From contig JAGVZE010000008.1 in NCBI GenBank assembly GCA_018302815.1, positions 1 through 64,000 of the forward strand: a stretch of 64,000 nt of DNA, written 5' to 3'. The notes below the pieces were generated by a model, which made no database searches, had not been told where the DNA came from, and was given only the letters and a program-made list of their open reading frames with translations. Of the stretch, positions 1 through 64,000 are shown piece by piece. Source of the stretch: Candidatus Woesearchaeota archaeon. GTDB taxonomy: Archaea; Nanobdellota; Nanobdellia; Woesearchaeales; ARS49. Position numbers and translations under genes: made by a program. The stretch's first letter is position 1. Each line of letters starts with the position of its first letter.

Positions 1-158
1 CGGGGTTGAATTTCATACCGACAAAACTAAATCGGCATCACAATGAGGCGTGTAGCCCATGCCTAAAGCCGCTTTCGCAGCGCAAGGCATCCAACACGTA
101 CAAGAAGTCAACATAAAAAACTTTGTCGCCCCCCCCCCCGAAGTAACTGTTTCAAAAA

Positions 159-219
159 AAATTGCGAGCGCTCCGCGCACATTACTAAAAGAATGGCTCG
201 CCCTTCGGGCTCGCAATTT
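159..219 (-). terminator. Inverted repeat plus T-run after the leftward orphan gene
   Basis: An 11-bp perfect inverted repeat (arms 159-169 and 209-219, AAATTGCGAGC type) begins at the stop codon of the leftward gene. On the minus strand the second arm runs into eight consecutive T residues. A smaller GCCC-TTC-GGGC hairpin sits inside the loop at 200-210. This geometry fits a transcription terminator; archaeal terminators are mainly T-runs, so the stem may be incidental. Confidence 0.45.
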
Positions 220-913
220 ATAATGGGCGTACCCGAGCGAAACGGGCGCTATTGTAGAGAATCCTGTAGCCAATACAACCGCAGTCGTAACGAACATTGT
301 TGGCGCACAACGGCCGCAATTGACTCTGCGCAGGACACACCCATCTTCCTTGCGCATCTTGCCGAGGTACCGTCCAAAAAGCCATGGCTACACCACCTTG
401 AATCTGCCCAAAAACAATATCAGAATACCTCTTGAGTAACTTCTTATCACCTTCAACCACCGCAAGCCAACCCTTATGCTTCAAAACCTGATCCGGAGTC
501 AACGGCCGATTATACAAATCAACCCTGTCCTGAACATCAAGCTCAACAAAACTCGTAAAATCATCATAATTCACAGGTAAAAAAAAATTTCTAAACGACT
601 CAGGAACATCATTGAGCAAAGCATCACTACACGGAACAACAAGCCTGAACTTTGTCGTATCTTTCTGATACACAATCGCACTGCTCGTATCCAACCACCT
701 CTCCCACAAACTCGCAGCACCCTCACGCTCGAATTGGTTAATTCTTGCTTGAATAGTCTCCTTGAACGTAAGCGGACGCGCCAAACCTTGAACAAAAGGA
801 TGCAAACCATCATCACCCGCGCACAAACCACGCAACGCAACCAACGCCTCACCATACCTTGCATTCCCAGACCCAACAACCTCCCACTGATTCCAAACGA
901 CGCAAACGATCAT
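218..913 (-). CDS. Hypothetical protein
   Basis: The 231-residue product from the ATG at 913 matches no family I recognise. An in-frame TTG at 937 would add eight residues (MLLSVLLW) and give a hydrophobic N-terminus that could act as a signal or anchor, so the true start is uncertain. The C-terminal third has several cysteines (a WVCPAQ, a CANN and a CGC motif), which may bind metal. It lies about 55 bp downstream of rfcS on the same strand and could be cotranscribed with it. A terminator-like hairpin overlaps its stop codon. An alternative frame covering its 3' part (13-357) has low-complexity content and is probably not coding. Confidence 0.6.
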   Translation of the reverse strand: MIVCVVWNQWEVVGSGNARYGEALVALRGLCAGDDGLHPFVQGLARPLTFKETIQARINQFEREGAASLWERWLDTSSAIVYQKDTTKFRLVVPCSDALLNDVPESFRNFFLPVNYDDFTSFVELDVQDRVDLYNRPLTPDQVLKHKGWLAVVEGDKKLLKRYSDIVFGQIQGGVAMAFWTVPRQDAQGRWVCPAQSQLRPLCANNVRYDCGCIGYRILYNSARFARVRPL

Positions 914-967
914 CCATAACAAAACAGACAATAACAACTGATTATTAAGAATATCTGTTCAAAAAAA

Positions 968-1930
968 CTACTGGCTGCCAGCAAGAACAATCTGAGCTAA
1001 AAGAGCTTCAAGTTGGACGAACTCATCAGCGCCCTCGACCATACGGAACTCGATTTCTCCGCACTTGTCGATGAGAAGAACTTTCTTTCTGCCATCTATT
1101 TCGACGTTCCACACTTCCTGCTGAAGCTGTTTGATTGCATCAACACCGGAAAGACCGTACTTTAGCATAACGTCAAGAAGCTTGGACCTTGCAGACATAA
1201 AATCACCCTTAAGGGCCGTAAGAAGGACTTCTCTTACCTCTGCAGGAGCCGCGAATGAAGCTAGCGAATAGACAACATCAGCAGTGATTAAAGATGCTAC
1301 AGCGGCGCAGGACTGAAGAATATTCGCAACCCTTCTCAAGTCGCCTTCAGCCACCTGAACGAGCGCATCCTTTGCCTTATCGTCCATCTGAAGTTTTTCT
1401 GACTGAATAATATGTTCAACAAGCTTAATAACATCCGCCTTCTCGTGAGGCCTGAAACGAAAAACAGCACACCTACTCTGAATAGGGTCGATAATCTTAC
1501 TGCTGTAGTTCGCTGCAAGAATGAAACGACACGTTGCCGTGTAATTCTCCATCGTCCTTCTTAACGCCTGCTGAGCTTCTCGAGTTAGAGCGTCACACTC
1601 ATCAAGAAAAATAATCTTGAACGGAACGTCACCTAACGCCTTTGTCCTTGCGAAATCTTTTACTTTGACTCTCACCACGTCTATGCCTCGTTCATCGCTG
1701 CTATTAAGCTCGAGGAAGTTATCCCTGTAATTCTCGCCGAAGAACGCTCTTGCAAGAACCAATGCTAACGTGCTCTTGCCTACGCCTGCCGGACCTGCGA
1801 ACAACAAGTGAGGAATATTTCTTTGCTTCACGAACGCTGAAAGCTTATGGACTATCTCATCTTGACCCCTCACGTCAGCAAACGTCTTAGGCCTAAACTT
1901 CTCAGTCCAGATAGCAGAAAGCGGTTCCAT
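968..1930 (-). CDS. rfcS: Replication factor C small subunit
   Basis: This is the clamp-loader ATPase subunit that opens and loads the PCNA sliding clamp onto primed DNA. The 320-residue length is normal for archaeal RfcS. Visible motifs are the RFC-box WTEKFRPKTF near residue 8, Walker A GPAGVGKST at 46-54, the DECD Walker B box at 110-113, the SRC sensor motif at 152-154, and a C-terminal helical collar domain. The start is the ATG at 1930. No RfcL gene occurs in the window, so the large subunit must be elsewhere. It is one of many replication genes in this region. Confidence 0.97.
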   Translation of the reverse strand: MEPLSAIWTEKFRPKTFADVRGQDEIVHKLSAFVKQRNIPHLLFAGPAGVGKSTLALVLARAFFGENYRDNFLELNSSDERGIDVVRVKVKDFARTKALGDVPFKIIFLDECDALTREAQQALRRTMENYTATCRFILAANYSSKIIDPIQSRCAVFRFRPHEKADVIKLVEHIIQSEKLQMDDKAKDALVQVAEGDLRRVANILQSCAAVASLITADVVYSLASFAAPAEVREVLLTALKGDFMSARSKLLDVMLKYGLSGVDAIKQLQQEVWNVEIDGRKKVLLIDKCGEIEFRMVEGADEFVQLEALLAQIVLAGSQ

Positions 1931-1977
1931 AGAAACACGGCCTCATAGGCAGTATAAAAAATTAATGTTTTAAAAAA

Positions 1978-2241
1978 CTAAACAATGTCTTCTTCAGAGA
2001 TGACAAGGAAATCGCCCATCGCGATAACCGCGCTGAACGGAACTAGCAATTCACCGCTCTTGCCCTTCTCAAGATCGAGCTTTTCAGTATATTGCGTCGG
2101 ACTCTTAAGAACAACGTGGATAAGTTCGCCGGACTTTGATTCGAAAACGATATCGCCGACCTCTCCGAACCTCTTACCGTTCTTGCTCACGACAGTCTTA
2201 CCAATAAGCTGCTTTGAGAACTTCTTTTGATCATCAACCAT
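1978..2241 (-). CDS. PRC-barrel domain protein
   Basis: A small 87-residue protein with the PRC-barrel fold pattern: QLIGKTVVSKNGKRFGEVGD, a beta-rich centre, a VPFSAVIAMGDFLV segment and an acidic end. Archaeal PRC-barrel proteins are common; their relatives act in RNA processing (RimM-like) or bind photosystem proteins, but the role of stand-alone archaeal copies is unclear. It sits 47 bp upstream of rfcS on the same strand and may be in the same transcript. The start is the ATG at 2241. Confidence 0.8.
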   Translation of the reverse strand: MVDDQKKFSKQLIGKTVVSKNGKRFGEVGDIVFESKSGELIHVVLKSPTQYTEKLDLEKGKSGELLVPFSAVIAMGDFLVISEEDIV

Positions 2242-2289
2242 AGCACATCACCTTCGTACCTAATAGCACAATTCAATCTTAAAGTGTAT

Positions 2290-3117
2290 TTAAACTTTTC
2301 CACGCTGCAGAAGCAACGTCACTCTTCGCGAGTCATCACAGGTTTTACACGCAGAACAATACTCCTTGCCGCAGCCAATAGGCACTTGCTTTGACTCAAG
2401 GCAGGAACGCACTGCAGAAACTGTCGAAACAACCCAGTTCCTTGCGGCAATGTCAACAACAACGTCCCTTCGCGCATTAGAATCGACGTAATGAACTATC
2501 GCCTGCGGAACTGAACTTTGGAACGTATCTTCTAACATCAAAGCATAACTTACTGCCTGAATGCGATGATGCTCAAACACGCCCTGCTCAGGAGTCTTGC
2601 CCGACTTAAGCTCAATAGGAACAAGCCTGTCGTTGTAGCATTCGAGCTTGTCTATGCGCCCCTTAATACCTAATGATTTGCTTTCAACCGAATACTCATT
2701 CTTAACCTTCGGCTCAAGAGCCTGCCACAACGCATCGCCAGTCATATTTTCTTTTAATAATGGCGCGATAAGACTCGCTCTGGAGTCTGCTTCTGCAACA
2801 ACTAATGGAAGAGCGCTCTTCATCGCATCATCTGGAAGAACGTTAACCGAACGCAACATGCCAACATACATCCTCACACTCTGAAGAAGCAAAGAACGAT
2901 ATTCACTCTCGAGAACCTGCCTTGCAGAATCAGATGCAGACAGAGAAGATACTATGCGCTCTTCATTCTTGCCAAGAAACTCGTGAAATTTGTGCTTGAC
3001 AAGCCCCAACGCCATCGCGGAATTAATCGGCTCCTTGATTTGCAAAACACTCTGCACGAAAAACTGCCTTGGACAATGAATCCAAGATGCTAAAGACGAA
3101 ATGGAAAGAAGCTTCAT
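2290..3117 (-). CDS. Cas4/RecB-like PD-(D/E)XK nuclease with Fe-S cysteines
   Basis: The predicted 275-residue protein looks like a Dna2/Cas4-type exonuclease. A single N-terminal cysteine lies in SWIHCPRQFF and three clustered cysteines near the C-terminus (CGKEYCSACKTC, which also has a fourth) would complete a 4Fe-4S site. The nuclease core shows GRIDKLE (Asp), PIELKSGK (Glu-x-Lys) and the QAVSYALML motif IV region. I choose the ATG at 3117 rather than the GTG at 3132 because a TATA box (CCTATAAAAAT, minus strand, about 3139-3149) would start transcription near 3117. There is no CRISPR array or cas gene nearby, so a general DNA repair role is more likely than adaptation. Confidence 0.8.
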   Translation of the reverse strand: MKLLSISSLASWIHCPRQFFVQSVLQIKEPINSAMALGLVKHKFHEFLGKNEERIVSSLSASDSARQVLESEYRSLLLQSVRMYVGMLRSVNVLPDDAMKSALPLVVAEADSRASLIAPLLKENMTGDALWQALEPKVKNEYSVESKSLGIKGRIDKLECYNDRLVPIELKSGKTPEQGVFEHHRIQAVSYALMLEDTFQSSVPQAIVHYVDSNARRDVVVDIAARNWVVSTVSAVRSCLESKQVPIGCGKEYCSACKTCDDSRRVTLLLQRGKV

Positions 3118-3175
3118 CAAACAAACGCACACGCTCCCATTTTTATAGGTTTGGGACGCAAGTCCAGTGGCGGTT

Positions 3176-3260
3176 GGCGGACGGAACGGCTAGACGGCAA
3201 GTACGGATGACGGATGGATGGCTGACGGCGGGCACGCAAGACGGCTTGACAGCAGTCAAG
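3176..3260. repeat. ACGG-rich short repeats and a small palindrome before tyrS
   Basis: The stretch between the divergent Cas4-like and tyrS genes has seven ACGG words within about 65 bp, several as GACGG, followed by a perfect 6-bp inverted repeat CTTGAC-AGCA-GTCAAG at 3245-3260. It lies just upstream of the tyrS TATA box (3283-3291, ATTTATAAT). It could be an operator or decayed repeat; the sequence alone does not say which. Confidence 0.35.
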
Positions 3261-3314
3261 ATTAAATTACAAAAGCGAAAACATTTATAATCAGCACAAT
3301 TGAGATAAATCACC

Positions 3315-4388
3315 ATGAACGTCGACCAGCGCCTTGCGCTCATAAAAGAAGTAGGACAGGAAATACTAACCGAAGAAGACCTAGTCAAACTACTAAACGA
3401 AAAAAAGAACCCTGTAGCGTACGATGGGTTCGAACCCAGCGGAAGAATACACATCGCACAAGGATTGCTACGAGCCATCAATGTCAATAAAATGACCAAA
3501 GCTGGCTGCACGTTCAAAATGCTAGTCGCAGACTGGCACGCATGGCTCAACAACAAATTCGGCGGGGATTTAGAAAAAATACACACTGCCGGACAATATT
3601 TCGTGGAAGTTTGGAAATCCTGCGGAATGGACATGGACAAGGTCAAGTTCGTCAACTGCAGCGAGTTTGTCAATGACTCAGAATACTGGAAAAAAGTAGT
3701 TGAAGTCACAAGACACACAACAATACAACGAATGATTCGCTGCGGACAAATCATGGGACGAAAAGAAGCAGACGTGCAAAACGTATCAATGCTACTCTAT
3801 CCAGCAATGCAAACAGCAGACATATTCCAACTAGGAGTCGACATCTGCCAACTTGGAATGGACCAGCGAAAGGTCAACATTTTGGCAAGAGAGATAGCTC
3901 CAACGCTCAAAGAAAAACCACCTGTCGCAGTACACCACCACATGCTAATGGGGCTTCAACAGCCTATCCACGTAGAAGGCGACGCAATAGATAGAGGAAT
4001 CGCTTTGAAAATGAGCAAAAGCAATCCGGATAGCAGCATATACATGGACGACTCAACACAAGAAGTAGAAAGAAAAATGAGCAAATCATGGTGCCCTGAA
4101 AAAACAACCATGGAGAATCCTGTTCTCGAGTACTGCAAGCATATCGTTTTTGAACGAACGAAAACGTTCAAGATAGACAGGCCGGAGAAATTCGGAGGAC
4201 CGCTCGAGTTCGAGTCCTATTTAGCACTTGAACAAGCGTACACTCTAGGAAAAATACACCCACTTGATTTGAAGAAGGCTGTTGCCTTGCAACTCAATGA
4301 ATTTATAGAACCTGTTCGAAAACACTTCGCAAAAGGAAAGCCGGCCAAATTACTTGAACAAGTGAAAAGCTACACGATAACACGATGA
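3315..4388 (+). CDS. tyrS: Tyrosyl-tRNA synthetase
   Basis: This is a class I aminoacyl-tRNA synthetase that charges tRNA-Tyr, of the archaeal/eukaryotic type (357 residues). The N-terminal part has YDGFEPSGRIHIAQ, in which HIAQ replaces the HIGH signature, as is usual in this family. The KMSKS loop is intact (ALKMSKSNPDSS, near residue 235) and is followed by the DDS motif. A TATA box at 3283-3291 places transcription close to the ATG at 3315. The stop overlaps the start of the next gene by 4 bp (ATGA), so the two are translated from one transcript. Confidence 0.97.
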   Translation: MNVDQRLALIKEVGQEILTEEDLVKLLNEKKNPVAYDGFEPSGRIHIAQGLLRAINVNKMTKAGCTFKMLVADWHAWLNNKFGGDLEKIHTAGQYFVEVWKSCGMDMDKVKFVNCSEFVNDSEYWKKVVEVTRHTTIQRMIRCGQIMGRKEADVQNVSMLLYPAMQTADIFQLGVDICQLGMDQRKVNILAREIAPTLKEKPPVAVHHHMLMGLQQPIHVEGDAIDRGIALKMSKSNPDSSIYMDDSTQEVERKMSKSWCPEKTTMENPVLEYCKHIVFERTKTFKIDRPEKFGGPLEFESYLALEQAYTLGKIHPLDLKKAVALQLNEFIEPVRKHFAKGKPAKLLEQVKSYTITR

Positions 4389-5632
4389 ACCCTCCACAAC
4401 AGGCAAAAGAAATCAAAAAAAAGATGGAGGAGGTTCTTGCAGCAATACTGGAACTGCGCAAGCACCGTGAAGCCATGATTTTTCTAGCGATTGATTTTTA
4501 CAGCAACCTTGAGAGAAAGCTCACAGAATGTTTAGCGCAGGAACCGGTTGAATTGACGGCGCCTTACCTTGCAGCATGCTTTGAAAAATGGAACAACAAA
4601 GAACCGGAACGGATGAGAGTTCTTCGTATAGAAAAAATAGAAGCGGAGTATCTACGGCTACAAGCACACAAGTTAGAAAATCTTATCTATTCCTTGTTTG
4701 GCCTTATCGAAGACTTCACAGATTTTCTTGACGAAACAACATACATACAGCACGCAAAAACCATCCGCACTCCACTAGGAACAATCAGACTTCGCATATG
4801 CTATGGAGCTTCAAATAGAGATGACATAAAAAATCCATTCAACGAAATCGCAGATTACGCCCAAACCGCTCAAACAATAAATCAAACCATAGAATATATT
4901 GATTCAGTCATTGAAGATGGAATACGCCAAATAATAACACAGAGCGCACTTTTTGAAAGAACGCTTGGAACCTCAAGCAAAGAAGTCATCATCTACGTAG
5001 TGTCATATAAACACGGAAGTGGATTTGTTGACAGAATGGAAACGTTCGCGCGCAACTTACTGGGCAAAAAAACGTTCCGTGTGGAGTTCAAACCAACTCC
5101 AGAAGACATCCGCATCTTCATTGACATCCAACCCCTGCTTGAAAGAGGAGAACCGCTCGGACCAACTCTTGCGCACGAAATCACTCACGTACTTGACGTC
5201 AAGTCATGGGAATATCAATCTTACGCGAACCTCATCAAAGCAGAAGGCATGGCAAAATTCGCAGAGATCATCAACAATACAGAAGCAGGACCATACTATC
5301 CCACTGCATTCAAAGAATACTTCAACCGACCGCTTTCTCGATTCGGGAAAAAAGAAGTTGATAAAGGACTCGAGTATACAATTGGCGCGCTCATGATGAT
5401 TCAACTGTTTTCACAACTCATAGGAAAAGAAGACCAAATGGAATACGCGCTGCTAAAAAGAGATATGCAGACCGTAGTGGACTATTTTAACCACAATAAA
5501 GACAAAGCCATCACGATACTTCAACTTGCAAAACACATGACACCACAGAAGTTCTTCCAATACTATATTGCCAAAATCAACAATCCGCTGCTCACCAAAT
5601 CGCTCATTAAAAAACTAGTCGGAGGGACATAG
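4385..5632 (+). CDS. HExxH protein, putative gluzincin-type metallopeptidase
   Basis: I do not recognise the 415-residue protein as a named family. Its first 250 residues are helical and charged. Near residue 265 it has LAHEITHVLD, a clear HExxH zinc-binding helix, followed about 25 residues later by KAEGMAKFAE, whose glutamate is placed like the third ligand of gluzincins. No signal peptide or membrane segment is seen, so a cytoplasmic peptidase is inferred. The gene overlaps tyrS by 4 bp and so is cotranscribed with it. Activity and substrate are unknown, and the motif pair is the only functional evidence. Confidence 0.65.
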   Translation: MNPPQQAKEIKKKMEEVLAAILELRKHREAMIFLAIDFYSNLERKLTECLAQEPVELTAPYLAACFEKWNNKEPERMRVLRIEKIEAEYLRLQAHKLENLIYSLFGLIEDFTDFLDETTYIQHAKTIRTPLGTIRLRICYGASNRDDIKNPFNEIADYAQTAQTINQTIEYIDSVIEDGIRQIITQSALFERTLGTSSKEVIIYVVSYKHGSGFVDRMETFARNLLGKKTFRVEFKPTPEDIRIFIDIQPLLERGEPLGPTLAHEITHVLDVKSWEYQSYANLIKAEGMAKFAEIINNTEAGPYYPTAFKEYFNRPLSRFGKKEVDKGLEYTIGALMMIQLFSQLIGKEDQMEYALLKRDMQTVVDYFNHNKDKAITILQLAKHMTPQKFFQYYIAKINNPLLTKSLIKKLVGGT

Positions 5633-5641
5633 CGACGGAAG

Positions 5642-5650
5642 CTTTAAATA
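5642..5650 (+). promoter_or_regulatory. TATA box of the PAN gene
   Basis: The sequence CTTTAAATA lies about 27 bp before the ATG at 5673, the standard archaeal spacing, and implies a transcript with almost no leader. Confidence 0.6.
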
Positions 5651-5672
5651 CCCGTCCTCGGTCGATTTACAC

Positions 5673-6803
5673 ATGCCTGAAAACAAAGAAGGAATAAGCT
5701 ACGGATACCAAGTGAACGTCAACGGACTCGAAGAAGAGAACAAATTCCTTCGAGAAAGCGTCGCCAACCTAGAACGCGAGCTTGAAAAGTTCAAAAGAAC
5801 TCCCCTTATATTATGCGAAGTACGCGACATCCTAGATGACAAAGTATTGATACGCCTTCCAAACGGCAACGAATTCTTGGTCGACCAAATGAGCACGTGC
5901 GACAAACTCCACCCCGGAGACACAATCCTTGCAGAACAAAAAAACCTAACAGTAATAAGGAAAATCAACCAGGTGCGCAAGTTCGACGCGGACAAATTCG
6001 TAATCATCGAAAAACCAACCGTCAGCTGGCACCTTGTCGGCGGATTACAACAGCAAGAGCGAGAAATCAAGGAAGTCATTGAACTCCCCCTCACAAAACC
6101 CGCACTGTTCAAGAAAATCGGCATTGACCCTCCAAAAGGAATACTGCTGTACGGCCCACCGGGCACCGGCAAGACACTCCTTGCAAAAGCAGTCGCTGCA
6201 AGCACAAAAAGCACATTCATAGAAGTCGTGGGCTCAGAACTCGTGCAAAAATTCATCGGCGAAGGAGCAAAATTAGTCAAAGAAATGTTCCAAATCGCCC
6301 GCGAAAAAGCGCCGAGCATCATTTTTATTGATGAGATTGATGCTATCGCCGCAGTAAGAATAGATGTAGGAACATCAGGCGAAAGAGAAGTACAACGCAC
6401 GTTCATGCAATTACTGGCCGAAATCGATGGATTCGACCCACTAGACAATGTCAAAATCATCGGATGCACGAACAGACGAGACATCCTAGACCCGGCAATA
6501 ATACGCCCAGGAAGGCTTGATCGGCTCATCCACGTCCCACTGCCAAACGAAGAAGGACGCAAAGAAATCCTCGGCATCCACACCAGAAAAATGACCCTTG
6601 CCAAAGTAGACTTCGAGGAGTTGGTGAATAAAACAGACGGATTCTCAGGCGCAGAACTTAAAGCCGTTGCGACAGAAGCAGGATACTTCGCAATACGCGA
6701 CAACAGAACCAAAATAACACACCAAGACTTCATATCCGCAATGGAAAAAGTAGTCGCGGAAGTAGAAACAGAAGGCCAAGATTACTTGAAGATGTTCGGG
6801 TAA
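5673..6803 (+). CDS. pan: Proteasome-activating nucleotidase (PAN)
   Basis: This is the AAA+ unfoldase ring that feeds proteins into the 20S proteasome. The 376 residues show an N-terminal coiled coil (about 17-43), an OB domain (about 45-100), Walker A GPPGTGKT at 161-168, Walker B DEID at 220-223, the second region of homology with IRPGRLDR, and a C-terminal helical domain. The extreme C-terminus is KMFG; the classical hydrophobic-Tyr-X gate-opening motif would need a Tyr where Phe is found. The gene has its own TATA box and stands alone; no proteasome subunit gene is in the window. Cdc48-type ATPases are excluded by the single AAA domain. Confidence 0.95.
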   Translation: MPENKEGISYGYQVNVNGLEEENKFLRESVANLERELEKFKRTPLILCEVRDILDDKVLIRLPNGNEFLVDQMSTCDKLHPGDTILAEQKNLTVIRKINQVRKFDADKFVIIEKPTVSWHLVGGLQQQEREIKEVIELPLTKPALFKKIGIDPPKGILLYGPPGTGKTLLAKAVAASTKSTFIEVVGSELVQKFIGEGAKLVKEMFQIAREKAPSIIFIDEIDAIAAVRIDVGTSGEREVQRTFMQLLAEIDGFDPLDNVKIIGCTNRRDILDPAIIRPGRLDRLIHVPLPNEEGRKEILGIHTRKMTLAKVDFEELVNKTDGFSGAELKAVATEAGYFAIRDNRTKITHQDFISAMEKVVAEVETEGQDYLKMFG

Positions 6804-6917
6804 CCGCCTAAAAAAAAGTATTACTTTGGGAACGTACGAGAAATCGGAGGAAGTCAGACCGTTTCAAAGTCCAAGGGTTGCAAGGTTTTTTATAGATAAT
6901 TTGAGTTTTTAATATCT

Positions 6918-8693
6918 ATGGCGAAGGATATTTTAAAAGAGGTTGATATCCACCTGAAGTACCCCTTGTCCCAGGTCATACGAGACGTTTGGGGATATGC
7001 TGAAGGTTTTCGAGGGAGAATTATTCTCTATTTTGTTTTTGTTGCAGTCGTTGGGCTTGGACTGAGCGTTCCTCCGTATTTCATAGGTCTGATTATTGAT
7101 GCGCTGCATCTTGGAGACTATACTCACGTGCCAACTTTCTTGGGAGTTATTGCGGGCAGCTATGTCGTCGCGTTATCGTTGAGGCATTACCTGATTTACA
7201 AGACTCGGGTTCTTGCCTCTCAGCTTGTGAATCAAACACGAATCAAAACGATCAATCATCTTTTCTCGCTTGATTTTGCGTTTTATGAGTCAACATCTTT
7301 GGGAACAATTCTTGCTCGCGCTGAAACAGGGGCGCGTTCACTGCATGACTTATTCCGTATTCTTTACAGTACAACTTTACAGCGGATTGTTGTATCCATC
7401 ACAAGCTTTGTTATTATTGTGAAACTCAATATGACAATTGGGATTGTCGCAGCTGTGTTTCTCACTGCATTCATTCTCTCTCATGTCTATACTAATCGTA
7501 TGATGTTGAAGCTGGAAGGTCGAGTTTTCGCAGAAGGCGAGAAGGTTTACGGCAAAGTCTACGACTTTCTTCGACACATCCAGATCGTGAAACTGCTCAA
7601 TGTAAAAGACCGGTTGATAAATGTTTTGAGAAAATCGTACGCAGTCGTTCTGCAAGAGGAGCGGGCACGAAGACGGTTTGAACGGGTGAAAAATGCCATT
7701 TTTGCAAACCTGCTTCGCCTATCTGAAGTAGGAGTACTCGGTTTTCTGGCGTACGAGGCGATGCAAGGAGCGTTGACCGTTGGTCTTGCCATCGCAATTT
7801 GGCAGTATTTTGCACGCTTGAATGAGCAAGTGGATTCTGCGCTGGGCGACTTCCAAGAGCTTGTTCCCGTCAGGACTGCACTTTACCGTTTGCACCTGAT
7901 TTCAGATGTTCAACCGACTATCAAAGATCCAGTAAAGCCCAAAAGCATTCCGTCACAATGGAAACACATTCGTTTTGATTCAGTATCCTTCACATATCAG
8001 ACCAAACACAAGCGTGCAGTTGATGATGTTTCCTTTAAAATCAAGCGGGGTGAGCGCGTCGCGATTGTGGGCGCCACAGGAAGCGGCAAATCAACAATTG
8101 CAAAGCTGCTGTTGAAACTCTATCTCCCGCAAGCAGGACAAATCTTGTTTAATGAAACACCAATAGCCGCAGCAACAACACGAGAGGTCACATCACGGAT
8201 AAAGATTGTCCCTCAGGAGAACGAACTGATCAATACAAGCGTTTATCACAATCTTCAGATAGCTGCGCAAGGCAAACTCACGCGTGAACAAGCCATAGCA
8301 GTTCTTCGCCAAGCAGCCTCAGAAACTTTTGTGAAAAAGCTGCCGCAAGGAATTGATACGCTTGTGGGTCCCGAAGGGATCAAGTTGTCCGGCGGCGAGA
8401 AGCAAAGAATATGCTTGGCGCGGGCATTAGTGAGCAAACCTGAACTGCTTGTTCTTGACGAAGCAACAAGCCATCTTGACGTAGTTACGGAAAGAGAAGT
8501 CTACGAACATTTGAAAAAACTATCACGTGCAGTTACAGTCTTAGCAATCACACATCGCGTCTCCTCGATGTACTTATTTGACCGAATTTTAGTAATGAGC
8601 CATGGAGAGCTTGTTGGAGACGGGACTCATACAGAATTGCTTAGAACAAATAAGTATTATCAAAAACTCTGGAAATCAGGAAAGCACCATTAA
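6918..8693 (+). CDS. ABC exporter, fused permease and ATPase
   Basis: A 591-residue type IV (MsbA/multidrug-like) half-transporter. Residues 30-320 form the six-helix membrane domain and residues 350-591 the nucleotide-binding domain, with Walker A GATGSGKST at 385-393, Q-loop Gln433, signature LSGGEKQ at 490-496, Walker B LLVLDEA at 510-516 and switch His546. It should work as a homodimer exporting a lipid or drug-like substrate; the substrate cannot be read from the sequence. Its coding strand is much richer in T than that of neighbouring tyrS and PAN, which suggests lateral transfer. A TATA-like TTTTTTATAG lies near 6885-6895. Confidence 0.93.
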   Translation: MAKDILKEVDIHLKYPLSQVIRDVWGYAEGFRGRIILYFVFVAVVGLGLSVPPYFIGLIIDALHLGDYTHVPTFLGVIAGSYVVALSLRHYLIYKTRVLASQLVNQTRIKTINHLFSLDFAFYESTSLGTILARAETGARSLHDLFRILYSTTLQRIVVSITSFVIIVKLNMTIGIVAAVFLTAFILSHVYTNRMMLKLEGRVFAEGEKVYGKVYDFLRHIQIVKLLNVKDRLINVLRKSYAVVLQEERARRRFERVKNAIFANLLRLSEVGVLGFLAYEAMQGALTVGLAIAIWQYFARLNEQVDSALGDFQELVPVRTALYRLHLISDVQPTIKDPVKPKSIPSQWKHIRFDSVSFTYQTKHKRAVDDVSFKIKRGERVAIVGATGSGKSTIAKLLLKLYLPQAGQILFNETPIAAATTREVTSRIKIVPQENELINTSVYHNLQIAAQGKLTREQAIAVLRQAASETFVKKLPQGIDTLVGPEGIKLSGGEKQRICLARALVSKPELLVLDEATSHLDVVTEREVYEHLKKLSRAVTVLAITHRVSSMYLFDRILVMSHGELVGDGTHTELLRTNKYYQKLWKSGKHH

Positions 8694-8825
8694 TTTTCAA
8701 AAAGGTCGCCTTGTGCTACGGTGTTTAAGGTCTGAAAATCAATAGTAATTTTCTCTGAAGAAACGTAGAACAATATTTGTTTGACTGCTCATCGAAACAT
8801 TGTTTGTATATAGAAATTAATGGTG
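8685..8825. repeat. 12-bp inverted repeat that includes the ABC exporter stop codon
   Basis: CACCATTAATTT at 8685-8696 contains the last codons and stop of the exporter gene. Its exact reverse complement is at 8814-8825, 117 bp further on. The pair could base-pair in the 3' untranslated RNA. Whether it matters is unknown. Confidence 0.4.
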
Positions 8826-9014
8826 AAAAAAACGTGTTTTCCAGAACAAAAAAGTTGGGTTCCAGATTTTAATAACCGTCCAAATATTGGAATGCCCCCT
8901 TGAACCAAGCATGGTGAGTTTAATACTCGTATAAACCACACAAGAACCTCTTCAATTCTGACGTATTAAACTGTGAGAAAAGCCGATAGTTTCTGCGAAA
9001 AGCTTTTGTAGAGT
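8694..9014. other. Intergenic stretch without a convincing gene
   Basis: This 321-bp AT-rich gap separates the exporter from the P-loop kinase gene. It holds the distal arm of the inverted repeat and a 27-codon open frame (8820-8903) preceded by a TATA-like GTATATAG. I cannot support the short frame as a gene. Nothing else is evident. Confidence 0.5.
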
Positions 9015-9530
9015 ATGCCGTTTTGTATTTTTGTGAAGCCCACTATTGCAATTGTCCATGGCCCTATGGCTGCCGGTAAATCTACTGTGACGCGTGAATT
9101 AGATGAGAATCTCAAAGACTTCATCTTTGTTGACCGAGCCTACATCAAGAATGTTATGTTAGCTAAGCTTGACGATCGTGAATTAGCAAAGGAACTGAGT
9201 CAGGATGCTGTTAATTTGATTATGACTGGATTAATGAAGCTGAAGAAAAATATGTTATTACAAGAAACGCGTGCACCTTCAATCAAAAAAAGCTGGCGTA
9301 AGGAGATCAAGAAGTATGGATATAACGTAAAATCCTTTTATTTACACTGCACATTAGAAACAGCGCAACTAAGAGATATTCAAAGACAAAAAAGGCATAT
9401 TCGTCCAGAAGTAGTACGAGAGATGCATCGCAGGCACGGTTATGCTGACACAGACGACCTAGTTATTGATACAGACTCCTTTTCGGTCAAACAAACAGTT
9501 AACAAGATTCTTAAAGAACTCAGACGTTAA
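9015..9530 (+). CDS. P-loop kinase of the AAA_33/zeta-like group
   Basis: The predicted 171-residue protein has Walker A GPMAAGKST at about residues 15-23, followed by a short nucleotide kinase-like fold and a lid region rich in Arg and His (RQKRHIRPEVVREMHRRHG). Such small P-loop kinases include adenylate kinase-like, chloramphenicol phosphotransferase-like and zeta-toxin-like enzymes, and I cannot choose among them. It lies in the accessory-looking stretch, just before the toxin-antitoxin pair. The start is the ATG at 9015; no clear TATA box precedes it. Confidence 0.7.
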   Translation: MPFCIFVKPTIAIVHGPMAAGKSTVTRELDENLKDFIFVDRAYIKNVMLAKLDDRELAKELSQDAVNLIMTGLMKLKKNMLLQETRAPSIKKSWRKEIKKYGYNVKSFYLHCTLETAQLRDIQRQKRHIRPEVVREMHRRHGYADTDDLVIDTDSFSVKQTVNKILKELRR

Positions 9531-9586
9531 ACCATACTACAAATCCTGACTTGTTATTCAGTCTTAGACGTGCCGCTTTTCGGAAG

Positions 9587-9596
9587 GTTTAAATAG
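9587..9596 (+). promoter_or_regulatory. TATA box of the toxin-antitoxin operon
   Basis: GTTTAAATAG is centred about 27 bp before the antitoxin ATG at 9619, which suits a nearly leaderless two-gene transcript. Confidence 0.55.
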
Positions 9597-9618
9597 TTGT
9601 ATAAGTGTATATAACAAC

Positions 9619-9909
9619 ATGCCTGAATTACTCTATAAACATCGTATGAAGAACGTGCTCCACTATCCACAGCTGGATACCGTCTTGATGGCAGAAGCGT
9701 TCATACGGGAGAATAGCGGAGAGTTCAAGAAGCGCCAGCTCTGGGAGCATTTACCCAAGAAGGTCATGTATCAGACGTTCTGTGTAATCTTCGATTATCT
9801 ACTTGAGTCAGGTAAAATAGGAGTTGACAGGGAAGGCAAGATTGCGTGGATCTGGGATCCGGAAGGAGTAAGAAAATACTTGGAGAAACAACATCTCGTA
9901 TGGAACTAG
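9619..9909 (+). CDS. Putative antitoxin with winged-helix-like sequence
   Basis: A 96-residue protein encoded immediately upstream of, and overlapping, a RelE/ParE-like toxin gene. Its helix-rich sequence (EFKKRQLWEHLPKKVMYQTF) followed by a hairpin-like segment (GKIGVDREGKIAWIWD) resembles a winged-helix DNA-binding domain. By position and size it is inferred to be the antitoxin and autoregulator of the operon. Its last ten bases overlap the toxin start, so translation of the two is coupled. The family was not matched to a named antitoxin. Confidence 0.6.
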   Translation: MPELLYKHRMKNVLHYPQLDTVLMAEAFIRENSGEFKKRQLWEHLPKKVMYQTFCVIFDYLLESGKIGVDREGKIAWIWDPEGVRKYLEKQHLVWN

Positions 9910-10238
9910 GTTCTACCGTCATTTTTGGAGATGAACGCCTCAAAGCGGCATATGGCGAGTTATTAAGCAAGAATTTTCAGGAACAACAATTGAAAGAGTG
10001 GCTGGATCGCGCATTCAATGACTTGCAGAAAAACGCATTTTGTGGACTCCAAATACCCAAACGGCTAATTCCAAAAGAATACTCAGTCCGATTCGGAAAA
10101 CTTGATAACCTTTGGAAATACAACCTTCCAAACGCATGGAGGCTCATCTATACCATAAAAAGAGAACACATTATAGTGCTCAGCATTCTCCTTGAATGGA
10201 TGGACCATAAAGAATACGAGCGCAAATTCAAATACTAA
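9900..10238 (+). CDS. RelE/ParE-superfamily toxin
   Basis: From the internal ATG at 9900 the product has 112 residues. The C-terminal half (LWKYNLPNAWRLIYTI, then VLSILLEWMDHKEYERKFKY) has the beta-strand and end-motif pattern of archaeal RelE-like toxins, which usually cleave mRNA on ribosomes or otherwise block growth. A longer frame from 9846 is open but lies inside the antitoxin gene, so I prefer 9900. Specificity is not predictable. A divergent copy of the last codons and trailer of this gene recurs at 12398-12462. Confidence 0.7.
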   Translation: MELGSTVIFGDERLKAAYGELLSKNFQEQQLKEWLDRAFNDLQKNAFCGLQIPKRLIPKEYSVRFGKLDNLWKYNLPNAWRLIYTIKREHIIVLSILLEWMDHKEYERKFKY

Positions 10239-10282
10239 TCCCTCCCGAAAACTTCTCGCAAATACTTGTTAGAAAGTAAGCA
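10217..10282 (+). repeat. Direct repeat, copy A, at the toxin 3' end
   Basis: This copy contains the last seven codons of the toxin gene, its stop codon and about 40 bp of trailer. It aligns with 12398-12462 with roughly 85 percent identity, one gap, and an identical first 22 bases. The two copies flank the TraB-like and orphan genes. Confidence 0.75.
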
Positions 10283-10346
10283 AAGTCAGACGAAATCGAC
10301 CTGTTTGGAAAGCTTTTTAAGGTGATGCCAGCGCGTCGCACATAGT

Positions 10347-11087
10347 ATGGCACATTACAGTTTTTCAACGGAGAATGCGGATTACGTCTTCCAAAGTGCG
10401 TTTCATTTTTGGCCACGATTACGACCGGAACTATTTACTGGCATAGACGCGCTGGTAACAGAATGCAACCCTAATATTGCTTCCTTTGAGGAGATTCCTC
10501 CAGTTTTAGCAGGAGCATTTGTAGGCAGCAAAAATTACGATTTTTTGACTAGTACCTGGTTTTCCAAATACGCAGAGTACATAGCCACGCTTCGTGATAA
10601 TAATACTCCCCTATTTTCTGTTGATGTGCGATGCACTGATCCTGACAGGCAGTTTCACGAAGCTACTTCACTTGAGTTTTTGTGCAGCATATTATATGGA
10701 GTATCAACAAGACAGTTGCCTCAGTGGGCAGTGAGTTATATCTCTAAAGTCGAGCAGAAATATCAATATCCCGAGCGCGCTGCTCGAAGTGCAATCGCTG
10801 CAGAAAAAATAGAACGAGGCATTATACCCCGTCTGAAAACAACAAAAAAACCAAAAATCGGACTAGTTTATGGACTAATACACGCCGACATTATTACCTA
10901 TTTAATGAACGCTGATTCGAGAAATACTACAATCACTCATCATCAACAAATAGATTGGCGTGGTCTTAACAAGGATGATCTTGATCATGCATTAAGATTC
11001 TCTTATTCGCATTCAAATAAACACTGGAAGATATCAAAGGAGCACTTGAGCATTTTTAACTCCAAGCCCTCAAAAAGGAGCAGTTAA
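10347..11087 (+). CDS. Putative TraB/Tiki-superfamily protein
   Basis: The predicted 246-residue protein has an N-terminal HFWPRL...IDALVTECNP stretch and a C-terminal PKIGLVYGLIHADIITYLMN stretch. These recall the Asp/Glu and GxxH core elements of the TraB/PrgY/EreA-ChaN (Tiki) superfamily, whose members include esterases and putative metallo-hydrolases. The match is by eye and partial. No membrane segment is seen. A TATA box (GCTTTTTAAGG, about 10311-10321) precedes the ATG at 10347. With the next gene it forms the cargo between the two copies of the toxin 3' end. Confidence 0.4.
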   Translation: MAHYSFSTENADYVFQSAFHFWPRLRPELFTGIDALVTECNPNIASFEEIPPVLAGAFVGSKNYDFLTSTWFSKYAEYIATLRDNNTPLFSVDVRCTDPDRQFHEATSLEFLCSILYGVSTRQLPQWAVSYISKVEQKYQYPERAARSAIAAEKIERGIIPRLKTTKKPKIGLVYGLIHADIITYLMNADSRNTTITHHQQIDWRGLNKDDLDHALRFSYSHSNKHWKISKEHLSIFNSKPSKRSS

Positions 11088-11201
11088 GATAAACTGCTTT
11101 CCACAAATTTATCTGCAGTTCACTTGCTAAAAAACATCACCTTCTTTAACGATGAGAAAAGGTCACCTGTAAAAAGAGCTTCTGAAACTGTAGAAAAACC
11201 C

Positions 11202-11275
11202 GATCGTTTTGAGATGGTCTAAGTGATTGTTCATTTGGATCGTTTAAAATGTATTCTGATAATTTGTAAACGATC
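11202..11275. promoter_or_regulatory. Repeated GATCGTTT sites upstream of the orphan gene
   Basis: GATCGTTT occurs at 11202-11209 and 11238-11245 and its complement AAACGATC at 11268-11275, giving an inverted pair with a 22-bp spacer. They end about 15 bp before a TATA-like TTATTTAAAG (11289-11298). The layout looks like an operator for the gene starting near 11316. Confidence 0.4.
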
Positions 11276-11315
11276 AGTAGGTGGTGAAATTATTTAAAGT
11301 AAATTGGTTGTTTGT

Positions 11316-12347
11316 ATGTGTATGGATGCTCGGTATGATAAGTATGTGACGCGCCTAATTGAAGATGGCGAACAGTCATCTGATGCGGTGAGACGGTTGG
11401 AGAATATGCTTAGCATGCTAAGGCCTATTTTTTCGAGCGTTGGAAATCAAATAGAGTTGGAAGCGAAAATGTGTGGAGGTCTTGAATATTTGTTAGAAGG
11501 GTTTCCCGCGCTTTGCGAGGAAGCTCCGTTTAGTGTGGACTTGCGAGCTTTTCTGAATAGGACCATGGTATCTGCAAGCATTCCTGCGAAGCCGGTGATG
11601 CGATATTTTGAATTCTGGCAGGAAGTTCTTACGTTGTGTGAACTAAAAGAGATGGTGCGAAGCATGATGCAAGACGAACAACATTCAGGATATTCGTTGG
11701 CATTGTACGCTGATAAAGTCTTTCGTACGTTTGATCATAACTTTGTCCGTGAAGTAGTTCAACACGTTTGCGAAAAAAAATGGATCCTTCCTGTTTTGAC
11801 TGTTGTTCCGTACATGAGCTTGTCAAGTGAATTTAGAGAGGAGAGTGACAAATGGTTCGTTCAGGATTCTGTTTTGAAAACGGAACGGGTTTCCCTTTTA
11901 AGAGGAACGCATGCCGACCGTGGGATTGGAACCTGCAAGAGGATGAAAGAGGGGCACATCTCGATGATTGATAAAAATTCTGACAAGTTTGGAAGTGGCA
12001 TTCTTCTGTACGTGGGTGGAAACCTCATAGGTGTTATGAAGACAGAGGGCGGGCCATCTATCCTTGGTTTACAATACGTACAAAGCGCATCAGGAAGATG
12101 GGCGACGGTAATTGGCGGAGTGTATGCTACAACAGAAGAAGTGACAGCGGAGTGTACGTATGCGTGGTATCAGAATGCAGAAAAAAAGAAGTGGACAAAA
12201 ATGAGTTTAAAGGAACTACCCCTGTGTCCTCTCACGATGATCGGCGACGAAAAGTACTACAAAGGGAGTCAGCAGTACTCAGATGTTTTACGCATCAAAG
12301 AGTTCCGCGAGACACTTGTGAAAGAAGGAATAGTTCTGCAGGAATAG
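11316..12347 (+). CDS. Hypothetical protein
   Basis: A protein of about 343 residues in which I recognise no family. The first 200 residues are helical; from about 220 onward a beta-rich, glycine-rich part follows (GSGILLYVGGNLIGVMK, ILGLQYVQSASGRW, TVIGGVYATTEEV). No signal peptide or membrane helix is seen. The TATA-like sequence at 11289-11298 points to the ATG at 11316 or 11322 rather than the TTG at 11304. Its coding strand is T- and G-rich, unlike the core genes of this window. Flanking operator-like repeats suggest dedicated regulation. Confidence 0.65.
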   Translation: MCMDARYDKYVTRLIEDGEQSSDAVRRLENMLSMLRPIFSSVGNQIELEAKMCGGLEYLLEGFPALCEEAPFSVDLRAFLNRTMVSASIPAKPVMRYFEFWQEVLTLCELKEMVRSMMQDEQHSGYSLALYADKVFRTFDHNFVREVVQHVCEKKWILPVLTVVPYMSLSSEFREESDKWFVQDSVLKTERVSLLRGTHADRGIGTCKRMKEGHISMIDKNSDKFGSGILLYVGGNLIGVMKTEGGPSILGLQYVQSASGRWATVIGGVYATTEEVTAECTYAWYQNAEKKKWTKMSLKELPLCPLTMIGDEKYYKGSQQYSDVLRIKEFRETLVKEGIVLQE

Positions 12348-12397
12348 CTACCCCTGAACGTATTTTTCTTATAAAAAACCGTGCAAAATCTCACCCT

Positions 12398-12462
12398 CGA
12401 GCGCAAATTCAAATACTAACCCCTCCCAAAACTTCTTGCAGCTGCTTATTAGACGGTAATCA
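12398..12462 (+). pseudogene. Remnant of a toxin gene 3' end (direct repeat, copy B)
   Basis: The first 22 bases equal the end of the toxin gene at 10217-10238, encoding ERKFKY and a stop, and the similarity continues through the trailer with several differences and one gap. There is no start codon or upstream toxin sequence, so this is a tail fragment. It lies 24 bp before the 3' end of the convergent EamA-like gene. Confidence 0.7.
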
Positions 12463-12485
12463 ATGCCAGAACTTCTTGAAGGGAG

Positions 12486-12914
12486 TTATGTGGCGAATCG
12501 TGCCAGAATTCCAGAACCAACAATTACGAAGAGAAGTCCAACTATTTTCATGAGTGTGATTGATTCTCCAAGAAGAAAACCAATTATGGCAGCAATAGCA
12601 ACGCTTCCTCCAATGATGATGGGTCCCCCAACGGAAATTGCCAATCCAGCACCATATGCTTTCAAAGCAAAATAATCGATAGCCAATGCGCAAACACCTG
12701 CTAGAATCGCAAACAGGATTCCTTTAGGATCAGTGAACAACGTTGTCGATTTAATTCTCGGCAAAAGAAAAACCAGACCAAGAAGAAAGGCAGTTAATGA
12801 GACTATTATTGCGCCAAACAAATGATTAACGTGTGATGATGCTCTCTCGTGGAATACCGTCCAGATTGCAAATGCTATTGCGGCAACCACTGCAAAAATT
12901 ATACCTTGCGACAT
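12486..12914 (-). CDS. EamA/DMT-type half-size transporter
   Basis: A 142-residue integral membrane protein with about five hydrophobic segments, of the drug/metabolite transporter (EamA-like) type. The last segment, GLLFVIVGSGILA, follows the typical GESITLMKIVG motif. Single-repeat members of this superfamily work as dimers. The substrate cannot be inferred. The start is the ATG at 12914; a TATA-like sequence on the minus strand (TTTATATATC, about 12931-12940) lies upstream. Its 3' end faces the toxin-gene remnant. Confidence 0.8.
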   Translation of the reverse strand: MSQGIIFAVVAAIAFAIWTVFHERASSHVNHLFGAIIVSLTAFLLGLVFLLPRIKSTTLFTDPKGILFAILAGVCALAIDYFALKAYGAGLAISVGGPIIIGGSVAIAAIIGFLLGESITLMKIVGLLFVIVGSGILARFAT

Positions 12915-12962
12915 GGAATTGCTTTGTTATTAAGATATATAAATCATTCAGTAAACCCTCAC

Positions 12963-12975
12963 CGTCTAGGACGGC
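12963..12975. other. Small perfect hairpin before the EamA-like gene
   Basis: CCGTC-TAG-GACGG, a 5-bp stem with a 3-base loop, is followed on the plus strand by a T-rich tract. It sits in the 154-bp gap between two leftward genes. It may end the upstream Trm5-like transcript, although the T-run is on the other strand. Confidence 0.3.
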
Positions 12976-13068
12976 GTTATTTTTCTCTTACTCGGAGCAG
13001 AGTGATGCTTTGGACAGCACTTAATTTTTATTCGAAGAAATTGTCGTCGTTCGAACACGCAAGTCCAA

Positions 13069-13887
13069 CTAACTCACTTTCGCGTCAATGCAAACGCGAT
13101 ACCTTCTCACTCCCGGCTGGCCTGCCTTGATTGTGGCGAGAATTTTACACTTGCGATTGTTCTCCTTGCACAACTCGACGAGTTTTCTTGATGGAGCGTC
13201 TATGTCTGATTCTTCTGTAAAGTCAAGAACGTGCAAAAAACCGCCTTTCTTGAGCAGGCGCAGGATGCTAGGGACTAGAGAGACGCCCTCATGCGGAATC
13301 GCCATAACGATACGGTCAAATTCACCCTCGGACAGCTTGCTCACGTCACCCTTGATGCAAATCACACGCCCCTGCAACTTGTTCTTGATGACGTTTTGAA
13401 CCGCGAATTTATGAGCCACGGGGTTAATCTCAACGCCTACGACTTGCGAGGCTTTGCTGTGTTTTGCAATTATTAGAGGGTATGGACCTACGCCGCTTCC
13501 CACAACCAACAATTTTTCATCCTGCTTCACCAAACCCGCAATCCTCAACCGCTCTGACCCCAACCTCGGGCTAAAATAGCACTTTTGCACTTCAAGTCCT
13601 AGGACCATCCCAGACTCCTTGTGGACAGTCTCAAGACGCTTCTCGCCCGCTATGATTCTCAACTTTTGGCGACGGTACTTGCCAGTATGGCTTCCTTGCT
13701 CTACCGCCACCACCTTGACATTATGCAAAGACTCCATAATCGCCGCACCTATTATTTTTACACGCTTTGCAAGCTCGCGTGGCAGCTCTATGATTGCGAT
13801 ATCGCCAATAACATCGAAACTGCGCGGCAATAACGCGAACTCCTTTTCAGGCAACTTGCCCCGCAACAGCTCACGATACGCAGACAT
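13069..13887 (-). CDS. trm5: Trm5/TYW2-family tRNA methyltransferase
   Basis: A class I SAM-dependent methyltransferase of the Trm5 family, which modifies G37 of tRNA (m1G or wyosine pathway). Signatures are PRSFDVIGDIAIIELP near residue 23, YFSPRLGSERLRIA, the SAM-binding VVGSGVGPYPLIIAK, the acidic VGVEINP, and MAIPHEG where the family usually has a MNLP-type motif. The 272-residue length is short, as in archaeal Trm5a-like forms. The ATG at 13887 shares one base with the stop of the FEN1 gene (TGATG). Exact product, m1G37 or wybutosine intermediate, is not decided. Confidence 0.85.
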   Translation of the reverse strand: MSAYRELLRGKLPEKEFALLPRSFDVIGDIAIIELPRELAKRVKIIGAAIMESLHNVKVVAVEQGSHTGKYRRQKLRIIAGEKRLETVHKESGMVLGLEVQKCYFSPRLGSERLRIAGLVKQDEKLLVVGSGVGPYPLIIAKHSKASQVVGVEINPVAHKFAVQNVIKNKLQGRVICIKGDVSKLSEGEFDRIVMAIPHEGVSLVPSILRLLKKGGFLHVLDFTEESDIDAPSRKLVELCKENNRKCKILATIKAGQPGVRRYRVCIDAKVS

Positions 13888-14900
13888 CAAAAATCACCTA
13901 GCGAACTTTGATTTTTCTTTGGAGCGAGTGAATCAAGAACTTTTTCCACACGCTCGGCTCCGAAGCCGTGCTCGTCAACCAATAGCGCGGCAACACGACT
14001 CCTGTCCACATTACCCCACACGATTTTGTAATCATCGCTCACAGGCATCGTCTTGAAAACAGTTAAAACCTCTTTCCAATCAACTCCTTCCTCAAACAGT
14101 CTGTCCTTGAAAAGAGACTCCGCCGAATCACACTGTTTTACCAACGCAAGACCCTTCTTTGGACCGATGCCTTTAACGCCACCCGGCGCGTAATCAGTAC
14201 CGACAAGAATCGCAAGCCAAATCAACTTCTCATGAGAAAGACCCAACTGACTTAACGTTTCCTGTAAGTCAATGATTACCGGCTCAACCTGCTTGTACGC
14301 CAAAGACCCCGCAATTTTACGCTTGCCCTCAATAGACAAGTTCTGAATGACTCTTGGCGCACCAAACAAAAGACTATCAAAATCCTGCGAAACCACCGCC
14401 CACGCATCGCCACGCTTCACCATGTGCGCAGCCTGCGCCTCGCCCTCACTTGGCGCCTGCACCCACGGAACACCCAATGCGGACAACAAATCCTGCGCCT
14501 GAGCGACCATCTCCTTTGTGAGCCTTGCCGTTCTTGCCGCGAACTTACGCATCTCATCTTGGTCCCCTGAACTCAATGCGGCTTCGTATTTCTTTTGCGC
14601 TTCCTGCTTGACTTGCGCTCTTCGCTGAAGCTCCTTATGTTTAAGATCAGGCACTTTGCCATCGAAAACGAAAATAAGCTTGATACCTTTTTGCATCAAA
14701 GTCGTAGTCCTGCTGAAAAGACCGATAAGATGACTTGTCACCCTGCCCTTGCTATCGGTCAAAAGACCTCCATCTCTTGATCTAATGGTTGTCAGAAACT
14801 GATAAAGAGTATTGTAACCATCAACCGCGAGCACCCTGCCCTTAAGGTCATCAATAGCTATCGGCGTTTTTACGACCAGTTCACGAAAGTTTACTCCCAT
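13887..14900 (-). CDS. fen: Flap endonuclease 1
   Basis: FEN1 removes 5' flaps during Okazaki fragment maturation and base excision repair. The 337 residues contain the conserved metal-binding acids in LAVDGYN, FVFDGKVPDLK, APSEGEAQAA, SQDFDSLLFG and GTDYAPGGVKGIGPKKG, the last being the helix-two-turn-helix. The C-terminus NQSSLGDF is a PCNA-interacting box (QxxLxxF). It is translated in line with the gene at 14902 (1-bp gap) and the Trm5-like gene (1-bp overlap), forming one leftward operon. Confidence 0.97.
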   Translation of the reverse strand: MGVNFRELVVKTPIAIDDLKGRVLAVDGYNTLYQFLTTIRSRDGGLLTDSKGRVTSHLIGLFSRTTTLMQKGIKLIFVFDGKVPDLKHKELQRRAQVKQEAQKKYEAALSSGDQDEMRKFAARTARLTKEMVAQAQDLLSALGVPWVQAPSEGEAQAAHMVKRGDAWAVVSQDFDSLLFGAPRVIQNLSIEGKRKIAGSLAYKQVEPVIIDLQETLSQLGLSHEKLIWLAILVGTDYAPGGVKGIGPKKGLALVKQCDSAESLFKDRLFEEGVDWKEVLTVFKTMPVSDDYKIVWGNVDRSRVAALLVDEHGFGAERVEKVLDSLAPKKNQSSLGDF

Positions 14901-14901
14901 A

Positions 14902-15852
14902 CTACATCTGCTTGACAGTAATCCCCTTCAACTGGGAGATAACGTCCTTAGCCTGCTTAGAAAGCTCACCATCAGTTAAAAAGATAACGGGCAATTTCCT
15001 CAATTGCCCCTGAACATACGCACTGCTGATGTCACCATCAGCCACCTTCTTCTTGCTCCTTGCCTTACAATAGTATTGCAACGAACCGACTGGGGAAGGA
15101 AGCTCGACAAGCAAATCAAACTCTGTTTTCTTTTTCACCACTGAATGCTGGAGCAGCGTGATTTTATTTTCTGCGAGGAAACGGTTCACTTTCTCCCAAA
15201 AGTCGCCATCAGGCTTTGCCTCTTTTTTGAACGGAGAACGAACGGACGGCGGAACGGAAGACGGCAAACTGCTCTCGTTAACCAAAGTCTCCTGCTTTGC
15301 TTCGATTTTCTTTTCAGCAACAACTTCGCTTTTTAACTCCTCGCTACGAGGCAAAAATTCCTTCTTTTCTTCCTTCACTTCCTCTTTTGGGACTTCAACC
15401 GTTTCTTCTTTGTTGGGATTGAGCTTCGAGCCAATCAGAACTGAAGCGTCCTTATCCGAGAGAGCGAACCACTTCCAAAAAACTTCCTGCCTGCCCTCGT
15501 ATTCAACTGTTAACGGAGTTGCGAAATCCTTAATGTTTGAAAGAGAAACACGGGTGAGCGGGTCTGCTTCTAAAGCACGAATGACTTTTTCCTGCTCTAG
15601 AAGCGTGACAGTTCTTCTGTCTTTCTCGTTCAAACTGCCTGTGAAATTGAGCAATTGCGCTTCATTGCCTGGAATGAGATACAATGGAGAACCACCCACT
15701 CTTAACGCGGACGTCCTTAGCATGCCCTTATCAATCATCTCTGAAAGCATCGCGCCAGCCATAATGCTATTAGTTTCCAACGACTTTGCAACACCACTTG
15801 GAAGAAGAGGGCCAAGCTTTGCCAGCGCCAGAATTTTATCACGATAGTCCAT
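14902..15852 (-). CDS. Winged-helix plus nuclease-like C-terminal domain protein
   Basis: A 316-residue protein of three parts: an N-terminal winged-helix-like domain (LGPLLPSGVAKSL to about residue 60), a Lys/Glu-rich linker (about 150-210), and a C-terminal domain with FDLLVELPSPVGSLQYYCKAR that resembles the core of restriction endonuclease-like folds, with Glu and Lys in suitable places. I do not know its role. It is the first gene of the operon with FEN1 and Trm5, which suggests a DNA or RNA processing job. The nuclease assignment is an inference from one motif region. Confidence 0.6.
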   Translation of the reverse strand: MDYRDKILALAKLGPLLPSGVAKSLETNSIMAGAMLSEMIDKGMLRTSALRVGGSPLYLIPGNEAQLLNFTGSLNEKDRRTVTLLEQEKVIRALEADPLTRVSLSNIKDFATPLTVEYEGRQEVFWKWFALSDKDASVLIGSKLNPNKEETVEVPKEEVKEEKKEFLPRSEELKSEVVAEKKIEAKQETLVNESSLPSSVPPSVRSPFKKEAKPDGDFWEKVNRFLAENKITLLQHSVVKKKTEFDLLVELPSPVGSLQYYCKARSKKKVADGDISSAYVQGQLRKLPVIFLTDGELSKQAKDVISQLKGITVKQM

Positions 15853-15914
15853 ACAACTTGAAGAAAATGGGAGCTATAAAAGGGTTTGTAGTTAATGTCT
15901 AGTGGTTAGTGGCG

Positions 15915-16442
15915 CTAAGGCCTAAGCCACCTAGACTCCCAATAGCTCACGTCACCCTCGTCATCAACGACAGCGATAAGAAGACGCTTCTTTGTGCTGT
16001 GAGCAACCCTGTTCTTAGCAGCAAAATCCTGCCAAGTAAGCTTTTCAGACTCTCGAACAGGAAAAACAACCCACTTAGCGTGGTCCTGACCCGGAAGAAC
16101 ACCACGATCGTAAACCCTGAAATCACCGCCGAACTTAAGAGCAGTCTTAATGACGTAACCACGGCTTCTGAAATCCTTGAAAACAGCATACCTGGTCCAA
16201 AAATCGTGCTCCTTAGCAGACGCCTTGCGCTCAAGGTCAGCCAAGGAAACCTCATGATTGCGATTGTCCATGACACTAATGCGACTCTTCTCAAGCAAAT
16301 AAACCGCCTCGAGCAAAGAAAGACGAATCCTGCCGTCAGCAAGCAAAGAACCATACCTATTCTTCTCGTGCAATTCGCTCGCAACAGAACTATTCTCAGT
16401 CGTCACGACATCACGCGAAAGAAGACACTGAATGATTTGCAT
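15915..16442 (-). CDS. endA: tRNA-splicing endonuclease
   Basis: EndA cuts introns from pre-tRNA at bulge-helix-bulge sites. The 175-residue protein has the small homodimer/homotetramer form with an N-terminal domain and the catalytic C-terminal domain. The catalytic triad is visible as Tyr111 (FRVYDRG), His121 (GQDHAKW) and Lys151 or Lys152 (HSTKKRLL). Start is the ATG at 16442. Presence of EndA implies intron-containing tRNA or rRNA precursors elsewhere in the genome. Confidence 0.95.
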   Translation of the reverse strand: MQIIQCLLSRDVVTTENSSVASELHEKNRYGSLLADGRIRLSLLEAVYLLEKSRISVMDNRNHEVSLADLERKASAKEHDFWTRYAVFKDFRSRGYVIKTALKFGGDFRVYDRGVLPGQDHAKWVVFPVRESEKLTWQDFAAKNRVAHSTKKRLLIAVVDDEGDVSYWESRWLRP

Positions 16443-16495
16443 ATTCTATCTGTAGGGATGGGCTTTTAAAAAGGTTTCGAGAAGTTCAGTTGTGC

Positions 16496-17410
16496 TTACT
16501 TCTTTCCAAAAACGCGGTCTTGAACTTCATCACGGAAACGCTGCATCCCACAGTACCACCGAAGGACAATGCCTCCTGATTCCTCAAACCAAGCATAATT
16601 CTGAGCATCCCCTTGTTTTCTCACTAAAACGTAACCTATCCTGGACGTCTGAAAATAACGCATCAACGGATTAATCTGCCTTTGCATTTGGCTATTCAGC
16701 CCGTTCAAATTACCCATCTTCACTTCAAAAAGCACCGGAAGATCGCGCACGAGCGCAATACAATCATAATCAGTAACTGTCTGATACACATCCCTAATAC
16801 ACACCGCACCGTTTTTATGAACAAATCGCAACCTGCCCGCACTTGCCCCGTCAGGAATAGGCTGATATTCGTACCTATCCGGATCAGAATCACACTCCAC
16901 TTCCACCGCTCTTTGAACAATCAACTCACCAAGATTGCCTATTTTGGACTTAAACGAGTTTTTATCATTACCAAAAATAGCGAATAACTCATCATGCAAA
17001 ACATAATCTTTCCAATCGGGCAATCTTTTTCCAACCGCAAGGACAAGATCCTCAAGATCGGTCGTCTGCACTAAATCAAACCTTGCAATCGGTTTTGATG
17101 CCATATTGCTCTTTTTTTGAATTGGCAAAAAAGGACTAGCAGGAACAGGTGATGCTTGAACATCAATACGCCCCGCTTCCCCTACAACCTGACTAAGATA
17201 GAACTTATGTGCAGAATAAACCATACTCACGCGAGAAATAGGAACCAACAATTCACCTACTAAGACTTGCATAATCACATCTGAACTGACGTCTTTAAGG
17301 AGCGTGTCTGCTACGGCCCCCATCGCATAGTAGCTCTTGCGTCCAGCATCGTACTGCTTTAATGCTTGGCTTAGAACCCAAATTCCATTAGCGCGAACCA
17401 CATCATCCAT
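16496..17410 (-). CDS. Hypothetical protein with possible PD-(D/E)XK core
   Basis: I do not recognise this protein of about 304 residues. In its C-terminal half the sequence TDYDCIALVRDLPVLFEVKMG has the Asp...Glu-x-Lys spacing of PD-(D/E)XK nucleases, preceded by a helix-rich region. The N-terminal half is helical with a low-complexity linker rich in Pro and Ser near residue 90. The ATG at 17410 fits a minus-strand TATA box (GCTTTAAAAG, 17432-17442) better than the GTG at 17419. It is transcribed divergently from the RNase Z gene. Confidence 0.6.
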   Translation of the reverse strand: MDDVVRANGIWVLSQALKQYDAGRKSYYAMGAVADTLLKDVSSDVIMQVLVGELLVPISRVSMVYSAHKFYLSQVVGEAGRIDVQASPVPASPFLPIQKKSNMASKPIARFDLVQTTDLEDLVLAVGKRLPDWKDYVLHDELFAIFGNDKNSFKSKIGNLGELIVQRAVEVECDSDPDRYEYQPIPDGASAGRLRFVHKNGAVCIRDVYQTVTDYDCIALVRDLPVLFEVKMGNLNGLNSQMQRQINPLMRYFQTSRIGYVLVRKQGDAQNYAWFEESGGIVLRWYCGMQRFRDEVQDRVFGKK

Positions 17411-17431
17411 TGTTATCACTGTAAAGTCATC

Positions 17432-17473
17432 ACTTTTAAAGCTTTCGTTCGTTCACCGAGGGAATATTTATAA
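17432..17473. promoter_or_regulatory. Divergent promoters of the orphan gene and RNase Z
   Basis: A minus-strand TATA box lies at 17432-17442 and a plus-strand TATA box, ATATTTATAAA, at 17464-17473. Each is about 25-30 bp from the start codon it would serve (17410 and 17497). Confidence 0.55.
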
Positions 17474-17496
17474 ACACTCAGACGAGCAATATCGCC

Positions 17497-18387
17497 ATGC
17501 AACTGACCTTTTTAGGCACATCCTGCATGATGCCGACCAAAGAGCGCAACCCAAGCGCTATGTACCTAGAGTTCAAAGGAGAAGGCATACTGTTCGACTG
17601 CGCAGAAGGCACACAAAGACAAATGAGAATATGCGGAATATCGCTCGCAAAAGTGCACAAAATCCTCATCAGCCACTGGCACGGAGACCACATATTGGGC
17701 CTTCCGGGACTGCTCTTGACTATCGCTAGCCTTGACTTGAATCAAGGCGTTGACATCTTTGGCCCACGAGGAAGCAAAAAAGCATTCCAATCACTATTCG
17801 GAGGAATAGAATTCGAATCGAAATTCAACATCAAAATACACGAAGTGCACGAAGGAATGTTCTTTGAGAATGAAGACTACGCGCTTGAAAGCATGCCGAT
17901 GAAACACCCAGTGCCTTGCGTTGGATACAACTTCATAGAGAAAGATAGACGACGAATAAAAGTCGATTACGTCAAGAAATTAGGCATGCCTGAGGGACCG
18001 CTGCTCGGCAAACTCCAACGAGGAGAAAGCGTAGAGTTCAAAGGCAAAAAAGTCACGCCTGAAGAAGCGACAACATTAATCAAAGGAAGAAAGCTCACAT
18101 TCATCACGGATACCCTGATGAATCAAAACTGCGCGACACTCGCGGCCAACGCGGACCTATTGGTAATCGATAGCACGTACACGAGCAAACTCAAAGACAA
18201 AGCAGAAGAACACGGACATTTGACCGCGCTAGAAGGAGCGCAAGTAGCGTCACAAGCAGGAGTCAAAAAACTTGTTTTAACACACTTTAGCGCGCGCTAT
18301 AAAAACACACTTGAACTCGAAGAAGACGCACGAACAGCGTTCGATAATGTAGTATCAGCGTATGATTTCATGAGAATAACGCTTTAG
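17497..18387 (+). CDS. rnz: Ribonuclease Z
   Basis: tRNase Z matures the 3' ends of tRNA precursors. The 296-residue metallo-beta-lactamase fold enzyme shows FLGTSCMMPT at the N-terminus, the zinc motif HWHGDH at residues 60-65, a PMKHPVPCVGYNF segment, ITDT near 205, and the late LTHFSARY histidine. Length and motifs match the short form found in archaea. It ends convergently with, and overlaps by 4 bp, the next leftward gene. Confidence 0.95.
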   Translation: MQLTFLGTSCMMPTKERNPSAMYLEFKGEGILFDCAEGTQRQMRICGISLAKVHKILISHWHGDHILGLPGLLLTIASLDLNQGVDIFGPRGSKKAFQSLFGGIEFESKFNIKIHEVHEGMFFENEDYALESMPMKHPVPCVGYNFIEKDRRRIKVDYVKKLGMPEGPLLGKLQRGESVEFKGKKVTPEEATTLIKGRKLTFITDTLMNQNCATLAANADLLVIDSTYTSKLKDKAEEHGHLTALEGAQVASQAGVKKLVLTHFSARYKNTLELEEDARTAFDNVVSAYDFMRITL

Positions 18388-19592
18388 ATGGCATCGCGCA
18401 AAATCTCTGCAAGCTCTTCAAGATTCTTAAGGTTCTGCGCCGCCGCCTGCGTAACTTCATCCATCATCTTAACCCTCGGAGCATAGTCTCCTGAAATACG
18501 CTTGAACATCTCCTGCGCTCTAGGCAGTTTTTTGCGCTCTGCCACAAGCGCGCGAACATCTGCTATCTGAACAGCATACGCATCATGCACTCTTTGAGCC
18601 TCAACAAGAATGCCATCAAGACTCTGTTTTGCCGTTGAAATAAGCTTTCCCACCGATTCCTCAACTATATGAATCCGGTACGAAAAACGCTTTCCTAACG
18701 CCGTCCAAGTCGGCTGGCGATTCTTAACCCTGACCAAAACATCCTCATTGGGCGCAGCCGCGCCCTTGAACTGAACAAGGTCCACTTTGCCATTTCCATC
18801 CTTTGTCAAATTGAAAGCAAAAGAAGTGTACGGAGGCTCAACTATCACAGGCACGTTCGGCTCAACTGAATTAAGAATATGAATAAACTGCGCCGCAAGA
18901 TACAAATCCTTCGCGTCCAGTTCGCCGAACGCATCGACTACCGCCTCTGCATGATTACGATAGCCCTCAACCAAAGAGAATCCCAAATCCATTAGCTGCT
19001 CATCAGTTCTACCACGCCCAACCCATTTGTTGCCATGATGCCTCTCAAGATACGCGCGCCTTGCCAACTTAGGATCCATACCATGGCGCTCGAGAAACTC
19101 CCTAACCTCATTATCAAGCTCAAAATAGTTGTCTCTATCATGTCTTACCAACACGGATAGAAAATCGTGCAACCCGCGTTCATCCATCTTTGAAGCTGCA
19201 GCGCGAATAGTACGGAAAAGAGATTCGTAATGCTTCACCTTGCCAGTCTCATCAAGACCCTTCTCGATAAAACGCTCACCGTAAAGCTTGACTATTATGA
19301 ACGGCACCCAATCAGGCTTTACCAGCTTCTGATCAGAACTAATAAACATCATATCACCCACATACGCTCCGAACTTCTCTTTGCTACACACGTAGTTCAA
19401 CCAAGAAGGAGGAGAGTAGACAAACTTAACCTGCCTTGGACCCTCGTTCGTGGTCAAAGTCACTTCATGCTTTGGCTGGTGCTCCCAGTAATCAAAAATA
19501 TCATACTGCTTACCCATAGGGTCGTGCACGAGCCGGCACTCAAGCCTGCCTTCGTTGACAACACTTAGTTCCTGCCTAATCTGAAGAGTCAT
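18384..19592 (-). CDS. Hypothetical protein
   Basis: A cytoplasmic protein of about 402 residues that I cannot place. The N-terminal part is beta-rich (a YDIFDYWEHQPKHEV segment and KFVYSPPSWLNYV), the middle has many His and Arg (ARRAYLERHHGNKWVGRG), and the last 90 residues form a predicted coiled coil. No catalytic motif is evident. The start at the ATG 19592 overlaps the preceding gene by 4 bp (ATGA), which argues for translational coupling, and rules out the longer frame from 19613. Confidence 0.6.
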   Translation of the reverse strand: MTLQIRQELSVVNEGRLECRLVHDPMGKQYDIFDYWEHQPKHEVTLTTNEGPRQVKFVYSPPSWLNYVCSKEKFGAYVGDMMFISSDQKLVKPDWVPFIIVKLYGERFIEKGLDETGKVKHYESLFRTIRAAASKMDERGLHDFLSVLVRHDRDNYFELDNEVREFLERHGMDPKLARRAYLERHHGNKWVGRGRTDEQLMDLGFSLVEGYRNHAEAVVDAFGELDAKDLYLAAQFIHILNSVEPNVPVIVEPPYTSFAFNLTKDGNGKVDLVQFKGAAAPNEDVLVRVKNRQPTWTALGKRFSYRIHIVEESVGKLISTAKQSLDGILVEAQRVHDAYAVQIADVRALVAERKKLPRAQEMFKRISGDYAPRVKMMDEVTQAAAQNLKNLEELAEILRDAI

Positions 19593-19900
19593 ATCGACAA
19601 ATCTCCAAAACACCCTTTATAAAGGTTTTGCACTAAAGACTCATAAAGCGACCGGTTATATTCTCTTACCACCGCAAGCAATTGGTCCTTTGCGGATATC
19701 GCTCTTGACGTTTGAAATGAACTCAAGAAAGCGAGTCCAATCGAAGACTGCCACGCTATCTGATAACGCCTTGCCCTCGAACTTGCGAACCCAAATTTAT
19801 CGTCAAGATAATACCACGAACTCGGAAGAAATGGATCCCTATCTTCACGGAACAAATCAGTGATTAATTCTATCCCGTCCTCACAAACAACTTCACTCAT
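19589..19900 (-). CDS. Hypothetical protein
   Basis: A 103-residue protein of unknown function, acidic at the N-terminus (MSEVVCEDGIELITDLFRED) and helical after residue 40. It is the first gene of a two-gene unit with the 402-residue orphan, which overlaps it by 4 bp. The start is the ATG at 19900. No domain recognised. Confidence 0.55.
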   Translation of the reverse strand: MSEVVCEDGIELITDLFREDRDPFLPSSWYYLDDKFGFASSRARRYQIAWQSSIGLAFLSSFQTSRAISAKDQLLAVVREYNRSLYESLVQNLYKGCFGDLSI

Positions 19901-19955
19901 CAAGTGAAGGGAAAACTGCCACTATAAGAAAGAAACTGATAAAAAAATTCTTATC

Positions 19956-20171
19956 TTACTTACGCGCCGCGAGCTTGATATCTTCCGCTTTCAGAGTTTT
20001 CCTGCCTGCGTGAAGCGCGAACTGGTAAGCGGACTGCGCGAGTCTCTTACCGTATTCTTCAAGCAAAGTCTTAAGCTCGGTTTTAGCGTCATCAGAGACA
20101 CGCTCAGCTCCTGCCTGCTTCATCAACTGCTCCATCGCTGCGAGCGGAATCAATCGTTTTGAACTTGCCAT
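19956..20171 (-). CDS. Archaeal histone
   Basis: A minimal 71-residue histone-fold protein that wraps DNA as dimers and longer polymers. The sequence follows the HMf pattern: RLIPLAAMEQLMKQAGAERV as helix 1, a long middle helix (LKTLLEEYGKRLAQSAYQFA), then AGRKTLKAEDIKLAARK. There are no tails. The start is the ATG at 20171 (MASSKRL); the frame is open further upstream but lacks homology. A TATA box CTTTAAATAC on the minus strand lies near 20203-20212, giving a short leader. Confidence 0.95.
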   Translation of the reverse strand: MASSKRLIPLAAMEQLMKQAGAERVSDDAKTELKTLLEEYGKRLAQSAYQFALHAGRKTLKAEDIKLAARK

Positions 20172-20286
20172 AACAAACCACCCCACTGGACAGGAACCGC
20201 CGATAGTATTTAAAGATTTGCCCGCTTAACGGTTTAAACAGAGCCAGAATGATAAAAGAAGAAAGAAAAAACCTTGTTTAGCAAAA

Positions 20287-20685
20287 ATGGGAAATCCAAA
20301 AGGAGCGAATGCCGAGCGAGAACTCATCCACCTCTTCTGGAAGACAAAAGAGTGGACCGCGTGCAGAGTAGCAGGATCGGGCAGCATGAACTACCCATCC
20401 CCAGATATAGTCGCGTGCAAAGAAGGACTAGTCTTTGCAATAGAATGCAAAGCCACCAAAGAGAATAATCAGTATCTTGAGAAGAGAGAGGTTGATGAAC
20501 TAATTGAATACGCACGACTCGCAGGAGCAAGGCCGATCATAGCGGTACGCTTCAACTTCAAACAATGGAGGTTCCTCAACCCTGCGGATTTGGACCTTAA
20601 AACCGCATCAGTTGGGATAAACCAAGAACTCGCAGAGCTAAGAGGGATAACGTTCGAAGAGCTGACAGGCACGAAACATTTATAA
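20287..20685 (+). CDS. hjc: Holliday junction resolvase Hjc
   Basis: Hjc cleaves four-way junctions in recombination and fork repair. The 132 residues show the family pattern: KGANAERELI (Glu of the active site), the RVAGSGSMNYPSPDIVACKE segment with catalytic Asp, and FAIECKATKE with the Glu-x-Lys pair. It precedes tfe by 25 bp on the same strand, with a TATA-like CATTTATAAACC between the two, so tfe may be transcribed separately. Confidence 0.95.
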   Translation: MGNPKGANAERELIHLFWKTKEWTACRVAGSGSMNYPSPDIVACKEGLVFAIECKATKENNQYLEKREVDELIEYARLAGARPIIAVRFNFKQWRFLNPADLDLKTASVGINQELAELRGITFEELTGTKHL

Positions 20686-20710
20686 ACCGATATACGGCAA
20701 AATCAATGGG

Positions 20711-21310
20711 ATGAAAATCACACCAAAACTCATCGATGATGTGGTAATAGAAGTCGCAGGCCAAGACATCCTACCCCTTGTGAAGGCTTTGCGCAACAAA
20801 ACAAACGTTTCTGAATTCAAGCTCGCGACTGTCATAAAAAAAGAAATCAACGTCACGAGAAACATGCTCTATAGGCTGTATGATAATAATCTGGTTAGTT
20901 TCACACGCAAAAAAGACAAAAAGAAAGGATGGTACATCTACTACTGGACTTTCAATCTTAGACGAGTAAGAGACCTTGTCAAAGACATCAAAAAACAAAA
21001 ATTCGAAAAACTAGGGGAAAGATTGGAACGCGAGCGAACAGTCCAATTCTACATCTGCCCAAACAAATGCATGAGGCTTGATTTTGAACAAGCGCACGAC
21101 TACCAATTCAAATGCCCCGAATGCGGAATCCTTTTAGGCATAGAAGACAACACGCAAAAAATCAAAGACCTTGAATTTGAACTGGTAAATATCGAGAAAG
21201 AACTCAAGATGCTTCTTGAAGAGCCAAAAACTGCGCCTGCCGCTAAAATAAAAGCAAAACCAAAGGCGAAACCCAAGAAAAAAGCAGTAAAGTCAAAGAA
21301 GAGACATTAG
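20711..21310 (+). CDS. tfe: Transcription factor E (TFIIE-alpha homolog)
   Basis: TFE stabilises promoter opening by RNA polymerase with TBP and TFB. The 199-residue protein has an N-terminal winged helix (about 10-90) and a zinc ribbon with Cys116, Cys120, Cys135 and Cys138, then a coiled segment and a Lys/Ala/Pro-rich basic tail (about 225-300 bp from the end) that is longer than in many archaea. Its 3' end overlaps the convergent orphan gene by 18 bp. Confidence 0.95.
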   Translation: MKITPKLIDDVVIEVAGQDILPLVKALRNKTNVSEFKLATVIKKEINVTRNMLYRLYDNNLVSFTRKKDKKKGWYIYYWTFNLRRVRDLVKDIKKQKFEKLGERLERERTVQFYICPNKCMRLDFEQAHDYQFKCPECGILLGIEDNTQKIKDLEFELVNIEKELKMLLEEPKTAPAAKIKAKPKAKPKKKAVKSKKRH

Positions 21311-21760
21311 ATCTATACCGTTCTCAGTCACTCTTTTTTGAAACTCGATAAAATCATGCGATGCAGGATTTTTACCTGTAATCTGAAGAATGCTGCCAAC
21401 ACCCACCACGTGCCTATTCTCCAGCAAAGATGATTCGCTTGGGTTCACCAAAGCACCGCCAGGAACGAACGCGTCAGGCTCTGCTAGCACAAGGTCGGAA
21501 AAACCAGTATCTTCCACCAATACATCTGCAAATGCTGTTCTAGCTTCGCTTGACGATTGCTTGAGAATCACGCGCGCTTTGCGCGATCTTAGAATGCCAG
21601 GTAAAAGAGAACACAAAACAGATTTAGGATTCACGACCTCGACAATTCCCCCTTTCGGAATTAGTTTTTGAAGATGAAATGATATCGCATAGCCTGCTTT
21701 TGAATCATAAACTGCCGGCTGCTCAGGGTAAACCGCGAACGCGGAAGAAAACAACCTCAT
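21293..21760 (-). CDS. Hypothetical protein
   Basis: A 155-residue alpha/beta protein of unknown function. The stretch from about 95 to 130 (a LVLAEPDAFVPGGALVNPSE run) faintly resembles the Rossmann-like C-terminal half of eIF2B-related proteins, but the active-site Cys and Asp of that family are not convincingly aligned. Its start overlaps the stop of the small membrane protein gene at 21757 by 4 bp. Low certainty of any role. Confidence 0.5.
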   Translation of the reverse strand: MRLFSSAFAVYPEQPAVYDSKAGYAISFHLQKLIPKGGIVEVVNPKSVLCSLLPGILRSRKARVILKQSSSEARTAFADVLVEDTGFSDLVLAEPDAFVPGGALVNPSESSLLENRHVVGVGSILQITGKNPASHDFIEFQKRVTENGIDLMSLL

Positions 21761-21948
21761 CGCTTCTTGAGCTTATGCAAGAGCTTCTGCTCATCTTTGA
21801 CCAAATGGCCAACCATTCGCTCAACGTGACCCTCAATGCGCTCAACACGACGCTCCATAAGCACAAGCACCCTCATACAGTAAACAATACCAAACAATAC
21901 CGCAACTATCACCGAAAGAACAATCCGAATAAGCATCTCTTCTGCCAT
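21757..21948 (-). CDS. Small membrane protein with coiled coil
   Basis: A 63-residue protein with one N-terminal transmembrane helix (about 6-30, LIRIVLSVIVAVLFGIVYCM) followed by a charged amphipathic coiled coil rich in Arg, Val and His (MERRVERIEGHVERMVGHLV). This is the layout of a membrane-anchored oligomer. Its stop overlaps the next gene, so the pair is an operon. No family recognised. Confidence 0.55.
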   Translation of the reverse strand: MAEEMLIRIVLSVIVAVLFGIVYCMRVLVLMERRVERIEGHVERMVGHLVKDEQKLLHKLKKR

Positions 21949-22007
21949 ACAACACCTCTTTTCAAAACAATATAATAGAAGAGGGTATAAAAAGGTTTTG
22001 GAGAGGA

Positions 22008-22490
22008 CTACTCTGCAACATACTGCTTAACCCTACGCGCAGCAGCATATAAGCAAAATCGTTCTGTTTGGAAAAAAAGCAATGCACCCCAAATACTAAA
22101 ACACGCCATTGGAAGAATCCAGTTTTTGTTCAAATCTCCCTCATATATTTTCCCAAAATAGCTAGTACTCTTGCCCGTGACAACCAACAAACAACCAAGC
22201 GATATTATCACACCAGCATATGCGGCAGTTGCTATAACCGGCCACTTTCCTCTCTTACCCGTTCCTTCGCAGAAAAAACCCGCAGCATATGATCGCGCCT
22301 TAGTACGCTCACTCTCATCAACTATAACCCCCTCAATAATACCATCCAGAAATTGTTCGGGATTATACGCCGCGCTCATATTTTGATATAACCCTCTTAA
22401 GGGAAATGCCAAAACCCTATTCAATGACGAACCATCTCCATAATACCTTTTTTCAAAAGATGTTTTGACGCGTTCCTGCAAATCATCCAT
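22008..22490 (-). CDS. Membrane protein, paralog 1 of a tandem pair
   Basis: A 160-residue protein from the ATG at 22490. It begins DDLQERV, then has a conserved AYNPEQFLDGIIEGVIVDES region followed by SERTKARSYAA, and two or more hydrophobic helices (AAYAGVIISLGCLLVV and WGALLFFQ) in the second half, separated by FGKIYEGDL. It is clearly paralogous to the next gene upstream. The start lies 8 bp inside that gene. Function unknown; the architecture suggests a cytoplasmic helical domain tethered to the membrane. Confidence 0.65.
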   Translation of the reverse strand: MDDLQERVKTSFEKRYYGDGSSLNRVLAFPLRGLYQNMSAAYNPEQFLDGIIEGVIVDESERTKARSYAAGFFCEGTGKRGKWPVIATAAYAGVIISLGCLLVVTGKSTSYFGKIYEGDLNKNWILPMACFSIWGALLFFQTERFCLYAAARRVKQYVAE

Positions 22491-23001
22491 TAGTATCACC
22501 CAAATATGATTTGAGACGGTGCGTTGCAATATGCGAACACAACTTCATTGACTGAGTACCTAACAAAATACATCCAATACCAAAATTGAGCATTAGCAAA
22601 GCTAATTTAGCATCAATATCAATATTTCCCTCGTATATCCGTTCGAAGGCACGCGCACCCCAGTTTTTACTCACCCAATACCCGCTCCATGAAATAACCA
22701 CTCCTGAATACGCTAGATTTAACAGTATTGCCCGCTTTGAACCTTTGAGCCGGTTATCATGAAAAAACTCAGCCGCGTATGACCGCGCCCGACCACGCTC
22801 AGACTTATCAGCCAACACTCCTTCAATAATTTCATCTAAAAAACGTTCCGGATCATATGCCGCCTTAGCATCTTGATAGAAGAGTTGTAAAGAAAAACTG
22901 AAAAAGCCAATTATTTTTGAGCGCTCGGTTTGAATCATATCTTTTTTACAATACCGCTCTTCAAACGCGCTTCTGACACGCTCCTGTAAATCGTCAGACA
23001 T
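22483..23001 (-). CDS. Membrane protein, paralog 2 of a tandem pair
   Basis: A 172-residue protein sharing DDLQERV, AYDPERFLDEIIEGVLADKS, ERGRARSYAAEFF and IYEGNI motifs with its neighbour, in the same order and spacing, plus hydrophobic helices (LAYSGVVISWSGYW and LALLMLNFGIGCILLG). The two differ at most other positions, so the duplication is old. It starts 6 bp after the stop of the TrmB-like regulator gene and is probably cotranscribed with it. Confidence 0.65.
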   Translation of the reverse strand: MSDDLQERVRSAFEERYCKKDMIQTERSKIIGFFSFSLQLFYQDAKAAYDPERFLDEIIEGVLADKSERGRARSYAAEFFHDNRLKGSKRAILLNLAYSGVVISWSGYWVSKNWGARAFERIYEGNIDIDAKLALLMLNFGIGCILLGTQSMKLCSHIATHRLKSYLGDTNG

Positions 23002-23007
23002 ACAAAA

Positions 23008-23802
23008 TCAGTTCTTGTCCCAGAAGGATTTGAAGATGTTATCAAAACCCTTAGTGAAAGATTCAGAACTTACCCATACACCAAAATCGTAATTAGGATG
23101 CGCCTGAACATCGTCAAGAACCATAAAGGTAATCTGCCTGCCATCGATTGAACAGAACCTTGCAGGAACGCTGTCAGCGTGTTTTAGTTGAGCCACACCC
23201 GCAAGAGTCTTGGTCGCTGAACTGTTGTTCTTTGAAGGAGCAATTATCTTAACGGAAACACCGCGCTCTTTTGCTTTCGCAAAAGCCAACCTTAAATCTT
23301 CAACTTTTCTTGAAAGACCTGCTTCAGTAGTCATGATAAGAACGGATTTTTGCGCGTTCTTAATACCGGCAACCAAATGGCTGCTCAAATTTCCACGGCC
23401 TTTCACAACACCGGTCATTTCGACTGGATCAATCATTTTTATACCTTGAGTATAAAGCGCGCTAAGCTCTCCTAAAAGATCACTTTTCCGAAGACCCTCA
23501 ATAACATTTGACTGCCTGTCGGCATCTTCTTTTATGGACTTTTTCACGCGCTCAATAACTTCAGACGGAGGAACAGCAATGTATTTTATCGGCTTTCCAA
23601 GCTTCATTACAACAAAGCCCTTTCGTTCAAGGCTTTCAAGAACATCATAACTTCTGCTTCTTGGAACATTCGCAATATCAGAAAGTTCACCTGCAGTCGC
23701 AACACCACGAGAGAGAAGAGCGGTCCAAAGATTCGCTTCATAACTGTTCAATCCGAAATCTTTTAGTTTGTTTAAAAAGTCCTTTGGAACAATCATTAGC
23801 AT
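23008..23802 (-). CDS. TrmB-family transcriptional regulator
   Basis: A 264-residue regulator with an N-terminal winged helix (about 7-75: LNSYEANLWTALLSRGVATA, then ARSRSYDVLESLERKGFV-type recognition region) and a C-terminal domain of the phospholipase-D-like type seen in TrmB proteins (SVLIMTTEAGLSRKVEDLRL to the GVWVSSESF end). TrmB members sense sugars or other ligands. The ATG at 23802 is preferred over a TTG at 23811. A minus-strand TATA box (CTTTATATATG, about 23849-23860) precedes it. It leads a three-gene unit with the two paralogous membrane proteins. Confidence 0.85.
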   Translation of the reverse strand: MLMIVPKDFLNKLKDFGLNSYEANLWTALLSRGVATAGELSDIANVPRSRSYDVLESLERKGFVVMKLGKPIKYIAVPPSEVIERVKKSIKEDADRQSNVIEGLRKSDLLGELSALYTQGIKMIDPVEMTGVVKGRGNLSSHLVAGIKNAQKSVLIMTTEAGLSRKVEDLRLAFAKAKERGVSVKIIAPSKNNSSATKTLAGVAQLKHADSVPARFCSIDGRQITFMVLDDVQAHPNYDFGVWVSSESFTKGFDNIFKSFWDKN

Positions 23803-23896
23803 TCCCTCCAAATATTGTGATAGTTGTTACTCCTCAGTGAGAATAAGTCATATATAAAGGTTTCCTTTTAACAAGAGTATTTACATTAAAGGTGTG

Positions 23897-23917
23897 ACCC
23901 CTTGATTTCGTGTGGAA
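23897..23917 (-). promoter_or_regulatory. Origin recognition box, left
   Basis: Read on the minus strand this 21-bp element begins TTCCACACGAAAT and ends in GGGGT. It has the same length and fixed positions as the right-hand box, and the dyad half faces the AT-rich core. Confidence 0.7.
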
Positions 23918-24286
23918 GTACGATTGTATGAACTGTAGTGTTTGATGTTTTTTAGTTGTTAATTATTATAAATATAGATAATAATAGTTGTTATTAGTTA
24001 TTGTAGTTTTTATTTATTTTAAATATTAAAAATAATTGTTTTTGGTTTTTTATGTTTTTCTATTATTATCTATATAGAAACTTAATATATTATTATATTA
24101 TTATCTCTAAAAATCTGATAAATAAAAAAAGAAAAAAGTAAAACAAAAAATATTTTTCCTACAAAAACAAAGGTAAACAATAATAACTTCATTTATTTGA
24201 TGATTGATTTGACATAACACAAAAGATAAGATCACATCATTATATTATCATCAAAAACAATCAAACACACAACACAAACACAGATG

Positions 24287-24307
24287 TTCCAGTGGAAATG
24301 ATGGGGT
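24287..24307 (+). promoter_or_regulatory. Origin recognition box, right
   Basis: The element TTCCAGTGGAAAT followed by GATGGGGT is very close to the canonical archaeal ORB, with the TTCCAGTGGAAA dyad and the G-string. Orc1/Cdc6 is expected to bind it. It lies 16 bp before the orc1 TATA box, so initiator binding could also repress its own gene. Confidence 0.82.
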
Positions 24308-24322
24308 GAGGCATGACAAAAA

Positions 24323-24332
24323 CTTTAAATAC
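24323..24332 (+). promoter_or_regulatory. TATA box of orc1/cdc6
   Basis: CTTTAAATAC is centred about 26 bp before the ATG at 24354. This spacing decides the start of the gene: the in-frame GTG at 24306 lies upstream of the promoter and would not be in the mRNA. Confidence 0.65.
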
Positions 24333-24353
24333 AAACACACTACTGATTTCCAC

Positions 24354-25574
24354 ATGAAAGAAAAGGGGTTGGTAGATTTCTTCGAAAATTATCTACAAAA
24401 ACAACCATTATTCAAAGATAAACTAATATTGCAGTCAAACTACACTCCCGAAAACATCGCACATAGAGATGAACAAATTCAACTGCTCGCTAATATTTTA
24501 GCGCCGGTACTACGCGGAGAAAAACCAAGCAACGTTTTCATCTACGGAAAAACAGGAACAGGCAAAACCTTAACGGCAAGATACACAACAAATCAATTAT
24601 CATCAATAGCAAAACAAAAAGACAGACCACTTAAAGTCATATATCTTAACTGCAAACTCAAAAAACTCGCAGATACCGAATACCGGCTCATCGCGCAGCT
24701 ACTTCGCGAATACGGCAGAGACATTCCCCCAACAGGATTACCAACAGATGAAGTATACCAAATATTCTTCACAATAATAGAGAAAGAAAAACATAATTTG
24801 ATACTAATACTAGATGAAGTGGACCAACTTATAGGAAAAGCAGGCGATGAATTACTTTACAATTTAACAAGAATAAACTCAGAACTCAAAAACGCGCAGA
24901 TAACAATAATAGGAATATCAAACGATTTGGTGTTCACAGACACACTCGACCCAAGAGTAAAAAGCAGCCTTTCAGAAGAAGAGATAGTTTTTCCTCCGTA
25001 TAACGCCATACACATACAAAACATATTATCACAGCGCGCCCAGCTAGCATTCCGTCCAGGAACACTTGAAGAAGGACTAATCGAAAAATGCGCAGGATTT
25101 GCAGCACGCGAGCACGGCGATGCCAGACGAGCGCTAGAACTGCTAAGAGTCGCAGGCGAACTCGCCGAAAGAGAAGGAGAAGCTAAAGTAGCTATAGCAC
25201 ACCTTGACAAAGCAGAAGATAAAATTGAACGAGACAGGGTAGTAGACTTAGTCGCAAACCAACCAAAGCAATACCAAGCAACACTTCTTGCAATATTAAA
25301 CAGCTGTCAAGGCACTAAAGGAGTCATAACAGGTGAAATTTACAGTCTTTACGAGAAATACTGCACTGAAACAGGACTTCGACCGCTCACACAGCGCAGA
25401 ATAAGTGATGTCATAGCTGAACTTGACATGCTTGGCATAATCAACGCGAAAGTCATAAGCAAAGGACGATACGGCAGAACACGAGAGATAACGGTCGGCG
25501 TCAATGACGCGATACTTCAAAAAATAAAAAACATCTTGTTGGAGGAACTAGGACTTTGGAACAACTCCTCATAA
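24354..25574 (+). CDS. cdc6: Orc1/Cdc6 replication initiator
   Basis: The initiator binds ORB elements and recruits MCM. The 406-residue AAA+ protein has Walker A GKTGTGKT at 65-72, Walker B DEVD at 154-157, the sensor/arginine region near DPRVKSSL, and a C-terminal winged helix (about 320-395: the TGEIYSLYEKYCTETGLRPL run onward). The start at 24354 is set by the TATA box. It overlaps the PolD small subunit gene by 19 bp. It is the only initiator gene in the window. Confidence 0.96.
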   Translation: MKEKGLVDFFENYLQKQPLFKDKLILQSNYTPENIAHRDEQIQLLANILAPVLRGEKPSNVFIYGKTGTGKTLTARYTTNQLSSIAKQKDRPLKVIYLNCKLKKLADTEYRLIAQLLREYGRDIPPTGLPTDEVYQIFFTIIEKEKHNLILILDEVDQLIGKAGDELLYNLTRINSELKNAQITIIGISNDLVFTDTLDPRVKSSLSEEEIVFPPYNAIHIQNILSQRAQLAFRPGTLEEGLIEKCAGFAAREHGDARRALELLRVAGELAEREGEAKVAIAHLDKAEDKIERDRVVDLVANQPKQYQATLLAILNSCQGTKGVITGEIYSLYEKYCTETGLRPLTQRRISDVIAELDMLGIINAKVISKGRYGRTREITVGVNDAILQKIKNILLEELGLWNNSS

Positions 25575-26989
25575 AAAAGAAAGAAATAGTAAGCGCGTTC
25601 CTCAAACACAACATCCTAGTAAACAGAGAACTGCTTGAACGGCTAAACCAGCCACACATAGTAGATGAATGGCATCAAGCAATAACACAAGGCAAAAATC
25701 CCAAAGAACTAATAGAAAAAAAACAAGAAACAACCGGAGTCAGAATAATATGGGAATACGATGACAAACCAAAAAAAAGAACAGTCCAAGATTTTGTAGA
25801 CTATTTCAACGCAAGATACAGACAGATACAAAAACTTCTAACAAGCAGACAAGATTTGCAAAACCTAACCAGCATCAGCCGCCTCCGATCAAAAAAAGAC
25901 TCTGAAAAAATAAGCATAATAGGAATAATCCAAGACAAAGGAACAACAAAAAACGAACACATAATGCTCACCCTAGAAGACACTACAGGCACAATCAAAG
26001 TGCTCGTTCGCAAAAGCGCGCAAGATTTAATGAACACGGCAAAAGACCTTGTCTTCGATGAAGTAATAGGGGTCAGCGGCTCTGTAGGAGACAACATAAT
26101 TTTCGCAGACAGCATAGTAATTCCCGACATACCAATACAACAGATGAAATCATCACCTGATGAAGTATACGCATGTGTACTTTCCTGCGTGCACGTTGGT
26201 TCAGGAGGATTTGAGCACGAAAAGTTCAACAACTTCATACAATGGACCCAAGGAGAATTCGGAACGCCCGAACAAAGAGCGGTCGCGTCCAAACTAAAAT
26301 ACATGTTCATATGCGGCGACATAGTCGATGGAGTTGGAATATACCCCAGCCAAGAAAAAGAACTCTCCATACCTGACATCAGAGAACAATACAAAGAATG
26401 CGCGAGACTATTATCACAAGTTCCTAAACATATAACGATGATAATCTGCCCTGGAAACCATGACGTAGGGCGCATTTCAGAACCTCAGCCAAAGTTCTTA
26501 AAAGAATACGCTTCACCAATGTATGACATTCCGAACGCAATACTAGTATGCAACCCCTGTCTTGTAAATATCCACGCAAGCGACAACTTTCCCGGATTTG
26601 ACGTATTGATGTATCATGGATACAGTTTTGATGATTACAGCGAATGCGTTCCAAGCATCAAGCACAGCGGAACACACATTTCTGATAGAGCAGCGCTAGT
26701 AATGAGATTCCTTTTGCAAAGAAGGCATCTTGCACCGCAGCACAGTAGTACGCTCTATATCCCAGACCCACGCTACGATCCGCTAGTCATCGAACGTGTG
26801 CCTGACCTTTTTTTCGCAGGACACATCCACAAGGCAGGAACACTCAACCATAGAAGCTGCACGCTCATCGCAGGAAGCTGCTTTCAAGCAAAAACAGACT
26901 TCCAAGAAAAAGTAGGGCACGACCCAGAACCAGGAGTCGTTCCATGCATCAACCTAAAAACAAGAAACGTCGCATTCATGAGGTTCTAA
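25556..26989 (+). CDS. polB: DNA polymerase D small subunit (DP1)
   Basis: DP1 is the proofreading 3'-5' exonuclease and scaffold subunit of the archaeal replicative polymerase PolD. The 477 residues contain an OB domain (about 115-195) and a calcineurin-like phosphoesterase domain with CGDIVDG, CPGNHD, YHGYSFDD and GHIHKAG. The first metal motif, normally Asp-x-His (SDxHVGS), reads SCVHVGS with Cys211. The start codon is a TTG at 25556 inside the orc1 gene, with a GGAGG ribosome site at 25541-25545; no ATG is available near it. Followed after one base by the DP2 gene. Confidence 0.95.
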   Translation: MEQLLIKKKEIVSAFLKHNILVNRELLERLNQPHIVDEWHQAITQGKNPKELIEKKQETTGVRIIWEYDDKPKKRTVQDFVDYFNARYRQIQKLLTSRQDLQNLTSISRLRSKKDSEKISIIGIIQDKGTTKNEHIMLTLEDTTGTIKVLVRKSAQDLMNTAKDLVFDEVIGVSGSVGDNIIFADSIVIPDIPIQQMKSSPDEVYACVLSCVHVGSGGFEHEKFNNFIQWTQGEFGTPEQRAVASKLKYMFICGDIVDGVGIYPSQEKELSIPDIREQYKECARLLSQVPKHITMIICPGNHDVGRISEPQPKFLKEYASPMYDIPNAILVCNPCLVNIHASDNFPGFDVLMYHGYSFDDYSECVPSIKHSGTHISDRAALVMRFLLQRRHLAPQHSSTLYIPDPRYDPLVIERVPDLFFAGHIHKAGTLNHRSCTLIAGSCFQAKTDFQEKVGHDPEPGVVPCINLKTRNVAFMRF

Positions 26990-26990
26990 A

Positions 26991-29900
26991 ATGGTCGCCG
27001 CAAGCCCCGCAATGCAGCAATATTTCGACAAACTACTTGAGCACGTAAACACGCTCTACGCAATTGCAAACAAAGCCCGCGAAAAAAGAGTCGATCCAGA
27101 ACCAAAATGCGAAATCAGCCTTGCTGCCAACATGGCAGAGCGAGTCGTCGGATTAATATCAGTCATCGCGCCGCAAATAGCAAACTCGGGAGTCACAGAA
27201 CGCATCATCGAGCTTGAAAAACAATACGGCTCACTAGATTGGAGAGTCGCGCTTAAAATCGCAGAAGAAGTCGCAAGCCAAAAATTCTGCACATTCAAAG
27301 ACAAAAAAGAAGCCATGGAAGTAGGCATTCGCACAGGATTCGCATACGTCACAGTAGGAGTCGTCAGTTCGCCGCTTGACGGCATAGTCAACATCGAACT
27401 CAAAAAAAGAATGGACAATAGAGGAGAATACGTCTGCGTAAACTTCGCAGGACCAATTCGAAACGCAGGAGGAACTGCCGCTGCGGTCAGCGTCATAATC
27501 ACAGACTACGTGCGCAAAAGCATGGGATACGATGTTTATGACTGCCAGCCAAACGAGATAAAACGAGCAACAACAGAACTCATAGATTATCACGAGCGAG
27601 TCACCAACCTACAATACGTCCCTTCCGAAGGAGAACTAGACTTCATGATGAAAAACCTGCCAGTCGAAGTCTCGGGAGACGCGAGCGAAACAATAGAAGT
27701 ATCAAACTACAAAGACATCCCAAGAATTCCAACAAACAACATCCGTTCAGGATATTGCCTTGTATTATCAAGCTGCATCCCACTCAAAGCTCCAAAAATA
27801 TGGAAACAACTAAGCGCATGGGGCAAAGACTTCGGACTTGACACTTGGACATGGATGGAAGAATTTCTTGCCATCCAAAAAAAGGCAAAAGCAGGAAAAT
27901 CAAGCACAGAAAGCAAAAGCACAGCAAAAATCAGCCCGGACTACACATATATAGCAGATCTTGTCGCAGGACGACCAGTTCTAGGCTATCCACTCAAAGC
28001 AGGAGGATTCAGATTACGCTACGGAAGAAGCCGCATTTCAGGATTCTCCGCGCAAAGCATACACCCTGCCACGATGTACATACTAAACCAGTACATCGCA
28101 ACAGGAACACAGCTCAAAACAGAACGCCCGGGAAAAGCCGCAAGCATGACGAGCTGCGATCTTGTAGAAGGACCGATTGTGCGCTTGCTAGATGGAAGCG
28201 TCATTCAGATATCAACATTAGAAGATGCCCGAAAGTTCCACACAAAAGTCAAGGAAATACTCTTCCTTGGAGATACGCTCATTTGTTATGGCGATTTCTT
28301 CAACCGCGCGCACCCATTAATTCCCGCAGGATACTGCCCTGAATGGTGGATACAAGAAGTTGAAAAGGCACTCAATGGAAATACTGATGCGATAATCAAC
28401 GCGGGAATTCGCGCTGAACGTTTTAATTTGCTATCAAAAGAACCACTTCGAACTATACCAACCGCGCTCGAAGCTATCACTATAGCAAAAGCAACAGGCA
28501 CGCCGCTGCATCCCGCGTATACCTATTATTGGAGCCTTATAACAATCGAACAACTCGCAGAACTTTTAGACTGGTTCGATCAAGCCAAAGTCCACACGGA
28601 TGAAACTGGAATCAACAAACTAGTCCTTCCAAAACACAACGCAAAAAGAACAGTAGAACTAATCGGAGCCCCCCACGCATTCATCAACAACGAATTCGTA
28701 GTATTCGATAAAGAACACGCGTTAATCTTGTCAACAATATTCAAACTTCTGGACGAAAAACCAAGCACGCTCAAATCAAAAATAACTCTCGAAAAAAGCA
28801 TACTCGACATTCTTAATGCAATCTCACCAGTAATTCTTCGCGACAAAGCAGGAACATTCATCGGAACACGAATGGGAAGGCCGGAGAAGGCAAAACAAAG
28901 AGAACTCACAGGTTCGCCACACGCGCTATTTCCAGTCGGCGATGAAGGCGGACGACTGCGAAGTTTCCAAAGCGCATTCCAAGCAGGAAAAGTAACAGCA
29001 AAATTCCCGTTTTTCCATTGCTCAACGTGCAACGTCCAGACAATATGTCCATCTTGCGAAGTTTGCAGGAATCCAACCGAGCAGCGCTGGAAGTGCAAAA
29101 TGTGCGGAATGCAAAAAGAGAAAAATTGCGCGCAACACGGCGAGAATGAATCGTCCGATGAGCGAGCAATACCAATCAAACATTATTTTGACACCATTCT
29201 CAAAAATTTAGGGCTTCGCCAATATCCCGAACTCATCAAAGGAGTGCGAGGAACAAGCAACGCAGAACACATGCCCGAACATCTAGGCAAAGGAATACTT
29301 CGCGCGAGATATGACATACACGTCTACAAAGACGGCACGACCCGCTATGACATGACCCAATTGCCGCTAACCCATTTCAAACCAAGCGAAGTAGGCGCGT
29401 CAGTCACTAAATTGCGCGAGCTTGGCTACATTCTAGACATCCACGGTCGCGAACTTGAAAATGACGAGCAAATACTCGAAATCAAACCGCAAGACATCAT
29501 ACTGCCCAACTGCGACACGAGCCCCGAATCAGGCGCGGACAAAGTCCTCACCAGCATCTGCCATTTCATAGACGATTGTCTAGAACACCTCTATGGGCTC
29601 CCGCGATATTATAATATCAAGAACGCAAACGACCTGATAGGACACCTCACAATAGTCCTTGCTCCACACACCAGCGCAGGAATAGTTGGACGCATAATAG
29701 GATTCACCCACACACAAGGCCTATTTGCCCATCCACTGCTTCACGCATCAACACGACGAGACTGCGATGGAGACGAAGCATGCGTAATACTCATGATGGA
29801 CGCATTCTTGAATTTTAGCAAAAGATACCTGCCAGAAAACCGAGGTTCGACAATGGACACTCCATTGGTTTTGACCAGCATCCTCACACCAAGCGAAGTA

Positions 29901-30512
29901 GACGACATGGCATTCGATGTAGACATACCCTGGAAATATCCTCTTGAATTGTACGAAGCAGCTTTGCAGTACAAACCACCATGGGATGTGAAAATATTGC
30001 AGATAAAAAAACATCTAGGCAAACCCGAACAATACGAAGGAATGGGATTCACGCACGATTTGACAAACATCAACTATACAGTCAAATGCAGCGCGTACAA
30101 AACACTACCAAGCATGCAAGAAAAACTTGCAGGGCAAATGGACATCGCTGAAAAGCTTCGAAGCGTGAATCCGACTGAAGTCGCCCGCCTTGTCATAGAG
30201 AAACATTTTCTTAAAGATACGAAGGGAAATCTAAGGAAGTTCAGCACGCAAGAATTCAGATGTGTGGTTTGCAACGAAAAATTCAGACGGCCCCCGCTCG
30301 CAGGCAAATGCAACAAATGCAACGGTAAAATCTTATTCACGATAAGCGAGGGTTCGGTCATAAAATACCTTGAACCAACCATATCCCTTGCGAACAAGTA
30401 CAACGTATCGCCATACCTCAAACAAACAATCGAATTATTGAAAGTTCGAGTCGAAGCGGTCTTCGGAAAAGATCCCGAGAAACAAACAGGACTTGGAGCG
30501 TGGTTTGGGTGA
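26991..30512 (+). CDS. polC: DNA polymerase D large subunit (DP2)
   Basis: DP2 is the catalytic subunit of PolD, with a double-psi beta-barrel active site related to RNA polymerases. The 1173-residue protein has the catalytic RRDCDGDEACVILMMDA block, with the two Asp of CDGDE intact, zinc-finger clusters (FFHCSTCNVQTICPSCEVC, CKMCG, and CVVCNEKF...CNKCNG), and a C-terminal PCNA box in KQTGLGAWFG. No intein interrupts it. One base separates it from the DP1 stop. Cotranscription with orc1 and DP1 puts initiator and polymerase in one operon beside the origin. Confidence 0.97.
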   Translation: MVAASPAMQQYFDKLLEHVNTLYAIANKAREKRVDPEPKCEISLAANMAERVVGLISVIAPQIANSGVTERIIELEKQYGSLDWRVALKIAEEVASQKFCTFKDKKEAMEVGIRTGFAYVTVGVVSSPLDGIVNIELKKRMDNRGEYVCVNFAGPIRNAGGTAAAVSVIITDYVRKSMGYDVYDCQPNEIKRATTELIDYHERVTNLQYVPSEGELDFMMKNLPVEVSGDASETIEVSNYKDIPRIPTNNIRSGYCLVLSSCIPLKAPKIWKQLSAWGKDFGLDTWTWMEEFLAIQKKAKAGKSSTESKSTAKISPDYTYIADLVAGRPVLGYPLKAGGFRLRYGRSRISGFSAQSIHPATMYILNQYIATGTQLKTERPGKAASMTSCDLVEGPIVRLLDGSVIQISTLEDARKFHTKVKEILFLGDTLICYGDFFNRAHPLIPAGYCPEWWIQEVEKALNGNTDAIINAGIRAERFNLLSKEPLRTIPTALEAITIAKATGTPLHPAYTYYWSLITIEQLAELLDWFDQAKVHTDETGINKLVLPKHNAKRTVELIGAPHAFINNEFVVFDKEHALILSTIFKLLDEKPSTLKSKITLEKSILDILNAISPVILRDKAGTFIGTRMGRPEKAKQRELTGSPHALFPVGDEGGRLRSFQSAFQAGKVTAKFPFFHCSTCNVQTICPSCEVCRNPTEQRWKCKMCGMQKEKNCAQHGENESSDERAIPIKHYFDTILKNLGLRQYPELIKGVRGTSNAEHMPEHLGKGILRARYDIHVYKDGTTRYDMTQLPLTHFKPSEVGASVTKLRELGYILDIHGRELENDEQILEIKPQDIILPNCDTSPESGADKVLTSICHFIDDCLEHLYGLPRYYNIKNANDLIGHLTIVLAPHTSAGIVGRIIGFTHTQGLFAHPLLHASTRRDCDGDEACVILMMDAFLNFSKRYLPENRGSTMDTPLVLTSILTPSEVDDMAFDVDIPWKYPLELYEAALQYKPPWDVKILQIKKHLGKPEQYEGMGFTHDLTNINYTVKCSAYKTLPSMQEKLAGQMDIAEKLRSVNPTEVARLVIEKHFLKDTKGNLRKFSTQEFRCVVCNEKFRRPPLAGKCNKCNGKILFTISEGSVIKYLEPTISLANKYNVSPYLKQTIELLKVRVEAVFGKDPEKQTGLGAWFG

Positions 30513-30564
30513 GAATTCAGTCAATTTGTGAAGATTTATATGTGGTCATATCGAAAATAGCGAT

Positions 30565-30723
30565 ATGGTTCAACAAGTCATAGAAACTGCAGCGGAAATC
30601 GCGATGGAAGCAGCCGCAGGAGCAATCGATGCGCGCGCATCATGGAAAAAGACACTAATCTGGTTTGCAGGTTTTATCGTTCTCGTACTTGTTTTTCTGT
30701 ACGCGCTCTATTATTTCCTTTGA
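30565..30723 (+). CDS. Small membrane protein
   Basis: A 52-residue reading frame starts at an ATG 24-30 bp after a TATA box (TTTATATG, about 30535-30542). The N-terminal half is acidic and Ala-rich (MVQQVIETAAEIAMEAAAGA), followed by a basic SWKK step and one clear transmembrane helix (LIWFAGFIVLVLVFLYALYY). The good promoter spacing and membrane profile make it a real gene in my view. It ends 6 bp before the convergent DUF424 gene. Function unknown. Confidence 0.6.
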   Translation: MVQQVIETAAEIAMEAAAGAIDARASWKKTLIWFAGFIVLVLVFLYALYYFL

Positions 30724-30729
30724 TCGCGC

Positions 30730-31029
30730 TCATTCAATAAAAATAACCTGCGCGTGAGGAACTCCTTGAACGGCGTTTATGTCATCCTTTTCGATAACAC
30801 CTTCTGCGACCGCAAGATTGCACGCTTCTTTTCCAACAAGGTTCACACCATTGGAATTGCGCATCAAGTCTCCAAGCTCGACTTTTGACATCTCTTCGCC
30901 GTTATAGAATTCACCTGACAAGTCAAGCTGACGGTGTTCCTCAGAAAATATCTTGCCTACTAGTTCTTTATCACACACCGAGATTATAGTTCGTGCATCC
31001 TTTTTATGGACTTTGACTATCAGACTCAT
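30730..31029 (-). CDS. DUF424 family protein
   Basis: A 99-residue protein of the archaeal DUF424 family: SLIVKVHKKDARTIISVCDK at the start, a LGDLMRNSNGVNLVGKEACN centre and a C-terminal GVPHAQVIFIE strand. It is often next to the aIF2-beta gene in archaea and may have a translation-linked role, but no biochemical function is known to me. Its ATG at 31029 overlaps the stop of aIF2-beta by 4 bp. Confidence 0.85.
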   Translation of the reverse strand: MSLIVKVHKKDARTIISVCDKELVGKIFSEEHRQLDLSGEFYNGEEMSKVELGDLMRNSNGVNLVGKEACNLAVAEGVIEKDDINAVQGVPHAQVIFIE

Positions 31030-31436
31030 ATCTTGCTCTTCACCGGATGCTTCGCGCCACACGCACTGCATTTCAAGAAACTAAAATCCCCTTCCTGCTT
31101 TATTTCAGTATCGGGCTTGCCACAATCAGGGCACAAAACAAACTCAAGAGCGTACTGACGAATCTTATCATTAATACGCGACGCAGGAACTTTGGAACCC
31201 AAAAAGAGCAAACCAGAACGGTTCACATCACCTGGCGTTGCAAGCTCCTTAAGAACATATTTCAGAAGATGTTCCATTGGCCTTCTTAGCACTCCTGCTA
31301 TTTGCGTGAAATTTGTGATAAGAGTCTTATTACCTTCCAAATGACCTCTTGCCTTTGGAATCTCAAAACGCTCTTTCTCAAAAACACTCTGCGGAAGACG
31401 CTCACGCGCCCTTTTCAACAACGCTTCATATTCCAT
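31026..31436 (-). CDS. Translation initiation factor aIF2, beta subunit
   Basis: Part of the aIF2 heterotrimer that delivers initiator tRNA to the small ribosomal subunit. The 136-residue protein has the central alpha/beta core with NFTQIAGVLRRPMEHLLKYV and the C-terminal zinc ribbon with Cys102, Cys105, Cys123 and Cys126. The N-terminal helix that contacts the gamma subunit is present. Start is the ATG at 31436. The alpha and gamma subunits are not in the window. Confidence 0.96.
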   Translation of the reverse strand: MEYEALLKRARERLPQSVFEKERFEIPKARGHLEGNKTLITNFTQIAGVLRRPMEHLLKYVLKELATPGDVNRSGLLFLGSKVPASRINDKIRQYALEFVLCPDCGKPDTEIKQEGDFSFLKCSACGAKHPVKSKI

Positions 31437-31456
31437 AGACGATATTTCCCTCGAAA

Positions 31457-31493
31457 GCTATATAAATCTTTGCCCGAGCAAAGGTATATAAAG
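31457..31493. promoter_or_regulatory. Divergent TATA boxes around a palindrome
   Basis: Minus-strand TATA ATTTATATAGC at 31457-31467 serves aIF2-beta and plus-strand TATA GTATATAAAG at 31484-31493 serves the SpoIIM-like gene. Exactly between them is the 6-bp perfect inverted repeat CTTTGC-CCGA-GCAAAG (31468-31483). A dimeric regulator bound there would block both promoters. Confidence 0.55.
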
Positions 31494-31519
31494 CAACAAT
31501 ACGATAACTACCTTAAAAG

Positions 31520-32365
31520 ATGGTGCTCGAATCTCTTACAGACCCAGTGCACGCTGAAAGACACCCGTTAGCAGTCTTCGCGCTAGGCGCAGGCTACGGA
31601 ACACTCGCAATCTTCCTCTCCCTTTGGATATTCGAAGAACAAAGCAGCATGGTATTCGTATTTCTAACAGCATCAGCTGCAATACCTTTACTTTACCACA
31701 CTCTTCATTTCGAAGAGAAAAAAGACCTCATAATACAACCAAAAGGAATACTACACGATCACAGCGCGGCAATCTTGTTTTATCTAATGCTATTTTTGGG
31801 AATGGCGGTCGCTTTTAGCTTCTGGTACACGGCATTTCCTGCGGACACGAGCAGCAACCTATTTCGAGTACAGTCACAAACAATTTCCAATCTCAACCAG
31901 CACGTGACCGGCAAAATCACGCAAACCGCGCTGCTCAGCAAAATATTCCTAAACAACGTCAAAGTCACGATATTTTGCATACTATTCAGCTTCCTTTACG
32001 GTTCAGGAGCAATATTCATACTAACCTGGAATGCGAGCGTCATAGGCGCAGCTGTCGGAAACTTCATACGAAGCCACATGGCGCAATTCGCAGGAGCGGT
32101 CGGACTGCACAAAGTAGGAGCATATTTTTACGTTGGCAGCCTTAGCATCCTTCGCTACGCGATACACGGAGTTCCTGAAATTCTAGCATATATCATCGCA
32201 GCACTGGCAGGCGGCATACTTTCAACCGCGATTGTCAGACACGATTTTGGAACAAACCAATTCGAAAACATACTATTGGACGTAAGCGATTTAGTGCTGC
32301 TATCAGTTCTTGTACTGTTTATCGCGGCATTGTTGGAAGTGTTTGTGACACCGGCGCTGTTTTGA
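31520..32365 (+). CDS. SpoIIM-like integral membrane protein
   Basis: A 281-residue polytopic membrane protein of the stage II sporulation protein M (DUF95) family. About six hydrophobic segments are visible: near 20-40, 45-62, 82-108, 150-180 (VTIFCILFSFLYGSGAIFIL), 205-245 and 255-278. The conserved NASVIGAAVGNF and HGVPEILAYIIAALAGG motifs are typical. Archaeal copies are not linked to sporulation; a membrane-remodelling or transport role is only a guess. Confidence 0.88.
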   Translation: MVLESLTDPVHAERHPLAVFALGAGYGTLAIFLSLWIFEEQSSMVFVFLTASAAIPLLYHTLHFEEKKDLIIQPKGILHDHSAAILFYLMLFLGMAVAFSFWYTAFPADTSSNLFRVQSQTISNLNQHVTGKITQTALLSKIFLNNVKVTIFCILFSFLYGSGAIFILTWNASVIGAAVGNFIRSHMAQFAGAVGLHKVGAYFYVGSLSILRYAIHGVPEILAYIIAALAGGILSTAIVRHDFGTNQFENILLDVSDLVLLSVLVLFIAALLEVFVTPALF

Positions 32366-32413
32366 GTGTACAATAGAGCAATTTTTAATAGCTCGTTATT
32401 AAGCTCTGGTTCT

Positions 32414-32998
32414 ATGAATGAGCCAACCGCTGATTTTTTGAAAAATGCATCCACTCGCAAAGCATTTCATGACGTAATTTCCATAGTTCTCAGCAATATT
32501 GATGCCGAAGAAGAAATATATTTGATTGGCGGAACAGTCTATCGGACGCTCGCACAGGAGTGGTATGGAATTGTCCCTCCAGACTGCGATTTTGATTTTC
32601 TTATCTCAAAGCCACTCGCGCGTTTAATCGTACCTAATACTTATGTTGTTAAAACTAATAAGCACGGAAATCCAAAACTTGTATCGAACAAAATCAGCAT
32701 AGACTTTGTGCCCTTAAATACAGTCCACTCCATTAAAACCAGAGAACTTGAACCTACCCTCGAGAACTATCTCACAGGAGTTCCACTCACAGTTCAATCC
32801 ATTGCATATGATGTGAAGAACAAACGAATAATTGGCAATATAGGACTTCGCGCACTTCAGGAAAGATCGGTAAAAATCAATAATCCTGCCGAGTTTGCCT
32901 ACTATTGTGAGATGAAAAACAAAAAACCGCAGGACATCATTCGTGAAAAGGCAGAGAGTTTATCTTTTTCACCAGACTATGAAGGGTTATTATTCTAG
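32414..32998 (+). CDS. Nucleotidyltransferase-like protein
   Basis: A 194-residue protein with the start of a polymerase-beta type nucleotidyltransferase fold: EEIYLIGGTVYRTLAQEW (the GG motif) and DCDFDFLIS (Asp-x-Asp metal site), as in the head domain of poly(A)/CCA-adding enzymes. No RNA-binding C-terminal domain is present, so this is a stand-alone head domain. Substrate unknown. The ATG at 32414 fits a TATA-like TTTTTAATAG about 25 bp upstream, whereas the GTG at 32366 would lie before it. Its last codons overlap the RPA-tail remnant on the other strand. Confidence 0.65.
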   Translation: MNEPTADFLKNASTRKAFHDVISIVLSNIDAEEEIYLIGGTVYRTLAQEWYGIVPPDCDFDFLISKPLARLIVPNTYVVKTNKHGNPKLVSNKISIDFVPLNTVHSIKTRELEPTLENYLTGVPLTVQSIAYDVKNKRIIGNIGLRALQERSVKINNPAEFAYYCEMKNKKPQDIIREKAESLSFSPDYEGLLF

Positions 32999-33037
32999 AA
33001 TTTTAAGCCTTCCAGGCCTTATCTCGAAAACTTCGCC
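32990..33037 (-). pseudogene. Remnant of the RPA-like gene 3' end
   Basis: On the minus strand these 48 bp encode GEVFEIRPGRLKILE and a stop, the same 15 residues that end the RPA-like gene at 33159. The six nucleotide differences between the copies are all synonymous. The stop lies inside the last codons of the convergent nucleotidyltransferase gene. Upstream the frame stays open for about 18 more codons but does not match the RPA-like gene. Confidence 0.75.
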
Positions 33038-33040
33038 CAC

Positions 33041-33119
33041 AAACTTTGAGAAAGTTTGATCAAAGCGCTTCTCAGCTCGATTCGAGAAGCAATTTCATAA
33101 ATCCCTTCTTCGAAGGGAT
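33041..33119. repeat. Three perfect hairpins in a row
   Basis: Hairpin 1 at 33041-33057 has a 7-bp stem (AAACTTT-GAG-AAAGTTT). Hairpin 2 at 33067-33090 has a 7-bp stem (GCTTCTC/GAGAAGC) with a 10-base loop. Hairpin 3 at 33101-33119 has an 8-bp stem (ATCCCTTC-TTC-GAAGGGAT). They fill the DNA between the RPA-tail remnant and the real gene end. Confidence 0.7.
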
Positions 33120-33158
33120 GTTTATGACTCTTCTCTCATCTTGCAGATGTCGCGCGAC

Positions 33159-33698
33159 TTACTCCAAAATTTTAAGCCTTCCAGGCCTAATCTCAAAAAC
33201 TTCACCCATAGCGAGCATATGGATGATGGTTTCTTCTCCGCCGGCGCCCAGTTTTGTGACAACCTCATTGTAATCCGCGCCATCGCCCGCGTCAAGAGCG
33301 CGAACAACATCAAGAGGGCCAGTTGTCGATGTTGAAGCTGCCGCCTGAATCTTCGGAGGGTTAGACTTTCTAGCCCATTCCATCCACTTGCTGTCAATAA
33401 TTTTAACAACCTCCGCAACAACGTACCAATCACCATTATACACTCGCGGTCGTCCAATCACAAGAACAGGAGAACCTATCTGCACCGCGAAAGACTTGTC
33501 AAACGAACGCACAAGAACACTACCAGTACCATCATCCACAACCAAATCATCGCTCACCACAAGACCGTATATCCTGATCTTCGAAATAGAATCTCCGCTC
33601 GCAAGCATAACAGTCCCAGCAGAACTATCAGACTCTACAAATCGTCCTGAAACGAGCTCTCCAACGTACACGTGCCTTGCGGCATCTCCCCAATCCAT
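33159..33698 (-). CDS. RPA32-like single-stranded DNA-binding protein
   Basis: A 179-residue protein with one OB-fold (about 5-100: VYVGELVSGRF, ISKIRIYGLVVS, VLVIGRPRVYNGDWYVVAEVV) and a C-terminal winged-helix-like domain (about 125-179) that ends EVFEIRPGRLKILE. This is the RPA2/RPA32-like layout of archaeal RPA-associated proteins, which bind single-stranded DNA in replication and repair. The large RPA subunit is not in the window. A minus-strand TATA box (CATAAATAGC near 33710-33720) precedes it. Its last 15 codons are duplicated downstream. Confidence 0.8.
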   Translation of the reverse strand: MDWGDAARHVYVGELVSGRFVESDSSAGTVMLASGDSISKIRIYGLVVSDDLVVDDGTGSVLVRSFDKSFAVQIGSPVLVIGRPRVYNGDWYVVAEVVKIIDSKWMEWARKSNPPKIQAAASTSTTGPLDVVRALDAGDGADYNEVVTKLGAGGEETIIHMLAMGEVFEIRPGRLKILE

Positions 33699-33780
33699 AC
33701 CTTTTCGCCACGTTCAGAGCTATTTATGCTTTATGGCAGTCAGCACTACATTTAAAAATACAGCAACCTCAATAAGATAT

Positions 33781-34839
33781 ATGCCAAGCCAACAGCTCGT
33801 CGACTATATCAAAAGCCTTTCCACACAAGGATATGATGCAGCCACAATTCGGCAAACACTTCTTAGCGCAGGATACTCACAATTCGAAGTCGACGAATCA
33901 CTACGCCTTGCAGGAGTTTCGCACAAACAACTCAGCCCACTTTTATTTGCAGCGGCTCTTGGAACAATAGCGCTAGTAATACTACTCGCGCTGGTCTTTC
34001 TTAGAACGCAAGCTCAGACTGAAGCGGTGTTATCAATCAACCTCAATCTATTTAGCGCTGAACTTGCTGTCGGCGAACAGCTGATTGCGAACGCAGACAT
34101 TACAAACCCAAGCTCAACACCAACCGAGGGACTGATTGATTTTCTCGTCACGGGCCCAACAGGACGAATCTCTAGCAAAACAGAACAGTTCAGCATAGAA
34201 ACACGAACAAGCGTTCCTGTTGCTCTTGATTTGCCAAACGCCGCGCCAGGAACGTATACTATTCGCGCAACGGCAAACTATAACAACAGAGAAACAAAAA
34301 CAGAACAGCAGTTCACCATAACCGAGACTGCCATACAAGCCGCACCATTACCACTAGAACAAAAACCGGAAGTTCCACTTACCTGCCCCGGCGGATGCGA
34401 TGACTTGAACTTCTGCACGACGGATAGCTGCGCTGGCGGAAGCTGCCAGTACATCACCAAAACCCCCTGCTGCGGAAACCGCAACTGCGAAGACGGTGAA
34501 AGCGCTTCAGACTGCCCACTTGACTGCAGCGGCAGCGTTGTGACATCCGATCAAATAAGAGAAAACGCCAAACAACAAGCACAATCAAACTTCAACTCAG
34601 GAGTGCAAACATGCGAAACACTAGGACAGCAGGCGTATATTGATTTATGTTTGACTGATGTTGCCGAGGCGTCTTCCAACAAGCAAGCCTGCGCGACTAT
34701 TGTCGACGATGATCTTAGAGATGCGTGTTACATTCCATTCGCCTATCAAAACGACTTTTCAGTATGCAACGAAATAACAAACCCCACAATGAGAAACAGC
34801 TGCATAAGCTTGGTGCAAGTGCAACAGACGCGGCAGTGA
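33781..34839 (+). CDS. Membrane-anchored surface protein with UBA-like N-terminus
   Basis: The 352-residue protein starts with a short helical UBA-like domain (SQQLVDYIKSLSTQGYDAAT then a GYSQFEVDESLRLAG helix), followed by one transmembrane helix (about 52-75) and an external part. The external part has a beta-sandwich-like repeat (about 85-185) and a cysteine-rich stretch (CPGGCDDLNFCTTDSCAGGS, then CCGNRNCEDGESASDCPLDC). A further helical Cys-containing tail follows. Such proteins are common on DPANN cell surfaces. The ATG at 33781 sits after TATA CATTTAAAAATAC; the longer frame upstream overlaps the RPA-like gene antisense and is not coding. Confidence 0.75.
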   Translation: MPSQQLVDYIKSLSTQGYDAATIRQTLLSAGYSQFEVDESLRLAGVSHKQLSPLLFAAALGTIALVILLALVFLRTQAQTEAVLSINLNLFSAELAVGEQLIANADITNPSSTPTEGLIDFLVTGPTGRISSKTEQFSIETRTSVPVALDLPNAAPGTYTIRATANYNNRETKTEQQFTITETAIQAAPLPLEQKPEVPLTCPGGCDDLNFCTTDSCAGGSCQYITKTPCCGNRNCEDGESASDCPLDCSGSVVTSDQIRENAKQQAQSNFNSGVQTCETLGQQAYIDLCLTDVAEASSNKQACATIVDDDLRDACYIPFAYQNDFSVCNEITNPTMRNSCISLVQVQQTRQ

Positions 34840-34854
34840 ATGTTCTGTATTAGT

Positions 34855-35595
34855 ATGACTCACTATGATTTTTGGAAGGACTGGAAACGAACATCAAAGA
34901 TTGAACAGAACGCAATACGAGCAGTGGAAAAAGCAAGACAATTGCTTATCAAATCAATTCCGAAAAATAAGCTTGTGGCGATTTATATCAAGGGAAGCTT
35001 CGTACGACGCGAAATGCTTCCAACAAGCGACGTTGATATGGTTCCCATAGTCAATGATAACAGATATCTGAATAAGATAATAACTCTCGACAAGGAAAAT
35101 AGAAAGTTATACTCTCCAGCGGAACTACTCCCCCTTTCGCTATGGGAAATTAAAAATCAAAAGAGGTATCCTCACCGAGATGAAACAGGACCTAAAGGAG
35201 CCCCAAGCATAGACCAGTTCACAACACACAAGCTAATCTGGGGAAAAGAGCTTGATGTGTCCAAATATCCATCACGAACGAAAAGCGGACGATTCAAAGG
35301 ACTACTTAGCGCGTTCAACACGACCTTTCTTCCCCTTTATGAGCAAAAACAACTCGGCGTCAAAGAGCTAACTAAACAAATATTTTGGCTCACAGACCTT
35401 GAACAGCACATAGACGGCAAGAAGCCTTCGCATAAATGGAAAGAACTCGCTCGCGCAAGCCCTAAAAAGCACATAGTTCGTGATGCGTGGAAACTACGAA
35501 ATACTGTAAAACCAACCGAACAGCAGAAAATGAAGTTCCTAAGAAAACTTAAAGCACACTTAAAGACACTCGAACTGAAAGCTAAATCTTGCTAA
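34855..35595 (+). CDS. Polymerase-beta superfamily nucleotidyltransferase
   Basis: A protein of about 246 residues with YIKGSFVRREMLPTSDVDMV, the GS-x9-D-x-D nucleotidyltransferase motif, followed by a C-terminal helical basic tail. It could be an antitoxin- or antibiotic-type adenylyltransferase, and no partner gene is obvious. The start could be the ATG at 34840 (one base after the preceding stop) or 34855; the second gives a start just before the conserved region. It overlaps mcm convergently by 14 bp. Confidence 0.7.
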   Translation: MTHYDFWKDWKRTSKIEQNAIRAVEKARQLLIKSIPKNKLVAIYIKGSFVRREMLPTSDVDMVPIVNDNRYLNKIITLDKENRKLYSPAELLPLSLWEIKNQKRYPHRDETGPKGAPSIDQFTTHKLIWGKELDVSKYPSRTKSGRFKGLLSAFNTTFLPLYEQKQLGVKELTKQIFWLTDLEQHIDGKKPSHKWKELARASPKKHIVRDAWKLRNTVKPTEQQKMKFLRKLKAHLKTLELKAKSC

Positions 35596-37624
35596 TAAAT
35601 CCTCTTCGGGGCTCGAACACGTCTCCTGCTCGTTTGAGTTTTTGCATTATCTCTTCAAGTTCGTGTTCTTCGATGTCCTTCTCTGCAGCTGCAGCCACCA
35701 GGTCTTCCATAGGAATAGCTTTACCTACTTTCGCCTCAAGATCGTTGATAATTTCCTTTACAGTGATTAGCTTGTTTCTGCTGCTCGCAGGAGTGTCAGT
35801 AGCTATACGGTCGATGTCAATAGTTCCGGTCTTCTCATCAAACGCAATCTGGCGCAGACAATAATCAAGAAGTTCGATGGCCTTTCTCGCATCCTTTTTG
35901 AGAACTTTATCAGAAAGGCGAAGTTTCGCGCTAGCCTCAGACAAACGAACAAGACCCTCAAGCTGACGAGCGCTAATAGGCACAGATTTAACACCTGCCC
36001 CTGCAGCGCTTGAACGCATTTTAATGTAATATTCCTTCAATTCCTCGACTGCCGCATCGGTAAGCTTAGGAAAACAATTCTGACGCGCGTACGCAAAATA
36101 TTTACGAAGAAGCTTAGTCTCAACTTCAACTTTGCCCACATTTTTTTGGTGCATCTGAAGAATAAAACTCGCCATCTTTTCATCTTTAGCAGGGTCAGGA
36201 ACGTCTTTAACAGGAAAGATAAGGTCAAAACGGTTGATAAGAGTTGGCGCCAAGTTTATCTGGTTTGCCACAGTATCATACGGGTCAAAACGGCCGAACT
36301 TCGGGTTTGCAGCAGCAAGAACAGAAGTCTCGCAACGCAAACTTGCCTGAATATTAGCTTTACTGATAGTGACGCTCTGCTGCTCAAGCGCCTCGTGCAT
36401 AGCCCATCCGTCCTCCTTACTCATTTTATCAAGCTCATCTATACAGCAGAGACCTCTATTCGCTAAAACGAGCGCTCCTGCCTCAAGAGACCAGCCTTGC
36501 AAAAACTCATCCTTAACCACTGCAGCCGAAAGACCTGCGCCACTTGCGCCCTTACCTGTTGTGTACCTTGCCTTGGGAGCTACAAACTGCATTCTTTTAA
36601 GCAACTGCGACTTAGCCGCACCAGGGTCTCCTACCAGCAAAATGTGAATGTCTCCTCTTGTGACAATACCATCATCACGCTTCTTACGGACACCACCTGT
36701 TAGCTGCAAAGCGAGCGCCTCCTTAGTCTTTTCATGACCATAAATGCTCGGCGCCATGGAACTAACAATTTTTTTGAGCATGTTCGGGTCCTTTGCCAAA
36801 TCCTTGATTTTCTTAAGCTCTTCTGCTGCAATTGTAATATCGTTGAAGTCCTCTTCAACAGATTCCAGATTATTTGACTCGATATACAAATCAAATTTTG
36901 TACTCTGTCCACCAGTTCTTAGGAAGATAGGAACTTCTTTTACTTGGCCCACGACTTGAACACGACTGCCAGGGTTAGTTCTTTTTTCAGTCAGCGGAGA
37001 AACAAGATCATTCTTCAATAGAACATTCATGCGCTTTGGCTGCTCGCCACCATCCAATTGCTCAGGAACTTCCTCCAACACCATCATCTGAGCATCAACA
37101 AGCTCCTTACTAACCAACCTGAACTTTCCTTTTCTTCCGCAACTGCATCTTGTCGGCTCCTGAAATTTACTGTCAAGCTGAAGAATAGTATGATTATTGC
37201 CGCAGCTTGGACACTCGAACTTGGCTGACGCCACCTGAGGGCGAACCTCGCTCTTGTTTCTGACAACACCATCAAACATGAGCAGCTTATTCAAATGACT
37301 GCTGCGAATGTGCCTTACCAGCACAGTCGCGCTTTCCGTCAATTTCCTAAAACGAACAACAAATCCCTTTATGGTGGACCCTGTATTAAGCTGTTCAACA
37401 GCAATCTCGGCCCCTTTAAGAAACTCCTCGGGCTTATCAAGCAAATAATCCGCAAGCTCAGGGTCAAATAAAGAAAGTGTCGCGAAATCAACACTCATGC
37501 TCTTTTCACCCTTGCGAATTCGCTCAAGCAAAAGACCATAGTGATTCTTCTCGATAAACTCCTGAATACGAGCTATCAACGTAGCTGCATCCATACGGCT
37601 CTCGGAAGTACCTTCGTTTTCCAT
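35582..37624 (-). CDS. mcm: Replicative helicase MCM
   Basis: MCM is the hexameric helicase that unwinds DNA at the fork. The 680 residues contain an N-terminal domain with a zinc site (Cys138, 141, 160, 162 approximately), Walker A GDPGAAKS near 332-339, Walker B CIDELD near 394-399, the LINRFDLIF arginine-finger motif, and a C-terminal winged helix. The ATG at 37624 is preferred to the adjacent TTG. The leader is about 60 bases long, and a palindrome lies just upstream of the TATA box. Confidence 0.97.
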   Translation of the reverse strand: MENEGTSESRMDAATLIARIQEFIEKNHYGLLLERIRKGEKSMSVDFATLSLFDPELADYLLDKPEEFLKGAEIAVEQLNTGSTIKGFVVRFRKLTESATVLVRHIRSSHLNKLLMFDGVVRNKSEVRPQVASAKFECPSCGNNHTILQLDSKFQEPTRCSCGRKGKFRLVSKELVDAQMMVLEEVPEQLDGGEQPKRMNVLLKNDLVSPLTEKRTNPGSRVQVVGQVKEVPIFLRTGGQSTKFDLYIESNNLESVEEDFNDITIAAEELKKIKDLAKDPNMLKKIVSSMAPSIYGHEKTKEALALQLTGGVRKKRDDGIVTRGDIHILLVGDPGAAKSQLLKRMQFVAPKARYTTGKGASGAGLSAAVVKDEFLQGWSLEAGALVLANRGLCCIDELDKMSKEDGWAMHEALEQQSVTISKANIQASLRCETSVLAAANPKFGRFDPYDTVANQINLAPTLINRFDLIFPVKDVPDPAKDEKMASFILQMHQKNVGKVEVETKLLRKYFAYARQNCFPKLTDAAVEELKEYYIKMRSSAAGAGVKSVPISARQLEGLVRLSEASAKLRLSDKVLKKDARKAIELLDYCLRQIAFDEKTGTIDIDRIATDTPASSRNKLITVKEIINDLEAKVGKAIPMEDLVAAAAEKDIEEHELEEIMQKLKRAGDVFEPRRGFISKI

Positions 37625-37705
37625 CAAACGCCCCCTTTCATAGAGATTTGTAGAACTCTGCCCTTTTTTAACTCTTCGTGCTTTTATTCGTAACTCTTAC
37701 TAACT

Positions 37706-37762
37706 GGATAATAAATACTACACTCAGTCGGTTTCCACTAATCTACTGGTAATTGGTGGAAA
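37706..37762 (-). promoter_or_regulatory. mcm promoter with upstream palindrome
   Basis: A minus-strand TATA-like AGTATTTATTATCC lies at 37706-37719. Directly upstream on the same strand is an interrupted palindrome, TTTCCACTAAT (37732-37742) and ATTGGTGGAAA (37752-37762), with one mismatch and a 9-bp spacer. The arms resemble the TTCCA/TGGAA halves of the origin boxes. Regulation of mcm by an initiator or other factor is possible. Confidence 0.5.
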
Positions 37763-37799
37763 TAGTCGAAGTCAAAACTCGCGAGCTTTGACAAAGAAA

Positions 37800-38372
37800 T
37801 CATTTTTCAGTCGACTTGGCTTTCTTGAGATTCTCAATTAGCTTGTCAAGAGCTTTCTCAACTTCAGCTTCACTCTTCGTACCCGTACAGACTATCTTTC
37901 CGTTCGAGAACAATAAGAACGTCGCTTTTTGCTCAGGAAGCTTATAGACAAGACCTGGGAATTGTTCAGGCTCGTACTCAGTGTTTTCAAGCTTCATAGC
38001 AAGAACATTCAAGTTAAGAGCCATGCCAACCGAACCTGCAGCCACAATGTTTTGAATGTGGACAGGAGGCTCTTCTTTAATCTTGACATTGATTTTCTCA
38101 AGGCTTTTGATTATTTTGCGGATACTCTCATGCACGTTCGTCATAGTGCGAGCGCCGGTGCAAACTATCTTTCCGGAACTGAAAATAAGCGCACTGGTCT
38201 TTGGCTCTTTTATACGAATGACAAGACCTGGAAATTGTTCAGGGTTGTATTCGGTATTCGGCAACGTAGCCGCCATCTTCTCAAGAGGTATATCATGCCC
38301 GAGCGCAGCACTCACTACAATATTCACTACCTTTATTTCACGAGGTGTAATTTTTGCTTTGTCTTTGGCCAT
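37800..38372 (-). CDS. tbp: TATA-box binding protein
   Basis: TBP nucleates every archaeal promoter complex. The 190-residue protein shows the two direct repeats of the saddle fold: NTEYNPEQFPGLVIRI with FSSGKIVCTGA, and NTEYEPEQFPGLVYKL with FSNGKIVCTGT. The ATG at 38372 is preceded by GGAGGG, a good ribosome site, so the longer frame starting with a TTG at 38384 is unlikely. Two TATA-like boxes lie on the minus strand (about 38414-38424 and 38431-38442). It is followed by mcm on the same strand. Confidence 0.97.
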   Translation of the reverse strand: MAKDKAKITPREIKVVNIVVSAALGHDIPLEKMAATLPNTEYNPEQFPGLVIRIKEPKTSALIFSSGKIVCTGARTMTNVHESIRKIIKSLEKINVKIKEEPPVHIQNIVAAGSVGMALNLNVLAMKLENTEYEPEQFPGLVYKLPEQKATFLLFSNGKIVCTGTKSEAEVEKALDKLIENLKKAKSTEK

Positions 38373-38498
38373 TTGACCCTCCAAAACCCTTATTGCTTTA
38401 AAAGGAGCGTTCTGGATATAAAAGCTTTGTGATTTATATAGGTCTCGACGAATAAACTAACTATTTTTCAATATGTAAAATAATGTGGGCCTTGGACA

Positions 38499-39257
38499 CT
38501 AATAAACATTCAAAAACTTGCGCAACAGCTGACTTGCAGCTATCGCCACAATCAAATAAGCCCAAATCCAACCAAGCCCGAACACTCTGAGCGGAGCATT
38601 TCCAAGCTCAACCGACGAGAACACCTCAGAATCATACTTTTGCGCAATTGGAGCGTAGAACCGCTCTTTAGATATCAACACTTCACGATCAATCTCCTCG
38701 CCGCCTGCCTGAACAGTCACCAAATACTTACCTTCCTCGCCAGATAAAACAAACGTTGCCAGATACTCAGTATGTTTCCTAAAAAAGCCAACTTCCCTTG
38801 ACTCAAGCGAGGCAGGCTCTTTCTTAACCTGCATGCCTTCAGGAACGACAATAGATATGTTCTCTTCATAATTGTTAAGTATGGCAGTCAGAGTAAAATC
38901 AGAATTCGGACCAAGCGGCTCATACGCAAAATGAGCGCTCATCCAGCCAAAAATCAAAATGATCGGAAGAAAAGTGAACAAAGTTGGGCGCATACTCTTA
39001 CGCATATACTCCATATTAACCGCCATGGCCTCTCGTTGAACCGCAAGCAATTTTTCAGGATTATCACGCAAACCCTTCATTTTTTTCTGAAACTCGGCAA
39101 GCTGCTCCTTCAAACGTTTCATCTCGCGCTGATCGGTTAGAAACTTATAAGAAACAGTGATAATCGCAGAAACAACAACCGACACTAACGCTATCGCGAT
39201 CGCAGGATGCCAGTTCAAAACAAAACCAAAAATAGAATCAAGAAATGCATTAAGCAT
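38499..39257 (-). CDS. EMC3/TMCO1-type membrane insertase homolog (DUF106)
   Basis: A protein of about 252 residues with three to four hydrophobic helices (about 15-35, 85-105, 225-250) and a cytoplasmic coiled coil (EMKRLKEQLAEFQKKMKGLR). This is the archaeal DUF106 form of the Oxa1/YidC/EMC3 superfamily that inserts membrane proteins. A beta-rich external domain lies between helices 2 and 3. The start is either the ATG at 39257 or a GTG at 39269 that overlaps the secY stop by 8 bp. Its place after secY supports a job with the Sec translocon. Confidence 0.85.
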   Translation of the reverse strand: MLNAFLDSIFGFVLNWHPAIAIALVSVVVSAIITVSYKFLTDQREMKRLKEQLAEFQKKMKGLRDNPEKLLAVQREAMAVNMEYMRKSMRPTLFTFLPIILIFGWMSAHFAYEPLGPNSDFTLTAILNNYEENISIVVPEGMQVKKEPASLESREVGFFRKHTEYLATFVLSGEEGKYLVTVQAGGEEIDREVLISKERFYAPIAQKYDSEVFSSVELGNAPLRVFGLGWIWAYLIVAIAASQLLRKFLNVY

Positions 39258-39261
39258 CGCA

Positions 39262-40653
39262 CTAACCACCCATAAACTTGCGCATCATAGGATTCATATC
39301 CATCAAATGCTGGCGTGCGATATCTTCATACAAACGATAAATAATCATAACCGACAACAACAGGCTAGTACCATGAGTAAGCGAGCCGCTAACATCCGCT
39401 AAACCCGCAAGAAGCCCAACACTAATCGCGCCCATGATAGTAAGCGGATTCACGTATCTTTCAAGCAACCGCTCAAGAACACGCTCATCCTTTCTGAATC
39501 CAGGAATCTGCAAGCCAGACGCCATAATCTGCTTTGCCTGACTTCTAGCATCCATACCGCTAGTTTGAACCCAAAACCAAGAAAATATCACTGCGCCAAT
39601 AATCATAAACGTCAAATAAACCACGCTCTGAAGAACCATCTGCAATGTAAGACCGCCTCTAATCGCGGCGCCAATAACATCCTGCGGAGCTATCCATGAA
39701 ACAAAACCAGTCGCAGGAGAATTACCTGCAAAAGTTCCCAAAATAGGATAACCCCAGTTCTGCAAGAATCTCGCCCATAACTGGACGTTAGCGAGCAAAG
39801 CGCTCATCAAAATAATCGGCATATTCGAAGTGTACACAAAATTAAGAGGCCACCTAATTCCGTGACCACGCACTCTGCCAAATGAAAGAGGAATTTCCAC
39901 CTTCATAGATTGCGCGTAAACAGCAATCGCGAACACAAGAGCAGTAGATAGAATTCCAACCAACATCAAAAGAGCAGTCTGAGGATCGCCCGCAGACAAG
40001 CTTTGGAACAAAGCAGGAATCGCGCCAGTCATAACTTCCGGATTAGTGGGCGAAGGAAGCGGAGAGAAAAGACGAATGAACAACGACTGCGAAACACCTG
40101 CTGCGATAAACAAACTAACTCCTGAACCAAAACCCCACTTAGTGGTCACTTCATCCATTAGCATAATCAAAAGACCGCCAAGCACAAGCTGGAATATGAG
40201 AAGCAACTCAAGCTGCAAGTACAAACTCGTACCAACAAGCTCTTCAGCAGGAGCTAAACCTCCCATAAATACGTAAATAGAAGCCTCAAAAACAACAAAA
40301 AACACAGCAAGAACCTTCTGCAAACCCTGGAATCTTGCCTTGCCCGCTTTAGATGTGAGATCAAACTTCACAAGTCCTGAACCGTTCAAAAGCTGCAAAA
40401 CGATGCTTGCGGTAACAATAGGACCAATACCAAGAGAAATAACGCTTCCAAAACTCGCGCCCAAAATAACAGATAAAAGCTCAAAATTCCTAAGAGCATT
40501 CTGACCTAAACCGAACAAAGGAATCAAACCCAACACAAAAAACAAAACCAGCGTTATGCCAGTCCATTTAAGCTTCTCCTTGAATGAAAGCTTCTGTTGA
40601 GTAGGACGAGCAACTTCCGGCAAGTTATTGATAATTGAATCAATCAAGTTCAT
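39262..40653 (-). CDS. secY: Preprotein translocase subunit SecY
   Basis: SecY forms the protein-conducting channel. The 463-residue protein has ten predicted transmembrane helices, the plug region (VILGASFGSVISLGIGPIVT), the GSGLVKFDL loop and the cytoplasmic C-terminal part ending in MMRKFMGG. It closes the ribosomal protein operon, its start overlapping the uL15 stop by 4 bp. SecE and Sec61-beta are not in this window. Confidence 0.97.
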   Translation of the reverse strand: MNLIDSIINNLPEVARPTQQKLSFKEKLKWTGITLVLFFVLGLIPLFGLGQNALRNFELLSVILGASFGSVISLGIGPIVTASIVLQLLNGSGLVKFDLTSKAGKARFQGLQKVLAVFFVVFEASIYVFMGGLAPAEELVGTSLYLQLELLLIFQLVLGGLLIMLMDEVTTKWGFGSGVSLFIAAGVSQSLFIRLFSPLPSPTNPEVMTGAIPALFQSLSAGDPQTALLMLVGILSTALVFAIAVYAQSMKVEIPLSFGRVRGHGIRWPLNFVYTSNMPIILMSALLANVQLWARFLQNWGYPILGTFAGNSPATGFVSWIAPQDVIGAAIRGGLTLQMVLQSVVYLTFMIIGAVIFSWFWVQTSGMDARSQAKQIMASGLQIPGFRKDERVLERLLERYVNPLTIMGAISVGLLAGLADVSGSLTHGTSLLLSVMIIYRLYEDIARQHLMDMNPMMRKFMGG

Positions 40654-41090
40654 TTCTTTGAAACCACCAGTTCGCCGCCTGCTGCTTTTACCTTTTCGGC
40701 AACACCTTTAGCAGCGGAAGAAACGACCACTTTCAGCTTTCGCCGAATCTGGCCCGAACTGAGCAGTTTATCATACCCAACTTTTTTCAAGTCAACAACA
40801 ACAACGCCGCCTTCAACAACAGCGAGCTTACGTTCTATCCATGAAGGAAGCTGATCATCCACTTCTCTTAAGTTGATAGTTATCAATTTACGAGTGCCTT
40901 TGCTGACAAAACCGTGTTTTCCAAAATAGTCAAGCGCCCAAATACTCGGCTTCTTGTTATGAGACTTTTTACCAGTACCTGCATTACCAAAACCACCTCT
41001 TGAACCGCTGTTTCGGTGCTTGTTCTTACCCCAGCCATGCGTACATGAACCAAGACCACGGCTGGACTTCTTACGCTTGTTGACTACCAT
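40650..41090 (-). CDS. rpl15: Ribosomal protein uL15
   Basis: Large-subunit protein of 146 residues with the glycine- and basic-rich N-terminus (KKSSRGLGSCTHGWGKNKHR, then GSRGGFGNAG) and the C-terminal globular domain. Archaeal L15/L27e type. One-base gap to uL30 upstream, 4-bp overlap with secY downstream. Confidence 0.95.
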   Translation of the reverse strand: MVVNKRKKSSRGLGSCTHGWGKNKHRNSGSRGGFGNAGTGKKSHNKKPSIWALDYFGKHGFVSKGTRKLITINLREVDDQLPSWIERKLAVVEGGVVVVDLKKVGYDKLLSSGQIRRKLKVVVSSAAKGVAEKVKAAGGELVVSKK

Positions 41091-41091
41091 A

Positions 41092-41436
41092 TTACACCAT
41101 CCTCATGACCAGATCATTGATTTTCTCCTTTCGATCACCAAGCGCGCCACCCCTAATGAACGCTATCTTAATTCCCTTGCGACCATAACCTTTGCGCGGA
41201 GGATTCAATCTGAAAATCTTTTCCGAGCTTCTCTTTTTCAAAGCGGCAAGAGTTTTCTCATCAACTGGGCCCCAAGTCACGAACGGAGCCACCACCTTGA
41301 TCATTCCTTTCGTAATCGGAGTCTCTTCGACAACCGCACAGTGATTCTTCTGCAACAACCCGAGCGTTTCAAACGTCTTTCTCACATCATGGCGGATTCT
41401 AACATCACCGCGCACGCGGACAATCGCGACTTTCAT
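41092..41436 (-). CDS. rpl30: Ribosomal protein uL30
   Basis: The 114-residue protein starts KVAIVRVRGDVRIRHDVRKT, the typical uL30 strand-helix, and keeps NPPRKGYGRKGIK. Archaeal uL30 is normally around 150 residues; this one lacks much of the C-terminal extension, which fits a reduced ribosome. Overlaps uS5 by 4 bp. Confidence 0.92.
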   Translation of the reverse strand: MKVAIVRVRGDVRIRHDVRKTFETLGLLQKNHCAVVEETPITKGMIKVVAPFVTWGPVDEKTLAALKKRSSEKIFRLNPPRKGYGRKGIKIAFIRGGALGDRKEKINDLVMRMV

Positions 41437-42245
41437 TGCTGCTTCCTCCCACTAATCATGTAAACATGCTTCACGTCCTGCGGACGAGGCTTGAACGAAT
41501 TGAGCTTCTGAAGCGCAGCGACACAAGCCATAATCATGTTAAGCTTGGATCTAGTCTGACCGAATGACTTTGAATAAACATTCTCGACACCAGCTAGGCG
41601 TAAAATCTTCGCGCATTCCTGCTCAACAACAAGACCCTTGCCCTTTGGAGCCGGCATCAGGATTATCTTGCAAGAACCGCACTTACCTGAAACTTCCCAC
41701 GGAATACTGTGAGGCTCGCTAGTTTGGTCCTCCCAACTTCCCGCGCCGCGCCTAATCTTGAACAAAGACAATTTTGCATTACGGATAGCTTTTTCACGAG
41801 CAGGAACAGTATCTTTGCTCTTGCCAAAGCCGATGCCAACATAACCATCACTGTTGCCGACAACAGCCATGCACGAGAAGCTCGGCTTGTTACCTTCAGG
41901 AGTCTTTTTTTGAGTCTGCTTGAAAATACGTTTCGCGCCGCCTCCGAACTTACCCTTGCTCTGACCAATCATCAGAAGCTCGTTCTGCAAATTCGGCATA
42001 AGCACATCAACAATCTGCTCTTCCAAAATCGGAAGGCCATTGTCAAGAATATCATCAATCTTAGTAATCTCGCCATTCTTAACTTTCCTGCCGACCGCAG
42101 TCTTTGGAATCCAGCCCGAAACATCAATCTTGACTTCAGGCTTTGCTTCCTTCTCAACCTCGACAATCTCAGTAGGGCTGATAACGTCCTTTTCAACTTC
42201 AAGTTTTTCTTCTTCAACAACCGCGATCTTTTCAACTTCTTTCAT
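41433..42245 (-). CDS. rps5: Ribosomal protein uS5
   Basis: Small-subunit protein at the mRNA entry channel, 270 residues. The N-terminal 40 residues are an acidic, Glu/Val/Lys-rich extension not common in other archaea. The core has the double-stranded RNA-binding fold with VGNSDGYVGIGFGKSKDTVP and a KGKGLVVEQECAKILRLAGV segment. Overlaps uL18 by 4 bp. Confidence 0.95.
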   Translation of the reverse strand: MKEVEKIAVVEEEKLEVEKDVISPTEIVEVEKEAKPEVKIDVSGWIPKTAVGRKVKNGEITKIDDILDNGLPILEEQIVDVLMPNLQNELLMIGQSKGKFGGGAKRIFKQTQKKTPEGNKPSFSCMAVVGNSDGYVGIGFGKSKDTVPAREKAIRNAKLSLFKIRRGAGSWEDQTSEPHSIPWEVSGKCGSCKIILMPAPKGKGLVVEQECAKILRLAGVENVYSKSFGQTRSKLNMIMACVAALQKLNSFKPRPQDVKHVYMISGRKQQ

Positions 42246-42817
42246 ACAGCACCTATCTTCGCTTTAACCTTGTCAAACATATCAGGCAATGACGCAGGGT
42301 CAATTCCTTCTTTGATATACTTAGCAAACTGTTTAGCGTATTTTTCCTTGTTAGCCTTCAATGCCTTCGCAAGACTTGCGACATGTTCGCCGCGAATCCT
42401 TGCTTCGGATGGGATGACTTCTTTCGAACATGAAAGCTGCAAGCCACCATCGATTGCGCCCTTGGCAAGCGCGTAAAGAACACTTCCTTTAACGCTAACC
42501 TGCTGGCCCAAATCAAGCACGCACTCAACTTTTGTCTTAACCTTCTTTGCGATAAGCAAACCAGTCAAGTAAGCCGCAGACGAGTTCGAAGTAGAACCCT
42601 TCCAGCCATACTTAACAAGCTCTTTTGAATGAGCCGAACAAACAATTTTATCGCCTTTCACGTGAAACTCGACCAATTGAACTGAAAAGTGCTTCGAACT
42701 GCGCCTTACAACCAATCTGGTCTTCCTTCCCAAAAGAAGCTTCATACGCTTCTTGTAATCAGTCTTACCATCACGCTTTCTGCGATACGGAACAGAATAT
42801 GTCGCATTATTTGCCAT
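42242..42817 (-). CDS. rpl18: Ribosomal protein uL18
   Basis: 5S rRNA-binding protein of 191 residues. It has the YRRKRDGKTDYKKRMKLLLG N-terminus, the RLVVRRSSKHFSVQLVE segment, and an AAYLTGLLIAKKV helix of the archaeal/eukaryotic type. Overlaps eL19 by 11 bp at its start. Confidence 0.95.
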   Translation of the reverse strand: MANNATYSVPYRRKRDGKTDYKKRMKLLLGRKTRLVVRRSSKHFSVQLVEFHVKGDKIVCSAHSKELVKYGWKGSTSNSSAAYLTGLLIAKKVKTKVECVLDLGQQVSVKGSVLYALAKGAIDGGLQLSCSKEVIPSEARIRGEHVASLAKALKANKEKYAKQFAKYIKEGIDPASLPDMFDKVKAKIGAV

Positions 42818-43280
42818 CGGTCTTCACAGCTTTAGCTGCCCCCTTCACCAAGTCTTGCTCCTTGATGTAAATCTTGATATGGTTGACACTTCTGAAAAAT
42901 CCACCCTTGACCTTCGCGTACAATTCCTTGAAACCGGCGTTATCAATCCAGCCGCCCTCGCGCAGGTTCCTTAGCAGCTCACGCTGAGCGCGAACAGCCT
43001 TCACCCATCTAGTCTTCGGATTCAATCTCGCAGTGCTTTTGCCCTTTCTTGAACCTTGGCCCTTCTGTCGTCCTTTGCGCTTCTGACTTGCAGTCTGCTT
43101 TGCGCGGGAACGACTTATTCCTTGTGCTTGAAGCTTGTAAATCAAACCCTTGCTCACAAGCCTTTGAATATCAAAACGAGTGATAGCCTTCTTAATCTCT
43201 TCAAGCTGGGAAGGATCGAATCTAACTCTACCTACACCGCACTTCAACACTTGCGAGCCCAAACGTTTCTGAAGATCCAT
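42807..43280 (-). CDS. rpl19e: Ribosomal protein eL19
   Basis: The 157-residue large-subunit protein, absent from bacteria, has QKRLGSQVLKCGVGRVRFDP at its N-terminus and the basic GRQKGQGSRKGKSTARLNPK tract followed by a long helix. One base separates it from the eL32 stop upstream. Confidence 0.95.
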   Translation of the reverse strand: MDLQKRLGSQVLKCGVGRVRFDPSQLEEIKKAITRFDIQRLVSKGLIYKLQAQGISRSRAKQTASQKRKGRQKGQGSRKGKSTARLNPKTRWVKAVRAQRELLRNLREGGWIDNAGFKELYAKVKGGFFRSVNHIKIYIKEQDLVKGAAKAVKTDGK

Positions 43281-43281
43281 C

Positions 43282-43839
43282 TTACTCCCTCTTGGTCAAA
43301 ACTTTATCCTTTTCAGCTTTAGCCTGATCCTTGACTTCTTCCTTCGGAGCCTCTTTCTTCTCTTCCTTCTTTGGCGTCGCGGTTTTTTGTCTTGCCGCTT
43401 TTGCCTGCTCCTGTTCCTTTCTTGACTGCTTTCTTGCAGCAAGCATATCCTTTATGCGAGACATCTCGCCATCAATCTTGAAATTAAGCACTTTGAAACC
43501 CTTAGCCTTACAAACGCCAAGCAAATCCGAACGCTTTCTTGCGCCGATGCTTCCCATAAGGACTCCCTGCGTCTTCACATCGAACCCTTCAAGGTCCGAA
43601 AGAGTGTTCACCAAAACAGGAACCAAGCCTGATTTGTCAAGACCGCGCACTTGCGCCGGGTTTCGGTAGCCGACATTAACAGTGGCGGGCTTTCCGAACT
43701 TTCCAAGGCGCATCTTGTTATGCAAACCTCTTGGCCTTCTCCATCTAGTGCCGACTTCCTTACGTTTCTGGTGATCATAGTGCATAAAATCCGGACGCTT
43801 CGCGTTCAATTTCTTTCTTAATTCAAGCAGTGTTTTCAT
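43282..43839 (-). CDS. rpl32e: Ribosomal protein eL32 with a charged tail
   Basis: The first 130 residues match eL32 (KRPDFMHYDHQKRKEVGTRW onward, HNKMRLGKFGKPATVNVGYR). The last 45 residues form an Ala/Lys/Glu-rich helical tail that is unusual for the family and may contact rRNA or partner proteins. The gene overlaps uL6 by 4 bp. Confidence 0.94.
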   Translation of the reverse strand: MKTLLELRKKLNAKRPDFMHYDHQKRKEVGTRWRRPRGLHNKMRLGKFGKPATVNVGYRNPAQVRGLDKSGLVPVLVNTLSDLEGFDVKTQGVLMGSIGARKRSDLLGVCKAKGFKVLNFKIDGEMSRIKDMLAARKQSRKEQEQAKAARQKTATPKKEEKKEAPKEEVKDQAKAEKDKVLTKRE

Positions 43840-44390
43840 TGCGCACCTGTGAGCGGTTCATTCGCTTTTTCAATCATGTAAATTCCGTCCTGGAACACTC
43901 GAAGGTCGCGATTTCTCTTCGCGGTCAAAAGTTCGATATCGCTGGCCATCTGCCCTGCCATATCTTTGTCGCAACTTTCAACAACAATCTTATCACCTTC
44001 AATTTTCACAGTAACGCCCTTCTTTAGTTTGATTGTTCTTGGAGATTTCTCGCCAAGGAAATTCTTCACGATGAATTGCTCGCCACTTATCGAAACATTC
44101 ATCGGGAAGTGGCCAGAGCAAACTTTGAGGACATACTTGTATGGCGTTTGAACGCCCGCAAGCATATTCTCCAAATGAGCATTGAACGTGTTAGCCATGC
44201 GTTTCTCGCGCTTTGTGGCCTTCTCACAGGAAATCACAATCTTGTTTCCTGAAACTTTGAATGAAATCTTCGGGTCCTGTAAACGCCTCACGACCTCTCC
44301 TTTCGGACCCTTGACAGTAAGCCTGCCGTCAACATATGACGCCGTAATTCCACTCGGCACTTCTGTCTCGTCGTGAATTGATAATTTCAT
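43836..44390 (-). CDS. rpl6: Ribosomal protein uL6
   Basis: The protein near the factor-binding site, 184 residues from the ATG at 44390, with two similar alpha/beta domains and VTVKGPKGEVVR. The start codon shares one base with the uS8 stop (TAATG), so the longer frame starting at 44399 is not used. Confidence 0.95.
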   Translation of the reverse strand: MKLSIHDETEVPSGITASYVDGRLTVKGPKGEVVRRLQDPKISFKVSGNKIVISCEKATKREKRMANTFNAHLENMLAGVQTPYKYVLKVCSGHFPMNVSISGEQFIVKNFLGEKSPRTIKLKKGVTVKIEGDKIVVESCDKDMAGQMASDIELLTAKRNRDLRVFQDGIYMIEKANEPLTGAQ

Positions 44391-44779
44391 TAGTAGCAAT
44401 AGGCTATTAGCCTTCCTCCCAAACCTTTCTCACGCGCCTGCACGTGAGTCATAATTCCTTGCGGTGTCGACAAAATCAAAATACCGACGCCGTTCGCAGG
44501 CAAGTAACGCTTCTCGAACTTTTCAAAGCCCATAGTCTTGACAGAGAATCTTGGCTTGATGACACCGCACTTGTTGATATTTCCAAGCAAGTGAAGCTTC
44601 GCAAAGCCGCCTCTGCCCTCGCTTAAATCCTCAAGATCACCTACATACTTGTGCTCCTGCAAAATCGAAAGCACTTTTCTCATGAGCTTGCTAATAGGGT
44701 GGATCAAGAGCTCGCGCTTACCTGAACCTTCATACGTCATCACGGACGACATCACATTCGCAATCGGATCATTCAACAT
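44390..44779 (-). CDS. rps8: Ribosomal protein uS8
   Basis: Central 16S rRNA-binding protein, 129 residues: NDPIANVMSSVMTYEGSGKR at the N-terminus and GVGILILSTPQGIMTHVQAR in the C-terminal domain. It follows uS14 after 13 bp. Confidence 0.96.
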   Translation of the reverse strand: MLNDPIANVMSSVMTYEGSGKRELLIHPISKLMRKVLSILQEHKYVGDLEDLSEGRGGFAKLHLLGNINKCGVIKPRFSVKTMGFEKFEKRYLPANGVGILILSTPQGIMTHVQAREKGLGGRLIAYCY

Positions 44780-44792
44780 TTTTCATTCACCA

Positions 44793-45023
44793 TCAGCTGT
44801 ATTTCTTAAACCCAATCTTCTTTGCAACATCCCTGAAACAACACCTGCACAAGCCGAGCTTGTACTTGGAGATATGGCCTCCATATCTGCCACAGCGCCC
44901 GCATCTTTCGAGCGCCTGACCAGTTGTTCGCTTCTTAGGAGCATTATGCTTAATGTATTTCTTCATGATAACAGGCTTCATCTTGAGCTGCTTGAACGCT
45001 TTCTTCCAATCCTTTGTTGTCAT
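44793..45023 (-). CDS. rps14: Ribosomal protein uS14 (zinc type)
   Basis: A 76-residue protein with the four-cysteine zinc motif [20 protein letters not shown], followed by CCF. It has about 20 extra N-terminal residues compared with the usual archaeal length. The 4-bp overlap with the uL5 stop supports this longer start (ATG at 45023). Confidence 0.93.
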
Positions 45024-45535
45024 GCTTTTTCACCTATCTTCACGCCAAATTCCTTTTGCATGAAGCTCATCGCCTCAGCACGGTTAACCATGTGCTTTCG
45101 CGGAATGCTCTTTGGATTAAGCTTGCGCTTTTTCACACGATAACCCGGCTTTTCAAGCGTCACGCAAACCTGAAGACCAAGAACTCCGATCTTAGGGTCA
45201 TACGTGATACCCGGGATGTCAATATATTCGTGAATTCCAAAACTGATATTGCCCGCATCATCAAACTGACTTTCGCGCAGCAAATTCTCTTTCGCAGTGA
45301 GCAACCTTTTGAGGATTTCAATCGCTTTCGCTTTCCTTAATGTGAGCTTGCAGCCAATCGGAAGGCCCGGACGCAAACCCCAGGTCGGAATCCTTTGATT
45401 AGTTATGGTCTTCACGGGGTTGATACCTGTAATCATCTTCAAAACAGTGACTCCTTTCTCAAGCCTATTCTGATCCTTGCCCGCACCTACGTTCAAGGTG
45501 ATTTTCTCAATTCGCGGAACTTGCATCGAATTCAT
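45020..45535 (-). CDS. rpl5: Ribosomal protein uL5
   Basis: 5S rRNA-binding protein of 171 residues with [40 protein letters not shown] and the late [10 protein letters not shown] segment. Overlaps eS4 by 4 bp. Confidence 0.96.
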
Positions 45536-46209
45536 AGCTTCACAACCGGCTTATCGCTCCCAACAGGGAATGCAACCTTAGTCAAGGTCTCAATTCTCTT
45601 CGCGCCGTGCTTGCACACAAGCTTTTTGCCTTGGACGTCTTCGATAGTGCAAATCAAACCAGTGTGCCTTCCGCCAAGCAAAAGAACAGATGTTCCTTTT
45701 TCAAACTTGAATTGGTCAAGCACTTTTTGCTTTGGCAACTCAAGGAGAACGCCATCGCCGACGTTAAGAGTATCTTTTTGCATAAGCATACTTCTGCCAT
45801 CTGAAAAGTTAACCTGAATCTTCGCGCCCTTAACCGTGCGTTTGCCTGTAACCTGTGAAAGCTTCTTTGACATCTCGGACTCGGGCGCGTCCTTGAAAAC
45901 AAGACGACCCTTTGTATCGATAGTGCAGCGAACACTCTTGCCAGGCTTGACGGAAATCGCGTCCATGAGGCCAACACCAAAGTGGGCATCCTTTACGACT
46001 TTGCCATTAACCATGACTGCCTTGGAATTCAAAACATGCTTTATCTCGCGCATAGTATTCGCAACACCAAGCTGGCGCATCAACATGCCTATCGGAAGCG
46101 AACGCTCCAAAGGCTGTGAACCCGGAAGCGGACGCAAAGTCCACTTGCTCACTTTCTTCAAAAGCGTCCAGCTCTTTGGCGCCGCATATGCTTTCAAGTG
46201 ATTACTCAT
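45532..46209 (-). CDS. rps4e: Ribosomal protein eS4
   Basis: Small-subunit protein of 225 residues found in archaea and eukaryotes. It contains an S4-like RNA-binding domain (SLPIGMLMRQLGVANTMREI, VMVNGKVVKD) and a KOW-type segment (VLLLGGRHTGLICTIEDV). Overlaps uL24 by 4 bp. Confidence 0.95.
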   Translation of the reverse strand: MSNHLKAYAAPKSWTLLKKVSKWTLRPLPGSQPLERSLPIGMLMRQLGVANTMREIKHVLNSKAVMVNGKVVKDAHFGVGLMDAISVKPGKSVRCTIDTKGRLVFKDAPESEMSKKLSQVTGKRTVKGAKIQVNFSDGRSMLMQKDTLNVGDGVLLELPKQKVLDQFKFEKGTSVLLLGGRHTGLICTIEDVQGKKLVCKHGAKRIETLTKVAFPVGSDKPVVKL

Positions 46210-46574
46210 TGCTTACTCACCCTTCTCTTGTCAGACTTATCGACGTCGGTAATCATCAACTTCGAAGGATGAACCGGATAAAGCGACTTGCTTCCGTCGC
46301 GCTTCATAAACTCAACACCAGTCACGAACACGTGCTGGTTTCCAACATCAACACGCTCGACAGTTCCGCTCTTTCCACCGAACTGACCGCGCATGACTTT
46401 CACTTTATCGCCCTTGCGAACTCTTAATGAACGTGATTTCACTGTCTTTCTAAGTTCTTTTGAAAGCGTAGCTGACATCATCTTGCTTTTCACATGCAGC
46501 GGAGCCTTGTGCAAGAACTTTCGCTGCTTTCCCGGCTTCTTACTAGCCTTCCACGCTGGACTCCAGTTTATCAT
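46206..46574 (-). CDS. rpl24: Ribosomal protein uL24
   Basis: Assembly-initiating protein of 122 residues with the archaeal N-terminal region (KQRKFLHKAPLHVKSKMMSA) and a KOW domain (VRKGDKVKVMRGQFGGKSGT). Overlaps uL14 by 4 bp. Confidence 0.95.
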   Translation of the reverse strand: MINWSPAWKASKKPGKQRKFLHKAPLHVKSKMMSATLSKELRKTVKSRSLRVRKGDKVKVMRGQFGGKSGTVERVDVGNQHVFVTGVEFMKRDGSKSLYPVHPSKLMITDVDKSDKRRVSKQ

Positions 46575-46972
46575 ACGATACTACTCGCGATCTTTGACAC
46601 TAACGGCCAACGCTCGCTCGCCTCCTTTGCAATAGGTCCTTTGATCATAGTTCCCTTCGGGTTACCAAGGTCATCCTTAATGACGACAGCAGCATTATCT
46701 TCGAAACGCACGTGCATACCATCCCTTCGGCGATACGGCATACGCTGCCTCACGATAACTGCTGCCACGACCTGCTTACGCATGTCCGGCCTACCCTGAA
46801 CAACTGAACACATCACGTAGTCGCCAACACCCGCGGAAGGCTTTCTACCTTTCACGGTCTTTGCGCCACGCACGCTGATAATCCTCAAAATACGCGCACC
46901 GCTGTTATCCGCCGCAACAACATTAGCTGTATGCGGAAGGCCTCTTGTGATACGCGCTTTAACTGCTTTCAT
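46571..46972 (-). CDS. rpl14: Ribosomal protein uL14
   Basis: The 133-residue beta-barrel protein at the subunit interface: ADNSGARILRIISVRGAKTV and RRDGMHVRFEDNAAVVIKDD. The ATG at 46972 is the family start; it lies 14 bp inside the uS17 gene. Confidence 0.95.
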   Translation of the reverse strand: MKAVKARITRGLPHTANVVAADNSGARILRIISVRGAKTVKGRKPSAGVGDYVMCSVVQGRPDMRKQVVAAVIVRQRMPYRRRDGMHVRFEDNAAVVIKDDLGNPKGTMIKGPIAKEASERWPLVSKIASSIV

Positions 46973-47333
46973 TTTTCTCCTCTGCAACTTTCTTTTCGTC
47001 TTTCTTCACTTTAGCTTCTTCAGCACTCTTAGTCTTTGATTCTTCCATGCGCGCTTCTCTTTCCTCGAAAAGACGCTCTCTTCCGACTTTCTCGACAATT
47101 GTGAACTTCTTAGTCTTGCTAATCGGGCGGCATTCGACAATCTTCACAATGTCTCCCTTCTTAGCGTTGATTTCAACCGGATTGTGAGCTTTCAAGCGAG
47201 TCCTTGCAGTCTCATAACGCTCGTACTTCGTCACGTACTTACGTCTACCCCATTCGATAGTCGCAGTGAGCTGCATTTTATCCTCTACAACGACTCCGGT
47301 AAATGTCCTTCCTCTCGTCTTGATGCTTTGCAT
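46959..47333 (-). CDS. rps17: Ribosomal protein uS17
   Basis: Primary 16S rRNA-binding protein with an OB fold (RTFTGVVVEDKMQLTATIEW, HNPVEINAKKGDIVKIVECR). It carries a Lys/Glu-rich C-terminal tail of about 35 residues, so it is longer (124) than usual. The rnp1 (Rpp29) gene that often lies just before uS17 in archaea is not here. Confidence 0.94.
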   Translation of the reverse strand: MQSIKTRGRTFTGVVVEDKMQLTATIEWGRRKYVTKYERYETARTRLKAHNPVEINAKKGDIVKIVECRPISKTKKFTIVEKVGRERLFEEREARMEESKTKSAEEAKVKKDEKKVAEEKNESS

Positions 47334-47337
47334 TGTT

Positions 47338-47643
47338 TCACCTTACTATGATGGCTTCCGGAGCGAAACCAGCCTCGATGAGGACCAATTTCGCCTTCTG
47401 CCTATGCTCTCCTTGAAGCTCGATACGACCGTCCTTCACGGTACCGCCGCAGGCGAGCTTCGCCTTGAGTTGTTTTGCCAATTGATCCAAATCAATTTCC
47501 TTTGGATCAAGACCCTCGACCACCGTGTACTTCTTGTTGAATTTCTTTTCTTCAACGCGAACGATGATTTTTAGGCTTTCTTTTGCGATGCTCTCGCAAA
47601 CGCATAGCTCTTTTGGCAAGCCACACGTTACGCAGACGCTCAT
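47338..47643 (-). CDS. Translation initiation factor aIF1 (SUI1)
   Basis: A 101-residue SUI1-fold factor that monitors start-codon selection. An N-terminal zinc-knuckle-like CVTCGLPKELCVC precedes the SUI1 core KYTVVEGLD...LKAKLACGGTVKDGRIELQG. Its place in the S10-like operon between uS17 and uL29 is normal for archaea. Confidence 0.95.
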   Translation of the reverse strand: MSVCVTCGLPKELCVCESIAKESLKIIVRVEEKKFNKKYTVVEGLDPKEIDLDQLAKQLKAKLACGGTVKDGRIELQGEHRQKAKLVLIEAGFAPEAIIVR

Positions 47644-47843
47644 ACTTTAGCTTTTGCCTCCTTCTGCGCGAGGAGTGTCTTTATTCTCGCTATAGTGCGT
47701 TTCTGATTGCGAATCTTGCCCGGACTTTTCGGTATAGTTCCCGTTGCGACCTGAGCGTTATCTTTCATGAGTTCCTTGTACATTTCCTGCATCTTCTGCT
47801 GAAGATCCTGCGGACTCAACGTTCGCAATTCCTTAGCTTTCAT
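47640..47843 (-). CDS. rpl29: Ribosomal protein uL29
   Basis: Small two-helix protein at the polypeptide exit, 67 residues: KELRTLSPQDLQQKMQEMYK and KIRNQKRTIARIKTLL. Overlaps its neighbours aIF1 and uS3 by 4 bp each. Confidence 0.95.
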   Translation of the reverse strand: MKAKELRTLSPQDLQQKMQEMYKELMKDNAQVATGTIPKSPGKIRNQKRTIARIKTLLAQKEAKAKV

Positions 47844-48568
47844 TGAGCACCGCCCTCAGCAACTTTCGGCGCTGTTTTCTTGCGAGGCCTTTTTGCCTTC
47901 TGTTCTTTTTGCTCCTCTTTCGGAGCTTCTTTTACTTCAGCGACAGGAGCCGCAACAGCAGCCGGAGCTTCTTTTCTTCCAACTTCGATATCGTCAGGAA
48001 GCTTTGTGTCAGGCGGCATGATAGCGACCTTAACACCAATCTCTCCTGTTTTCAAAATAGCAACTGCCTGCGCGCGCTTGACACATTCAGTTGCGATGTT
48101 ACCGCATTTCTTTAGATAGCCGGAGTAGAATCTCCAGCTCTTCGCACGCTGACTTGGAACTTTTCCTGAAATGTTGATTTCGATACCGAGCGCGCCTGCG
48201 CCCATAACATCAGTCATCGTCTTGTGGCCGATAGCCTTGAACTTGTTTATGCCAAATCTTTCGAGCGTGCTTGCGATTCTTTCCGCGACAATCTGCGCGT
48301 CAAGATTTGGCTGTTCGACTTCTGAAATCTCAATCTGCGGATTCTCCAAATTGAACCTTTTCTTGAGCGTGTTAGTTAGCTTCTTGATGTTCTCTCCTTT
48401 TCTACCGACAACAAGGCCGGGCCTGCTTGCGAAAATGACAACCTTCTCGCCCATAGGAGTTCTCATAAGCTTCGTGTGGCTATGACCTACATTCTTAAGA
48501 GTCTGCGAAATGAATTCCTCTATCTGATGCTCCTTCAATCTTTCAGCCACAAATTTTCGTTCAATCAT
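47840..48568 (-). CDS. rps3: Ribosomal protein uS3
   Basis: mRNA-entry protein with an N-terminal KH domain (VVGRKGENIKKLTNTLKKRF) and C-terminal domain, 242 residues including an acidic/basic Ala-Glu-Lys tail of about 45 residues. Overlaps uL22 by 4 bp. Confidence 0.96.
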   Translation of the reverse strand: MIERKFVAERLKEHQIEEFISQTLKNVGHSHTKLMRTPMGEKVVIFASRPGLVVGRKGENIKKLTNTLKKRFNLENPQIEISEVEQPNLDAQIVAERIASTLERFGINKFKAIGHKTMTDVMGAGALGIEINISGKVPSQRAKSWRFYSGYLKKCGNIATECVKRAQAVAILKTGEIGVKVAIMPPDTKLPDDIEVGRKEAPAAVAAPVAEVKEAPKEEQKEQKAKRPRKKTAPKVAEGGAQ

Positions 48569-49008
48569 TTCTTCGCCTCTTGCTTTTTCTCTTCAACCAC
48601 AAGCTCGATATGCGTTCTCTTCGCCTTCGTTCGCTGACGACCGGAGTGATACGCAGTCGGACCCTTTTGAGCGCTCGCGTGACGCACGATAAGTCCAGCA
48701 GTGCTAAGGCCCTTGAATTGCGCATTCGCTTCAACGCTTTGCAACAATTTTAAAATCTGCGAACACGCGCTAACCGGGAACCTTCCAGCTGCAATACCGT
48801 GCTTGTGACCCATATCCATATTGTACCTTGTGAACGCAATCGGCTTTTTGAGCGCGACAACATCCTCAAGCAACTTCTTCGCCTTGCCAACCTGCATGCC
48901 ACGAATAGCCTGGCACACCATGACGCTCTCTTTTCTTGAGATAGGCAAAGCTACTCCGACACCCTTCGCGCAATTCTGCGTCAATTCCGTCGAGTACTTG
49001 TAAGCCAT
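48565..49008 (-). CDS. rpl22: Ribosomal protein uL22
   Basis: Exit-tunnel protein of 147 residues: YNMDMGHKHGIAAGRFPVSA and the extended basic loop KGPTAYHSGRQRTKAKRTHI. Adjacent to uS19 without a gap. Confidence 0.95.
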   Translation of the reverse strand: MAYKYSTELTQNCAKGVGVALPISRKESVMVCQAIRGMQVGKAKKLLEDVVALKKPIAFTRYNMDMGHKHGIAAGRFPVSACSQILKLLQSVEANAQFKGLSTAGLIVRHASAQKGPTAYHSGRQRTKAKRTHIELVVEEKKQEAKK

Positions 49009-49389
49009 TTATCTCACCGAGAGCGAAGCGCTGCTTCTTGTAGCTCCGATACCCGGAGCGCTGTGGCGCACTTGCCTTCTTGTCAAAGCGAATTCTCCCA
49101 AACGATGCGCAAGCATCTCAGGAGCTATGATCAACATAACCCATTCTTTTCCAGAATGAACCTTGATCGTCTTTCCAACCATTTGCGGCAGGACTATCAT
49201 ATCGCGACACTGAGTCTTGATCTCCTTCTCATCTTTACGAACACTTTCGAGCAGCTTCTTTTCCATCTCTGTGAAACCGCGCTTCATCTTTCTGCGCTCA
49301 CGAGACGGGACGAGCTTTGCGAACTCATCCAAATCCATCTTCTGGATATCCTGAATTGTTTTTCCGCGATAAAGGAATTCTTTTGCCAT
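49009..49389 (-). CDS. rps19: Ribosomal protein uS19
   Basis: Head-domain protein of 126 residues: MIVLPQMVGKTIKVHSGKEW and MLAHRLGEFALTRRQVRHSA. The archaeal N-terminal extension (YRGKTIQDIQKMDLDEFAKL) is present. Confidence 0.96.
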   Translation of the reverse strand: MAKEFLYRGKTIQDIQKMDLDEFAKLVPSRERRKMKRGFTEMEKKLLESVRKDEKEIKTQCRDMIVLPQMVGKTIKVHSGKEWVMLIIAPEMLAHRLGEFALTRRQVRHSAPGIGATRSSASLSVR

Positions 49390-49395
49390 AGTTTA

Positions 49396-50106
49396 TCACT
49401 TCTTCCTGCCAGTTTGCTTTGGCCACAACTTACCGACCTTTCGTCCCGGAGGAGCGAAATGGCCGACTGCCTTCTGCTTGGCTTTACGACTGGTACGCTT
49501 GTTACCGAATGGATGGTCAACCGCGTTCTGAGCCGCACCGCTCGGGTTTGGCCAGCGCTTGTTCTTCATTCTCTTACGGAAGTGCTGAACTCCTGCCTTG
49601 AGCAGTGGTTTTTCAGTTCTTCCGCCACCTGCCACAACACCAATGATTGCGTGGCAGTTCAAATTGAACATGCGTTCTTTCTTGCTTGGAAGGAGTATGA
49701 GCGCGTACTGGTCAGTCTTTGCAACCAATCTTGCAGCGCTACCTGACGTTCGGCAGAACCTGCCGCCATCGCCAGGCTGCATTTCTATATTGTAAATAGG
49801 AGTACCCTCGGGAACATCACGCAACTTAAGCACGTTGCCAGGATTAATCTCGCTCTTCGAACCAACCTGCAATTTCTCACCCACACGTACGAATTCAGGA
49901 GCAGGCAACAACGCTTCTTTCTTATCATCGTATGTGACTCGCATTAATGGCGCAGTGTGACCTGGGCACTTGATAAGTTCAGTGATCTCTCCATTCAATT
50001 CGCCAGCAGGAGTGTGCATCTTTATCGCGCCAGCAAAAGCGAAACTTTTCGAACGGTACACAGGACCGCCCTTACCCCTTGCTTGCTGAATGAGGCTTTT
50101 ACCCAT
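49396..50106 (-). CDS. rpl2: Ribosomal protein uL2
   Basis: Peptidyl-transferase-centre protein of 236 residues: GKSLIQQARGKGGPVYRSKS at the N-terminus and the conserved NPSGAAQNAVDHPFGNKRTS region near the C-terminus, containing the functionally critical histidine. Confidence 0.97.
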   Translation of the reverse strand: MGKSLIQQARGKGGPVYRSKSFAFAGAIKMHTPAGELNGEITELIKCPGHTAPLMRVTYDDKKEALLPAPEFVRVGEKLQVGSKSEINPGNVLKLRDVPEGTPIYNIEMQPGDGGRFCRTSGSAARLVAKTDQYALILLPSKKERMFNLNCHAIIGVVAGGGRTEKPLLKAGVQHFRKRMKNKRWPNPSGAAQNAVDHPFGNKRTSRKAKQKAVGHFAPPGRKVGKLWPKQTGRKK

Positions 50107-50107
50107 T

Positions 50108-50374
50108 TTACATCATCCCCAACGACGTCGCAATATCAATTGCCGGCGTCTCTTTCGCGAAAGTGACATACGCGCGCTTTTGCCCGCGCATAGTGTGCAA
50201 CGTGTTCACCGCGTTTACTTTTGCCTTGAACAATTCCTCGATTGCTTTCTTCACGTCAGCTTTGGTCGCTTTTTCATCTACTACAAACACTAACTTATTC
50301 TCGGATTCCATCAGGCGAATCGCCTTTTCCGAACTTACCGGGTGTTTTATAGTTTGATATGCATCCATTTTCAT
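50108..50374 (-). CDS. rpl23: Ribosomal protein uL23
   Basis: Exit-port protein that docks SRP and other factors, 88 residues: IKHPVSSEKAIRLMESENKL and KADVKKAIEELFKAKVNAVN. The ATG at 50374 shares a base with the uL4 stop (TGATG), so the longer frame is not used. Confidence 0.95.
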   Translation of the reverse strand: MKMDAYQTIKHPVSSEKAIRLMESENKLVFVVDEKATKADVKKAIEELFKAKVNAVNTLHTMRGQKRAYVTFAKETPAIDIATSLGMM

Positions 50375-51180
50375 CACATGAATAATTTCTCCTTATCGAG
50401 TTTATCTAACGCAGCTTGAGTGAACAACGTGAGCCTTCCCATGTGAGTTCCCGGAGCCAGCAATTCAGCGTTCAGGTTTTTCACAACAGCAACATCTATG
50501 CCTGGAACATTTCTTGCAGATTTAAGAGCTTCGCACTCGCCACTCACGACAATAAGAACGCTAGTTCCCTTCTTGAGCCTACGACCACGCATTTTTCCTT
50601 TTCCCGCACGGACATTTTGACGCTCACCACGCTCAAGGTCACCCTCAAGCCCAAGAGTCATCAAAGCCGCGCTTAATTCCTTGGCTTTCGCAATTTTTTC
50701 AAAATCATTCGAGAGAGCGAAAGGATACGCAACTGGCACAACATGGCCGCGCGCTTCGACAAGCGTTTTATCGACGACTGCGGCAAGAGCGCTGCGAATC
50801 GCCTTCTTTCTTTCCTTGTCATTGATATTCTTAGCAAAATCACGTTCGGATGTAGGCGGGAAAGCCCTTCTACCGCCGACAGTACCAGGAGCGAACGCGC
50901 CAACCCAAATCATCTGCATACCACGGCGAACCAAAGTCTTCCTTGGCACTCGACTTAAGCCTTTACCATACGCGCCCTTGTAATCACGACGACGCCTGCT
51001 CAATCTTGCAGCCTGCTTTTTACCTGCACGAGGGTCAGCACCATAGGATTGGCGCTTTCTACTCTGAACGGATTCAACCGCACGCTTGATTAAATCAGGA
51101 CGGATATCCTCTGAAAACTGAGACGGCAATTTCTGCTTGCCAGCTTCCTTATTTTGCGCGTTGAAAACTTTGAGCTCCAT
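50374..51180 (-). CDS. rpl4: Ribosomal protein uL4
   Basis: Tunnel protein of 268 residues, archaeal/eukaryotic L4 type: FSEDIRPDLIKRAVESVQSR, the long loop with RVPRKTLVRRGMQMIWVGAF, and the C-terminal domain. The ATG at 51180 is the family start and lies one base after the uL3 stop. Confidence 0.96.
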   Translation of the reverse strand: MELKVFNAQNKEAGKQKLPSQFSEDIRPDLIKRAVESVQSRKRQSYGADPRAGKKQAARLSRRRRDYKGAYGKGLSRVPRKTLVRRGMQMIWVGAFAPGTVGGRRAFPPTSERDFAKNINDKERKKAIRSALAAVVDKTLVEARGHVVPVAYPFALSNDFEKIAKAKELSAALMTLGLEGDLERGERQNVRAGKGKMRGRRLKKGTSVLIVVSGECEALKSARNVPGIDVAVVKNLNAELLAPGTHMGRLTLFTQAALDKLDKEKLFM

Positions 51181-51181
51181 A

Positions 51182-52150
51182 TTACTGCTTCGACGCAAGA
51201 CTGACATAAGTCACCTGCGGCGCCTCCTTGATTTTCGGAACGATTCTACGAGGAACAGTAAGCTTAACCAAACGTCTCACTGCGCCTCCCAAACTTCCCT
51301 TCACTAAAAGATACTGATTCTTCACGACGCCATAGCGCATAAAGCCCCCTGCAGGGTTAATCTTAGAAACATCATCACCAATCAGAATAATCTGCTTGTT
51401 GTGCTCGAGGCGCTGCTGGAAACCCATCTGACCTTGATGCGGAGTTCTCCAACCACGGAAACCGTGCCAAGGACCCAAACTACCAGGACCACGCTTGGTC
51501 TTCTCGGACTTATGGGATCTTAGCGCGATACCGTGACGTTTGACAGGACCCTGAAGGCCCTTTCCTTTTGTCACAGAAACAGAATCAACAATCATTCCAT
51601 TCGAAAACACATCAGAAATCTTGACCTCTTTACCAAGCAAAGTTTGCGCGAACGCGAATCGGTCCTTCGGGTTCGCTCCGCCGACACCAAGCTCAAACAC
51701 TTCAGGCGTTTTCTTGCCAATGCCTGTTGAACTTGGCTGGGTATAGACGAGAATTCGAACATCGCTGATATCTTTTGGATCAAAGGGCTTTTGCGCCTTC
51801 TTAGGAACCGGCAAACGTCTTGAGACTTCCTTATCAAGCTTGTCCGTGAAAATCTGGCCAACACAATGAGAACCATACGCATCATGTCGATATGCCATAA
51901 CGCCCGCGACTTTAATCGGAGGACATTCGAGAACAGTCACCGGAACAGAAATTTCATCACCTTTAGTCATACTGTTCGGCGCGTTGTCCTTAATGAAAAT
52001 GTGAGTCATGCCGACCTTATAGCCGGCGAATCCGAGAACTTTCTGGTCCTTGACAGCAGGCCAAGTCCTTATACGTGCAACTATATCCGAAGCGCGGCTG
52101 CGCGGCCAATACTGCATACTGCCCTGACGGGGCGATCTCATTCTTGGCAT
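51182..52150 (-). CDS. rpl3: Ribosomal protein uL3
   Basis: First gene of the ribosomal protein operon. The 322-residue protein has the archaeal PRMRSPRQGSMQYWPRSRAS start, GFAGYKVGMTHIFIKDN and GSLGPWHGFRGWRTPHQGQM. It is preceded by a long structured leader, unlike most genes here. Confidence 0.97.
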   Translation of the reverse strand: MPRMRSPRQGSMQYWPRSRASDIVARIRTWPAVKDQKVLGFAGYKVGMTHIFIKDNAPNSMTKGDEISVPVTVLECPPIKVAGVMAYRHDAYGSHCVGQIFTDKLDKEVSRRLPVPKKAQKPFDPKDISDVRILVYTQPSSTGIGKKTPEVFELGVGGANPKDRFAFAQTLLGKEVKISDVFSNGMIVDSVSVTKGKGLQGPVKRHGIALRSHKSEKTKRGPGSLGPWHGFRGWRTPHQGQMGFQQRLEHNKQIILIGDDVSKINPAGGFMRYGVVKNQYLLVKGSLGGAVRRLVKLTVPRRIVPKIKEAPQVTYVSLASKQ

Positions 52151-52321
52151 AGAGCACTCTCTGTTAGTCTACTCTTCAACACGATACACTTTTATCGTAT
52201 CCAACCCGACAAAGCCTTTTGCGAAAACCCAGAAAAGAACACGTGCATTTGCACCGACTGTACTGGGTTTTCTTCTCAGGCTCGTCAGTAATGCACTCGA
52301 GTAAAGAGGTGGTTTATAAAT
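52151..52321 (-). promoter_or_regulatory. Promoter and structured leader of the ribosomal protein operon
   Basis: A minus-strand TATA box (ATTTATAAA, 52313-52321) predicts transcription from about 52290, so the leader before uL3 is about 140 bases. It contains a perfect 10-bp inverted repeat (GAAAACCCAG at 52223-52232, CTGGGTTTTC at 52263-52272) enclosing a small GTGC/GCAC hairpin (52243-52254), then a 6-bp stem (52181-52186 with 52193-52198) near the start codon. This looks like an RNA control element; binding partner unknown. Confidence 0.55.
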
Positions 52322-52373
52322 GTTCCTGTTTTCAAGGAGGTATGTAAATAAAAATCGATAATTGTGAAGAGCA

Positions 52374-52907
52374 TCAACTGATTTTTTGAAGCAGCTGATT
52401 CAGCTCAACAATTCTTTTCTCTCTACGCGCAATCATACGCAAGAACAAGTCTCTTTGTCGTTGAGAGTCTTGCAAATCCTTTTGTGATTCGTTAGCGTAT
52501 CCTTGGTAAAATATCTCCTCGCATTTATCTGCGATGTAGCTAATGAATAAAGTGAGCATAGACTCCACTTGTTCATCAGAAATACCTCTGTTTCGTAGAA
52601 TACTAGTAAACTCAGACTCGACCGCGGATTGCGCCCCTGTGTCTTCTGCAATTTTTTGCTTAAAAAGTCGCTCGAGCTGCGTACGACCACCGAGCAGAGG
52701 CTCTAGAATACGCGCGTTTGTTTCTGCATCTAGCAGACCTATGGTGGCTCTTTGTTCAAGATGTCTAATGCCCTCGATTGTTTGATCCAATAGTATCAAA
52801 CTTTTCCGTTCATTTCCGAGAATCATCGATTCAGCCGCAAGCCTATTTTGCACTTTTTGCCGAACTCTTCTTTTTTGAAGAAACTTACCCACCCATTTAA
52901 ACGCCAT
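52374..52907 (-). CDS. Hypothetical coiled-coil protein
   Basis: A 177-residue soluble, almost wholly helical protein that I do not recognise. The basic N-terminus (FKWVGKFLQKRRVRQKVQNR) is followed by heptad-rich helices up to the end. It resembles a structural or DNA/ribosome-associated helical bundle, without catalytic motifs. The ATG at 52907 follows a minus-strand TATA (TTTATATTC, about 52926-52934). It is transcribed before, but apart from, the ribosomal protein operon. Confidence 0.6.
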   Translation of the reverse strand: MAFKWVGKFLQKRRVRQKVQNRLAAESMILGNERKSLILLDQTIEGIRHLEQRATIGLLDAETNARILEPLLGGRTQLERLFKQKIAEDTGAQSAVESEFTSILRNRGISDEQVESMLTLFISYIADKCEEIFYQGYANESQKDLQDSQRQRDLFLRMIARREKRIVELNQLLQKIS

Positions 52908-53010
52908 GTTCAGATATATATCCGTTGAATATAAATATCTTTTTGAAGGGATATTCGATAATGACTGTGTGCGCGAAATTATTTAATATGAGCGTATTAG
53001 TCGCTTATTT

Positions 53011-53535
53011 GTGGCTTACATCTTTCAGATCAGCATAAAACCCAAGACAGAAGGAGAACGAGGACTTCCTAAATTACGGGTAGAGAAAGTAGTTGTGACT
53101 TTTGCCGGGCTCGAAGGGGATTATAACACTTTTCGTACGATGAAAAAGGGAGCTACACCTGATATGGCGCTGTTAATAATGCCTGTATCCACGCTCGATG
53201 AACTAAACAAAGAAGGATGGCCTGTCAAGCCAGGGGATATAGGAGAGAACCTGACTCTCTACGGCGCATCGTATCCTGAATTGCGATCAGGCAAAAAATA
53301 CAAAGCAGGAGATGTAATATTTGAGATCACAACTTCTGCAACGCCGTGCAAAAATCTCGCGCTGCTTTCCTATGTCGGGGAAGAAAAAATCACAGAATTC
53401 ATGCGCACTCTTGTCAACCGACGAGGATGGTATGCCAAAATTTTGCAGGAAGGAACGCTCGAACAAGGAATGACGCTTGAAGAACTCACAGAACGAAAAG
53501 ATGAATGGCCGATTCTACACTCGCCTTTTCTTTGA
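53011..53535 (+). CDS. MOSC domain protein
   Basis: A 174-residue protein with the MOSC (molybdenum cofactor sulfurase C-terminal) pattern: an EGDYNTF loop (usual GDAH/GDxH variant), KPGDIGENLTLYG, and ITTSATPCKNLALL with the cysteine that binds sulfur or metal. Stand-alone MOSC proteins are linked to metal-sulfur chemistry or cofactor-dependent reductases; the substrate is unknown. The start is a GTG at 53011, about 25 bp after a TATA-like TTATTTAATATG. Confidence 0.85.
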   Translation: MAYIFQISIKPKTEGERGLPKLRVEKVVVTFAGLEGDYNTFRTMKKGATPDMALLIMPVSTLDELNKEGWPVKPGDIGENLTLYGASYPELRSGKKYKAGDVIFEITTSATPCKNLALLSYVGEEKITEFMRTLVNRRGWYAKILQEGTLEQGMTLEELTERKDEWPILHSPFL

Positions 53536-53586
53536 TGTTCTTCATTACATCAATCTTTAAATAACTCTTAAACACACATCGTTTTC

Positions 53587-54228
53587 GTGACAGACATAAC
53601 AAATCTTGTTGAAACTGAGGGACGCATACTTGCGGAGCTTCAAGGAAGCCTGAGCGCTTATGCAAGCATGGTAGGATGGAGCGCGAACTGCGATTACGCA
53701 TCAACTCCAATCACTACAGGCAAGCGATTGTACGACTCAATGCGTGATGCAGGCGTGCGAACAATAGCAGAGTTCAAACAGCTGCATCCTGGACCGGTCA
53801 AGGAAATAATGCGCCTTAACATAGAAGATGGAGAGAAATTCGCAATTCACCTTCGGGAAACAGAAGAGCGCACTCTTGTGATTTCACCAGCAACATTCTT
53901 CATGAAGGGATGGACTCAAGACCACTATATGTCTTTTTGGGAGAGAGTAATAGAACAATTCGCGACACGAGTTCGCCTCAACAAAGAATGGCATTATTCC
54001 AACGGGTGCGCAGAGGAATGCAGAATGGCATTCGCAACAGGCAAACAAGTCTTCGAAGGCGCATGCATCATAACGCCCAACGAAGCAGTCGCAAAACTCA
54101 AAGATACTATTCGCGAAATAAGCACAATAACATCAGATATAACCTCTCTTTACAATACGTATCGAAGATTGGAACTCCTCGCATTCACCCGGCAAAAAGA
54201 GAGTGATCAAAAACGCATCATGCTTTAG
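53587..54228 (+). CDS. Putative nucleoside deoxyribosyltransferase-like protein
   Basis: A 213-residue protein starting with GTG. The middle (VISPATFFMKGW, then LNKEWHYSNGCAEECRMAFA) resembles the nucleoside 2-deoxyribosyltransferase/DUF4406 fold, where a W/S/G-rich loop is followed by E in a helix, here GCAEE. The N-terminal and C-terminal thirds are helical. Function is tentative. Its last codons overlap the primase-tail remnant read on the other strand. Confidence 0.45.
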   Translation: MTDITNLVETEGRILAELQGSLSAYASMVGWSANCDYASTPITTGKRLYDSMRDAGVRTIAEFKQLHPGPVKEIMRLNIEDGEKFAIHLRETEERTLVISPATFFMKGWTQDHYMSFWERVIEQFATRVRLNKEWHYSNGCAEECRMAFATGKQVFEGACIITPNEAVAKLKDTIREISTITSDITSLYNTYRRLELLAFTRQKESDQKRIML

Positions 54229-54329
54229 CAGGACTGTCCTGATTATTTGGCGATTTGGATGGCGCGCCCTCTTCTTTCTTTTTTCGCTTGCCCTTATTCT
54301 GCTCTATCTCCTGATCCCTTGCGACATTA
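54218..54329 (-). pseudogene. Remnant of the primase gene 3' end
   Basis: On the minus strand 54272-54329 is identical over 58 bp to 55214-55271 in the primase gene and encodes NVARDQEIEQNKGKRKKKE. It then continues in frame with a different 17-residue tail and a TGA at 54218-54220, inside the last codons of the convergent gene. The similarity ends sharply at both sides. It is a displaced gene tail rather than a gene. Confidence 0.8.
54272..54329. repeat. 58-bp perfect direct repeat, left copy
   Basis: Identical to 55214-55271, 942 bp apart. Bases just outside the repeat differ on both sides. The two copies bracket a pair of membrane protein genes. Confidence 0.9.
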
Positions 54330-54424
54330 TGTTCTTTGCGAGCAACGTGTTCTTGCGCGCATAATGCTTTTTTTAACCGGGAATGGGACAAACATTTAAA
54401 AATAATCAAATCACAGTGTATGTC

Positions 54425-54736
54425 ATGTTCATCACTTCGCTTTTCACTGCCACGATTTTGGTCGGCGTTATTTCGATAATTCTTGCAATGCGGGCAAAGG
54501 TTTATGCTATCAATGAGTTGAAAAAAGCATTCGGACTTTACTCGTATACCATTATTCTTCTGAGCATCGGATTTATGCTCCATTCGATTGGTGATGGATT
54601 TTCTATCTTCCTTGGAGATATGATGGGAGAACTCTTCGAAGCAGTCAGCCACATTATTATCTTGATAGCACTCATCATGTTCTATATCACTGCGCAACAA
54701 TTCATAAAAAGCACCAAGGAGTATTGGTATAAATGA
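54425..54736 (+). CDS. Small membrane protein, first of a pair
   Basis: A protein of 103 residues from the ATG at 54425, with three hydrophobic helices (FITSLFTATILVGVISIILA; YSYTIILLSIGFMLHSIG; AVSHIIILIALIMFYITA). A His in the second helix and one in the third recall metal- or heme-binding helices, but no family is recognised. A TATA box (CATTTAAAAATAA, about 54394-54406) supports this start over the longer frame. It overlaps the next gene by 4 bp. Confidence 0.6.
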   Translation: MFITSLFTATILVGVISIILAMRAKVYAINELKKAFGLYSYTIILLSIGFMLHSIGDGFSIFLGDMMGELFEAVSHIIILIALIMFYITAQQFIKSTKEYWYK

Positions 54737-55113
54737 TCGAAATCTCGACTATCAATATTATCTCGCAGGCGACATCAATATTTGCGATGATTATAGGAAT
54801 CATGGGACTTGGCCAGATTATCATCCTGGTGGCCGCCACAAGCCATTTGGAGAGCGGGTCCTCACTAAAACGGATTGGTATTTCTTTACTGGTCGTTTTG
54901 TCCATGACACTGGTAAGTGTTGTTTCAATGACTGTCCATCACATTTTAACAGATATGACTTGGGAAGGTGTACGCGAAAATACAGAAGCAATATGGTATC
55001 TTGGACTGTTCATAGGACTTATATCGTCGTGGTATGGATCACATGTCGCCATAACATTAGGACAGTCCATGCAAAATGTCAACGTGCTACTCAATAAGAA
55101 GTTTAAAAAGTAA
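54733..55113 (+). CDS. Small membrane protein, second of a pair
   Basis: A 126-residue protein with four hydrophobic helices, the third containing a TVHHIL His pair (about 67-70). It resembles its partner in size and helix layout. The two genes overlap by 4 bp, so they form an operon and probably a complex. Together they fill the cassette between the two 58-bp repeats. Function unknown; heme or metal binding through the histidines is only a possibility. Confidence 0.6.
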   Translation: MIEISTINIISQATSIFAMIIGIMGLGQIIILVAATSHLESGSSLKRIGISLLVVLSMTLVSVVSMTVHHILTDMTWEGVRENTEAIWYLGLFIGLISSWYGSHVAITLGQSMQNVNVLLNKKFKK

Positions 55114-55132
55114 TGTTTGATGCAAATAAACT

Positions 55133-56599
55133 CTATTGATTTTCGGATGTGCTATTTTGTTTCGGTTCCTGAACAGTGGGTGTTTTGGCAATTTTTACGA
55201 CGTCTATGGGCGGTTCTTTCTTTTTTCGCTTGCCCTTATTCTGCTCTATCTCCTGATCCCTTGCGACATTACGCTGCTTCATAAGAGCATAACTCGCAGG
55301 ATTCTTCACTCGCGAATCAAATTGAGGGCTTGAAGAAGGACCGTTTGGCCTACAAAAACCATCAGGCACGCACACGCCGATATCGACCATATACGCCTTG
55401 TTCTTACAGCTCGGCGGAAGTTTTGGCTTTTGAGTCTTCGCGTATCTTAATTGGCCATTGATGTAAACCTCTCTTAACGGCTCAGGATTCTTCTTGTTCC
55501 AGTCATTCACGTATCTTTCAATCTCCTCATATTTCCAACCGCAAGAACCCAAGAAATTTATTAGAATAAGAAGCGCGCGCTTCTTTCCATCAATCATTCC
55601 TTCACTTATTTTTTGGATGCAAGGCGGGAAAAACTGCGCTGGAATCGCGGTTAGAATCTCATCGAAAGCCCTGTTATTCTCCTGCTTTGGAACCTCTATT
55701 CGATTCTCATTAGCTGACTTGAAATCAAACGCGTGGACTATGAGTTTTTTCGCTTCATTCGGAACTATTCCCATCCTCTCCATAAATTTGAGCTTGGGAA
55801 TAACTTTGTCAGGATCAGCCATAGGCCGGTCAAATGAAAGAATCGAATCCGCAGGTATGACTATGCTCGCAAGACCTGATTTTTCATTGAGAGAATAAGG
55901 CATACGGTACAAATGCCTTGACGCAATGAGCACAGTATCTATCGTCAGAACAGCGAATCCGTCGAGTTTTCCATTCTTCACTAATTCAACTTGTTCCTTT
56001 CCAATATTTTTCGCTATCAGTGAAACATCACCCGCTTCTTTTTCAAGAATCTTTTGCGCAAGAGCATCCTTAATCATCGACGCCAAATAAGCCGCGATTT
56101 TTCTTGGACCTTCCGGAAAAAGATTTTTCACAGGAACACCATTCATAATTTCAGGAAAAGCCTCGAAAGGAATGCCAATATGGAAACCGTGATTGCCGGA
56201 GAATTTCACCGAGACACTCTTTATGCCGTGATATCTTAATGCCTGCACGAGCAAATCGCCCGCGATTTTCGAATATTCTAATTCGGGACAATCTATATCG
56301 AGGAGCAAATCCCAGCCGGATCGCAGCTCGTTCAATTCCTGTGGCTTCATACCAGTCACGACCTGAAGCGGATTTTTCCACAGTTCCTCGCTGCAATGAA
56401 AACTCGTGGCTCCTTGCTTTACAGCCTCAAGAACATCACGAGGGTATGCAAGAGAGTCAGGACGCTTGCCATAACCTGTTCCCCCATAACTTACCGCCAC
56501 TTCCTTGCTAGAACCTGCCTCAACCAACGCTTCCTGAATCTCCTGACGCTTATAATATCTCAAAACAAAACCAACATCAAGCTTCTTGTACTGCGCCAT
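55133..56599 (-). CDS. priS: DNA primase, PriS catalytic domain fused to a PriL-like domain
   Basis: The 488-residue protein makes RNA or DNA primers for replication. The first 300 residues are an archaeo-eukaryotic primase: DIDC with Asp101 and Asp103, and the SGNHGFH motif at 134-140. The C-terminal part (320-416) looks like the Fe-S domain of PriL: FPPCIQK (Cys327), Cys353, PPSCKN (Cys398) and Cys410. A single-chain primase of this kind is known from Nanoarchaeum-type archaea. The start is the ATG at 56599, set by a TATA box. A Lys-rich tail (about 440-488) includes the 58-bp repeat. Confidence 0.85.
   Translation of the reverse strand: MAQYKKLDVGFVLRYYKRQEIQEALVEAGSSKEVAVSYGGTGYGKRPDSLAYPRDVLEAVKQGATSFHCSEELWKNPLQVVTGMKPQELNELRSGWDLLLDIDCPELEYSKIAGDLLVQALRYHGIKSVSVKFSGNHGFHIGIPFEAFPEIMNGVPVKNLFPEGPRKIAAYLASMIKDALAQKILEKEAGDVSLIAKNIGKEQVELVKNGKLDGFAVLTIDTVLIASRHLYRMPYSLNEKSGLASIVIPADSILSFDRPMADPDKVIPKLKFMERMGIVPNEAKKLIVHAFDFKSANENRIEVPKQENNRAFDEILTAIPAQFFPPCIQKISEGMIDGKKRALLILINFLGSCGWKYEEIERYVNDWNKKNPEPLREVYINGQLRYAKTQKPKLPPSCKNKAYMVDIGVCVPDGFCRPNGPSSSPQFDSRVKNPASYALMKQRNVARDQEIEQNKGKRKKKEPPIDVVKIAKTPTVQEPKQNSTSENQ
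55214..55271. repeat. 58-bp perfect direct repeat, right copy inside priS
   Basis: Encodes residues 444-462 of the primase. Beyond it the gene goes on with 26 further codons that differ from those after the left copy, so the current C-terminus differs from the ancestral one. Confidence 0.9.
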
Positions 56600-56620
56600 A
56601 CCATGCGCGGAAAGCCGAGC

Positions 56621-56631
56621 ATTTATATAAC
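56621..56631. promoter_or_regulatory. Symmetric TATA box shared by priS and the Toprim gene
   Basis: The palindrome TTATATAA (56623-56630) is the only TATA-like sequence between the divergent genes. Its centre is about 26 bp from the ATG at 56652 and about 28 bp from the ATG at 56599 on the other strand, so it is well placed for leaderless transcription in both directions. Confidence 0.6.
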
Positions 56632-56651
56632 TTCTTTGACAATCAAGAAAT

Positions 56652-56999
56652 ATGGATGAAAAAGAAGATATCCTTGAACTTCTTGAGGAAATCAGGAATA
56701 AAAATCTCCTAGTTCTAGTCGAAGGGATAAAAGACAAACGCGCGCTTTCAAAACTTGGGATCGGACGGATAAAAACGCTCAATAAACCGCTCTTTGAAAT
56801 AGTCGAAGACATAGCTGCAACAGAAAAAGAAATCGCGCTACTTGTGGACTTAGATATCGAAGGGAAAAAACTTTACTCAAAACTAAGCACCGATTTACAA
56901 AAACACAAAGTGAAAATCAACAACAAACTACGCAATTTTCTCTTTAAGACGCCTATTCGGCATATCGAGGGACTCGCGAGCTATTTATCCGATGAATAG
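56652..56999 (+). CDS. Toprim domain protein
   Basis: The 115-residue protein is a stand-alone Toprim domain as in primase DnaG, topoisomerases and small RNase M5-like proteins. The catalytic Glu lies in LLVLVEGIKDKRAL and the Asp pair in IALLVDLDIEGKKL. Archaeal stand-alone copies may join in RNA or DNA metabolism, with no firm role. It is divergent from priS and shares its TATA box. Confidence 0.85.
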   Translation: MDEKEDILELLEEIRNKNLLVLVEGIKDKRALSKLGIGRIKTLNKPLFEIVEDIAATEKEIALLVDLDIEGKKLYSKLSTDLQKHKVKINNKLRNFLFKTPIRHIEGLASYLSDE

Positions 57000-57046
57000 A
57001 TTCAGAATCCATTAGTTTTATAATCAATTTCGTTTAATCCTGTATC

Positions 57047-57715
57047 ATGAAAAAAGAAATAATACTTACATTGCTCGCTCTTGCGCTATTAACTGCGTGC
57101 TCCTCGCCAGAACTAGAAGTTACTTCATCGCAAACAGAGAAAGAACAAACATCAACTTCTGAACCTGTTGAAATGACTGATGCAAAGACTGTCTTACAAC
57201 TCGCGGACGGAATGTACGTTCTTAACACGCAAAAATCAACACTTGGCTGGACTGCCTCGCGAATCGTAGGAATACCTCATGTCGGAACTGTTTCACTACG
57301 CGAAGGCGTTCTCATCGCAGAAAAAGATTCACTATGGGGAGATTTCACAATAGATTTGAATTCGATAAGCGAATCAAAAAACAATTCACGGTTTTTGACG
57401 CACGTGAAAAGCGCGGATTTCTTCGACGTCGAAACTTATCCGACCTCACAATTCACGATAAATTCAGCAGAAAAAACAGGAACTGACTCGTATTCGCTTA
57501 CTGGGGAGCTCACAATAAAAGATATAACTCGTGAAATAACATTCCCTGCCACGTTTCTATTTGAAGGCGATTCGCTGCTTGCGAACGCAAGCTTTGAAAT
57601 CAACAGGCTAGACTGGAATATCACCTACGATTCAGGCAGCATATTTGGGGAACTCGGAGATAAAGCAATAAAAGATGAAATAGGCTATGCCCTCTTGCTA
57701 GTATTCGAAGCTTAG
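57047..57715 (+). CDS. YceI-like lipoprotein
   Basis: A 222-residue exported protein. The N-terminal signal ends in the lipobox LTAC, so the mature protein would be lipid-anchored at Cys18, followed by a Ser/Thr/Glu linker. The main domain (about 55-222) is the YceI beta-barrel, VLNTQKSTLGWTASRIVGIP to the KDEIGYALLLVF end, which binds isoprenoid-like lipids. Such proteins are common in bacteria and rarer in archaea, so transfer is possible. Confidence 0.85.
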   Translation: MKKEIILTLLALALLTACSSPELEVTSSQTEKEQTSTSEPVEMTDAKTVLQLADGMYVLNTQKSTLGWTASRIVGIPHVGTVSLREGVLIAEKDSLWGDFTIDLNSISESKNNSRFLTHVKSADFFDVETYPTSQFTINSAEKTGTDSYSLTGELTIKDITREITFPATFLFEGDSLLANASFEINRLDWNITYDSGSIFGELGDKAIKDEIGYALLLVFEA

Positions 57716-57763
57716 TAACTCCTGTTCACAACTTTTATAAACAGCCATATAGTCAATACTAAT

Positions 57764-58621
57764 ATGTGGAATCAAATAAAAACCGTTTTACTGCTCGGAA
57801 CGCTCTCAGGAGTGCTACTTGGAATAGGCGCGCTCATAGGCGGCAAAACAGGGCTAACCGTGATGCTAGTTTTCGCAGTATTGATGAACTTCGGAATGTT
57901 CTTCTTTAGCCACAAACTCGTCCTTGCGATGTATCACGCGAAACCAGCCGATAAAAAAGTACATTCGCACCTTTTCACGATGGTGCAAGAGCTCGCAAGC
58001 AAGATGGACCTACCAATGCCTGCCATATACATAGTTCCAATCGCGACGCCAAACGCATTCGCCACAGGACCCACGCAGAAAAAAGCCATAGTTGCGTGTA
58101 CAGAAGGAATACTCGGCCTTTTATCACACGAAGAACTTAAAGGAGTTCTCGCACACGAACTTGGGCATATAAAAAATAGAGATATGCTCGTCACGACAAT
58201 CGCAGCGACAATAGCTACAGTCATAAGTTATGTTGCAGCAATGGCACGATTCTCCGCTCTATTCGGAAGCCGCGACAACGACAGCGGAAACCTGCTAGGA
58301 CTAATAGTTTTAGGAATACTCTCGCCAATAATCGCGCTAGTATTACAACTTGCAATATCGCGCTCACGCGAATATCTCGCGGATGAAACAGGAGCCCGCG
58401 TGCTAAAGAACGGAGTTCCACTCGCTACCGCGCTCACCAAACTTGAACATGGCGTGCGCGCACATCCATTAAGAGGAGGCAATCCCACAACGAGCAGCCT
58501 CTTTATAGTGAATCCGTTCACTACAGAAGGATTCGTCAGTTTGTTTTCAACTCATCCAAGCACGAAAAATAGGGTAGAGAAATTAACCAAGATGAAGTTC
58601 TCTAGCCAATCCATAAAATAA
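57764..58621 (+). CDS. htpX: HtpX-type membrane zinc protease (M48)
   Basis: The 285-residue protein has two N-terminal transmembrane helices, the catalytic AHELGHIKNRDM (HExxH), two further helices (about 145-165 and 180-200), and REYLADE with the third zinc ligand. HtpX degrades misfolded membrane proteins. A TATA-like CTTTTATAAACA lies about 27 bp upstream. The last codons and stop form one arm of a strong stem-loop. Confidence 0.95.
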   Translation: MWNQIKTVLLLGTLSGVLLGIGALIGGKTGLTVMLVFAVLMNFGMFFFSHKLVLAMYHAKPADKKVHSHLFTMVQELASKMDLPMPAIYIVPIATPNAFATGPTQKKAIVACTEGILGLLSHEELKGVLAHELGHIKNRDMLVTTIAATIATVISYVAAMARFSALFGSRDNDSGNLLGLIVLGILSPIIALVLQLAISRSREYLADETGARVLKNGVPLATALTKLEHGVRAHPLRGGNPTTSSLFIVNPFTTEGFVSLFSTHPSTKNRVEKLTKMKFSSQSIK

Positions 58622-58643
58622 CAGAATTTATATGGATTGGCTA
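58603..58643 (+). repeat. 13-bp stem-loop over the htpX stop codon
   Basis: TAGCCAATCCATA at 58603-58615 and its exact complement at 58631-58643 enclose a 15-base loop containing the stop codon. A transcript through here would form a stable hairpin. It could end or stabilise the htpX mRNA. Confidence 0.65.
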
Positions 58644-58647
58644 TCTA

Positions 58648-58710
58648 GCACGTCCAGCTTGATATACCTCAAAAATATCCCAAAATTATTTCCTTATCTG
58701 CTGGACGCGC
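58648..58710. repeat. 11-bp inverted repeat before the next gene
   Basis: GCACGTCCAGC at 58648-58658 pairs with GCTGGACGCGC at 58700-58710, one mismatch, with 41 bp between. The second arm lies 4 bp before the ATG at 58715. Confidence 0.5.
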
Positions 58711-58714
58711 TATA

Positions 58715-59071
58715 ATGAATCGCATACAAACATACAACACAGGATGCGTACCAGCTGATATGGACGAGCGCATCGATTCTTTTTTTGATAATATCGTTGA
58801 AAAAATCGATGATGCGAACGAAAAAATGCTCGCTCAAAAACCACAGCCACGCCTGCACCCGCATTTTGAACGAGAAAAAAGAAAAATGACGCCTTGGAAT
58901 TATAACGATCCATGCACAGATGATTTTGTCTATCTGCTGCGATACAAAGGCGGAAAAATAGCCGCGAGCGTAATCAAAGCGCGCGACGATTTCAACTATG
59001 TGACGTATTCGTTCTTTGACAACCTGGAAACGATACTCGCTGATATCGCTACTGACTCAAAGACTCCTTGA
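58715..59071 (+). CDS. Hypothetical protein
   Basis: A 118-residue soluble protein, acidic and helical at the N-terminus ([20 protein letters not shown]) with a compact C-terminal alpha/beta part ([20 protein letters not shown]). I do not recognise the family. The 3' end overlaps metK convergently by 23 bp. Two inverted repeats occur directly upstream. Confidence 0.55.
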
Positions 59072-60209
59072 CTGCCAACGCCTCTTTTCGCAGAATTTCG
59101 ACCTTATCCACTTTCTCCCAGGGGAATTCGTCTCTTCCAAAATGGCCGTATGCTGCGGTTCTTCGGTAAATCGGGCGCTTGAGATTAAAGTGGCTGATTA
59201 TATCTTTGGGCTTCACGGGGAAATTCTTGTAGATCAGCTTCACGAGCAATTCATCGTCAACTTTCCCAGTGCCGAAAGTGTTGACGTGAATGCTAACCGG
59301 CGCTGCCACACCAATTGCGTAAGCGAGCTGAACTTCACACCTATCAGCAAGATTTGCAGCCACAATATTTTTTGCGATATATCTTGCCGCGTAAGCCGCC
59401 GAGCGATCAACCTTGCTCGGGTCTTTTCCAGAGAAGGCGCCTCCTCCATGGCGACCTGCTCCGCCATAAGTATCAACAATAATCTTTCTTCCTGTCACAC
59501 CTGCGTCAGCATACGGTCCTCCGCGCACGAACTTGCCCGTAGGGTTGGTCAGAATCTTGCTGTTCTCATCCAAATATCCCTCGCACACAGGATGCACAAC
59601 GTTTGCGATGATATCTTTTCTCAACTGACCCTGATCGACACCCTCATCGTGCTGAGCTGAGATGATAACCGTGTCAACTCTCAACGGAATGCCGTTCTCA
59701 TATTCTACTGTGACTTGAGTCTTACCATCAGGACCCAAATACGGAATCAAGCCTGCCTTTCTTGCATACGCAAGCCTTTGAGCCATCTTATGCGCAAGAA
59801 CAATAGTCAACGGAAGCAATTCTTGCGTCTCATTAGTCGCAAAACCAAACATCAAACCCTGATCGCCCGCGCCCTGTTCTTTCGCATCAACACCCTGCGC
59901 GATATCAGGAGACTGCTTATCCAAATGCACAAGAACCGCGCAAGTCTCAGCATCAATACCATAGGAAGACTTAGTGTATCCAATCTCCTTCAATGTAGAA
60001 CGAACAATAGTAGGAATGTCAAGCTGAGCTTTAGTCGTGACTTCGCCAGCCACGACAACCATGCCGGTCTTTGTCAAACATTCAACCGCGACACGGCTGT
60101 TCTCATCATCCTTCAAACACGCATCAAGAACAGCATCACTTATCTGATCACAAATCTTATCCGGATGACCCTCAGTCACAGATTCCGATGTAAACAACCA
60201 ACGTACCAT
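59049..60209 (-). CDS. metK: S-adenosylmethionine synthetase, bacterial type
   Basis: MetK makes S-adenosylmethionine from methionine and ATP. The 386-residue protein has bacterial/eukaryotic MAT motifs: [36 protein letters not shown], and [20 protein letters not shown]. Most archaea carry a distinct archaeal MAT, so this copy is likely of bacterial origin. The ATG at 60209 is preferred because a GAGGTG ribosome site precedes it at suitable distance; the frame upstream is open but non-homologous. Confidence 0.96.
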
Positions 60210-60282
60210 ACCCATCACCTCGTTTAAACCTGACAATACCAATTCTATAAATAAGCTTATGACACAAAAATTCCAATCAGAA

Positions 60283-62481
60283 TCATTTTTTTTGATATTG
60301 TGACAATACCAGCTCACGAATGCCACGCGCGATTTTTTCGCCAACACCTTGGACCTCGAGCAATTCCTTCTCTGACGCCGCAAACACAAACGCTATCGAA
60401 CCAAACTTGCAAAGCAATTCCCTTGCAAGAACCGGCCCCACGCTTGGAAGCGCGCTCACCAAATACTCCTGCTGCTCTTTTAGAGTCATCGGCTTTCTGT
60501 CCGCGTGCGGAGAAAACTCTTTTTTATTTTCTTCCTGCTCGCGCTTTGCGATTGTGATAAGAAGTTCAGCAGTATCCTGCTCGTTCTTTGTCTGAATTAT
60601 CGGGATGCCATAACTTACAGCAATCGTCGCAAGCATACCTCTAATCGAATTAGGATGAACATTTCGAACAGAATAAATATCCTGATCGCCCTGAATTATA
60701 AGAATGGGTTTTGAGTATGACTGTTTCAATCCCTTGAGCTGCTCTAAAAGCCTGCCATCAATGATGCTATCCACAAAATCAGCCACCAGTTTGAGCTCTA
60801 CAGCGACACGATCGCTCAACACATAATCAGCAACACCCAACATCTCAAGCTTCACATCCGCGTCCTTATCAACAAGCGCTTTGAGCGTGCCATCGCTCTT
60901 CTCGCGATAATCAGCGAAAATTTTCACTTTAGCAGTTTCGAACGATTGTATGGATGGTTGAATCGGTTTGACTTTATCCCTTAAAGTTCCGCGCATACTC
61001 TCGAGCGCAGACACCATTTTTTTCTCCTTATTCTTCGCGCTCCAACTATACGCCTCCTCTCTTGTTCCTTTCGTCATGAAAACAACAACCCTTCCCTTCT
61101 GCGAACGGCCTGTTCTGCCCCTTCTTTGAATGCTCCTCACAGCACTTGGAATCGGCTCGTAAAAAACAACAATGTCAACTTTAGGAATATCCAAACCTTC
61201 CTCCGCAACACTTGTCGCAATCAAAATATTGAACAATCCGTCCCTAAACTGGTCAAGCATCTCAACCTGCTTTTTCTGCGAAAGCCCAGTATTGCCTTTC
61301 TTCGCCTGCCCAACAAAAACCTGCGGGAAAAGACCCTGCACTTTGCTTAGTTCCTCTGAAATACGCACAGCACTATCACGGAACTGCGTGAACAAAATAA
61401 CTTTCAACATCCTGTTCTTATCCACTTCCTCTCTTAAAAATTCCACAATCTTCGCAAGCTTAGGATGGTCAACCTTCTTCTCAAAAAGACGCTGCGAGAG
61501 AATGAACGCCTCCTTAAATCTAACGTCCTGTGTGAGATTTCTTACCGCTTTCACCTTACTCGACTGCCCCTGAGCGAACAAACCCTCAAAATAATTAATA
61601 AGCGGAACAATCCCCTGCCCCTCAAGCAATTCCAACGCATGCTGAGCCTTCATAACCTCCGCAAGAACACTTAACGCCTTAAGCGTATCAAAATCGTGCT
61701 CGCCCTTTGCCATCTTGCGCTGCAACTCCATTTGAGCGCCAAGAAGCTCTCTTTTGGTCAGCAAAGAACCGCGAAGGCCAAGAGTCTTCAGATTGTCTAT
61801 TCGCTGTTTAATGCATTGGTCCAACAGAACCTTGATAGTCTTTAGTTCTAATGGAAGCTCAAGCTTAACCCATTCAAGCTCAACCTCCTGAACGTACGGC
61901 GCGACATCAGGATCCTTATCAGTCCTAATCTCAACAGCCTCGATAAAAAGATTCTTGCAAACATCCTCAATCTTCTGCATCTCGCTTCCAGGAGACGCGC
62001 TAAGCGCAAGAACCAAAGGATTAATCGCCCTCTTCAGGTATTGCTTTGCCAAAAACACATAACTGTACTCACCTGTAGCGCGATGCGCCTCATCAAAAAC
62101 AACCAAGCTAACCTGAGAAATATCAACCTTGCTTCCAATAATATCATTCTCAAGCCCCTGAGGAGTCGAAAAAATGACTTTAGCCGACGACCACGACTGC
62201 GCGCGCAATTGCGGAGAGATTTCACCTGTAAACAAAGCGAACTTATCTTCTTCAACATCAAGATGTTGCTTGAACGTGGTCAAGTGCTGTTCAACAAGAG
62301 GCTTAGTCGGAGCAAGAATCAATATTTTCGATTCAGGAAATATCGACAAACGCTGAGCTGCCAAAAGCAAAGCGACACCAGTCTTTCCCATGCCGGTTGG
62401 AAGAACAACCAAAGTATTCTTATTCGCAGCAGTGGCAAGAATAGTCTCTTGGTACAACCTTGGAACAAACCCCTTAAGCAT
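60283..62481 (-). CDS. hef: Hef helicase-nuclease
   Basis: Hef (XPF/FANCM family) processes stalled forks. The 732 residues have a superfamily 2 helicase (Walker A PTGMGKT 28-34, DEAH 130-133, motif [10 protein letters not shown] near 452-459), an ERCC4 nuclease (about 518-650), and a tandem helix-hairpin-helix end. The nuclease signature ERK-x3-D reads ELK-x3-D (Glu562, Leu563, Lys564, Asp568), so Arg is replaced by Leu. The gene ends 74 bp before the metK start on the same strand. Confidence 0.95.
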
Positions 62482-62513
62482 AGAGCATTACTTCAAACAA
62501 CCCTTTAAAACCT

Positions 62514-62825
62514 TTACGCGCGTATATGTCCAGTCTTGTGAAGATAATACCCTGCAAGCATTCCTACCGCGAAAATTATGATAAAAAGACGAACATTCGT
62601 GTATAAGCTCAAAAGAAGAAACCCAATCAAAAATCCAGTGAACATTATAACAACTTGCACGCGGTTCGTAGATTTGAGCCTATACCACAATCTGCCAAAC
62701 AACAAACCCATAAGCGCGCACACAGCGTACAACGTCCAAACAGAATCTGAAAATAGCGCAAGAAAAATCCCTGCAACAAAAAACGCGACACCTAACAGTT
62801 CAGGCCAATCAAGCAAAGGGTCCAT
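62514..62825 (-). CDS. Small membrane protein
   Basis: A 103-residue protein from the ATG at 62825, with four closely spaced hydrophobic helices (LGVAFFVAGIFLALF; WTLYAVCALMGLLFG; VVIMFTGFLIGFLLLSLY; LFIIIFAVGMLAGYYLH). The start shares one base with the stop of the preceding peptidase-like gene (TGATG), so both are in one transcript. No family recognised. Confidence 0.65.
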   Translation of the reverse strand: MDPLLDWPELLGVAFFVAGIFLALFSDSVWTLYAVCALMGLLFGRLWYRLKSTNRVQVVIMFTGFLIGFLLLSLYTNVRLFIIIFAVGMLAGYYLHKTGHIRA

Positions 62826-63547
62826 CAAGCCCACCCCTTCTTAGAAAGGAAAATCGTGATTCCTATCGCAATCACAATTGACAAAATGGCTGATGAAAAT
62901 CCAAACCAAAGAAGCAACGCAAGATACGCAGACAATCCAATGAACAACAACGCATACACCGCACGCGACCAAAACAACACTTTCGAACCATCAAGAAGAG
63001 GAATCGGCAACATATTCCACCAAGCGAACACCAAATTCAAAAGCATAAGCTCTCTTAGAAACGGCGATGAAACAAACATATCGACAACAGCTATCAATGA
63101 AGCGAACAACACATTACCAAAAGGACCAGCCAAACAAATCTTGGCAATCACTGACATGTTCGCGCCGTATCTAAACGCGCCAAGCCGATGAATCGGAAGA
63201 ACAAACGCGAGCGTTGAAGAAACCGCAAGCATCTTGACATCTCCTTGAGACACAATGACGAGCATCAAACCAATAATGATTCCATACCACCACACCTCAT
63301 TTCGCGCCCTAAGGCCGTGCTTTAAAGCTATAACGCGTTGAAAGGCATGATGAACATAAAGAGTAAAACACACAAGAATAAACGCGCGCAAAAAATTCTG
63401 AAGGCCTGAAGCGAAATCGAACATAGCGCCGCCCCATTGGTCCCAAGAATAAATCACTGCCAGAGCGAGCGAACACAACACGAACTGCGAACGCTCAACA
63501 GCCGAAAACCAGCCATACCTCTTCCACTTATCAATAAAATTACGCAT
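62825..63547 (-). CDS. Site-2 protease family homolog, degenerate active site
   Basis: A 240-residue polytopic membrane protein with six or so helices. The C-terminal NMLPIPLLDGSKVLFW matches the second signature of M50 site-2 proteases (NxxPxPxLDG). In the first signature, expected HExxH, the sequence is VHHAFQRVIALKHG, so the catalytic Glu is a His and the second His is an Arg. It is probably not a protease. It lies in an apparent leftward operon after a TraB gene. Confidence 0.8.
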   Translation of the reverse strand: MRNFIDKWKRYGWFSAVERSQFVLCSLALAVIYSWDQWGGAMFDFASGLQNFLRAFILVCFTLYVHHAFQRVIALKHGLRARNEVWWYGIIIGLMLVIVSQGDVKMLAVSSTLAFVLPIHRLGAFRYGANMSVIAKICLAGPFGNVLFASLIAVVDMFVSSPFLRELMLLNLVFAWWNMLPIPLLDGSKVLFWSRAVYALLFIGLSAYLALLLWFGFSSAILSIVIAIGITIFLSKKGWA

Positions 63548-64000
63548 CAGACCTCTTTTACACTATCCAATATCTCCTGCTTTAAATACATTTTCAGCAA
63601 ACGCTTAATCTCATCCTCATGGCCTGCGCCAACAACAGCGATTATCTTCCCTTGCGGAACCCGTTTTCCAAGCTGTAAAAGCGCCCGCGCCATAAACACG
63701 TTGCGCTCCTCAACAAGAACACGATGAACATTAGGATAACGAACTTTAACCTCGCCTAATAATTTAGTGATAAGCTCCTTAGGCGGAACTTTCGATAAGT
63801 CAAACTCTATTCCTTTGCGAAAAACAACACCTTTCACAATATCGACCAAAAACCTCCACTTCTCCTTCCACGTCAACGCCTTTGAAAACCTCTTTAACGT
63901 TATTTCTATATCCTGGTCGATCAAAGCGAGCTTTGCGCCCACACGCTGCGCGACACTCATAGCTCTTAACATCTCATCGCCAGGCATAACCCCTACTTTG
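63547..64000 (-). CDS. TraB family protein, truncated at the window edge
   Basis: The C-terminal part of a TraB/PrgY-type protein: DEMLRAMSVAQRVGAKLALI and DQDIEITLKR in the middle, then IIAVVGAGHEDEIKRLL with the conserved GAGH motif near the end. The frame stays open through the right edge, so the N-terminus lies outside. Its stop overlaps the start of the site-2 protease homolog by one base. Archaeal TraB proteins are thought to act at the membrane or in peptide processing, but are poorly known. Confidence 0.88.
   Translation of the reverse strand, partial: KVGVMPGDEMLRAMSVAQRVGAKLALIDQDIEITLKRFSKALTWKEKWRFLVDIVKGVVFRKGIEFDLSKVPPKELITKLLGEVKVRYPNVHRVLVEERNVFMARALLQLGKRVPQGKIIAVVGAGHEDEIKRLLKMYLKQEILDSVKEV

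Follow-up and report, generated by a model that had tools for sequence, protein, structure and literature searches.

Genomic islands at dusA and dusB are flanked by imperfect direct repeats (attL and attR), and the gene end then comes from the island, the original one having been displaced (PMC4482086). In Archaea, a 9.5-kb element at a tRNA gene of A. veneficus lies between 55-nt perfect direct repeats, with an integrase beside the distal repeat (PMC4158269). Here we consider a locus at which the insertion of less than 1 kb of DNA, encoding no recombinase of its own, would incidentally have given an essential replication gene a new C-terminus. Our preferred reading, which we consider probable, is that a ~0.9-kb membrane-operon segment was inserted into the 3' end of a primase gene, the new tail coming from the insert and the old one being displaced.

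The primase gene, its repeat and the inserted cassette

The window is the whole 64,000-nt stretch of DNA that was analysed, from a genome whose nearest named relatives are Woesearchaeota MAGs. It encodes a fused PriS-PriL DNA primase of 488 aa (55133-56599, minus strand), with weak Pfam matches to both primase subunits, an NCBIfam match to PriS (3.4e-5) and 60-68% identity over its full length to the primases of five relatives. Fused PriS-PriL primases are described as general in DPANN cluster 2 (PMC7414124), so the target gene is the same known fusion and ordinary for the group; what sets it apart is a disordered tail that has probably been replaced. The primase also carries a 12-residue insertion, PNGPSSSPQFDS (window about 55311-55350), after the conserved cysteine of the C-terminal domain, which is absent in the five nearest relatives.

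Two identical 58-bp copies lie on the minus strand, a proximal one within the primase C-terminus, encoding NVARDQEIEQNKGKRKKK (55214-55271), and a distal, displaced one recovered by repeat search (54272-54329). The first-pass annotation had reported a perfect repeat spaced 942 bp from start to start, and both its exactness and its standing beyond chance are confirmed: with up to three mismatches allowed, the repeat occurs in the window at these two places alone, and it was found in 0 of 100 dinucleotide shuffles (chance expectation 0). A whole-genome DNA search with 54200-55300 matched no place beyond the primase locus itself. The sequences bordering the copies show no significant similarity between the two sites, and the copy edges are sharp. 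As to features of diversity-generating retroelements, the copies show no adenine differences, being identical, and no reverse transcriptase lies between or beside them.

Past the proximal copy the primase frame ends with EPPIDVVKIAKTPTVQEPKQNSTSENQ and a stop. This present tail, PPIDVVKIAKTPTVQEPKQNSTSENQ with its stop codon (55133-55213, minus strand), lies inside the interval between the copies and is presumably of incoming origin; the reading frame is intact and its end sits inside the insert. Past the distal copy the same frame runs through EEGAPSKSPNNQDSPAKA to a stop at 54218, which falls within the convergent gene by 11 bp, as the first-pass annotation had described when it noted a different tail ending in the neighbour. 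Joining the primase flanks in silico yields a 479-aa primase with an 11-bp overlap with the convergent gene. The displaced tail (54218-54271, minus strand) is likely to be the old primase tail, judging from its weak homology to the primase C-terminus of the related genome G013 (PNNQDSPAK against PNSKDVPVE; p 0.04 unanchored, 0.02 anchored). The anchored DNA alignment of these two ends is not significant (p 0.51), the proximal tail resembles G023 just as weakly (p 0.044), and a protein comparison of the distal with the proximal tail gives p 0.52. In the tail swap proposed by the first-pass annotation, the distal in-frame tail is thus present as described, and its identity as the ancestral tail is likely rather than settled.

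The inserted segment between the copies (54330-55213) measures 884 bp and has 39.8% G+C against 44.6% for the window. It encodes two small membrane proteins on the plus strand, TM1 (54425-54736; predicted start) and TM2 (54733-55113), which overlap by 4 bp. A TATA-like box inside the cassette, TTTAAAAATA (54395-54404, plus strand), about 26 bp before TM1, suggests that the cassette carries its own promoter. TM1 has an invariant H...GD motif and a second histidine, TM2 a conserved histidine and a WY pair, and no Pfam or NCBIfam family fits either protein. Such pairs are rare: at E up to 0.001, TM1 has a homologue in 7 of the 353 genomes of the order that were searched, and in one of the seven it is a broken fragment. 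Homologues of TM1 were found in G033, G013, G304, G270, G202 and on contig C14 of the same genome, and all but the G304 homologue, which has no recognised partner, are paired with a TM2 homologue, mostly overlapping or nearly so. Judging from this pairing alone, the simplest guess is that the two proteins form a two-subunit membrane complex. The paralogous pair on C14 was considered as the donor of the cassette and rejected, being 26-30% identical with no DNA match. No flanking direct repeats were found around the other membrane pairs.

TM1 and TM2 are the sole genes between the repeats, and no recombinase, integrase or transposase was found in the cassette, which agrees with the earlier description of an insert under 1 kb without an integrase. 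The insert ends carry no terminal inverted repeats; the sole local inverted pair is not terminal; it links the displaced tail (54231-54253) with TM2 (55046-55068) by an imperfect 23-nt match (83%, 10 bp exact) and may have arisen by chance. Where an insertion sequence or MITE would have a short target duplication and a transposase, this locus has a 58-bp one and no transposase in the insert. Viral contigs held no relatives of the primase or of TM2 and no match to the 58-bp sequence.

Target duplications made by transposases are typically 2-15 bp long. A staggered break or a transposition of some unknown kind could still have produced both copies from the target, by fill-in of a 58-base stagger, with the present tail a chance frame in the insert; the history would be the same and the enzymology different. 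The identical copies, their sharp edges and the dissimilar flanks are what such an event would leave, whereas 58 bp is far above the typical range, neither terminal inverted repeats nor a transposase are present, and at the comparable structured elements described below the synonymous pattern rejects neutral decay of a target duplication. We consider this variant rather unlikely.

Gene order in relatives and the history of the locus

The relatives compared belong to other genera of the family, none to the same genus. The convergent gene (53587-54228, plus strand) has a weak match to DUF4406 (E 7e-4, below the cut-off) and homologues in G004 and G019. In G013, whose primase is 65-67% identical, a remnant of this gene's 3' part (42% identity over aa 138-202, E 1.5e-6) immediately adjoins the primase with no cassette in between, and the stop of the decayed gene is placed 41 bp inside the primase coding end, making a 41-bp convergent overlap. 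Because this decayed copy overlaps the primase end in a cassette-free order, the convergent overlapping neighbour is older than the cassette. The TM1-TM2 pair is absent between primase and ribosomal protein L3 in 15 of the 15 relatives that have both genes on one stretch; L3 follows the primase there, mostly after a gap of 136-594 bp, and in two relatives after 2-3 kb with other genes.

Taken together, the cassette-free order in G013, the 15 relatives lacking the pair and the presence of the pair elsewhere argue that the insertion split a convergent pair. Comparison of the locus across relatives, which the first-pass annotation had proposed, has therefore turned up the cassette-free order it anticipated. 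Its ancestral convergent overlapping pair is borne out by that order and by the 41-bp overlap, and its view of the two membrane genes as inserted by their absence from the interval in 15 relatives and their pairing at unrelated places, C14 included. No close relative was found that lacks the cassette and has the present primase tail.

Two further observations concern the surroundings. A different gene, by eye deoxyribosyltransferase-like, converges on and overlaps the primase end in G002 (L035, G002:C14, 7958-8443, reverse complement), so convergent overlap at the primase end occurs with another partner as well. Immediately upstream of the ribosomal L3 operon, about 150 bp (window 52178-52331) are intergenic yet 71-75% identical in three other genera; this stretch has no Rfam match and may be a conserved leader or promoter region.

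Alternatively, as the first-pass annotation also allowed, the pair may already have stood beside a primase that ended as it does now, and a 58-bp piece of that gene may have been copied later into the gap before the convergent gene. Such a templated duplication could draw on the similarity of the proximal tail to G023 (p 0.044) and on the imperfect 23-nt inverted match between the distal tail and TM2, of a kind that template switching might leave. It sits poorly with G013, where primase and convergent gene adjoin each other and the pair is missing, with the absence of the pair from this place in each of the 15 relatives, and with the distal frame, which reads on into the convergent gene in a way similar to that in G013. 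We regard it as improbable. Far less credible still is an assembly artefact, in which two strain variants, one carrying the cassette and one lacking it, were merged at the 58-bp repeat. The assembly is a MAG in 26 contigs, but ordinary reads are longer than 58 bp, the frames are intact on both sides, and gene-end duplications of a similar kind are seen in genomes that were assembled independently.

Under the preferred insertion, a ~0.9-kb segment comprising a promoter and the two-gene membrane operon would have entered the 3' end of the primase, between it and its overlapping convergent neighbour, leaving a 58-bp piece of the primase C-terminus at both sides of the insert. The copy beside the primase body would then read on into the tail supplied by the insert and, since that tail is in frame, the primase gene would stay intact. 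The original tail would remain as a displaced fragment, in frame and still entering the convergent gene. Such an event would resemble the integration of elements into gene ends, in which the gene is restored by the arriving DNA, except that the cassette encodes no recombinase. Joining might be performed by an enzyme acting in trans, by repair or by homologous recombination; we infer both the origin of each tail and this joining step.

A family of structured short elements at gene ends

Besides the 58-bp pair, the 124.5-kb contig has a single exact direct repeat longer than 24 bp within 6 kb. This second repeat, of 57 bp (C21:110977/111173), consists of the promoter and the first 14 nt of an intron-containing tRNA and lies around a 139-bp structured insert (locus G000:C21 110977-111229; L054 12977-13233). 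The insert is a dispersed element with four more copies in this genome at 72-77% identity. The five copies are ~115-140 bp long, with direct repeats of the target of 61, 44, 42, 50 and 103 bp, and the left direct repeat ends exactly at the CAAACTTT end of the element. About 70 occurrences of the pattern CAAACTTTN{1,8}AAAGTTTGATCAAA were counted in 24 of 96 related genomes, against 0 in the reversed control. About half of the element copies examined have direct repeats within 7 nt of the end (typical random score 10), and 17 copies have a fold in common, 13 of its 25 predicted pairs having changed on both sides. The target genes include tRNA genes, ftsZ, an OBG-like GTPase, inorganic pyrophosphatase and an OB-fold protein (names by inspection). 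Matches to the hairpin pattern in two viral-set contigs were set aside as chance, given phage-like gene content and no element core. As candidate partner enzymes, HUH transposase (PF01797) and reverse transcriptase (PF00078) were rejected, their distribution being patchy and not following the element.

One copy lies in the window itself (33040-33153, plus strand; nhmmer E 7e-35), at the 3' end of an OB-fold-like gene (33159-33698, minus strand). Rfam gave no match in the window. By sequence comparison, the displaced gene end at this element, GEVFEIRPGRLKILE with its stop (32990-33039, minus strand), encodes the same protein as the functional end (33159-33208, minus strand): the two share the same 15 residues and stop, with six synonymous differences.

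For seven protein genes, the C-terminus can still be read from the displaced copy. Between displaced and functional ends there are 31 synonymous and 6 nonsynonymous changes, whereas 80% would be nonsynonymous under random change (p about 1e-16). As a displaced fragment is not under codon selection, this synonymous excess shows that the two ends diverged as working genes and that one was imported; at the structured elements, on this codon pattern, one gene end came from a diverged allele. As to which end is the original, the displaced end in G017 continues into the downstream sequence that directly follows the gene in the element-free G002, and in the 39 nt compared it differs from G002 at 7 positions, the functional end at 12 (not significant), which is suggestive of the displaced end being the original one. 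The same test of direction in G019 found no orthologue in G004. At the primase itself the 58-bp copies are identical, so the synonymous allele test does not apply.

The core of the element is absent from the primase cassette, nhmmer finding in the window the copy at 33040 alone, so the likeness to these elements does not place the cassette in their family. What it shares with the CAAACTTT hairpin family is a long direct repeat of the gene end and a restored gene, and the layout is common to both kinds of locus: body, repeat, new end, insert, repeat, old end and old neighbour. By analogy, the structured elements support the history first proposed for the primase, and the architecture, which the first-pass annotation had likened to that of an integrated element in the 3' end of a gene, recurs in this genome, direct repeats included.

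Gene-end copies also occur away from the element. In the sample of this genome, about 0.88 Mb taken as stretches, for 8 of 23 tRNA genes a truncated duplicate of the gene's own end is present within 600 bp, compared with 2 of 60 random places. These copies lie around small inserts without the hairpin element (e.g. L192 14231-14568, L212 1303-1520, C21 106093-106224), and some of them are found on both sides or are interrupted by a further insert. Other repeat pairs in the sample were discarded as paralogous genes, coding repeats or dispersed repeats, and no second gene-carrying case was recognised in these ~0.88 Mb. Dispersed repeats in intergenic DNA, about 100 bp long or longer, occur in L188 (G000:C13) 1-9000, at the start of L182 and in L193 12668-14328, those on C13 adjoining an IS66-like transposase gene.

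Open-licence literature yielded no description of the structured element, and this family appears to be undescribed and the more novel part of our observations, ahead of the primase cassette. A wider proposal, possible though for now doubtful, is that Woesearchaeota carry an undescribed class of tiny integrative elements, about 115-140 bp long with a conserved, covarying fold, which now and then contain genes, the primase cassette being such a case. Each would pass from one related species to another along with the final 25-100 bp of a housekeeping gene, whose end it would replace while the old end stays behind, and the machinery would act in trans.

Comparison with known systems

The primase case led to a recurrent gene-end signature in Woesearchaeota, with structured short elements at which the functional and displaced ends are different alleles. 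If confirmed, this would mean that tiny pieces of DNA can spread between species without harm to their target genes, in small genomes with little known mobile DNA. MITEs derive from insertion sequences and have terminal inverted repeats and short duplications, neither of which is seen at the primase cassette. The cassette resembles them in being short and free of a transposase, and in that it would be mobilised in trans if at all (review PMC10969869). With the A. veneficus element it shares perfect direct repeats of near-equal length, one of which overlaps the target gene, whereas that element has an integrase, is ten times longer and targets a tRNA gene (PMC4158269). The dusA/dusB islands likewise insert into the end of a housekeeping protein gene and replace that end, as we consider likely for the primase, yet they use the 5' end of the gene and sites of 19-28 bp, are large and carry an integrase, in contrast to the 58-bp copies, 3' end and 884 bp without an integrase seen here (PMC4482086). 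Gene-end replacement by integrase-bearing islands and archaeal repeats of ~55 nt are therefore already known, and the primase locus differs in the missing recombinase and the size.
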